Part shown: positions 1 to 36,950 of the stretch, piece after piece
How the letters are laid out: every line of letters starts with the position of its first letter
Numbering within the stretch: the stretch's first letter is position 1
Assembly: GCA_013153105.1 (NCBI GenBank)
Contig: JAADFC010000068.1
Span: 1-36,950 of the forward strand
Length of the DNA stretch: 36,950 nucleotides
Reading direction: 5' to 3'
Source: Thermoproteota archaeon
Lineage (GTDB): Archaea; Thermoproteota; Thermoprotei_A; Sulfolobales; Pyrodictiaceae
Notes under the pieces: model-generated
Databases searched by the model: none
What the model was told of the DNA's origin: nothing
Seen by the model: the letters and a program-made list of their open reading frames with translations, nothing else
Made by a program: the position numbers and the translations under genes

Positions 1-775
1 CGACCCTGACTAGGCCTATGCGGCGGCCCCCGCGCTCCGCGAGACTGGAGGCTATTATGCTCAGGGTGTCCAGGACCACGTTGAGGTCTGTACCTGTCAC
101 GTCTATGAATATATGCCGGGTCCCCGGCTCTATGCGGGTGTCCTCGGCGTTTATGACTGGGGGGACACTTATGACGCGGTCGCCCGACCTCAGCACGGGG
201 TGGGTGTCGTCCCGTAGAGCTATGCTGCCATAGCTTCTACCCTGGCTGGTCTCCTCCAGCACCCTGCGGAGCGTCATCTCCTCGCTGCCGCCTAGAGGTA
301 CAAACTTTACATCGTCTATTCGCTCCATGGTGTAGCGGAGCTCGCGCGAGGGCAGCTTGTCTAGGTCGTGGAGTCCTATGGCCATCCTCTGCCTGGCCGA
401 GCCGAGGCTGCCGTGCAGCTTCTCCTGGAACTGTATAAGCTCCTCGAGGAAGTCCTCGTCGACGTTAACGTTCCACACCACAGCACCCGCTATATAGGGC
501 CTCGGCTCGACCTTGGAGGCGTATATCGTGTAGCCGGAGTCGATCGTCTCGTAGCGGACCAGCCCTTTCTCGCGGCCCAGGAGACCCGCAGCCTGCCTCG
601 CGATGCCCTCGAGGCTATACATGTCGGGACGGTCTACCTCAACCTCAAGCTCCACATAGCCGTCCTCGACAACCTCTGCCTCGACCTTGAGCCTCTCCAC
701 GAGCTTCAGGGCCTCGGCAAGCGGGAGGCCTAGAGCCTCCTCCACCCTGCCCGGCTTAAACCGGAGAACCGGCAT
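1..775 (-). CDS. pheT: Phenylalanyl-tRNA synthetase beta subunit (N-terminal part, runs off left edge)
   Basis: Reverse translation from ATG at 775 gives MPVLRFKPGRVEEALGLPLAEALKLVERLKVEAEVVEDGYVELEVEVDRPDMYSLEGIARQAAGLLG...; the VEVDRPDMYSLEGIAR segment is typical of archaeal PheT; overlaps the pheS stop by 20 nt. Confidence 0.88.
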   Translation of the reverse strand, partial: MPVLRFKPGRVEEALGLPLAEALKLVERLKVEAEVVEDGYVELEVEVDRPDMYSLEGIARQAAGLLGREKGLVRYETIDSGYTIYASKVEPRPYIAGAVVWNVNVDEDFLEELIQFQEKLHGSLGSARQRMAIGLHDLDKLPSRELRYTMERIDDVKFVPLGGSEEMTLRRVLEETSQGRSYGSIALRDDTHPVLRSGDRVISVPPVINAEDTRIEPGTRHIFIDVTGTDLNVVLDTLSIIASSLAERGGRRIGLVRV

Positions 776-2258
776 AGAGGCGCCACCTCACGGGCATCCT
801 CTCCACAAGGGATACATCCTGGCTGTACAGCTCCCTTATGTCACCGACACCGTAGAGGGCCATTGCAAGCCTCTCTATACCCATACCCCAAGCTGCAACG
901 GGGTAATCGACGCCGAGGCCGTAGAGCACCTCGGGGCGGAACATGCCCGCCCCAAGCACCTCGAGCCACCTATCGCCTATGCGGACGTATCCCTCGACCG
1001 AGGGCTCTGTGAAGGGGAAGTAGGCCGGGCGGAAGCGGTACTCGCGGAAGCCCAGCCTCTCCAGGAACTCGGACAGTATGCCGAGCAGCCACCTGAAGTC
1101 AGTACCCTCCTCCGACGCTATACCGTCAACCTGGTGGAACTCCGGCAGGTGCCTCGCATCTATCTTCTCCACGCGGTAGACCCGGCCTATAGTGAAGAAC
1201 CGGAACGGCCTACGCGGCCTACCGGCCAGCACACGTGCCGAGACCGCTGTCGTGTGGCTCCGGAGTATGAGGCGGGCCGCCAGCATGGGGTCCCAGCGGT
1301 ACCGCCACCCGCGGCTGACCCCCGCGCCCTCCTCGTGCACCGCGCGTACACGCTCAACAACCTCCTCCTCGGCCTCCATCGCCGGAGGCGCCTCCAGGTA
1401 GAAGGTGTCGCTGGGCCTACGCGCGGGGTGGAACTGGGGCTGGAAGAGGGCGTCATAGTTCCAGAACTCGCTCACAACAGGAGGCTGCTCGACCTCCACG
1501 AAACCCATCTCCTTCATAACATCGCGTATAAACTCTATGAACTCCCTGAAGAAGTTCAGCCTACCCACACGGAGCCGGGGCGGCTCCGCGGCCACGTCAT
1601 ATTCGCGGAGACGGTAGCGGCGCCACTCACCACTCACCAGCAGCTCGTGCGTAAGCGCCCCCACCTCAACGACCACCTTGTCGAGCAGCCTGCCAGGCTC
1701 ATCCGCGAGGGACACGTAGGTGCGCCTACGCCGGTAGACCTCGACCAGCCTCCGCCTCCGGAGCAGCCGCAGGCCCTCCGGGTCAACCCGGCCGCCCTCG
1801 CGGAGCCTCTGCAGCAGGAGCCTCTCCTCCGCACGAGCCGACGAGGGGTCCACCGCCAGCCTGACCTTGCCGCCGCGTATCTCCACCCAGCCCTTCCGCG
1901 CAGCATTCGCCAATGCAACCGCCGCGTCGCCGCCAAGCCTGCGCCTAACCTCGTCAACCTCCAGCTCGCCGCCAGCCTCGTGGAGCAGCCTCACAAGCCG
2001 CTCCTCGGGGAAGCCCTCCCGCAGGTACCGCTCGGCCTCACCTGTAACCCGATAGCCCGTCTCCTCCCTCTCCTCGACCCTCAACAACCCCTTGGCCGCC
2101 AGGAGCCTGGCCAGGGCCTCAAGCCTGCTACGCTCCACGCCGAGGATGCGGGAGAGCTCAGACAGCTCATACCAGCGGCCCGGCTCCACCCCCCTCTCAA
2201 GCAGGAGCCGGAGAAGCTGGTACTCAGCCTCAGAGACGGGGACACGCTCGTCGCCCAA
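756..2258 (-). CDS. pheS: Phenylalanyl-tRNA synthetase alpha subunit
   Basis: 500-aa ORF with class II aaRS motifs (FQPQFHPARRPSDTFYLEAP, TIGRVYRVEKIDARHLPEFHQVDGI, GMGIERLAMALYGVGDIR) and N-terminal winged-helix-like repeats. Confidence 0.95.
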   Translation of the reverse strand: MGDERVPVSEAEYQLLRLLLERGVEPGRWYELSELSRILGVERSRLEALARLLAAKGLLRVEEREETGYRVTGEAERYLREGFPEERLVRLLHEAGGELEVDEVRRRLGGDAAVALANAARKGWVEIRGGKVRLAVDPSSARAEERLLLQRLREGGRVDPEGLRLLRRRRLVEVYRRRRTYVSLADEPGRLLDKVVVEVGALTHELLVSGEWRRYRLREYDVAAEPPRLRVGRLNFFREFIEFIRDVMKEMGFVEVEQPPVVSEFWNYDALFQPQFHPARRPSDTFYLEAPPAMEAEEEVVERVRAVHEEGAGVSRGWRYRWDPMLAARLILRSHTTAVSARVLAGRPRRPFRFFTIGRVYRVEKIDARHLPEFHQVDGIASEEGTDFRWLLGILSEFLERLGFREYRFRPAYFPFTEPSVEGYVRIGDRWLEVLGAGMFRPEVLYGLGVDYPVAAWGMGIERLAMALYGVGDIRELYSQDVSLVERMPVRWRLYAGSPV

Positions 2259-2335
2259 CCGGGGGCCCCAAGGGTAGAGGGGTGGAACCCACCGCCGGCC
2301 CCCAGGGAAGAAAAGGGTAGCCGTACCCTTTCAGG

Positions 2336-3028
2336 CTAGCCGCCGAACTCGTAGCGCTCCCCGGGCTTTAGGATGACGACCTCAGCCGGGAGCCCCCTCT
2401 CCCTCACATACTTCCTGAGTTCCTCCGGGTCAGCCTCTATCACGGGGAACGTGTTATAGTGCATCGGGATGACCACACGAGCACGCAGCATCTCAGCCGC
2501 CTTCGCAGCCTGGTACGCGTCCATGGTAAAGTGGCTGCCTATAGGGAGGAGCGCCACGTCAACACGGTACAGCTCGCCGACCAACTGGAACTCCGCGGTT
2601 AAGCCGCTGTCACCAGCGTGGAACACGCTGCCCTCCTTGCCGCGCACAAGCACGCTAGTCGGCGCCCCACGCTCGGAGCTGTGGGTGGCGGGGAAGAACA
2701 TGACGTCGAGCTTCACACGCGGCAGCCTGAGTGGTCCACCTATGTTAGCACCGACGACACGCTCGGGGTTAGGCACCTGTCCCGCCACAGCGTTGGCAAG
2801 CTCGTAGACTGCTGCAAACACAGCGTTAGGGTTGCGGCGTAGGAGCTCTACACTGTTACCAAGATGGTCTGCATGATCGTGAGTCACTATTATGAGGTCT
2901 ACCTTGCCGTCGTAGTCCTCAACACGAACCGGAGACATGGGGTTCTCGAGCCAGGGGTCTATGAGCACTGTATACCCGTCAAGCCCCACCTCGAAGGCGG
3001 AGTGGCCCAGCCAGCGGACGTACGCCAT
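2336..3028 (-). CDS. UPF0173-like metal-dependent hydrolase (metallo-beta-lactamase fold)
   Basis: MAYVRWLGHSAFEVGLDGYTVLIDPWLENP... VTHDHADHLGN... HAGDSGLTAEF... IPMHYNTFPVIEADPEE. Confidence 0.88.
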   Translation of the reverse strand: MAYVRWLGHSAFEVGLDGYTVLIDPWLENPMSPVRVEDYDGKVDLIIVTHDHADHLGNSVELLRRNPNAVFAAVYELANAVAGQVPNPERVVGANIGGPLRLPRVKLDVMFFPATHSSERGAPTSVLVRGKEGSVFHAGDSGLTAEFQLVGELYRVDVALLPIGSHFTMDAYQAAKAAEMLRARVVIPMHYNTFPVIEADPEELRKYVRERGLPAEVVILKPGERYEFGG

Positions 3029-3115
3029 ACCCCCGCACCCCCCTGAAACGACCCTAGGCGCGGGGTAAAGCGGGTAGAGACCATTGGAGGACGGGGATGG
3101 GAGGACCGGAGGAGA

Positions 3116-3243
3116 GGCCCGATCCCGGCTTGGGGGAGCTGCGGGGCCTCGCGGACCCCACAGCTACCCCCAACGCGGCCGGCTTAACTTCCGGGTTCGA
3201 AATGAGTCCGGGTGTTGCCCGGCCGCTATGGCCGGGTCGGGCC
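3116..3243 (-). rRNA. 5S ribosomal RNA
   Basis: Minus strand reads GGCCCGACCCGGCCATAGCGGCCGGGCAACACCCGGACTCATTTCGAACCCGGAAGTTAAGCCGGCC...GCCGGGATCGGGCC; conserved archaeal 5S core (CATAGCGG, ACACCCGGACTCATTTCGAACCCGGAAGTTAAGCC) and complementary ends forming helix I. Ends approximate. Confidence 0.93.
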
Positions 3244-3268
3244 ATCCGTGAACCACCGCCCCAGGCCT

Positions 3269-3598
3269 CTAAGGGTTTAAGTGCTTTTCTCTCCTCTCCC
3301 TGCGGCGGGTGAACAACTTCACACGGAGAGGCTCCGCGGACTCGACATAGATCCTGGAGACTACCATGGAAACCCCACAGCGGGGACAACGGAAATCAAC
3401 CACGTGACCTACATAGTCGCCTTCAACGAAGCGCCTACGCATACTATAGCCGCAGGAGGGGCATCTAAGCTCCTCAACAACCCGTTCGCCCGCCTCACCC
3501 GCCCCCCGCATGGCCTTCACGATTGCAGCCACAGCCACAGCCAGGGCCGCAGAGGATAGGGATAACAGCATGTAGATGAGCAGCCACGCATCGCTCAT
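3269..3598 (-). CDS. Small membrane protein with C-terminal zinc ribbon
   Basis: N-terminal hydrophobic segment (WLLIYMLLSLSSAALAVAVAAIV) followed by CPSCGYSM...FRCPRCG. Confidence 0.75.
   Translation of the reverse strand: MSDAWLLIYMLLSLSSAALAVAVAAIVKAMRGAGEAGERVVEELRCPSCGYSMRRRFVEGDYVGHVVDFRCPRCGVSMVVSRIYVESAEPLRVKLFTRRRERREKHLNP
3274..3284 (-). promoter_or_regulatory. Putative archaeal TATA box for 5S rRNA
   Basis: Minus strand AAAAGCACTTAAACCC about 33-35 nt upstream of the 5S 5' end; embedded in the 3' end of the upstream CDS. Confidence 0.5.
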
Positions 3599-3609
3599 AG
3601 CTGAACACC

Positions 3610-4776
3610 CTACTGCGCAACCCCAACAGTGTTGCCAACTCCTACCACTATAACAACATCACCCTCACCCGCAACGTCTCGTATAATACCCCTTACACGT
3701 TCGACGGCCTCCTCAACACCGTCGGCAACCTCACGCTTCATGGCTGTTATAGCCTCCTCCATACCCATCTTTATCGCAACCGCGTAGAGGGGCACGCCAA
3801 GGCGAGCAGCTATCCTCTCTATCCGTATCTTCTCCGGGCCAGGGTCCCCCATAGCTACACCGCTGCCCTCAGCGACGGAGCCCGTTTTCTCTCCTTCAAG
3901 CTTCAATGCAGCGTCAACAGTTATAATAGCCTTTATCTTCGACTTGTCTGGGAGCATCTCAACAAGCTTCTCGACAGCCTCCCCCGGCCTGCCGACCGTG
4001 CTCCCCGGCCCTTTCGCCTTCACAACCACGACCCTGCGGCCCTCATAGTCTAGCAGCGCGTAAACAGTATCCTTGGCGATCTCAGTGGGGCCCTCAAGCT
4101 TAGGCAGGCTGGAGATGAGCCTGTAAGCCGCCAGAGGCCCTGCGGCATCACCTATCGGTATACCCTTCATTATAACCTTGGCAGCGTCACGGTAGGCCTT
4201 GGCTATCCTCATGTACAGTGGCAGCAACATCCACGCTTGCATCACTAGCATCGGGTTCTTCAGCTTCACACCAAGCAGAAGCATGTGACGAACAACCTTA
4301 TAGACGGTGTTCAGCGCGTTGAGTATCGTAAGCAGTGTTACTATGTTCCTCTCCTCCTGCCATGAGACCCTGCCGCGGAGCATGCGGGCCACAAGGCTCT
4401 CGATACGCTCCTCGCCTGTTCTCAGTATCCTCTCAAGCCTCTTTATTATGTCGGTGGGCTCTATGGATACGGGCTCAACCATGAAGTATTCCATTGCAGT
4501 ATCGACTGTTTTATCCGCGTCTTCTACCCCTGCCCGCCGTAGGCGCTCGAGGACAAGGTCTCTAACCTCGCCTATATACCCCTCTATTATGCGAAGCCGC
4601 GACTCTATCTGAGCACGCCAGACCCTCATCTGCATACCCTGAGCTATGCCTAGGAATGCCAGCACCGACAGTATCGTCGAGACCAGTATGCTTATCGCGA
4701 TTATCCATGTAGCCAGGTCGCCGCCGCCGAGCCAGGGTAGCGTGGCGTTAGCCTGTAGAGCCACTGGTTGTGACAA
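3610..4776 (-). CDS. Membrane-anchored archaeal protein, probably DUF1512 family
   Basis: 388-aa ORF, TTG start, one N-terminal TM helix and a long soluble domain; family assignment from memory of the archaeal DUF1512 pattern, not searched. Confidence 0.7.
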   Translation of the reverse strand: MSQPVALQANATLPWLGGGDLATWIIAISILVSTILSVLAFLGIAQGMQMRVWRAQIESRLRIIEGYIGEVRDLVLERLRRAGVEDADKTVDTAMEYFMVEPVSIEPTDIIKRLERILRTGEERIESLVARMLRGRVSWQEERNIVTLLTILNALNTVYKVVRHMLLLGVKLKNPMLVMQAWMLLPLYMRIAKAYRDAAKVIMKGIPIGDAAGPLAAYRLISSLPKLEGPTEIAKDTVYALLDYEGRRVVVVKAKGPGSTVGRPGEAVEKLVEMLPDKSKIKAIITVDAALKLEGEKTGSVAEGSGVAMGDPGPEKIRIERIAARLGVPLYAVAIKMGMEEAITAMKREVADGVEEAVERVRGIIRDVAGEGDVVIVVGVGNTVGVAQ

Positions 4777-5716
4777 TCACCTCACCCCCATCCGTTATGA
4801 GTACCGTGTGCTCGAACTGTGCTACCATGCCCCTCCTCCTCTCCACAAGCGCCGGATACTGGGTTAGGAACCCCATTCGGGCTAGGCGGCGCAGGCTCTT
4901 GCGGAGCGCCTGCACGTCGCTGGTCAGGTGGGAGAGCCACCGCTCGGTGAAGGGTAGCGTGCGGAAGCGGCGCTGCACCTCCTCGAGTATGCTGCGCTCC
5001 AGGCTTGTAAGCCTCCTCCGTAGGCCCAGCCTGGCGAGCGAGTATATCGTTACAGTCTCGCGGTCCTCAACTACGAGCCCCTCACCGTTGGTTCCGAAGG
5101 GCTCTATCGCGTAGGCCTTGCCGGGGCTGTAGCGTCCGGGTATGGCTGGGTCGAAGGCGTTGGGTATGCTCTCACCGGCGTGCACCCTGTACCGCGCGAG
5201 GCTGTGGCCTCCAAGGTTGACTATCGGCCGGAAGCCCCTTGACTGTATCGCCTCAGCTATCGCCCTACCCGTGTCGGCAAAGCGTGCGCCGGGCCTCACG
5301 GTTTCAAGCGCACGCTCGAGCGCCTCCCTCACGGCTTCAATGAGGGGGGTCCACCGCTCGTCGAGGGCCACCGTGACCGCTGTGTCGGCTATGTATCCGT
5401 CAACGTGCACCCCTACGTCAAGCTTGACTACTGCACCCTCCGGCACCACAGCCTCGTCGCCTATGACGGGCGTGTAGTGGGCCGCTACACTGTTTATCGA
5501 TATATTGCATGGGAACGCGGGGGCGCCCCCCAGCTCCACTATACGATTCTCAGCGTACTCGCATATGTCGATGAGCCTGCGGCCAGGCTCTATCATTCTG
5601 GCAGCCTCGTCGCGTACACGTGCAGCTATCTCACCGGCCCTAATGTAGGCTTTGACAACCTCCTCGTCCAAGACGCGGCTGCACCTCCACCCCTCCGCCA
5701 GGCGCCGCCCCGCCAA
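4748..5716 (-). CDS. map: Methionine aminopeptidase (archaeal type II)
   Basis: AFPCNISINSVAAHYTP, KLDVGVHVDGYIADTAVTV, NLGGHSLARYRVHAGESIPN, YAIEPFGTNGEG and QFEHTVLIT motifs. Confidence 0.95.
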   Translation of the reverse strand: MAGRRLAEGWRCSRVLDEEVVKAYIRAGEIAARVRDEAARMIEPGRRLIDICEYAENRIVELGGAPAFPCNISINSVAAHYTPVIGDEAVVPEGAVVKLDVGVHVDGYIADTAVTVALDERWTPLIEAVREALERALETVRPGARFADTGRAIAEAIQSRGFRPIVNLGGHSLARYRVHAGESIPNAFDPAIPGRYSPGKAYAIEPFGTNGEGLVVEDRETVTIYSLARLGLRRRLTSLERSILEEVQRRFRTLPFTERWLSHLTSDVQALRKSLRRLARMGFLTQYPALVERRRGMVAQFEHTVLITDGGEVIVTTSGSTG

Positions 5717-5794
5717 GACTCTGGGGCCGCCCTAAATTACGCGGGAAGTCCAGGCGAGGCCTCCGAGGAGAAGCACTCTCCTCGGGGGAGGGGT

Positions 5795-6772
5795 TTGCGC
5801 CGCTGCAGCGCGCGGGCACCGGGCAAGGTGATACTCTCCGGCGAACACTGGGTAGTGCATGGGGGCCGCGCGCTCGCCGCCGCCGTGGGGCTCTACGCCC
5901 GCGCCACCTGCACTGGGTGGAGCGGCGATAGGGTTGTCGTGGAGACCCCTCTCGGCAGGGCAGCCGTCGCCAGCGACGGGACGGTGGACGGCGACGCTAA
6001 GGCTGCGCCTCTAGGCCACGCCATAAGAGCCGCGCTGGAGCTAGGCTACAGGTTCATGCCGTCCATCTGCAGCGTCGACTCGGAGATACCCGTGGGAGCT
6101 GGGCTCGGGAGCAGCGCTGCCACCGCCGTGGCTGTGGCGGCCGCCTACATGGCATACGCCGCGGGGGGGCCGCCTGAGAGGGAGAGCGTGAACAGGGCAG
6201 CCTTTGAAGCCGAGAAGGTGACGCACGGCAAGCCGAGCGGCGTGGACAACACTGTGTCAACCTATGGAGGCTTCATACTCTACCGCCGCGGCAGCAGGCC
6301 GGAACCCCTAAACATGCCACGCCTGGACGCTGAGGTGCTGATAGCGCTCAGCGGAGTCGAGCGTAGGACCGCCGAGGCAGTGGGAAGGTTTACACGAAGG
6401 CTCGAGGAGCTCAACAATATCGGGATAGGGGGTAGCCTGGCCAGCCTAGCAGATAAGATAACCAGTCTGATGCTCGAGGCGATAGCGAGAGGTGACGCCG
6501 CCACGCTGGGGACCCTCCTGAGAGTCTCACACGGCATCCTAAACGCCATGGGGGTCTCACACGAGAGGCTCGAGGAGATAGTGCATATCGCGGAGCGGGC
6601 GGGCGCCCTGGGCGCGAAGCTAACAGGGGCAGGCATGGGGGGCGCCGCGATAGTGCTCTGCCGCGGAGACGGCTGCGCCGCGGTGCTCCACTCCCTCCAG
6701 TCCAGGGGTTACCGTGTGCTCCAGACAGCACTAGGAGTGGACGGCGTGGAGATCACCTGCGAGCAGAGCTAA
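5795..6772 (+). CDS. mvk: Mevalonate kinase (GHMP kinase)
   Basis: SARAPGKVILSGEHWVVHGGRALAAAV, EIPVGAGLGSSAATAVAVAAA, KPSGVDNTVSTYGG, AKLTGAGMGGAAI. TTG start at 5795 preceded by a purine-rich SD-like stretch; the listed ORF start at 5405 is antisense to map and unlikely. Confidence 0.92.
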   Translation: MRRCSARAPGKVILSGEHWVVHGGRALAAAVGLYARATCTGWSGDRVVVETPLGRAAVASDGTVDGDAKAAPLGHAIRAALELGYRFMPSICSVDSEIPVGAGLGSSAATAVAVAAAYMAYAAGGPPERESVNRAAFEAEKVTHGKPSGVDNTVSTYGGFILYRRGSRPEPLNMPRLDAEVLIALSGVERRTAEAVGRFTRRLEELNNIGIGGSLASLADKITSLMLEAIARGDAATLGTLLRVSHGILNAMGVSHERLEEIVHIAERAGALGAKLTGAGMGGAAIVLCRGDGCAAVLHSLQSRGYRVLQTALGVDGVEITCEQS

Positions 6773-6878
6773 CCCATAAACCCTGAAGCCCTTAGCTCCA
6801 AGAAGCCGCGACGCAGAGAGGAAAAAGAGAGAGGAGTTTGTGGGGCCGCCGGCGCCCCTGCTCGAAAACGCCTGGCTG

Positions 6879-7067
6879 TTAGCTGCATATCGGGTAGTCG
6901 TCAGGGACCTTGGCGCGGAAGTACTTGCCGGTCTCAGGGCTCTTGAACAGGCCTATCTTGACGCCCTTCCTCCCCCTGGGAGCCAGCTGCCACACCTTGA
7001 TGGGCACCAGCTCGACCTCCTTGCCGGTGGTCGGGTCGCGCACCTTGACCGGCTTCTCACACGCCAT
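6879..7067 (-). CDS. cren7: Chromatin protein Cren7
   Basis: [62 protein letters not shown] matches the Cren7 SH3-like pattern; SD GGAGGTGA upstream. Confidence 0.95.
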
Positions 7068-7122
7068 ACGGGCTCACCTCCCTCCGGAGTCCCCTTCTCG
7101 GGTAGTAGTCTGGCCCTTCCAC

Positions 7123-7134
7123 TCTATTATAGGC
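7123..7134 (-). promoter_or_regulatory. Putative TATA box for cren7
   Basis: Minus strand CCTATAATAGAGT about 60 nt upstream of the cren7 ATG. Confidence 0.45.
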
Positions 7135-7326
7135 CTTACGTTTGCGTGCAGAGTGGGAGTGACGGGGCGCCGGGAGCTGCTCTGGGAATACGACTGTATT
7201 ACGCGTAACCCCGCCACCCCGCCCCCCGTACTGGCCCGCTCGCCTCGCAACCCCAGCGCCGGCGTAGCAGCGAGGCAGCTGTTTTGTTTCCCGCACAGAG
7301 AGAGAAACGTGGAGGCGAGCGGCTGT

Positions 7327-7338
7327 AGGTAATATATC
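7327..7338 (+). promoter_or_regulatory. Putative TATA box for valS
   Basis: GGTAATATATCACCC in a GC-rich background, 40-50 nt upstream of ATG 7379. Confidence 0.45.
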
Positions 7339-7378
7339 ACCCGCCCCTGGGGGCGGCCGGAGGAGCCGCGGGGACCCC

Positions 7379-9886
7379 ATGGCGGGCGTGGGGGGTGGCT
7401 CGCCTTCGTCGGCCACTAGTCGGGCCCCGGAGAGCCTCAGGCCGCGCATTGAGGAGAAACGCTGGAACAAGGATATGGAGAAGGAGCTGCTGGACCTTTG
7501 GGAGAAGGAGAACCTGTACCGCTTCGACCCCTCGAGAGAGGGGCCGATACTCGTAATCGACACACCCCCACCCTACCCTAGCGGCAAGTGGCACGTGGGT
7601 GGGGCTGCACACTACGCGCAGATAGACATGATAGCACGCTACTTCCGCATGAAGGGCTGGAACGTATTCGTGCCGTGGTACGCTGACCGCAACGGTCTCC
7701 CGGTGGAGGTTGCAGTTGAGAAGAAATACAATATTCTCGCTAAGGAGATGGCCAGAACCAGGGAGGGGCGGCTCCGCTTTCTAGAGCTGTGCAAGGCTGA
7801 GCTGGATAAGATAGAGGCTGAGCTAGTAAAGCTTTGGAGGAGGCTGGGCTGCAGCTTCACGTACATACGTGACGGCACCGACAGCCCGCGGTACCGCACC
7901 CTCACCCAGGCGACGTTCATAGAGCTCTGGAAGAAGGGGCTGGTATACGAGGCTGAGAAGCCTGTAACATGGTGTCCCCGCTGTGGGACGAGCCTTAGCG
8001 AGGCGGAGATAGAGTATAGGGAGGAGGAGGGCTACCTCTACTACGTCAAATGGCGCGTCAGGGAAACGGGAGAGGAGATAGTAATAGCGACCACGAGGCC
8101 CGAGCTAATAGGGGCTGCCAGGGCGGTCATATACAACCCCAAGGATGAGAGGTACAAGCACCTAAAGGGCAAGCACGCCATAGTCCCCCTCTACAACTAT
8201 GAGGTTCCCATCTACGAGCATCCTGCCGCTAAGCCCGAGTATGGCACCGGCCTCGTGATGATAAGCAGCTACGGCGACTGGACCGATGTTATGATAATAA
8301 ACGAGCTTGGACTCGAGCCTAAACTGATAATCAACCCGGACGGCACGATGAACGAGAAGGCCGGCTTCCTGGCGGGGCTTCCAGTGAGAGAGGCGCGCAA
8401 GCGTATAGTGGAGGAGCTCGAGAGGCGTGGGCTCATAGCCAAGAAGGAGCCTATAAAGCATAATGTGCCCATATGCTGGCGGTGCAAGACTCCAGTTGAG
8501 ATAATCCACGTTAAAGAGTACTTCCTTAAGCAGCTCGAGTTTAAGGATAGGCTGCTTGCTGTGAGCCGTAAGATGCGCTTCAAGCCTGAGAAGCACCGTA
8601 AGAAGCTTGAGGACTGGATACAGAGCCTGCGCATGGACTGGCCGATATCCCGCACGAGATACTATGGCACCGAGATCCCCTTGTGGACGTGCAGGCGCTG
8701 CGGTGCGAAGCTCGTGCCGGAGCCCGGCCGCTACTATAGGCCGTGGCTAGAGGAGCCGCCGTGGGACCGTTGCCCGGTGTGTGGCGCGCCCCGGGAGGAG
8801 TTGAAGGGCGAGGAGAGGGTGTTCGACACGTGGTTCGACTCGAGCATAAGCGTGCTCTACGCCTCCGGCTACATGTATAACGACGAGATGTTCCGCCGTG
8901 TGTTCCCGCCAGACGAGGAGCTGCCGTACACGCTGAGGCCCCAGGGCTACGATATAATAAGGACATGGCTCTACTTCACGGTGCTCCGCGTGTACCAGCT
9001 CCTCGGCAAGCCTGCGTTCCGCTGGGTGCGCGTGACCGGGATGGGGCTTGACGAGAAGGGGCGTGCTATGCATAAGAGCCTCGGCAACGTGATCGACCCG
9101 GAGCCCTACCTGGACCTCTACGGCGCCGAGCCCTTCCGGTTCTGGGCGGCCGCCGCTGCTAAGCTGGGCGACGACTACAAGTTCAGCGAGCAGGTGCTTC
9201 GTACGGGGAAGCTGTTCCTCACAAAGCTGTGGAACATTGCACGGTTCATCTCCAGCTTTCCCCGCCCCGCGGGGGGCTACAGGCTGAGGCGTATAGACAG
9301 GGCGTTGCTCGCCGAGCTTGCCGTGTTGATAGAGGAGGTTGACCAGGCTTACGGCGAGGAGCTAGACGTGCACGACCCGATAAACAAGCTGTATAGCTTC
9401 ACGTGGCACATATTCGCGGCACACTACATAGAGCTCGTGAAGACGCGCGCCTACAACCGCGAGGGCGAGTACACCCCGGAGGAGCAGCGGGGCGCCTGGT
9501 ACACGCTGCACACAGTCCTCGACGCCCTCCTGAGGATGCTCGCCCCGATACTACCCTTCATAACAGACGCGCTCTACAGGAGGCTATACGGGGACAGCGT
9601 CCATAAACAGAGGTTCCCCGAGGCCAGCCCCGAGTGGCGCAGCGAGGAGCTGCGGAAGGAGCTACACGAGGTCATGGAGATAAACGCTGCAGTGTGGTCC
9701 TGGAAGAAGAAGCTCGGCCTAAAGCTCTCCGAGAGCCCCCCAGGCTACAAGCTATACCTAGACCCGTCCCTCGCAGACTACGCCGTGGACCTACAGTATC
9801 TACACCACATGCCGGTGGCAGTAGGGGAGCCGCCCGCCGGCGCGGAGAAGCTAACAGACAAAGCCTACATTGCACGGGTAGAGTGA
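7379..9886 (+). CDS. valS: Valyl-tRNA synthetase (archaeal)
   Basis: Class I aaRS: PPPYPSGKWHVGGA (HIGH-type), YADRNGLPVEVAVEKKYN, WCPRCGTSLSEAEIEY, MDWPISRTRYYGTEIPLW, LRPQGYDIIRTWLYFTVLR, GRAMHKSLGNVIDP (KMSKS-type variant). Confidence 0.9.
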   Translation: MAGVGGGSPSSATSRAPESLRPRIEEKRWNKDMEKELLDLWEKENLYRFDPSREGPILVIDTPPPYPSGKWHVGGAAHYAQIDMIARYFRMKGWNVFVPWYADRNGLPVEVAVEKKYNILAKEMARTREGRLRFLELCKAELDKIEAELVKLWRRLGCSFTYIRDGTDSPRYRTLTQATFIELWKKGLVYEAEKPVTWCPRCGTSLSEAEIEYREEEGYLYYVKWRVRETGEEIVIATTRPELIGAARAVIYNPKDERYKHLKGKHAIVPLYNYEVPIYEHPAAKPEYGTGLVMISSYGDWTDVMIINELGLEPKLIINPDGTMNEKAGFLAGLPVREARKRIVEELERRGLIAKKEPIKHNVPICWRCKTPVEIIHVKEYFLKQLEFKDRLLAVSRKMRFKPEKHRKKLEDWIQSLRMDWPISRTRYYGTEIPLWTCRRCGAKLVPEPGRYYRPWLEEPPWDRCPVCGAPREELKGEERVFDTWFDSSISVLYASGYMYNDEMFRRVFPPDEELPYTLRPQGYDIIRTWLYFTVLRVYQLLGKPAFRWVRVTGMGLDEKGRAMHKSLGNVIDPEPYLDLYGAEPFRFWAAAAAKLGDDYKFSEQVLRTGKLFLTKLWNIARFISSFPRPAGGYRLRRIDRALLAELAVLIEEVDQAYGEELDVHDPINKLYSFTWHIFAAHYIELVKTRAYNREGEYTPEEQRGAWYTLHTVLDALLRMLAPILPFITDALYRRLYGDSVHKQRFPEASPEWRSEELRKELHEVMEINAAVWSWKKKLGLKLSESPPGYKLYLDPSLADYAVDLQYLHHMPVAVGEPPAGAEKLTDKAYIARVE

Positions 9887-10206
9887 AGCCGGAGAGTTTT
9901 CCCCCGCGCGGCGCAGACGGGGGGAGGGCGTCAGCCGAAATCCGATTCCTCACAGCCTCCCACGGGGCTCAGGTCGGCCTCTCATCACCCTTCCCGCCTG
10001 CTGAAACAACCGCTGGCGCCAGCTAATAATAGCGGAGCGGGCAGCGCAGCCACATACTGGCCCGCGACCCCCGGGGAGAGGCCGCCGGGCCAGGCGGTTG
10101 CTGTGACCCCGGGGCTCCCGGCCTTCAAGCCACTACTCCTCCCCTATGCCTCGCCGCGTGTTAATAGCAGGCTAGGCTCGGCGCAGCTGCCGCCGGTGCC
10201 CCGGGC

Positions 10207-10821
10207 TTGGAGCGGGAGCAGCGGCTCGCCGTGGCTCTCTCGGCTTTGAAGTTCACGCCACGCACCGGCTGGATGCTGCGGGGCGTCCCGGCGGCTATAG
10301 CAGAGACGGTGTCAATGCACTCGCACGAGTCCAGTATAATAGCGGTGCTGCTGGCCGACACGCTCCGGAGACACGGAGTCGAAGTAGACCCGTACAGGGC
10401 GGCGACCATAGCAGCATTACACGATGCAGCCGAGGCACTGGTAGGCGACATCGTGAAACGGGCAGTCGACGCTATAGGCAGAGAAGTCAAGGAGAAACTT
10501 GAGGCCGAGGCCGCAGCTGAGCTCTTCGGACGGGACTCGACAGCGTACAGGGCGGTTATGAGCTACATTGAGCAAACAACCATAGAGGCTAGGGTGGCAA
10601 AAGCGGCTGAGACCCTGTCCACGCTAATCCAGGGGCTCCGGTACGTGAGGCAAGGCTACAGCGAAGTTAGAGAGATAGTATGCTCAATGTACACCTCACT
10701 GAACAGGATGGGTACACAAATCAGGTCAGCGGTAGCGAGCTTGTTCCCCTCAACCCTCAAAGAGGCTGAGAGGCTCTGCACTCAACAGGGAGACCCAGAC
10801 CATAAAGGGGAACATGAGTAA
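10207..10821 (+). CDS. HD-domain phosphohydrolase (YfbR/5'-deoxynucleotidase-like)
   Basis: TTG start; SMHSHESSIIAVLLADTL... AATIAALHDAAEALVGDIVKRA: H...HD HD-superfamily signature. Confidence 0.8.
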   Translation: MEREQRLAVALSALKFTPRTGWMLRGVPAAIAETVSMHSHESSIIAVLLADTLRRHGVEVDPYRAATIAALHDAAEALVGDIVKRAVDAIGREVKEKLEAEAAAELFGRDSTAYRAVMSYIEQTTIEARVAKAAETLSTLIQGLRYVRQGYSEVREIVCSMYTSLNRMGTQIRSAVASLFPSTLKEAERLCTQQGDPDHKGEHE

Positions 10822-11505
10822 GCAGGAGGCCCAAGCAAGCACCTGGCAAGGCGGCAGAAGCCGCTCTCGACTGCGCGGGGCCACCATCTAACAAGCAAGA
10901 ATCTTTGTTTACATACAGAGGGTCAACTCGGCTCCAGCGATTGTTGGCGGGATCAGGCGAAGGCAGAGCAGAGCCGTCACAGCGCAGCAGTAATCCTGAA
11001 CCGAGCCCTCACGCCGCCGACAGAGGGTAATACAACAGGTTCGGGCCGCGCCTAGTCTATCTGCGTCAAGCCTGCATGCTCCGGCAGCCTCTCACAGGTT
11101 TACAGTAGGGTCAGGCGACAAGCCATAGGGCATCCCCTGAAACAGGCGATGAGGCCACAGCGTAGAGAAGCCAGCGTCCGCAGCCGCTTCCAACGCTCCG
11201 GCGGAGCCACGAGGGTTGCATCTCCGGGCCAGACTGTAGATAGCTTAGCCGATCACCCTGAACAGCGTTAGACATCAGACTGAGAGGCGATGGGCCCGGT
11301 CTCGGGCGCGGCGGCTCCGGCGGCTAGCTGTGAGGCCTCCGAGCATGGGGCCCGGTACGGGTATGGGGAGGATAGGGCTAGGATAGTTCAAGCCTTGAGC
11401 AGGAGACGGTGTTGCCGGGGCTGTTTTCCAGTAGTTGATGGGGTGCGATGGGGCTGGCTCGCGCCCGTCTGCGGGGAGCTGCTCAGCGTCGGGGAGAGCG
11501 GATGA

Positions 11506-12159
11506 CTACTGCTCCAAACCATGTTGGTGCCTGAGTAGCTCGCCGGCTAGGGGGCCGTCTGCTTGGCGCTGGTAGGCTTCGGGGTCTAGCGTGTAAGCCA
11601 TGTCGCCTAGCATGGAGGCTAGCAGTGCTAGGGCCCCCCATATTCTGCCGCGGGTCTTCTCGAGGAGCCTTCTGCGGCGCCGGGCCAGGTGTGATGCAAG
11701 GAGCGATGCAGCCCGCTGGGGGTCGAGGGCTACCAGCGCCCCCTGGCTCCGCGCCAACCTGTATGCGGCCCTTGTTAGCCTCGCAGTGGACAGGTAGACG
11801 TAGACCACGTCGGCGGCCGCGGCCACCCCTCTACGGGCTTTCTCCACGGCTCTCCTTAGACGTTTGAGCCTCTTATCGACCTGCGCAGGAGAGGCTGGAC
11901 GCGTCATCTGCATGGAAACGTAGACCGCCAGGAGCAGCGGGTTCGAGGCGGGCAGCTCTACCAGGAGAATGTGCACGCGGTTATCCCCGGTTTTATAGAC
12001 CTTGGCAAGGCTCCGGGGAGGCCTACCCTCGAGCGCGGCTACACGCGCGGAGAAGCGGCGGGCGACGCGGAGCAGGGGGAGGAGCAGAGCGTTGGCCCTA
12101 GCTAGGGCCTCCCCCTTCCGCGCCGCCCTGTTCCCGGCCAAGCCTCCCTGGGCCTCCAC
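11506..12159 (-). CDS. Hypothetical protein (217 aa, Arg/Ala-rich)
   Basis: Long ORF with coherent segments (VYKTGDNRVHILLVELPASNPLLLAVYVSMQMTRP); no family recognised. Confidence 0.6.
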   Translation of the reverse strand: MEAQGGLAGNRAARKGEALARANALLLPLLRVARRFSARVAALEGRPPRSLAKVYKTGDNRVHILLVELPASNPLLLAVYVSMQMTRPASPAQVDKRLKRLRRAVEKARRGVAAAADVVYVYLSTARLTRAAYRLARSQGALVALDPQRAASLLASHLARRRRRLLEKTRGRIWGALALLASMLGDMAYTLDPEAYQRQADGPLAGELLRHQHGLEQ

Positions 12160-12287
12160 GTCGCAGCTCCAACCGGCCCGGCGCTGGATACAGGAAGCGA
12201 GAGGGTGTGGAGCTTCAGGAGGATCGCGGGGGCCAGGGAGGACCCCGGCTCTCGGGTAGCACGTCTCACAGCCCCAGCCGCTCCTGA

Positions 12288-12374
12288 GCAGCCCAGCCTG
12301 ACAGGCTCTGTTGCATTGGCCGTTTGTGTCGTCCGCGTCTCCGCAGCCTAGCCTGTCAGGGGGCGGGGGCTGCT
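12288..12374. repeat. Long imperfect inverted repeat / potential hairpin
   Basis: AGCAGCCC..CCTGACAGGCT -42 nt- AGCCTGTCAGG..GGGCTGCT: 11 perfect bp inside 8 perfect bp, separated by a 2/6-nt internal loop. Confidence 0.6.
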
Positions 12375-12484
12375 GGTACTCCCGCCCCGGGACCCGGGGG
12401 GCGGTCCCCGGTATAGTCTGGGGTGTTATCGCCCGGCAGGAGGGGGGTTGGCTTGTGCCGTGAGGCCATTTCTGGGGTTAGGCC

Positions 12485-13225
12485 GTGGTGGGCACTGCAC
12501 TGCTGCACTCTGGGATATCCCTGACAGTGACAGGTGTGTCTAGATGTGTTAGCGTGGAGGCCTACGCGGCTGTGAGCTTGGCTGTGGGCCTGGGCGGCGG
12601 CGCCGGTTTGGCGCTGGCATTTGATGCGCCGGTGGTCGCGGAGGCCTGCGGGCTCGGGGCGGTTGCTGCAGTGGAGGATGTCGACGTGAGGGTGGAGGGG
12701 CGGGGGCTGCTCTACTCCAGCAAGCCGTTGGCGGCTATGCTCGCAGAGATAGTAAACGACGCCTACGCTGAAGGCGAGGCTAACATAGACGTGGAGAGTG
12801 TTGTGGAGCGGTTCCTGGCGAGCTACGAGCTGCCCGTTGCCTCCCTCGCGGGGAGCAGCGTGGTCGCTGCGGGGGCGAGGTTCCCGCTCCTCGACCTGGC
12901 GGGCTACTGGGTGGTGGCGATAAGGCCGCCTGGCGGGCTGGCCGCTCCGGATGGCATCCTGCTCGTAGACGAATACCGGGTGTACGATGCTCTAGACCTG
13001 GGCGTCGAGGGCATCGACAGAATAGGCAGACTTCAGGCCGAGGCCCTGGGCCCGTGGGCGCTAAGCCTCCGACGGCGCCTACTCCGGGAGGGCGCTGAGG
13101 CAGTAGTCTTCGATGCCTACGGGGGGCTAGTGCTGGCGGTGGCTGAGAGCGCTGAGAGGGCCTTCATACTCTCCAGCCGGGCCCGCGGGCTGGGACGGCG
13201 GTTCGAAGCCCCGATAGTAGCCTGA
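12485..13225 (+). CDS. Hypothetical protein; possible highly diverged GHMP-fold protein
   Basis: 246-aa ORF; SLAVGLGGGAGLALAFDAPVVAEA resembles the glycine-rich N-terminal region of GHMP/beta-RFAP-synthase-like proteins, but weakly. Confidence 0.6.
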   Translation: MVGTALLHSGISLTVTGVSRCVSVEAYAAVSLAVGLGGGAGLALAFDAPVVAEACGLGAVAAVEDVDVRVEGRGLLYSSKPLAAMLAEIVNDAYAEGEANIDVESVVERFLASYELPVASLAGSSVVAAGARFPLLDLAGYWVVAIRPPGGLAAPDGILLVDEYRVYDALDLGVEGIDRIGRLQAEALGPWALSLRRRLLREGAEAVVFDAYGGLVLAVAESAERAFILSSRARGLGRRFEAPIVA

Positions 13226-13304
13226 GCGGCCCGGGGCCCCTCGGATTCCATAGAGATAAGGCTGGCGGCCCCGCGGCTCCAGCCTCACCTCGGGGGCTTC
13301 CAGC

Positions 13305-13760
13305 ATGTTGCTACGCGTATCGGCGAGATGCATAATCCTCGACGGAGACCGTATACTCGTGCAGCTCAGCAAGCACGGCGACTTCTACAGGCTGCCCGGG
13401 GGCCGCATCCGCCCGGAGGAGACCATACTCCACGGCCTGCAGCGCGAGATAAGGGAGGAGCTCGGTATAGAGAACCTGAAAGACCCCAAGCTCCTCTACG
13501 TCGTGGACTCCTTCTACCGCCGGCGTAACGGTATAGTCCACGAGATAGGCTTCTACTTCCTCTGCAACCCCGTAGGCGGCCTGGACAAGCTCCGGCCGCG
13601 CGAGGAGCATCTCCGGCTCAGGTGGGTCCGGCTCCAGGAGATAAGCCCGGAGACGTTCAGGCCTGCGACTCTCGCGGGCTACCTCAAGAAGCTCGCGGAG
13701 GTTGACGACCCCGCCAGCCTCGACACCGTGTACCTGGTCAATATCGACGTTGAAGAGTAG
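13305..13760 (+). CDS. NUDIX hydrolase
   Basis: Nudix box GRIRPEETILHGLQREIREELGI fits GX5EX7REUXEEXGU. Confidence 0.93.
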   Translation: MLLRVSARCIILDGDRILVQLSKHGDFYRLPGGRIRPEETILHGLQREIREELGIENLKDPKLLYVVDSFYRRRNGIVHEIGFYFLCNPVGGLDKLRPREEHLRLRWVRLQEISPETFRPATLAGYLKKLAEVDDPASLDTVYLVNIDVEE

Positions 13761-13775
13761 CGGGGTGGGCGCCGA

Positions 13776-14120
13776 CTAGCTGGGGAGCTTCAGCTCGACG
13801 CCCTTGGGGTATATGTAGACGTTGCCCCCAACAGCCTGCCCGGGCAGGTTGGGCTTAAACACTGCTATCACTACACCCTTCCCCCCGTGGACGCGGACTA
13901 CGCGGCCCCGGTACAGGTTGCCCTTACTGTCGCGGTAGAGCACCCTCCACCCGATGAGCCTGGCGGCGCTCCTCGAGTCGGTGACGCCGTCGACGCGCAG
14001 GAGAACCTGGCTCTCGTACTGTGTGTTGGAGCCGCGGCGGTAGCCTATGACGAGGCCGGTGTACACCTTGACGTCTCCCTGCTCGCTCATGACCCTTCCC
14101 CAGGCGGCTGCAGCCACCAT
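13776..14120 (-). CDS. rpl35ae: 50S ribosomal protein L35Ae
   Basis: YTGLVIGYRRGSNTQYESQVLLRVDGVTDSRSAARLIGWRVLYRDSKGNLYRGRVVRVHGGKGVVIAVFKPNLPGQAVGGNVYIY. Confidence 0.92.
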   Translation of the reverse strand: MVAAAAWGRVMSEQGDVKVYTGLVIGYRRGSNTQYESQVLLRVDGVTDSRSAARLIGWRVLYRDSKGNLYRGRVVRVHGGKGVVIAVFKPNLPGQAVGGNVYIYPKGVELKLPS

Positions 14121-14194
14121 CGCGGGCCCGCCTTATAATCCTATATCCCTCCGTCTCCGCCCCTAGTGGCCTGGATTAGGTCAGGTGGAGGCTG

Positions 14195-15568
14195 ATGCCA
14201 GACTCGTGGGATAGTAAGCCCACCCGCCCACGTATAGTCGTGGAGCCGCCGGGCCCCCGGGCTCGCGAGATTATAGAGCGTGACAAGAGGGTCCTAATGC
14301 AGAGCTTCACGCGCTGGTACCCGTTGGTGGTTGAGAGGGCGGAGAACTATGTGGTGTACGACGTTGATGGCAACATGTACATAGACCTGAACGCTGGGAT
14401 AGCCGTGTTAAACGTCGGCGCCTCCAACCCCTATGTGGTCGAGGCGGCATCCAGGCAGCTGGGCAAGCTTATACACTATAGCCTAACCGACTTCTACTAC
14501 GAGGAGGCTGTCAGGTTGGCTGAGAAGCTTGTCGAGATAACGCCCGTGCCGAAGCCTGCAAAGGTGTTCTTCTCGAACAGCGGCGCTGAGAGTGTGGAGG
14601 CGGCAATCAAGGCCGCCAGGGCCAGCACGGGGCGTCAGTACATCATAGCCTTCCTCGGAGCCTTCCACGGCCGCACCATGGGCGCGGTGTCCCTCACCGC
14701 GAGCAAGCCCGTCCAGAGGGCGGGCTTCTCCCCCCTGGTGCCGAGCGTGGTCCACGCCCCCTACCCCTACCCATACCGCTGCCCCTTCAAAGCCGAGGAG
14801 CCCGAGGAGTGTGGCGAAGCAGCGCTCGGGTTCCTCGAGGAGTGGATACTCGGGAAGCTTGTCGACCCCTCCGAGGTGGCGGCGATAGTCGTAGAGCCGA
14901 TACAGGGTGAGGGAGGCTACATTGTGCCTCCCGACAATTTCCTCCCAGGCCTCGAGAGGCTCGCCAAGCGCCACGGGATACTGCTGGTGGCGGACGAGGT
15001 TCAGACGGGCTTCTGCCGCACCGGCCGCCGCTTCGCCTCGGAACACTGGGGGGTTACCCCGGATATAGTCTCCACAGCGAAGGCGATAGCGGGCGGGCTC
15101 CCTCTCGGCGCGACGGTGGGCTCCGAGCAGGCCATGAGGATAAGGCCTGGAGGCCACGCCTCCACCTTCGGCGGGAACCCCGTCTCGGCGGTAGCCGCGC
15201 TGGCGGCGCTGGAGTACATGGAGAAGGAGAGGCTCTGCGAGCGTGCATCAAGACTCGGCGAGGCGGTCATGAAGAGGCTTCGCGAGGCGGCGGATTCGGG
15301 TGAAGCGCCCCTGATAGGCGATGTACGTGGAAAGGGCCTGATGATAGGTGTCGAGCTCGTAAAGAGCAGGGAGACCAAGGAGCCAGCCCGCGGCGAGATG
15401 GAGCGCATACTACTCCGCATGTTCAAACGCGGCTACCTAGTGATAGCAGCCGGAGCCTCCACGGTAAGGCTCTCCCCGCCGTTGACCATAGCCGAGGAGG
15501 CCTTAATGGGCGCCGTCGAAGCCCTCATAGAGGAGATAAAAAGGGAGTCGGGAAGCCAGCACAGCTAG
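14195..15568 (+). CDS. PLP-dependent class III aminotransferase (acetylornithine/4-aminobutyrate/racemase-like)
   Basis: FSNSGAESVEAAIKAARASTGR, AFLGAFHGRTMGAVSLT, VEPIQGEGGYIVPP, LLVADEVQTGFCRTGR, STAKAIAGGLPLGA, STFGGNPVSA. Confidence 0.92.
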   Translation: MPDSWDSKPTRPRIVVEPPGPRAREIIERDKRVLMQSFTRWYPLVVERAENYVVYDVDGNMYIDLNAGIAVLNVGASNPYVVEAASRQLGKLIHYSLTDFYYEEAVRLAEKLVEITPVPKPAKVFFSNSGAESVEAAIKAARASTGRQYIIAFLGAFHGRTMGAVSLTASKPVQRAGFSPLVPSVVHAPYPYPYRCPFKAEEPEECGEAALGFLEEWILGKLVDPSEVAAIVVEPIQGEGGYIVPPDNFLPGLERLAKRHGILLVADEVQTGFCRTGRRFASEHWGVTPDIVSTAKAIAGGLPLGATVGSEQAMRIRPGGHASTFGGNPVSAVAALAALEYMEKERLCERASRLGEAVMKRLREAADSGEAPLIGDVRGKGLMIGVELVKSRETKEPARGEMERILLRMFKRGYLVIAAGASTVRLSPPLTIAEEALMGAVEALIEEIKRESGSQHS

Positions 15569-15658
15569 CCCCGGGCGAGGGGTGTGACGAGGCTTACAAG
15601 GGGCGCAGCCCCGCCCAGGCCGGGGCGGTGAGCGGTGAACCCGCGGCTGACCCCTCCC

Positions 15659-16429
15659 CTACCCTTTAGCGCGCCTCCCCTTCTCCCTCTTCTCACTCTT
15701 CTCGCCGCCCAGCACGCGGGCGAGCCTCCGCTTCGGGATGCCAAACACGGTTGCGGCTATGAACTCTACATACTCGTCGTCCGGCATCACCTTCTCGAGG
15801 CCTATCCTGGCGGCGAGAGCCTGCTTAAGAGCCTCCTTGGATATCCTGTTGCGCACCAGCCCCGCAGCTATAGCCTGGGCAACCCTCAACGCGATAAAGT
15901 ACCGGGCGTACTTCCTCACAGTACGCTCCTGCTCAGGGAAGACTTTGGGGAGCCTCTTCAGAAGCTCTATAACCCTATCCTCGCTGCCGAAGCCAAGTAG
16001 CATCTTGGTGGTCTCTATCCTCAACAGCCTGGCCAACATATTGTCGTCGAGGCTTCCCCCCAGGAGGAATAGGACGAGCCTCCTGGCCTCCTCGGGCGGG
16101 CGTGTGAGGATAGTCTCGGCGGCCTCCTCGAGCGTCTCCTCGAAGCCGAAGATCTTGCTGAAAAGCTCTGGCGACTCCTCGTTCAACATGAGCGCGTACT
16201 TGGCTACAACGTAGAGTGTGGCCATCTCCTTGTCCCATATGTCTGGGGGCCATGCCTTCCCGCGTATGGGCTGTATGGCGCGCTTGCGGTAGCTCTCCTC
16301 GAGGAGCCTCCGAGCCTCCTCCCTCGACGCAGCACCCTTGCTAAGGACTGCCGAGAGAACCTCCATGGCGGCGTCTATTCGCTGCCTCTGGAGCTCCCTC
16401 ACCCTTCTCTCGTCCAGCTCCACCGCCAA
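15659..16429 (-). CDS. Crenarchaeal conserved hypothetical protein (possibly DUF2192)
   Basis: 256-aa mostly helical ORF; DUF2192 is a guess from memory. Confidence 0.65.
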   Translation of the reverse strand: MAVELDERRVRELQRQRIDAAMEVLSAVLSKGAASREEARRLLEESYRKRAIQPIRGKAWPPDIWDKEMATLYVVAKYALMLNEESPELFSKIFGFEETLEEAAETILTRPPEEARRLVLFLLGGSLDDNMLARLLRIETTKMLLGFGSEDRVIELLKRLPKVFPEQERTVRKYARYFIALRVAQAIAAGLVRNRISKEALKQALAARIGLEKVMPDDEYVEFIAATVFGIPKRRLARVLGGEKSEKREKGRRAKG

Positions 16430-16676
16430 CCCCCAGCACCCTCTCGGCCAGCCTCTTCACAGCATAGTCCAGCCGGCCGCGGCCACCGTAGGCCCTAACA
16501 CGCCCATCACTATATACTATTAGTTTGACATTCACACCCTGAACCTTAATGTAGAGCTCCTGCTTAGATCTACGCTGCACGATGCGCTCGACTTCGAAGT
16601 CGCGCCAGCGCTCCCGCCCCCTCCTCGCAAACGCCTCCAAACGCCTCTCATCGAACCAGAGCCTACGCCTAGCCAC
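16341..16676 (-). CDS. Small basic hypothetical protein (111 aa)
   Basis: MARRRLWFDERRLEAFARRGRERWRDFEVERIVQRRSKQELYIKVQGVNVKLIVYSDGRVRAYGGRGRLDYAVKRLAERVLG; overlaps the downstream same-strand gene by 89 nt. Confidence 0.6.
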   Translation of the reverse strand: MARRRLWFDERRLEAFARRGRERWRDFEVERIVQRRSKQELYIKVQGVNVKLIVYSDGRVRAYGGRGRLDYAVKRLAERVLGVGGGAGREKGEGAPEAANRRRHGGSLGSP

Positions 16677-16846
16677 AGCACCCCCGCCCCCAGCGGCGCC
16701 CTCGCCTTTGCCCGAGCCTCCTCACCCGCCCCGCCCGCGGGGGTCAGCCCTGCGTAGGAACCGCTCACCGGGCACGTGTGCAGCGGAGACCCTGGCTGGC
16801 CGTCTAAAGCTCATCCTCCCCCTACACCCTACAGCCGGCGCCGGGC

Positions 16847-17206
16847 GTGAGCCCTATGGCCGCCCCCGGTGCCCGCAGAGGCTGGCGCGTCGTCGAGATA
16901 GAGTTTGACCGCGATACAAAGCTCAGGGCGGCCGTAGCGGAGGCGGAGTGCCCGGAGGGCCAGTGCTTCATAGTAGCCTACTCCCTCTCGGAGCAGCCGA
17001 GGCTCGTAATAGCGCCCGCCCAGCCCAGCCCCCTCTGCGTGAAGGGAGACAAGCTAGACCACGAGGTAGCCTACCGCGCTCTAACCCTGCTCGGCATCCC
17101 CGGGGTAAGGTTCCGTTTCCCCGTCTGCCGTGTGCCCCGGAGACTGTTGGAGAGGGGTCTCAACGAGACAGTTGAGAAGCTCCGGTCGCTAGGGCTGCTC
17201 CTCTAG
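16847..17206 (+). CDS. Hypothetical protein (119 aa)
   Basis: WRVVEIEFDRDTKLRAAVAEAECPEGQCFIVAYSLSEQPRLVIAPAQPSPLCVKGDKLDHEVAYRALTLLGIPGVRFRFPVC; protein-like composition, no family recognised. Confidence 0.65.
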   Translation: MSPMAAPGARRGWRVVEIEFDRDTKLRAAVAEAECPEGQCFIVAYSLSEQPRLVIAPAQPSPLCVKGDKLDHEVAYRALTLLGIPGVRFRFPVCRVPRRLLERGLNETVEKLRSLGLLL

Positions 17207-18046
17207 CAGCCGCCGCCCCTGCTCTCCCGCGCCGGCGCAGAGGCCGGGGGCCGCGCAGGCGGTGCGGTGAAAGGGGTCCAGCGTTATCCGGTAGCGGAGC
17301 CCGCGCCAGTCGCTGACCTCCAGCGTGAAGCCGCTGAACACTATCCTAATGGTCCCACGTGGCCGGAGGCTGTGGCGGGTGTACGCCTCAACCTCTATCT
17401 CCTGCCTCGCATGCCCATCCACGGGGTCCACGTCTACACGATACCTCTTAGGGTCCAGGAGCACCCCCTCCCTCATATACACGCGGCGCAGCGTGTAGAC
17501 TATAGTGCTGGGCTCGACTAGGAAGAAGTTGTCGAACACCTTGAGGGCCTCGAGGCTCTTACGCGCAAGGTAGAGGCCACTCCTAGGATCGACGCTCCAC
17601 GGCTCGCCCTGGGGAGCCCAGCTCCGTCGCCGTACGAGGAACTCGTAGAACACGCCGACAGCCTCATAGGTCTGCGACGGCAGCCCGGCGCCGCGCACCC
17701 TGCGCACAGCCTCGCCTAGCCCGCGGGCGTAGAAGCCAGAGTAGTCCACAACTATGGTGGAGGGCGTCTCGAGCAGCCATGCCGGCTCGCCCCTGTTGTC
17801 GACGACGTAGACCGGCTCTGGGTGGTCCTCGGGTGCCCCCAGGCTGACTCTCTCTCTTACCACGCGGGCGGGGACTCGTGAGTCTACAACGAGCCTATGT
17901 AGCTGCTTCCCACCAAGCCCTATAATATAAGCCCTCCAGCCGCGGCTCCCGAGAGCGGTATAGAGGACACGTAGCAGGACAGCCGCGTCGAACACGTCTG
18001 GTGGCGAGGCGATGACCACATGAAGCTCTACATCGTCTTCTACCAT
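17189..18046 (-). CDS. Hypothetical protein (285 aa)
   Basis: Long ORF starting [40 protein letters not shown] (Rossmann-like alternation); start may be GTG at 18019 rather than 18046. Confidence 0.65.
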   Translation of the reverse strand: MVEDDVELHVVIASPPDVFDAAVLLRVLYTALGSRGWRAYIIGLGGKQLHRLVVDSRVPARVVRERVSLGAPEDHPEPVYVVDNRGEPAWLLETPSTIVVDYSGFYARGLGEAVRRVRGAGLPSQTYEAVGVFYEFLVRRRSWAPQGEPWSVDPRSGLYLARKSLEALKVFDNFFLVEPSTIVYTLRRVYMREGVLLDPKRYRVDVDPVDGHARQEIEVEAYTRHSLRPRGTIRIVFSGFTLEVSDWRGLRYRITLDPFHRTACAAPGLCAGAGEQGRRLLEEQP

Positions 18047-18496
18047 CCTAAGAACCCCCTCAACCTTCTCGACGTAGCCTCCATTGCGGCCTGGAAAAGA
18101 GCGGTGCTATATGTAGTGGCGCGCCCAGGCCTTGACCCTTCGATGCTCATACGAGAGCCTCCGCCCAGGCTGCGGATGAAAATACTGTTGAGCCTGGAGG
18201 AGCTAGCCGCAGAGCTAGGCGACGATGTGTTCTACCTAGTCCTAGAAACGTATGGGACGGTGCTGCTCAGTGAAGTCGACCTCTCCTCTATGGAGAAGCT
18301 CGCGCTGGTGCTAGGCGCCGAGGACTATGGGATACCGCCCGAGGAGGTGGGGAAGCTCCCTAAGGAGCGTACGGTTGTCGCCAGGATACCATCCACAGTG
18401 CAGGGTATGAGCTACAACGTTGCAAGCACACTTGCCATGGCGGTATACGAGGTGGAGAGGCAGCGGGCGCTTGCCCCTAGAGGGGGAACCCCTTGA
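18020..18496 (+). CDS. SPOUT-superfamily (TrmH/SpoU-like) RNA methyltransferase
   Basis: [20 protein letters not shown] and [24 protein letters not shown] resemble SPOUT motifs 2 and 3. Confidence 0.75.
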
Positions 18497-19082
18497 AACG
18501 GTGGGGCTCAATTATCTTGTACACCTCCTCCTTAAGCGACTTATCCACGGCGAAGGCTCCCCTCACTGCGGCCACCACGGTAGGCGCGGGCGTCTTAACA
18601 CCCCTCATAGCCATGCAGAGGTGTACAGCCTCGCTGACAACCATGACGTCCTGGGAGCTAGTCGCCCTCATAACCTCGTCCGCTATCTGCTTTGTCATCC
18701 TCTCCTGTATCTGCAGCCTCCTAGTATACTTGCGTACAATCCTCACTATCTTGCTCAGCCCGATTACCTTGCCGCGGGGCAGGTAGGCCACATGTACAAC
18801 ACCGAAGAAGGGGAGTAGGTGGTGCTCGCAGAGGCTGTAGAACCGTATGCCCGCCACCACGACTAGGTCGCTCGTCTCTGTGAACCAGGTGTACTCGTCG
18901 CTATACTCGTAGCCCTCGAAGAGTTCTTCGAACATGTCGGCGACGCGTCGAGGCGTCTCGCGGAGCCCCTCTCGCTCAGGGTCCTCGCCTATAGCCTCGA
19001 GTATCATGCGTACAGCCTGCTCAACCTTCTTCTTATCTATGGGCACCCCGGCTACACCCCGCAGCCGGCCGGGACGGCTCAT
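18477..19082 (-). CDS. folE: GTP cyclohydrolase I (bacterial/eukaryal FolE type)
   Basis: [84 protein letters not shown]. Confidence 0.95.
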
Positions 19083-19170
19083 CCGGCTCCTGCAGCTCCC
19101 CGCCGGGTCATGTAGCGGTTTGCGACGCCCTCACCTGCCGGGAAGAGTTTTCAAGACTGCGCGTGGCCGG

Positions 19171-19180
19171 TAACTTATCA
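19171..19180 (+). promoter_or_regulatory. Putative TATA box for ppa
   Basis: TAACTTATCA 50 nt upstream of ATG 19228. Confidence 0.35.
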
Positions 19181-19227
19181 TCTTGGACGCTCCCGGAGCG
19201 GTCGCGGGACGTGGGCGGGGTGTCTTC

Positions 19228-19764
19228 ATGGCGAGCATACATGAGCGGGTGGGGCCGGGCGAGAAGGCGCCGGAGATAGTGAACGTGTTTGTAGAGATAC
19301 CTATGGGCAGCAGCGTAAAGTATGAGTATGACGAAGAGAGCGGTATTATCAAGGTGGATAGGTTCCTCTATACTGCTATGGTGTACCCGTTCAACTATGG
19401 TTTCATCCCGGGCACCTTGGAGGAGGACGGCGACCCAGTGGATGTCCTGGTGATAACCTCCCAGCCTGTGCTGCCTGGTACTGTGATAGAGGCAAGGCCC
19501 ATAGGTCTCCTCATTATGGAGGATGAGGAGGGCCCAGACAGCAAGGTAATAGCAGTTCCCAAGGACAAGCTTGACCCCAGCTTTAAGAACATAAAGAGTG
19601 TCGACGACCTCCCCGAGATTGTGCGCGAGAAGATAAAGCACTTCTTTGAGCACTACAAGGAGCTTGAGCCCGGCAAGTGGGTTAAAGTCCGCGAGTGGCG
19701 TGGCCCCGAGGAAGCCAAGAAGAAGATAAGCGAAGCCATAGAGAGGTTCAGGAGTAAGAAGTAG
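19228..19764 (+). CDS. ppa: Inorganic pyrophosphatase (family I)
   Basis: [56 protein letters not shown]. Start placed at ATG 19228 rather than the upstream TTG at 19183. Confidence 0.93.
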
Positions 19765-19872
19765 CCGCACATCCAGAGAGGTGCAGAGGCCCCCCGCGGC
19801 TCAAACCCAGGTTTTCGCCTCCACACCCTGTGCGTATCTACAATTCCGCGTGAACGGGGGCAGTATGCGGCC

Positions 19873-20781
19873 TTGAAAGTTACACCGTTATGCGCCTCCG
19901 CCCTAATCCAGAGGCGCGCCTTGGAGCTGGAGACGCTGGAGGAGCTCAGCACGGCCGAGAAGCTGTCCGCGCTCCGCAGCATAGTGGAGTCAATGTTGAT
20001 ATATATAGGCCCCGATATAGAGTACGTTGAGGTAGCCTCAGTCTCCTATAGGATTGCGCGGAAGGTGGCTCCTGTCGAGAAGCTATATGAGAGTTTGATT
20101 CCGAAGGCGTTATCGGTCTCGGAGCAGCGTGCAGGCTCTATAAGAGACTCCCTAGAGGACAAGCCTGTCGACGAAGCTATACCCCTGCTCATGAGGGCGG
20201 CGGCGCTCGCGACTGGATACCGGCTGCTCGACGAGCCCTACCGTGTTCTTGAGGAGCCCCCAGGCTACATGGACCTTGTAAATGCGCGTGTCGGCCGAGA
20301 CGATTCTAAGGTGATCCTGGATGCTCTACGTGATATAGGCTCCAGGGGCGGTATGGTATACTACGTCTTCGGGGGCTCTGCCGAGCTTCCATACGATATG
20401 GCGCTCATAGAGAGGATGCGTGACGAGCTTGGAGTCGAGGTCGTGGGCGTGGTGCGTAGTGGACGCTTCGAGGACAGCGCCACGCTTGGTGACCTAGAGA
20501 AGGTTGGTCTAGCGTCGAGGCTCGATGATATCATAACCGTGTCTGGCGGTGACGCGCTCTTCTACGGTGATGAGGGACAGCATGTGCTGCGGCTGCTCGA
20601 GTCTGCGGACCTGGTGTTTATGAAGGGGGAGCTGGCGGCGGCTTTCGTGCACAACTCGAAGCTCGAGGCCCGCGTGGCGTTGCTTTTCACCGCAGCCTGC
20701 CCCTCTATAGCGTCGGCGTACGGCGTCGGGCGCGGCACTGTAAACATATTGTTGCTCGAGGCCGGCGGGGGCCTCGGCTAG
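19873..20781 (+). CDS. DUF89/ARMT1-like protein (metal-dependent phosphatase family)
   Basis: YYVFGGSAELPYDMALIERM, ESADLVFMKGELAAAFVHN, LLFTAACPSIASAYGV: DUF89-type pattern. Confidence 0.75.
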   Translation: MKVTPLCASALIQRRALELETLEELSTAEKLSALRSIVESMLIYIGPDIEYVEVASVSYRIARKVAPVEKLYESLIPKALSVSEQRAGSIRDSLEDKPVDEAIPLLMRAAALATGYRLLDEPYRVLEEPPGYMDLVNARVGRDDSKVILDALRDIGSRGGMVYYVFGGSAELPYDMALIERMRDELGVEVVGVVRSGRFEDSATLGDLEKVGLASRLDDIITVSGGDALFYGDEGQHVLRLLESADLVFMKGELAAAFVHNSKLEARVALLFTAACPSIASAYGVGRGTVNILLLEAGGGLG

Positions 20782-20836
20782 GATAGGACCTCACCACCGC
20801 CCCTAGGGGCTGGGCTCGGCCGGGGTTCTCTCGCTC

Positions 20837-21733
20837 ATGCAGCGCCCCGCCGGCCCGTGTGTGGCTCCTGGGTTGAGCCGGGGTAGGGTCATAGCCTTGG
20901 CGGACAGGGGGGGTGTTAGGGTCGCCTGGTGGGATGATGATGCCGCTGAGAGGGCGGCGCGGCTGCTCCGCGGCTACGACCCGGTTAAGGTTTCTGAGCG
21001 CCTTGAACGCCTTGTCGAGAAGGGGTTGGAGCGCAGGTACTTCCGGTTTCGCGGCAGCCGCTTCTATGGCGGCAGCGCGGTCGGGGACGTGGTCCTCTGT
21101 AACCTTCGCTGCGTCTTTTGCTGGACGGGGCCCGCCCGTGACGACCCCCGGATAGGCTTCTGGGTGGACCCCTCCGCGGCGGGGAGGAGGCTGCTCTCCA
21201 TAGCCAGGTCGGAGGGCTACCGGGTTCTCCGCCTCTCAGCCGGGGAGCCGACCCTGGGCAGGCGCCATCTCATAGCTCTGCTGGACTACCTGGCAGCCAG
21301 GCTGGCCGGAGAAGTCTTCGTGCTCGAGACTAATGGCATCCTCCTAGCCTCCGACGGTAGGCTTCTAGAGAGCCTTGAGAGGCACCGGCGGTTTCTCCAC
21401 GTCCGCGTCTCGATAAAAGCCTGCAACCGCTGGTGGTTCCAGCTGCTGACCGGCGCGTCGGCGGACGCGTTTGAGCTACAGCTCAGGGCCGTAGAAATAC
21501 TCGAAGCCTCCAGCCTAAGCTACAGTGTGGCCGTCTTCGCAGCCTTCGGCAGCGACAAGTGCTGGGCCAAGCTGCTCGACCGCCTGGCATCGATAATGGG
21601 CGCCTCAAAGCTCAGGGACAGGATTGAGGTGGAGGCACCCGTCTTATACCGGCATGCAAGGCGCAGGCTCCAAGGCGTATCTAGGCTTGTGCGCCTGGAG
21701 CCCAGGCCCGAGATGACCTACCCGCCCGCCTAG
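20837..21733 (+). CDS. Radical SAM protein, uncharacterised
   Basis: CNLRCVFCW (CX3CX2C), LSAGEPTLG, VFVLETNGILLA, RVSIKACNRWWFQLLTG. Confidence 0.85.
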   Translation: MQRPAGPCVAPGLSRGRVIALADRGGVRVAWWDDDAAERAARLLRGYDPVKVSERLERLVEKGLERRYFRFRGSRFYGGSAVGDVVLCNLRCVFCWTGPARDDPRIGFWVDPSAAGRRLLSIARSEGYRVLRLSAGEPTLGRRHLIALLDYLAARLAGEVFVLETNGILLASDGRLLESLERHRRFLHVRVSIKACNRWWFQLLTGASADAFELQLRAVEILEASSLSYSVAVFAAFGSDKCWAKLLDRLASIMGASKLRDRIEVEAPVLYRHARRRLQGVSRLVRLEPRPEMTYPPA

Positions 21734-21743
21734 GTGACGCGTC

Positions 21744-22067
21744 ATGGACCCGCGGACCGTGGAGGTGGCGTGCTGCGGGCTAGAGCTGAGCAAGCTCATC
21801 GAGAAGCTCTCCTGTATAATACTCGAAGGCGGCAACCCCGGGGTTGTCGAGGCGGCTAGGAACCTTGTCCTAGACATCTACGCGCTCTGCACTGCTTGTG
21901 GGGGAGACTTGCTCGCCTACGAGACCCGGATACCAGGCGGCACCATGACGCTGCTACTCCCTCGGAGCTGCGGGCCGCCACGCGAAGCCAGAGCGTCTGC
22001 GGGCACGGTGGAGCTTGAGACCGAGCAGGGGTGCGTACTCCGATTCTCTTGCAGCACGCCAGGCTAG
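21744..22067 (+). CDS. Small Cys-rich hypothetical protein
   Basis: 107 aa with eight Cys (VACCGL, LSCI, LCTACGG, RSCG, GCVLRFSC); starts 10 nt after the radical SAM stop. Confidence 0.65.
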   Translation: MDPRTVEVACCGLELSKLIEKLSCIILEGGNPGVVEAARNLVLDIYALCTACGGDLLAYETRIPGGTMTLLLPRSCGPPREARASAGTVELETEQGCVLRFSCSTPG

Positions 22068-22390
22068 AGGCTCAGCTGATCGGGCCTACAGCATCCCCGC
22101 CCTCCCCGAGGCTGGGGCGGGTCGGCAGTGCGTAACTTCATCACAGCATGTAAAGGCCAAGTATAGCTAATCGTTCCCCCTGGCCTGTGTGATGCGCTGC
22201 CCCGCGGAGGATGTCGGTGCTGCGCGGCTCGTCAACGCGCCCCCGGTGGAGGGGCGCTCCGCCCTTTCGAGCCTCCCCACGCTCCTCCGCGGGGCGCTCC
22301 CATGCCGGGAGGATGGGGTAGTGTTAACGGCTCCGCCGCCGCTCCTATTCTTAAACCCCGTTTATGGAGGTTATGGTCCCCCGGGGTGTT

Positions 22391-22400
22391 ACTCTTTATC
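22391..22400 (+). promoter_or_regulatory. Putative TATA box for the TGT-like gene
   Basis: ACTCTTTATCATC, A/T-rich patch 45 nt upstream of ATG 22445. Confidence 0.35.
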
Positions 22401-22444
22401 ATCAAGGTGCCGGGGGGCTTGTGAGGTAACACCGGAGCTGCGCC

Positions 22445-23629
22445 ATGACTGGCTTCCGCCTCGTCCTGGGAACGCCGATAAACACCACAGTAAAACCATG
22501 GATGTATATGGACGTTGACGCTGTTATGGTCAACAGCTACGACATATTGAAGGCAGGCAGCCTGGACCGGCTGAGGGGCCGCGGCCTCCGCAGGCTCCTC
22601 GGGATCGGCGACGAGGTGGAGCTGTGGATAGACAGTGGCGGCTACCAGTTCCTAAGCAGAGGTATCACGGTCGACCCTCACAAGATAGCCAGGGTTTACC
22701 GGGAGGTTGACGCGGACTATTACATAAGCCTGGACTACCCCCCGGGTCCGCGTGATGACGCAGACCTTAGAGCCATGAAGATAGCGAAGAGCATAAACAA
22801 CTTCATGACCATGAGGAGCGTGTTACGCGACCATGTAGAGGAGGGCAGACTCGTCCCCGTGTTCCATATAGCGACAAGTGAGAGTCTCCGCCTACAGCTG
22901 CAAGCCTACGTGCCCCATGCAACAACGGCGGCTGTTGGAGGGCTTATACCCTACATAATGCAGCAGGCCGGCAACGGCTCCAGGCTGAAGGCGGTGATGT
23001 TCATGGTTCTCATGAGAAAGCTCTGGGAGGGGAGGCTGCATGCTATGGGCCTGGCGAGCGCCGCCATGATACCTCTCCTCAAGAAAATCGATATCGACAG
23101 CGGCGACACACAGACCTGGAGGCTCAAAGCAGCCTACGGCAAGATAATCATACCCGGCCTAGGGGAGCGCCACATCTCCGGCCAGGCGGTGCGTTTCGGG
23201 CCTGCAAAGCTTGTGAGGGAAAGCGAGCTCCGCCTCTACAGGGAATACATAGAGAAGGCTGTCAGCGCCGGGATAATATCGTCCCCCGAGAGCCTCTCGT
23301 CCAGCTTTGAGGAGCGCGCGCTGTTCAACGCGTGGATCCTAGGGCTCGTGGCGGCTAACGGCACCGGCTACAGTGGCGCCAGCCCCGCCTTCGCCAAGCT
23401 CCACCGCGTGGTTGACGCGCTCAACATGCTTCCCCCGAGCAGGCTCGAGGAGTTGTTGGAGATGCTTCTCGAGGGCTCGATGGACTACTCGCAGGCGGTT
23501 AGGACGGTAATGCAGGAGGCTGTGGGCGTAGTCGAGGAGACCAGGAGCCGCGCAGACGAGGGCGTGGAGCTTCACCGGTACCGGGGAGGCTCCACCCTTG
23601 CGGGCACCGTGGAGGGCGCCGGGGCCTAG
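22445..23629 (+). CDS. tRNA-guanine transglycosylase-like / DpdA-like TIM-barrel protein
   Basis: ELWIDSGGYQFLSRG (TGT/DpdA DSGG(F/Y)Q), LVPVFHIATSESLRLQLQAY, TTAAVGGLIPYI, RLHAMGLASAAMIP, DIDSGDTQTWRLKAAYG; no CxCxxC zinc motif seen. Confidence 0.72.
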   Translation: MTGFRLVLGTPINTTVKPWMYMDVDAVMVNSYDILKAGSLDRLRGRGLRRLLGIGDEVELWIDSGGYQFLSRGITVDPHKIARVYREVDADYYISLDYPPGPRDDADLRAMKIAKSINNFMTMRSVLRDHVEEGRLVPVFHIATSESLRLQLQAYVPHATTAAVGGLIPYIMQQAGNGSRLKAVMFMVLMRKLWEGRLHAMGLASAAMIPLLKKIDIDSGDTQTWRLKAAYGKIIIPGLGERHISGQAVRFGPAKLVRESELRLYREYIEKAVSAGIISSPESLSSSFEERALFNAWILGLVAANGTGYSGASPAFAKLHRVVDALNMLPPSRLEELLEMLLEGSMDYSQAVRTVMQEAVGVVEETRSRADEGVELHRYRGGSTLAGTVEGAGA

Positions 23630-24108
23630 GCTATCACCACCCTGTTCCCCCCGCTCCGCTTCGCCCTCCGCAGCAGGGTTAGGGCGAGGCGCCTGGTAGG
23701 AGTAGCCGTGTAGGCCCTGCGCCGGTCGCCACGCCGCTCCACGAGCCCCACGTACCCGTAGACGGCTACTATGGTTACTCCAACGCCGAGCCTGTTCAGC
23801 TCCTCCCTTATCCGCTCGAGATCTTCCCGCAGCTCCTCCGGCCGCGTCAGCGGGAACTCAACGATAGCCTCCTCAGTACCCCGCTCCTCGTCCAGCCCGT
23901 AGACCAGGTAGCCGCCCCACCTCCTGACTAGCTCCTCCACAAGCCTCGTTAGTAGACCAGTGGCGGGGTTTGGACTGTACTCGCTCCAGCCCCTCTCCTC
24001 CACAACCTCCCCAAACCTATCCAAGTCGATTATCACCACGGTACCCTCGACCAAGCCCCGCCCCGGCGTCTCGATGTATCGTCTGCCCACGGTCTGCTCA
24101 CCCTCCAC
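23626..24108 (-). CDS. Nucleotidyl-cyclase-fold protein resembling a single domain of GTP cyclohydrolase III
   Basis: VVIIDLDRFGEVVEERGWSEYSPNPATGLLTRLVEELVRRWGGYLVYGLDEERGTEEAIVEF: strand-helix-helix-strand with a PNP motif like archaeal GCH III. Start GTG at 24108 or 24090. Confidence 0.6.
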   Translation of the reverse strand: MEGEQTVGRRYIETPGRGLVEGTVVIIDLDRFGEVVEERGWSEYSPNPATGLLTRLVEELVRRWGGYLVYGLDEERGTEEAIVEFPLTRPEELREDLERIREELNRLGVGVTIVAVYGYVGLVERRGDRRRAYTATPTRRLALTLLRRAKRSGGNRVVIA

Positions 24109-24120
24109 CGTAAACGCTCA

Positions 24121-24130
24121 TTTTAAATTA
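24121..24130 (+). promoter_or_regulatory. Putative TATA box of gdhA (possibly bidirectional)
   Basis: TTTTAAATTA, 32-41 nt upstream of GTG 24162, in a 53-bp divergent intergenic gap. Confidence 0.5.
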
Positions 24131-24161
24131 AGCCCGGCCTCCACATATACCCCGTGGAGGT

Positions 24162-25445
24162 GTGCCGCAGCTTATGCAGGTGAAAGACTCCCGCGTCCTC
24201 CTCCAGGACCAGGAGCGCATCCTCCGTAGGGCAATAGAGCACCTGGGCCTCGGTGACGACGTCTACGAGGCGCTGCGCCACCCCGAACGCGTCATCCAGG
24301 TTAAGATCCCGGTCCGCATGAGCGACGGGAGGGTTAAGGTGTTCATAGGCTGGAGGAGCCAGCATAACAGCGCCCTCGGCCCCTACAAGGGAGGCATAAG
24401 ATTCCACCCGGCAGTGACCATGGAGGAGGTGGAGGCTCTAAGCATGATGATGACCTGGAAGAACGCTCTCGCCGACCTCCCCTACGGCGGCGGCAAGGGC
24501 GGCGTCCGCGTCGACCCCCACGCCTTGAGTCCTAGCGAGCTCGAGCAGCTGTCCAGGGGGTACATAAGGATGCTCTACAAGTACATAGGCCCCGACACCG
24601 ACATACCAGCACCCGACGTCTACACCAACCCCCAGATAATGGCGTGGATGTTCGACGAGTACTACAGGATAACCGGCGAGAACCAGTTCGCTATGATAAC
24701 TGGCAAGCCGAAGCAGCTCGGCGGCCTCGAGGCCAGGATAATAGCTACAGGGTTCGGCACGGCGGTAGCGGCGAGGGAGGTAGCCAAGAAGCTCTGGGGC
24801 GGCCTTGAGGGTAAGACGGTGGCGGTGCAAGGCTACGGCAACGCAGGCTACTACGCTGCAAAGTTCCTCCACGAAATGGGGGCTATCATAGTAGCTGTGA
24901 GCGACAGCCGCGGCGGCATCTACAGCTCGAAGGGCCTCAACCCTGACGAGGTTAAGAAAGTGAAAAACATGAAGGGCAGCGTGATATTCTACGAGAAGGC
25001 CGAGAAGAGGATAACCAACGAGGAGCTACTCGAGCTCGACGTCGACATCCTGGTGCCAGCGGCTATAGAGGATGTGATAACCAGTGAAAACATGGAGAGG
25101 ATAAAGGCTAGGATGATAGTCGAAGCCGCCAACGGCCCCGTGACACCCGAGGCCGACGTGTACCTCTCTACGAAGAAGGGCGTGGTGATAGTCCCGGACA
25201 TACTGGCCAACGCTGGAGGAGTGATAATGAGCCATATAGAGTGGATGAACAACCGCATAGGCGGCTACATCTCCGAGGAAGAGGCGAAGCGCAGGCTCGA
25301 GGAGAAGATGAGCCATAACACTAGACGCGTATGGGACTTCTGGCACAGCGAGATGGACCCGTCAAAGCATACCATGAGAGATGCCGCCTACGCGCTTGCC
25401 GTAAAGAAGGTTGTGGAGGCTATGAGGCTCCGCGGCCAGCTTTAG
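24162..25445 (+). CDS. gdhA: Glutamate dehydrogenase
   Basis: [90 protein letters not shown]. Confidence 0.97.
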
Positions 25446-26467
25446 CCCTCGAAGCCAGGCCTCCTCTTTTCGACGACCTCCCTGTTCACCAGGTTCGGCG
25501 GCACTTCCCCGCGCTTGAAGGCGAGGAGGTTTTCGAGTACCGCGCATGTCATCGCTTCGCGGGCCTCCCTGGTTGCGCTGCCGATGTGTGGTGCTAGCAC
25601 CACGTTATCGAGCTTGGTTAGCGGGTGCTCGGGCGGCAGGGGCTCCACGTGGAAGACGTCTAGGCCGGCCGCTGCTATCCAGCCTTCGCGCAGGGCTTTC
25701 ACTAGAGCGTCGGGGTCTACGACGGCGCCCCTCGCCGTGTTTACCAGGATTGCAGTGGGCTTCATCATGCGGAGCTCGCGCTCGCCTATCATACCCCTCG
25801 TCTCCGGTGTTAGGGGCACGTGGAGGCTCACAATGTCAGACTCTCTTAGCAGCTCCTCGAGGCTCACGTATCTGGCGTTGAGCTCCTGCTCTACCTCCCT
25901 GGGTGCGCGCCTGCGGCTATAGTAGAGCACCTTCATGCCGAAGCCTTTGGCGCCTATCCTGGCTACTGCCCTGCCTATCCTGCCGAAGCCTATTATGCCG
26001 AGTGTCTTGCCGCGGAGCTCCATGCCGAGGAACAGCTCTGGGTGCCAGCCTGTGCCGCTGCGGTACCACTCGCCGCTCCTAACGTAGCGGTCGGCCTTGA
26101 CTAGGTGCCTCGCAGCGGCTAGTATCAGGGCCCAGGTCAGCTCTGCTGTCGCCTCTGTCAGCACGTCAGGAGTGTTAGTCACGTATATCCCGTGCCTCGT
26201 CGCGCAGTCAACGTCTATATTATCGTAGCCCACCGCGTACTGGGATATTATCCGGAGCCTGCCCCGCGCCCCCGCAACGATCACCTCGCAGTCTATCCTG
26301 TCTGTAAGCAGGGAGACCATGGCATCGTAGTGGGGGGCCTTCTCTACGAGGACCTCGTGGGGCGGGTGCCGCCACTCGGGCCACACGTCCGCGTTGAACT
26401 CTTCGAGCATACGCTTGAAGCAGGGGCCCGGAAGCCTCCGTGTCACGAAGAGCCGCGGCTTACCCAC
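25442..26467 (-). CDS. Glyoxylate reductase / D-isomer-specific 2-hydroxyacid dehydrogenase
   Basis: [103 protein letters not shown]. Confidence 0.94.
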
Positions 26468-26558
26468 AATCCTCCCCTCCCGGCCGGGCTGTGTGAGCCC
26501 TCACAACGGGCAGAGGAAGCCGTCCTCTGGCCTGTGAAACCTGCACGGTGGCGGGCTT

Positions 26559-27458
26559 TTATCCGGGCCCCTCCGCCGGCCGAATGTAGCCCCCATGGTC
26601 CGGCACAACCACGCGTAGACCGCCACACCACTCTTCCACCTCCCCGGCAACATCTACGTGCATGCCCACAGGTAGCTCGGTGTAGCGGAGACGCCAGCTC
26701 GCGACCAGCGCCGCCCCTCCCCCGCGGAGGCAGAGGGTATAGAGAACGGGTAGCGTGTACAATGTGCCTCCGCAGATTACACCTTCAAGCCTAGCACGGC
26801 CGAGGAGGCGTATGGGGCCGCAGCGGCTGGGGCGGATACAGTGGACCAGACGGACATTGTACTCGTATCCCCTATAGATCCCGATGAGCAGCCGGCCCCT
26901 CTGCACGCTGCGGGCGAGCTTCACGTCGCTGCTACTCCACCCGTGGCCTCTCGGCGGCGCGGGCGAGGTGACGCCCTCCCTGCGGAGCTCGCCGAGCAGC
27001 CTGTATACCCGCTCGACGTCACGCGGCCCGTACACGACGAGGTCCATGTCGCCGGCGGTGGCAGCACCATAGGCAAGCCCCCCGGAGACGCCGACGAGGC
27101 CCCTGCGGGTGGCAGAGGCCAGCGTCTCCAGCAGCTCGAGGGCCGCCCTGCAGAGCCCGGTGGTGCAGCCCCGCAGCCTCCGGGCGGCCTCCCAGGGGGC
27201 CACAAGCTCAACAGCGGCGGGGTCCACCAGGCCAGCCTTGCGCCCGCCGAGGCAGGGGCTCGGTTTTACCCGGAAGCCGTCGCCGAGCCGGGAGGCTATC
27301 CGGAGGGCCTCCCCGAGGCTCCAGGTCTTCCGCCCCTCAATGACGCGTGGAACCGCAAACAGCTCGGGCAGCGGGTGCATGCACCCCTTCACAAAACCTA
27401 TCAGGCGGCCGCCCGCGCTGCGGAAGAGCCAGCCCTCGACGGCGGCCGCCGCATCCAT
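26559..27458 (-). CDS. Putative nucleotidyltransferase (pol-beta-like) protein
   Basis: LVGVSGGLAYGAATAGDMDLVVYGPRDVERVYRLLGELR resembles the NTase GG/GS...DxD core; the remainder is unfamiliar. Confidence 0.65.
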   Translation of the reverse strand: MDAAAAVEGWLFRSAGGRLIGFVKGCMHPLPELFAVPRVIEGRKTWSLGEALRIASRLGDGFRVKPSPCLGGRKAGLVDPAAVELVAPWEAARRLRGCTTGLCRAALELLETLASATRRGLVGVSGGLAYGAATAGDMDLVVYGPRDVERVYRLLGELRREGVTSPAPPRGHGWSSSDVKLARSVQRGRLLIGIYRGYEYNVRLVHCIRPSRCGPIRLLGRARLEGVICGGTLYTLPVLYTLCLRGGGAALVASWRLRYTELPVGMHVDVAGEVEEWCGGLRVVVPDHGGYIRPAEGPG

Positions 27459-27474
27459 GCAGCTCCCCGCGGGG

Positions 27475-28017
27475 CTAGAGCCTGGCGCACTCGGGGGCCT
27501 CGCGCCTAGCGCAGACCTGTGCAGCCTCAGCGGTCTTCCTAACCGCGTTGCCTACGAAGCGTAGTATGTAGATTATCTGGGGTAGCTCCCTGACTACCTC
27601 CTCGCGGTTGGTGGTGCTGAACTCCTTGCAGTAGCTCCACTTGCATATCCTAACCTTGGCGGCGTCAGCCTCCATCCTCACGTGGTCCCTGTGGAAGAAC
27701 AGGCGGCCACCCTCGAACCTTATGACGGTCTCCGGGCGGAGCCTCACGACGACAACGCCACCGTCGCCGCCTACTATCCTCCAGGTGGTGCACACTGAGG
27801 CTACACGCCCACCAGCGCCTACGTTTTCGCCCACACACTTCAGCCTCTGAAGCGTCGCCGCCAGCGTGTCCAGCAGGTCGGCGACGACGTAGAGGGTGTT
27901 GTTAGCCCGGTTCTCGGCGAGGCTCTCAGCAGGGCGTATGGCCGACCTTATCCGGTTGGCTATAGCAGCCACGCCGGCAGCAGCCGCCTCCAAGGCGTCC
28001 AGGGCCATCAGAGCCAC
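27475..28017 (-). CDS. Hypothetical protein (180 aa)
   Basis: Coherent ORF (NTLYVVADLLDTLAATLQRLKCVGENVGAGGRVASVCTTWRIVGGDGGVVVVRLRPETVIRFEGGRLFFHRDHVRME). Confidence 0.65.
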   Translation of the reverse strand: MALMALDALEAAAAGVAAIANRIRSAIRPAESLAENRANNTLYVVADLLDTLAATLQRLKCVGENVGAGGRVASVCTTWRIVGGDGGVVVVRLRPETVIRFEGGRLFFHRDHVRMEADAAKVRICKWSYCKEFSTTNREEVVRELPQIIYILRFVGNAVRKTAEAAQVCARREAPECARL

Positions 28018-28186
28018 CCCTCCCCGTGCCGAGCATCATACCCTCGGGGCTCCGCCGCCACGGCATCCTTGCTCTAAAAAGCGTAGTGACACCGGCGTGA
28101 GCCCGCCCCGGCTGCGACGCGGATATCCGAGGCGGCCCAGCGCCCCCTGAAGGGAGGCGAAAGCCCGGTGAGGGTGCAATCAAGCT

Positions 28187-30373
28187 ATGGCGGGGAGGGG
28201 AGGGCCGGGAATAGCTAGCCTCGACCAGGTGCCCGGCGTCGGCGAGAAGGTGAGGGAGAAGCTTGTAGAGCACTTCGGCTCCGAGCAGGAGGCGGTGAAA
28301 GCCATAGTAGAGGCCAGAGTCGACGAGCTAGCAGAGGCCCTCGGCTCGTACAGGAAGGCAGTACGCCTGATACAAGCTGCGCGCGCCTCCATGGAAGGCT
28401 TCTCCCCCGCGGAGATGTTCGGGACGCCGGACGCTCGAAGGCTCTTCGAGAAACTCGTCGAGACGCTGGCCTCCAGCGCCCACAGCCGCCCTGCGAGGGT
28501 AGAGCTTGAAACGTTGACACCAGCGCCCCGAAGAGTGTGGACATGGGACTTCTGCAGGCCAAGCTGCCCCGCCGAGCCCTCGGAGAAGCTGGCCGCCGCG
28601 CTGGCCAGCGTGTCGTGGCCGAGGCTCCCCAGGAGACTGCACGCGGAAGCTCTCATCGTGGCGCCGCCGGGCGGCGGAGAGGCGGCGAGGCGGGCGGCGG
28701 CGGAGCGGGGCATCGTGGCCGAGGTCGTGGAGGCGGAGGTGTACGAGTGCAGCGGTCAGCCAGCATTAGTGTTGCCCGGCGTAGAGGTGGCCGGCGAGGG
28801 CCCCTGCATTGTGGCTCGCGAGCCTAGCCCCTGGCTGGCCGCCCCGAAGGCGGTGCTCGACGCGGTCCTGGCCAACAGGGCGGTCTACGAGGCGCTCATA
28901 CTGCTGGCCGAGGAGGCTCCGTGCGTGGCAGAGAGGGCCTCCAAGGCCGTGGGCGCTGAGAGGCTCGCCGACATTGTCAACGCTGCCCGCCGCCTGCTCG
29001 AGATAGCAGCGGTGCACGCTGGAGGCCGTTACAGCAGCGAGCACGCCGATGCGGTCGAGAGGCTTCGCAAGCTGGACTCGCTGGTTAGCGACCTCGAGGT
29101 CTGGGTCAACGAGGAGGTGAAGAGAAGGCTGTCCGAGAGGGAGCTGAGGCTCTCGGCGGCGCAGCTGCTGAGCCTCCTGGAGTCGATAGAGGAGGGCTCC
29201 CTGCGGCTGCCACCGGAGATAGAGGAGGTCTTCGAGGAGGTCGCGCTCGAGGCCGAGGAGAGGCTGGCCAGGGAGCTGGGCCTCGACGTCGAGCACGCCA
29301 GGCTCGTCTCCGGGCTGGTGGAGCCGCAGCCCCGCCTCCCCCTGAGCCTCCGCCAGGACCGCGTGGAGGCTCTTCGAAGAGCCCTCGCGGCCAGGGCGGA
29401 GGCGCTCCGCTTCCAGACCGCCTCCAGGCTTGCAGAGGAGGCGTGGCGCCTCCTCCCCCTCACGCGTATCATGTTCCGCGTAGTAGTATGGGCCGACAAG
29501 TACTTCGCATGTATAAAGTACAGGGAGCTCGTGGCGGCCGGGGAGACCAGGCAAGTTGAAGGTGGAGCCCTAGGCGTCGCCGTCCGCGGCGGCCGCGAGG
29601 TAGAGCTAGCACGCCGCCTCGGCCCGGACTCGGTCGAGCCCGTAGACTATGTCATAGGCTGCACACCCTTCCGGCCGGAGGGCACGTCCTGCGAGCCGGT
29701 AGCGATACTCACCGGGGCCAACAGTGGCGGGAAGACAACACTGCTAAGACTCGTAGCCGAGACCGTGCTGGCCGCCCACGCGGGGATACCCGCGCCCGCT
29801 GCCGAGGCGTGGGTTTCTGGCTTCGACCGTGTCTACTACATATCCAAGCCTACGGGCATGCTCTCCGCAGGAGCCCTGGAGACTCTGCTGCGGAAGCTGG
29901 CCGAGATAGTGAGAGAGGCCAGGAGGAAGCGCATCCTAGTCCTGGTCGACGAGTTCGAGGCCGTGACAGAGGCCCAGGCGGCGGCCAGGATTGTAGCGGC
30001 CCTAGCTGAGACCCTGATAGGCTCGGGGAACGCCGTAGCAGTGATAGTGAGCCACATGGCTGACGAGATACTCTCGGCCCTGCCTCCCGAGCTCCGGTCG
30101 AAGGTGAGGGTGGACGGCATAGAGGCGCTGGGCCTCGACGAGAACTACAACCTGATAGTACGGCGCAGCCCACGCTTCAGCTACCACGCCCGCTCCACGC
30201 CGGAGCTAGTGGTGCGCAGGCTCCTACACCGGGCGCCGCGCGGCGAGAAGAGCTTCTACGAGAAGCTCCTCACCGCCTTCCAGGCCCGCGAAGCCCCTCC
30301 CCCTGATAAGCTCCCTCATACAAGCCCCCAGGCTCCCCTCCAACCCGCAGGAAGACGAGCTGCGCGATCCTAG
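28187..30373 (+). CDS. MutS-family ATPase with N-terminal helix-hairpin-helix (archaeal MutS-like)
   Basis: N-terminal LDQVPGVGEKVREKLVEHFGS (HhH), coiled-coil lever-like middle, ATPase Walker A TGANSGGKTTLLRLVAETVLAAHAGIPAPA, Walker B ILVLVDEFEAVTEAQ, VSHMADE. Confidence 0.85.
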   Translation: MAGRGGPGIASLDQVPGVGEKVREKLVEHFGSEQEAVKAIVEARVDELAEALGSYRKAVRLIQAARASMEGFSPAEMFGTPDARRLFEKLVETLASSAHSRPARVELETLTPAPRRVWTWDFCRPSCPAEPSEKLAAALASVSWPRLPRRLHAEALIVAPPGGGEAARRAAAERGIVAEVVEAEVYECSGQPALVLPGVEVAGEGPCIVAREPSPWLAAPKAVLDAVLANRAVYEALILLAEEAPCVAERASKAVGAERLADIVNAARRLLEIAAVHAGGRYSSEHADAVERLRKLDSLVSDLEVWVNEEVKRRLSERELRLSAAQLLSLLESIEEGSLRLPPEIEEVFEEVALEAEERLARELGLDVEHARLVSGLVEPQPRLPLSLRQDRVEALRRALAARAEALRFQTASRLAEEAWRLLPLTRIMFRVVVWADKYFACIKYRELVAAGETRQVEGGALGVAVRGGREVELARRLGPDSVEPVDYVIGCTPFRPEGTSCEPVAILTGANSGGKTTLLRLVAETVLAAHAGIPAPAAEAWVSGFDRVYYISKPTGMLSAGALETLLRKLAEIVREARRKRILVLVDEFEAVTEAQAAARIVAALAETLIGSGNAVAVIVSHMADEILSALPPELRSKVRVDGIEALGLDENYNLIVRRSPRFSYHARSTPELVVRRLLHRAPRGEKSFYEKLLTAFQAREAPPPDKLPHTSPQAPLQPAGRRAARS

Positions 30374-30794
30374 CGCCCCGCTCCAGCTCCACCCCATGCA
30401 TGTTGAACACGGCCAGGAGCGCCTCCCCCCGCCCACGGTAGCCCGGGTCCCAGACGGCACACAGTACAGACGCGCCCATCCTCAACAGGCTGCTCCTCGG
30501 GAAGCAGAGCCCCACCGCGCCCGAGGGGACGGTAACCGCGTCCATGAAACGTATGCGATAGTAGCCGGGGCCGAGCCTGTACCAGCCATCCACAGGCTCC
30601 ACCGGCCTCCCCCCGGGCCTAACCCTTGCCTCGACACCCAGCCTCCCAGCTTCCACCAGCTCCTCCACAACGTCAAGCCGCAGGTCAACACCGGCCGGCT
30701 GCACCTGCACAGCCGAGACCTGGTCCCCGAGAAGCCCCGCGGCCAGCCACCCCGGGAGAACAGTCACGACCCACGCCACCCCCGGCAGGCCCAT
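30270..30794 (-). CDS. dut: dUTPase / dCTP deaminase-family protein
   Basis: AVQVQPAGVDLRLDVVEEL, LGPGYYRIRFMDAVTVPSGAVGLCFPRSSLLRMGASVLCAVWDPGYRGRGEALLAVFNMHGVELERGARIAQLVF. ATG at 30794 chosen; upstream ORF extension is antisense noise. Confidence 0.88.
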   Translation of the reverse strand: MGLPGVAWVVTVLPGWLAAGLLGDQVSAVQVQPAGVDLRLDVVEELVEAGRLGVEARVRPGGRPVEPVDGWYRLGPGYYRIRFMDAVTVPSGAVGLCFPRSSLLRMGASVLCAVWDPGYRGRGEALLAVFNMHGVELERGARIAQLVFLRVGGEPGGLYEGAYQGEGLRGPGRR

Positions 30795-30938
30795 CCAGCC
30801 CTCCCACGCTGGAAGGCTGGAGGCGCGGTGACACCGCAGGCTCCTCCAGGGAGGCTCCGTGTGGCTTGAAGCTCCCGCAGCCCCGCGGGGCAGCAGCCCG
30901 AGGCCCGGGCTGAGGTGCAGCGCCCCGGGGTGCCGTCC

Positions 30939-31340
30939 ATGTCTATGCGCGGCGTGGTATTCGGCGTCTGCGTCGAGGGCTGGGTTTCCGTGGCGCTCCG
31001 CGTTAAGGGGGAGAAGCGGAGCCTCCACGGCCACGACTACGTGGTTCGCGTCTGCGCCGAGGGCGGCCTCGACGAGGCGGGGATGGTTGTGGACCACTCT
31101 ATCCTCTACAGGCTGCTGCGCGGCTGCCTCGACTCGCTCGACTACCAGGTCTTAAACGATGTCTTAGAAGCCGAAAGCGCGACCGCCGAGAGGCTGGTAG
31201 GCTACGTGTACAACTGTGTTGCGCCGAAGCTTAAAGACTATGCAGACGCCTCTATAGTATACGTGGAAGCGTGTACGCCTAGGGGCTACTGCTCCTACCT
31301 ACGCGCCGGCACCACTTATACGCCGCGGAAGCGCGGGTAG
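30939..31340 (+). CDS. 6-pyruvoyl-tetrahydropterin synthase/QueD family protein, atypical
   Basis: GEKRSLHGHDYVVRV, GMVVDHSILYRLLRGCLDSLDYQVLNDVLEAESATAERLVGYVYNCV: PTPS pattern with several canonical active-site residues replaced. Confidence 0.8.
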   Translation: MSMRGVVFGVCVEGWVSVALRVKGEKRSLHGHDYVVRVCAEGGLDEAGMVVDHSILYRLLRGCLDSLDYQVLNDVLEAESATAERLVGYVYNCVAPKLKDYADASIVYVEACTPRGYCSYLRAGTTYTPRKRG

Positions 31341-31359
31341 AGGGGCTCCAGGGCTGGCT

Positions 31360-32175
31360 GTGAAGCCACGCGTAACCATAGAGAGGCTGCGCACGGGGGT
31401 AGAGGGATTCGACAAGCTAGTCCAGGGCGGCATACCGAGAGGCTTCTTCGTGGCCGTGGTCGGCGAGCCTGGTGTCGGCAAGACGATATTCTCCATACAC
31501 TTCATAGCACAGGGCATACGCGAGGGCGACAAGAACATATACGTCACGACAGAGGAGAGTAGGGAGAGCGTCATAAGGCAGGCTGCAATGTTTGGTATAG
31601 ACTTCCAGGAGGCGATAGAGAGGAGACAGCTAGTCATAATAGACGCGCTCATGGGAGGCCGCGACGACCCTTGGAGCCTGGGCGAGGTCAGCGTGGAGGA
31701 GCTGGTCAACAAGGTTATAGAGGCTAAGAGGTACCTGGGCTACGGCAGGGCTAGACTAGTAATCGACTCGATGTCTGCGTTCTGGCTCGACAAGCCTGCT
31801 ATGGCTAGGAAGTACAGCTACTATGTGAAGCGCATCCTCTACCGCTGGGACTTCACGGCACTACTCACGAGCCAGTATGCGGTCACGACAAGCCTGGGCT
31901 TCGGTTTCGGCATAGAGCATGTGGCCGACGGCATCATAAGGTTCCGAAAGGCGGTTATACGGGGCGAGCTGAGGCGCTACGTGATAATAGAGAAGATGCG
32001 GCAGACCGAGCACAGCCTGCAGATGCACGAGATAGAGATACGCAACGGGCGCGGAATGATAGTAAAGAAGGCTACCCCGTACAGGAAGGAGGACACAGCG
32101 CTCCCATCCTCGGTTACAGCGCGCATGATAGCGGCTGAGCTACAGAAGATCCTTGAGACGCCCCTCGACGAGTAG
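31360..32175 (+). CDS. KaiC/RadA-like ATPase
   Basis: RLRTGVEGFDKLVQGGIPRGFFVAVVGEPGVGKTIFSIHFIAQGIREGDKNIYVTTEES; SMSAFWLDKPAMARKYSYYVKRIL. Confidence 0.92.
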   Translation: MKPRVTIERLRTGVEGFDKLVQGGIPRGFFVAVVGEPGVGKTIFSIHFIAQGIREGDKNIYVTTEESRESVIRQAAMFGIDFQEAIERRQLVIIDALMGGRDDPWSLGEVSVEELVNKVIEAKRYLGYGRARLVIDSMSAFWLDKPAMARKYSYYVKRILYRWDFTALLTSQYAVTTSLGFGFGIEHVADGIIRFRKAVIRGELRRYVIIEKMRQTEHSLQMHEIEIRNGRGMIVKKATPYRKEDTALPSSVTARMIAAELQKILETPLDE

Positions 32176-32241
32176 CGGCGGCCGCCCTCTTTTTCCTCCA
32201 CCCAGGGAAGGGGCCGCGCGCGCGGGGAGGCGCGAGGCGGG

Positions 32242-32682
32242 TTGACGCGACGGGCGAGCTTCTACGTCCGCTGGCTCAGCGGCGCCCTGCAGCTCACCGT
32301 CTCTGGCGACGTTCTCGAGGTCCGCGGCGCCAACGGGCGCATAGTGTTTGAGCCTAGGAGCGTAACGGTGGAGGTCAAGTACGTGTATAAAAAGGAGATC
32401 GAGGATAGGAACCGTAAGAACCTCTATGTCGGGTTCCAGGAGCCCCTGCAACCCCTAAGCCCGCCGCGAGTCGACATAGTAGGCCGAAACTACGTCGGCA
32501 ACTTCGAGGTCATATACACTAACCTCGACTTCGAGGCCTACCTCACGGTTATAACGCCGGCAAGCCACCTCTACGACTACGCGGTCATAACTACGCAGGA
32601 GTTAATGGTGCAGATGCCGGCTAAGAGGAAGCTATACTACGAGGAGGAGCCCTACGACCGGCTCGTGGTATACTTCGTGTGA
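32242..32682 (+). CDS. Hypothetical protein (146 aa)
   Basis: Beta-rich ORF (LQLTVSGDVLEVRGANGRIVFEPRSVTVEVKYVYKKEIEDRNRKNLYVGFQEP) following the KaiC-like gene. Confidence 0.7.
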   Translation: MTRRASFYVRWLSGALQLTVSGDVLEVRGANGRIVFEPRSVTVEVKYVYKKEIEDRNRKNLYVGFQEPLQPLSPPRVDIVGRNYVGNFEVIYTNLDFEAYLTVITPASHLYDYAVITTQELMVQMPAKRKLYYEEEPYDRLVVYFV

Positions 32683-32890
32683 AAGGCTCCGACCCGCCCG
32701 CGATACTATTCGGCTGCTAACGCAGCATCGGGAAGCCTGACAGGTCTGTAGACGGCAGCACCCTGGCCGGACGGTGTCACGGTACTACAAGGTGCCCCGG
32801 CTGGAAGCCCCCTAGCCCCCTTCAGCCCGGTACTTCGTCCGGTATAGCCGCCCACTATTGTAATCCACTTCTGGTATTACGGGGCCGGCA

Positions 32891-35800
32891 GTGCTGGATG
32901 TGCGGGCAGCAGTAGGGCCAGCCCCGGACACCGCTAGGGCCGGGTGTATAGGTGTGCAGTTCTCCAGCGACCGTCGCCAGTTGGAGTTGATTCGTGAGAG
33001 CCTCTACAGGCCGGAGGCCGAGACGGAGGCTAGGCAGCTGCTGCTCCAGGAGATGTACCGGATGGTGGTGGGGGCCTACCGGGAGCGGGCGCCGAACGGG
33101 GGTAGGCTGGCGCCGCTCCCCGAGTGTGCTAGGGCCGCGGCCGGGGGCCGGGGGGAGCCGTGCCGGGACGACCTCGGCTTCACCTACAACGCGCTCCGGG
33201 TGCTGCTGGCCAGGTACATGACCAGGGACGAGCACGGGGTCCCCATGGAGACGCCGAGCATGGTTATGAGGAGGGTGGCGCTGGGGTTCCGGGGCCGGGT
33301 CGACCCGGGGAGGCTGTACAGGCTGCTCGTCGAGAGGCGGTTCATGTTCAACAGCCCCACCCTCTTCAACATGTACGCCGACGGGGCGCGGGGGACGCTG
33401 AGCGCGTGCTACGTCACCCCCGTCTACGACGACATGAAGGCCATAATGGATGCGGCCACGGTGCAGGCGCTAACCTTCAAGTACGGCGGCGGGCAGGGGT
33501 TCAGCTTCAGCGAGCTGCGGCCCCGCTGGGACATCGTAAGGGGCACCAGCGGCAGCGCCTCGGGGCCCCTCAGCTTCATGAGGATATACGACGTCGTGAC
33601 CGAGATGGTTAAGCAGGGCGGCAAGCGGCGCGGAGCCAACATGGGTATAATGCACGCCTGGCACCCCGACATCTACAACCCCTGGTTCAACCCCTGGCAC
33701 GCCCTAAGGAACATGCTGCCCCCACAGCTCCAGGCCCTGATAGACAGGACCAAGGCGCTCATAGAGTACCTTGAGCGGGAGGGCTACCAGCTCGACCCCG
33801 CGTACAAGGAGATGGTGGAGAGGCTCGCCGAGCAGGGCTGGAGCACCGTGGAGGACGCCGGGTTCATACAGGCGAAGGAGCCGCCGCTCCAGGACGCGAA
33901 CCTCACCAACTTCAACATAAGCGTCGCAGCCAACGACGCCTTCATGAAAGCCGTGGTCGAAGACGGGGAGTGGTGGATGGTCAACCCCCGCCACAGCATG
34001 GACCCCGAGACGGGGGTCTACAGGCTACACTACAGCGTCAGCCTAGCCACCGGCCCAGGCAGGCTCGGCAGGCTCCTACAGCGGCACCCCTGGCTCAGGG
34101 GGAACCCCTACCTCAACATCTACGAGGAGACCCTAGAGGAGGCCAGGAGGCGCGCCCAGGCAGAGCTGGAGGAGCAGGCCAAGGCGACAGGCTACAAGCC
34201 CAGCCCCGAAGAGAAGAACCCCCACGCCTGGAAGACAAGCGCCAGGAAGCTGTGGGAGAAGATAGTCGAGAACGCCTGGGCGGGCGGCGACCCCGGAGTC
34301 ATATACGTGGACAACCACAACAAGTGGAACCCCACACCATGGCTAGGCATGGTCAACGCCACTAACCCATGCGTAAGCGGGGACACCAGGGTGCTCACGC
34401 CGGAGGGCTGGAAGACAGCCCGCGAGATATGGGAGGAGGCCAAGAAGCGCGGCGGCCCCGTCAAGGCTGTTCTCGTCGACGAGGAGGCCCTCGGCGAGGG
34501 CGGCGAGCCGGTAGCCTACGAGACCAGCCTAGTCATACCCGTGGGCGAGGCAACAGTCTACAGAACCGCCCACGGCCGCGAGCTGAGGCTCACCGCCGGC
34601 CTCCCCGGGGAGGCCTGGGTGTGGCACGTCGGCAGGAAGCCGGCGCTCCGTGTGGTGACAGAGGAGGGCTACGAGGTAACGGTGACACACGAGCACAAGT
34701 TCCTGACACCCCAGGGCTGGAAAGAGGCCAGGGAACTCAGGCCAGGAGACAAGATAGCCGTGGCGAGGCTCCACCCAGCCTACACGGCCAAGGCCCTATC
34801 TGCTGCCGCGAGGCTAGACCCCGATGTAGCGTTCGCACTGGGCTGGCTCATAGGCGACGGCACACTCAACGAGCACTACGTCGCCTGGTACTTCGGGCCC
34901 GGCGACGAGGCGGCGCTGGAGCGCGTGAAGCAGGCGGTGGCGAAGCTCGGCGGCAACCCCGAGGCCCACCTGAGGCTGCGCGGCAAGGAGTGGACCCTAC
35001 AGTTCAACGCTGGCACCACGGTCTATAAGAGGATGGTCGAGCTGCTGGGCGGCCTCCTGCCAAGGCAGCCTGAGAGGCGGCTGCCGGAGATAGCCTGGAG
35101 GCTGGAGCCGGAGAGCCTGGCGGCGTTCCTCCGCGGGCTCTTCACCGCCGACGGCACCGTGGACGTTGACGCTGCGGTCAGGCTGACGAGCAGCAGCCTA
35201 CAGCTGCTCAAGGACGTCCAGGTGCTACTCACAACCCTTGGCATCTACAGCCGCATCTACGAGCGCCCCTACAGGAAGACCTTCAGGTACACTACGGTGG
35301 AGGGTGAGGAGCGGGTCTACGAGACCAAAGGTTACTACGAGCTGGTGATAAGCGGCTACAGCCGCCGCATATTCGCGGAGCTGGTGGGCTTCGAGTCCGC
35401 CGAGAAGACCGCCAAGCTGCGGCTGGCGAAGACCAAACGGGACCCGGTCTGGGCGACCGTGGCGAAGGTCGAGGACGCGGGTGTAGTGGACTTCTACGAC
35501 TTCAGCGTCCCCGGCTACCACCGCTACATAGCCGCCGGCCTGGTCCACCACAACTGCGGCGAGCAGCCCTTGTACCCGTTTGAGAGCTGTAACCTGGGGA
35601 GCATGAGTGTCGAGAAGTATATTGATGGTGGCCGCTTCGATGTTGAGCGTTTCGCTGAGGATGTGGCGCTCGCTGTGGATGCTATGGATGCTGTTATAGA
35701 CTTTAACCGGCACCCGGACGGGAGGCAGGATGCTGCGAACAGGTTTACTAGGAAGATTGGCCTGGGTATTATGGGGCTTGCGGATGCGCTGGCGCGGCTG

Positions 35801-36950
35801 GGCTACCCGTATGACAGCGATGAGGCGGTGGCGTTCACCCTGGTGTTGATGGCTGCGCTGGAGGTGTTTAGCTGGAGGAGGAGCTGGGAGCTGGGGGCCA
35901 GGCTGGGCCACGCGCCTGCCTTCGAGTGCCGCCGCTGGGACTGGAGGGGGATGAGGTGCCTGGAGAGGGGCGAGCCCGGGGAGCTGGTTGAGCTCCATAC
36001 GCCGGCGCTGGTGAAGGCGGGGGAGGTGGTCGGCGAGAGGGATGGGTGGCTGGTGGTCCGCTACCATGAGGTTGAGCTGACGCGGGAGGTGCTTGGGAGG
36101 CTGGTGGGCGAGGCCCGTGGCAGGGTGGAGCCCGACGGCGCGGTGAGGCTTGTCCCCCTGGAGGTGCTGGAGAGGGTTGCCAGGGAGGTGTTCGGCGTAA
36201 TCAGGGAGATGGCGTGGGAGGCCCTGCGGATGCACCCCCTGAAGGCCGCGGCCAGCCCCAGGCACCTGCTAGCCCTCGCCGTGTATATGCCGCGGGCGGC
36301 TTGGGAGCTGCTGAAGACCTATGGCAGGATGCTCGGCGCCCGGGCGCCGAGGAACACGGTGACCACCACCGTAGCGCCCACCGGGACGATAAGCATCATA
36401 GCGGGGACGAGCAGCGGCATAGAGCCATACTTCGCCCTCGTCTACCGGAGGAGGGTGACGGTAGGCGAGTTCCTCGAGGTCGCCAGGGAGTTCCGGGACA
36501 GGCTCCTGGAGGCCGCCGGGAGGCACCGGGTCCCCGACGAGGTTGTGAGGGAGGTCTACGAGGCGGTGAGCAGGCACAAGGGCTCGCTGCGCTGGGCGCT
36601 GGAGGAGGTGCGGGAGAAGCTGATAGAGGCGGGGATAACCAACGGGTTCCTCGCCGAGGTGGAGAGGCTCGCACGGCTCTTCCCCACCAGCATGGACTTC
36701 GACGTCTGGTACCACCTCGCCCACCAGATAGCCGCCCAGCTCTACGTCGACCAGGCGATAAGCAAGACAATCAACCTCCCCAGGGACGCGCCGAGGGACG
36801 CGGTCTACACAGCCTACCTCGTCGCCTGGCTCGGCGGCCTCAAGGGAGTCACAGTCTACAGGGACGAGAGCAAGGGAGTCCAGGTAATCTACTTCGGCGC
36901 CGAGCAGAGGGAGATGCAGCCCCTCCCCATAATAGGCAGGAAAACCGGCG
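32891..36950 (+). CDS. nrdJ: Adenosylcobalamin-dependent (class II) ribonucleotide reductase with intein; truncated at right edge
   Basis: Frame read directly (not in the supplied track): MLDVRAAVG...; RFMFNSPTLFNMYADGARGTLSACYVTPVYDDM, KYGGGQGFSFSELRP, DANLTNFNISVAANDAFM, NATNP[intein]CGEQPLYPFESCNLGSMSV, NTVTTTVAPTGTISIIAGTSSGIEPYFALVYRR, YVDQAISKTINLP. In-frame stop at 32861 limits the start; GTG 32891 or 32900. Confidence 0.93.
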   Translation, partial: MLDVRAAVGPAPDTARAGCIGVQFSSDRRQLELIRESLYRPEAETEARQLLLQEMYRMVVGAYRERAPNGGRLAPLPECARAAAGGRGEPCRDDLGFTYNALRVLLARYMTRDEHGVPMETPSMVMRRVALGFRGRVDPGRLYRLLVERRFMFNSPTLFNMYADGARGTLSACYVTPVYDDMKAIMDAATVQALTFKYGGGQGFSFSELRPRWDIVRGTSGSASGPLSFMRIYDVVTEMVKQGGKRRGANMGIMHAWHPDIYNPWFNPWHALRNMLPPQLQALIDRTKALIEYLEREGYQLDPAYKEMVERLAEQGWSTVEDAGFIQAKEPPLQDANLTNFNISVAANDAFMKAVVEDGEWWMVNPRHSMDPETGVYRLHYSVSLATGPGRLGRLLQRHPWLRGNPYLNIYEETLEEARRRAQAELEEQAKATGYKPSPEEKNPHAWKTSARKLWEKIVENAWAGGDPGVIYVDNHNKWNPTPWLGMVNATNPCVSGDTRVLTPEGWKTAREIWEEAKKRGGPVKAVLVDEEALGEGGEPVAYETSLVIPVGEATVYRTAHGRELRLTAGLPGEAWVWHVGRKPALRVVTEEGYEVTVTHEHKFLTPQGWKEARELRPGDKIAVARLHPAYTAKALSAAARLDPDVAFALGWLIGDGTLNEHYVAWYFGPGDEAALERVKQAVAKLGGNPEAHLRLRGKEWTLQFNAGTTVYKRMVELLGGLLPRQPERRLPEIAWRLEPESLAAFLRGLFTADGTVDVDAAVRLTSSSLQLLKDVQVLLTTLGIYSRIYERPYRKTFRYTTVEGEERVYETKGYYELVISGYSRRIFAELVGFESAEKTAKLRLAKTKRDPVWATVAKVEDAGVVDFYDFSVPGYHRYIAAGLVHHNCGEQPLYPFESCNLGSMSVEKYIDGGRFDVERFAEDVALAVDAMDAVIDFNRHPDGRQDAANRFTRKIGLGIMGLADALARLGYPYDSDEAVAFTLVLMAALEVFSWRRSWELGARLGHAPAFECRRWDWRGMRCLERGEPGELVELHTPALVKAGEVVGERDGWLVVRYHEVELTREVLGRLVGEARGRVEPDGAVRLVPLEVLERVAREVFGVIREMAWEALRMHPLKAAASPRHLLALAVYMPRAAWELLKTYGRMLGARAPRNTVTTTVAPTGTISIIAGTSSGIEPYFALVYRRRVTVGEFLEVAREFRDRLLEAAGRHRVPDEVVREVYEAVSRHKGSLRWALEEVREKLIEAGITNGFLAEVERLARLFPTSMDFDVWYHLAHQIAAQLYVDQAISKTINLPRDAPRDAVYTAYLVAWLGGLKGVTVYRDESKGVQVIYFGAEQREMQPLPIIGRKTG
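34370..35554 (+). mobile_element. LAGLIDADG intein inside the ribonucleotide reductase (395 aa)
   Basis: NP|CVSGDTRVLTPEGWKTAREI...VTVTHEHKFLTPQGW...FALGWLIGDGTLNE...LAAFLRGLFTADGTVD...VVDFYDFSVPGYHRYIAAGLVHHN|CGEQ: intein blocks A, B, two LAGLIDADG motifs, F and G. Confidence 0.95.

Follow-up and report, generated by a model that had tools for sequence, protein, structure and literature searches.

A cellular, DpdA-like TGT family of heat-loving archaea and its usual ArcS-like partner

The TGTx gene, its surroundings and its conserved residues

The window, that is, the whole stretch of DNA analysed here, comprises 36,950 nucleotides of a Pyrodictiaceae genome (labelled G000). It carries a gene for a predicted TGT-fold transglycosylase that we call TGTx, a clade label given here to the window protein and its relatives. 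The gene, its neighbors and the residues discussed below are collected in Table 1. The original prediction had assigned to exactly this reading frame five motifs in the order expected for a TIM barrel, and all of them are found: WIDSGGYQ, VPVFHIATSES, AAVGGLIP, HAMGLAS, and DIDSGDTQTW. The N-terminus agrees with that of the relatives (M[TG][GA]FKLILGTP).

Table 1. Coordinates of the features in the window and of the conserved residues of TGTx.
Feature	Position	Strand	Remarks
FolE (GTP cyclohydrolase I)	18477..19082	-	syntenic with TGTx in Pyrodictiaceae
Radical SAM protein	20837..21733	+	upstream of TGTx in 10 Pyrodictiaceae loci
TGTx ORF	22445..23629	+	ATG start, 394 aa; predicted TGT-fold transglycosylase without zinc site or PUA domain
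DSGGYQ, residues 63-68	22631..22648	+	D63 invariant in 53 members; aligns with D95 of ArcTGT (profile vs. 1iq8)
D97	22733..22735	+	invariant in 53 members; aligns with base-recognition D130 of ArcTGT (profile vs. 1iq8)
H199	23039..23041	+	invariant His of the H-x-x-G motif, common to phage DpdA
DTQTW, residues 221-225	23105..23119	+	D221 invariant in 53 members; aligns with nucleophile D249 of ArcTGT
GERH, residues 240-243	23162..23173	+	family-specific; G240 and E241 invariant, R242 nearly invariant
160-aa protein	23626-24108	-	weak diguanylate-cyclase similarity; convergent with TGTx; kept in 7 Pyrodictiaceae loci

In other organisms, preQ0 synthesis begins with FolE, and QueC is encoded in the window's genome; a functional link between FolE and TGTx is only suggestive. 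Since the upstream radical SAM gene is often present where TGTx is missing, its role here is unproven. As an analogue of RaSEA it was rejected on the same ground and because no RaSEA model matched it.

Residue conservation was counted on a family alignment of 53 TGTx members, which also served for structure modelling. The family-specific GERH motif occupies the place from which the ArcTGT chain runs on to its zinc site. H199, invariant in the 53 members, aligns with H186 of the R7M phage DpdA. A conserved histidine is known at position 196 of DpdA and is missing from DpdA2 (PMC6884629); its equivalence to H199 is not established. None of the 394 residues of the window protein is a cysteine, and no family member among the 53 has a CxCxxC motif, which bears out the predicted absence of a zinc site. 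This motif is also missing from the five phage DpdA proteins compared, and it is kept in ArcTGT, in one haloarchaeal and one cyanobacterial plasmid TGT, and in a second Pyrodictiaceae TGT family. The PUA domain had likewise been said to be absent: neither it nor a DUF5591-like C-terminal domain gave a Pfam match in the window protein, and the C-terminus is a short α-helical extension in the predicted structure.

Profile and structure searches were required to place the window protein. Pfam gave nothing meaningful, PADLOC only a weak TGT match, and phmmer with the single sequence little in the PDB; the viral_contigs scan found no relative. The protein matches phrog_887 (phage TGT) with E=1.3e-11, and the NCBIfam ArcTGT model TIGR00432 with E=2.2e-7 and 29.7 bits, far below the cut-off of 350. 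The family profile matches ArcTGT (1iq8) with E=5e-13 and a solved DNA-guanine transglycosylase (7ui4) with E=5e-5. The AlphaFold model, built from the 53-relative alignment, has a mean pLDDT of 91.8 and a pTM of 0.89. With Foldseek, its best PDB match is again 1iq8 (E=3.3e-11, probability 1.00), and bacterial TGTs come next. The nearest predicted viral structure is a TGT-like protein of a rod-shaped virus, and the Vibrio phage nt-1 protein R9TGF0 is among the matches. Judged by this model, the window protein has a TGT-superfamily fold and not that of another TIM barrel.

Distribution and phylogeny

TGTx occurs in 17 of 20 Pyrodictiaceae genomes, the three lacking it being 67-78% complete. Among 250 Thermoproteota genomes, 39 gave strong matches and two weaker ones. 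Among the named carriers are Pyrodictium, Pyrobaculum, Vulcanisaeta, Caldivirga, Ignisphaera, Sulfolobales and Njordarchaeota metagenome-assembled genomes (MAGs). Identity is 54-66% within the family, about 30% between the window protein and the viral TGTs of STSV1/2/4 and rudiviruses, and about 22% towards ArcTGT. As the original prediction had suggested checking, a separate canonical ArcTGT is present in the window's genome (G000:C60, with DSGAYQ, DSASY, and CxCxxC); many other TGTx carriers encode one as well.

In a maximum-likelihood TGT tree of 63 rows, 34 cellular TGTx proteins together with the STSV and rudivirus TGTs form one clade (support 99/99). ArcTGT is split off with 100/100, and the window protein is thus not a member of the ArcTGT clade. 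The viral proteins nest with Sulfolobales inside the TGTx clade (100/100). The phage DpdA clade (100/98) lies outside TGTx yet nearby. TGTx is therefore a distinct clade, apart from ArcTGT and near phage DpdA, with the reservation that the root is assumed, since ArcTGT was used as outgroup.

Like the phage DpdA proteins of the 9g/CAjan type, TGTx is a short TGT without CxCxxC or PUA, and both groups have PxFH, HxxG, D[ST]x[ST]W, AAYG-like, and RAxxNxW blocks. TGTx differs in its separate clade, its cellular and chromosomal setting and its GERH motif; DNA activity is unproven. The original prediction held TGTx to be more like DpdA than like ArcTGT. The loss of zinc site and PUA domain, the shared blocks and the tree neighborhood support this, whereas profile comparison alone favors neither, phage DpdA and ArcTGT scoring about equally. 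With ArcTGT (TgtA), TGTx shares the fold and the catalytic residues, but it is distant in the tree, lacks both zinc site and PUA domain, and coexists with the canonical enzyme. The STSV and rudivirus members differ in being viral, and their annotation goes no further than queuine tRNA-ribosyltransferase or hypothetical. A DpdA subfamily specific to archaeal viruses is known as DpdA4; whether it includes the STSV and rudivirus TGTs is not established.

The ArcS-core partner and DNA-handling neighbors

Neighborhoods were clustered over 66 loci. In several lineages, a standalone DUF5591 protein with the ArcS core lies directly downstream of TGTx. This partner, S1, adjoins TGTx in Sulfolobales, Njordarchaeota and other MAGs. 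The same pair is carried by STSV1 (ORF18-ORF19), STSV2, and STSV4, and in STSV1/4 the two genes are in overlapping frames. STSV1 ORF19 matches the ArcS model NF040592 with E=1.6e-20. The partner has a PCx3KPY motif, the core motif of archaeosine synthase ArcS, whose fuller form is of the type PCx3KPYx2Sx2H. In the alignment of S1 with a second group, S2, PC, K, and P are invariant and Y82 and S85 nearly so; the final H often gives way to another residue in Pyrodictiaceae.

The DUF5591 tree gives an S1 clade made up of TGTx-linked proteins and of unlinked Pyrodictiaceae copies, including that of the window's genome (G000:C40). It parts S1 from the transporter- or RaSEA-linked S2 and from RaSEA-DUF5591 fusions. 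Pooling all short DUF5591 proteins as TGTx partners was rejected on account of this split. Proteins of 450-480 aa, once candidates for full ArcS, proved to be fusions of RaSEA with DUF5591. S1 was found in 18 of the 250 Thermoproteota genomes, 17 of which also have TGTx (Fisher p=2.6e-14, relatedness ignored); conversely, 17 of 19 TGTx genomes have S1 if the two Thermoproteales families are left out. Thermoproteales have TGTx without S1, and no S1 was found in the rudiviruses carrying TGTx. RaSEA (TIGR01210) has no match in Pyrodictiaceae at E<=1e-30.

Two further observations concern DUF5591 and its surroundings. One S2 member (L192) is flanked by a queuosine-precursor transporter on one side and a RaSEA-like gene on the other, and crenarchaeal S2 proteins and RaSEA-DUF5591 fusions (L192, L187-L190) are probably a tRNA archaeosine branch. 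In two Pyrodictiaceae genomes, a TIGR03916 "DNA modification/repair" radical SAM gene is directly beside S1 (L154 7317-8381, L159 5139-6197), and in three others a gene of this type is within about 2-3 kb of S1.

Of 39 genomes, 10, from about five lineages, encode a HerA-type ATPase (PF01935) no more than 5 kb from TGTx, against an expectation of 1.2. TGTx, S1, HerA, a 1015/1020-aa protein and a 235-aa protein form an operon in L090 and L204; in L082 the order is TGTx, S1, NurA, HerA and a coiled-coil ATPase. A related TGT shares an operon with a PCNA-like clamp, DUF5591, HerA, and a 1174/1463-aa protein (L093 3691-11516, L162 2072-10852), and in several phages, too, the DpdA gene adjoins a sliding clamp gene. 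In Pyrodictiaceae, S1 is unlinked to TGTx, and TGTx has no HerA gene next to it; the case for DNA is thus drawn from relatives of the window gene.

Proposed function and alternatives

By analogy with the ArcTGT and ArcS/RaSEA tRNA pathway, TGTx and S1 may act in two steps, insertion of preQ0 and then an ArcS-type reaction. D221 would attack the sugar of the target guanosine, guanine would leave, and its place would go to a 7-deazaguanine base, preQ0 from the cell's QueC pathway being the most likely one; D63 would be the catalytic acid/base and D97 would read the base. S1 would then convert the inserted preQ0 in the way in which ArcS works on tRNA; the product would be archaeosine or a base of the preQ0-lysine type, the latter being considered because no RaSEA was detected. 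ArcS uses preQ0 in tRNA as its lysine acceptor and accepts even the free preQ0 nucleoside, so that tRNA is not essential for it, and its product is reported to block the reverse exchange (PMC11298593). For S1 itself, such a second step has genomic support only.

That TGTx carries out a TGT-type base exchange is very likely in our judgment, even if catalysis itself is inferred. Its substrate is probably DNA, since it lacks a PUA domain and a zinc site, falls in one clade with viral TGTs and near those of phages, and has relatives linked to DNA-handling genes; moreover, the canonical ArcTGT in the same genome would already serve G15 of tRNA. This too is an inference, as it was in the original prediction, and an unusual RNA target is not excluded. 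The complete reading, insertion of preQ0 into DNA by TGTx and its conversion by the ArcS-like partner, is held with moderate confidence, with catalysis, donor, substrate and product all inferred. We found no report of measured 7-deazaguanine in crenarchaeal DNA.

Several findings count against this reading or would suit a second RNA transglycosylase, one that modifies tRNA at a position different from G15, or rRNA, with preQ0 for conversion there by S1. TGTx is near-universal in Pyrodictiaceae and widespread in Thermoproteales, as expected of a housekeeping RNA enzyme, its profile is as similar to ArcTGT as to phage DpdA, and tRNA is what ArcS and its relatives act on (PMC11298593). The unlinked S1 and missing HerA neighbors of Pyrodictiaceae, the Thermoproteales without S1, the rudiviruses in which none was found, and the position of the L093/L162 TGTs, with their clamp and HerA operons, outside the TGTx clade also weaken the complete reading. 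We nevertheless regard RNA modification as possible but rather unlikely: no PUA or other recognized RNA-binding domain is found in the window protein, dsDNA viruses carry the same TGTx-S1 pair, the neighbors include HerA, NurA and clamp-like proteins, and the separate RaSEA-linked S2 clade and the RaSEA-DUF5591 fusions look like the tRNA branch.

The HerA enrichment and the operons of L090, L204 and L082 could also point to restriction-like defence, in which TGTx and HerA, with NurA where present, would use a DNA base to mark self. In bacterial Dpd and BREX-Related Capture (BRC) systems, ATP-dependent DNA translocases, HerA among them, accompany a TGT homologue (PMC12839542). We consider this unlikely for the family, given that Pyrodictiaceae and many Thermoproteales have TGTx without an adjacent nuclease or HerA, that the conserved chromosomal synteny in Pyrodictiaceae is unlike a mobile defence island, and that the PADLOC match is only a weak TGT one. 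DpdB/DpdC, PglZ, and BREX genes were not identified beside TGTx in the loci examined, and the second enzyme of TGTx loci is ArcS-like, in contrast with Dpd/BRC. Finally, the lost zinc site and PUA domain and the low identity to ArcTGT might suggest a divergent or decayed ArcTGT without activity of its own. This is very improbable in view of the invariant catalytic aspartates in 53 diverse members, the strong conservation within the family, and the activity on DNA of zinc-less phage DpdA (PMC6884629).

The description that fits TGTx best is that of a cellular enzyme of DpdA-like character whose partner arrangement is new, with an ArcS-core protein instead of Gat-QueC, and the family suggests a second, little-known base-modification pathway in heat-loving archaea. 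DNA modification with 7-deazaguanines has been documented for bacteria, for phages, and for one halovirus; a crenarchaeal DpdA-like family of wide distribution, sharing an ArcS-type partner with Sulfolobus viruses, would extend it to hyperthermophile chromosomes. One precedent is Vibrio phage nt-1, which encodes DpdA2 and ArcS and whose DNA contains dG+ (PMC6884629). As for biological role, which is likewise inferred, a more speculative proposal, which we regard as possible but rather unlikely, is that a housekeeping chromosomal TGTx-S1 pathway puts archaeosine or lysine-bearing preQ0 into the DNA of hyperthermophilic Thermoproteota, and that STSV1-like viruses acquired the pair from their hosts. 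If true, ArcTGT/ArcS would have a counterpart in a second pathway of the archaeosine type. STSV1 DNA was reportedly described as unusually modified in the 2005 genome paper by Xiang et al.; TGTx and S1 could be the genes behind that modification. A direct test of DNA modification is feasible in cultured TGTx-bearing species.

In four Pyrodictiaceae genomes (G012, G014, G015, G007; loci L155, L156, L157, L158), the second, zinc-site TGT family is accompanied by a HerA ATPase, to which at least G012 adds a NurA-like nuclease; these loci are a candidate restriction-like DNA-modification system. On the haloarchaeal plasmids L168, L180, and L181, TGT genes adjoin QueC/QueD/QueE/FolE genes and genes for BREX-type ATP-binding proteins.
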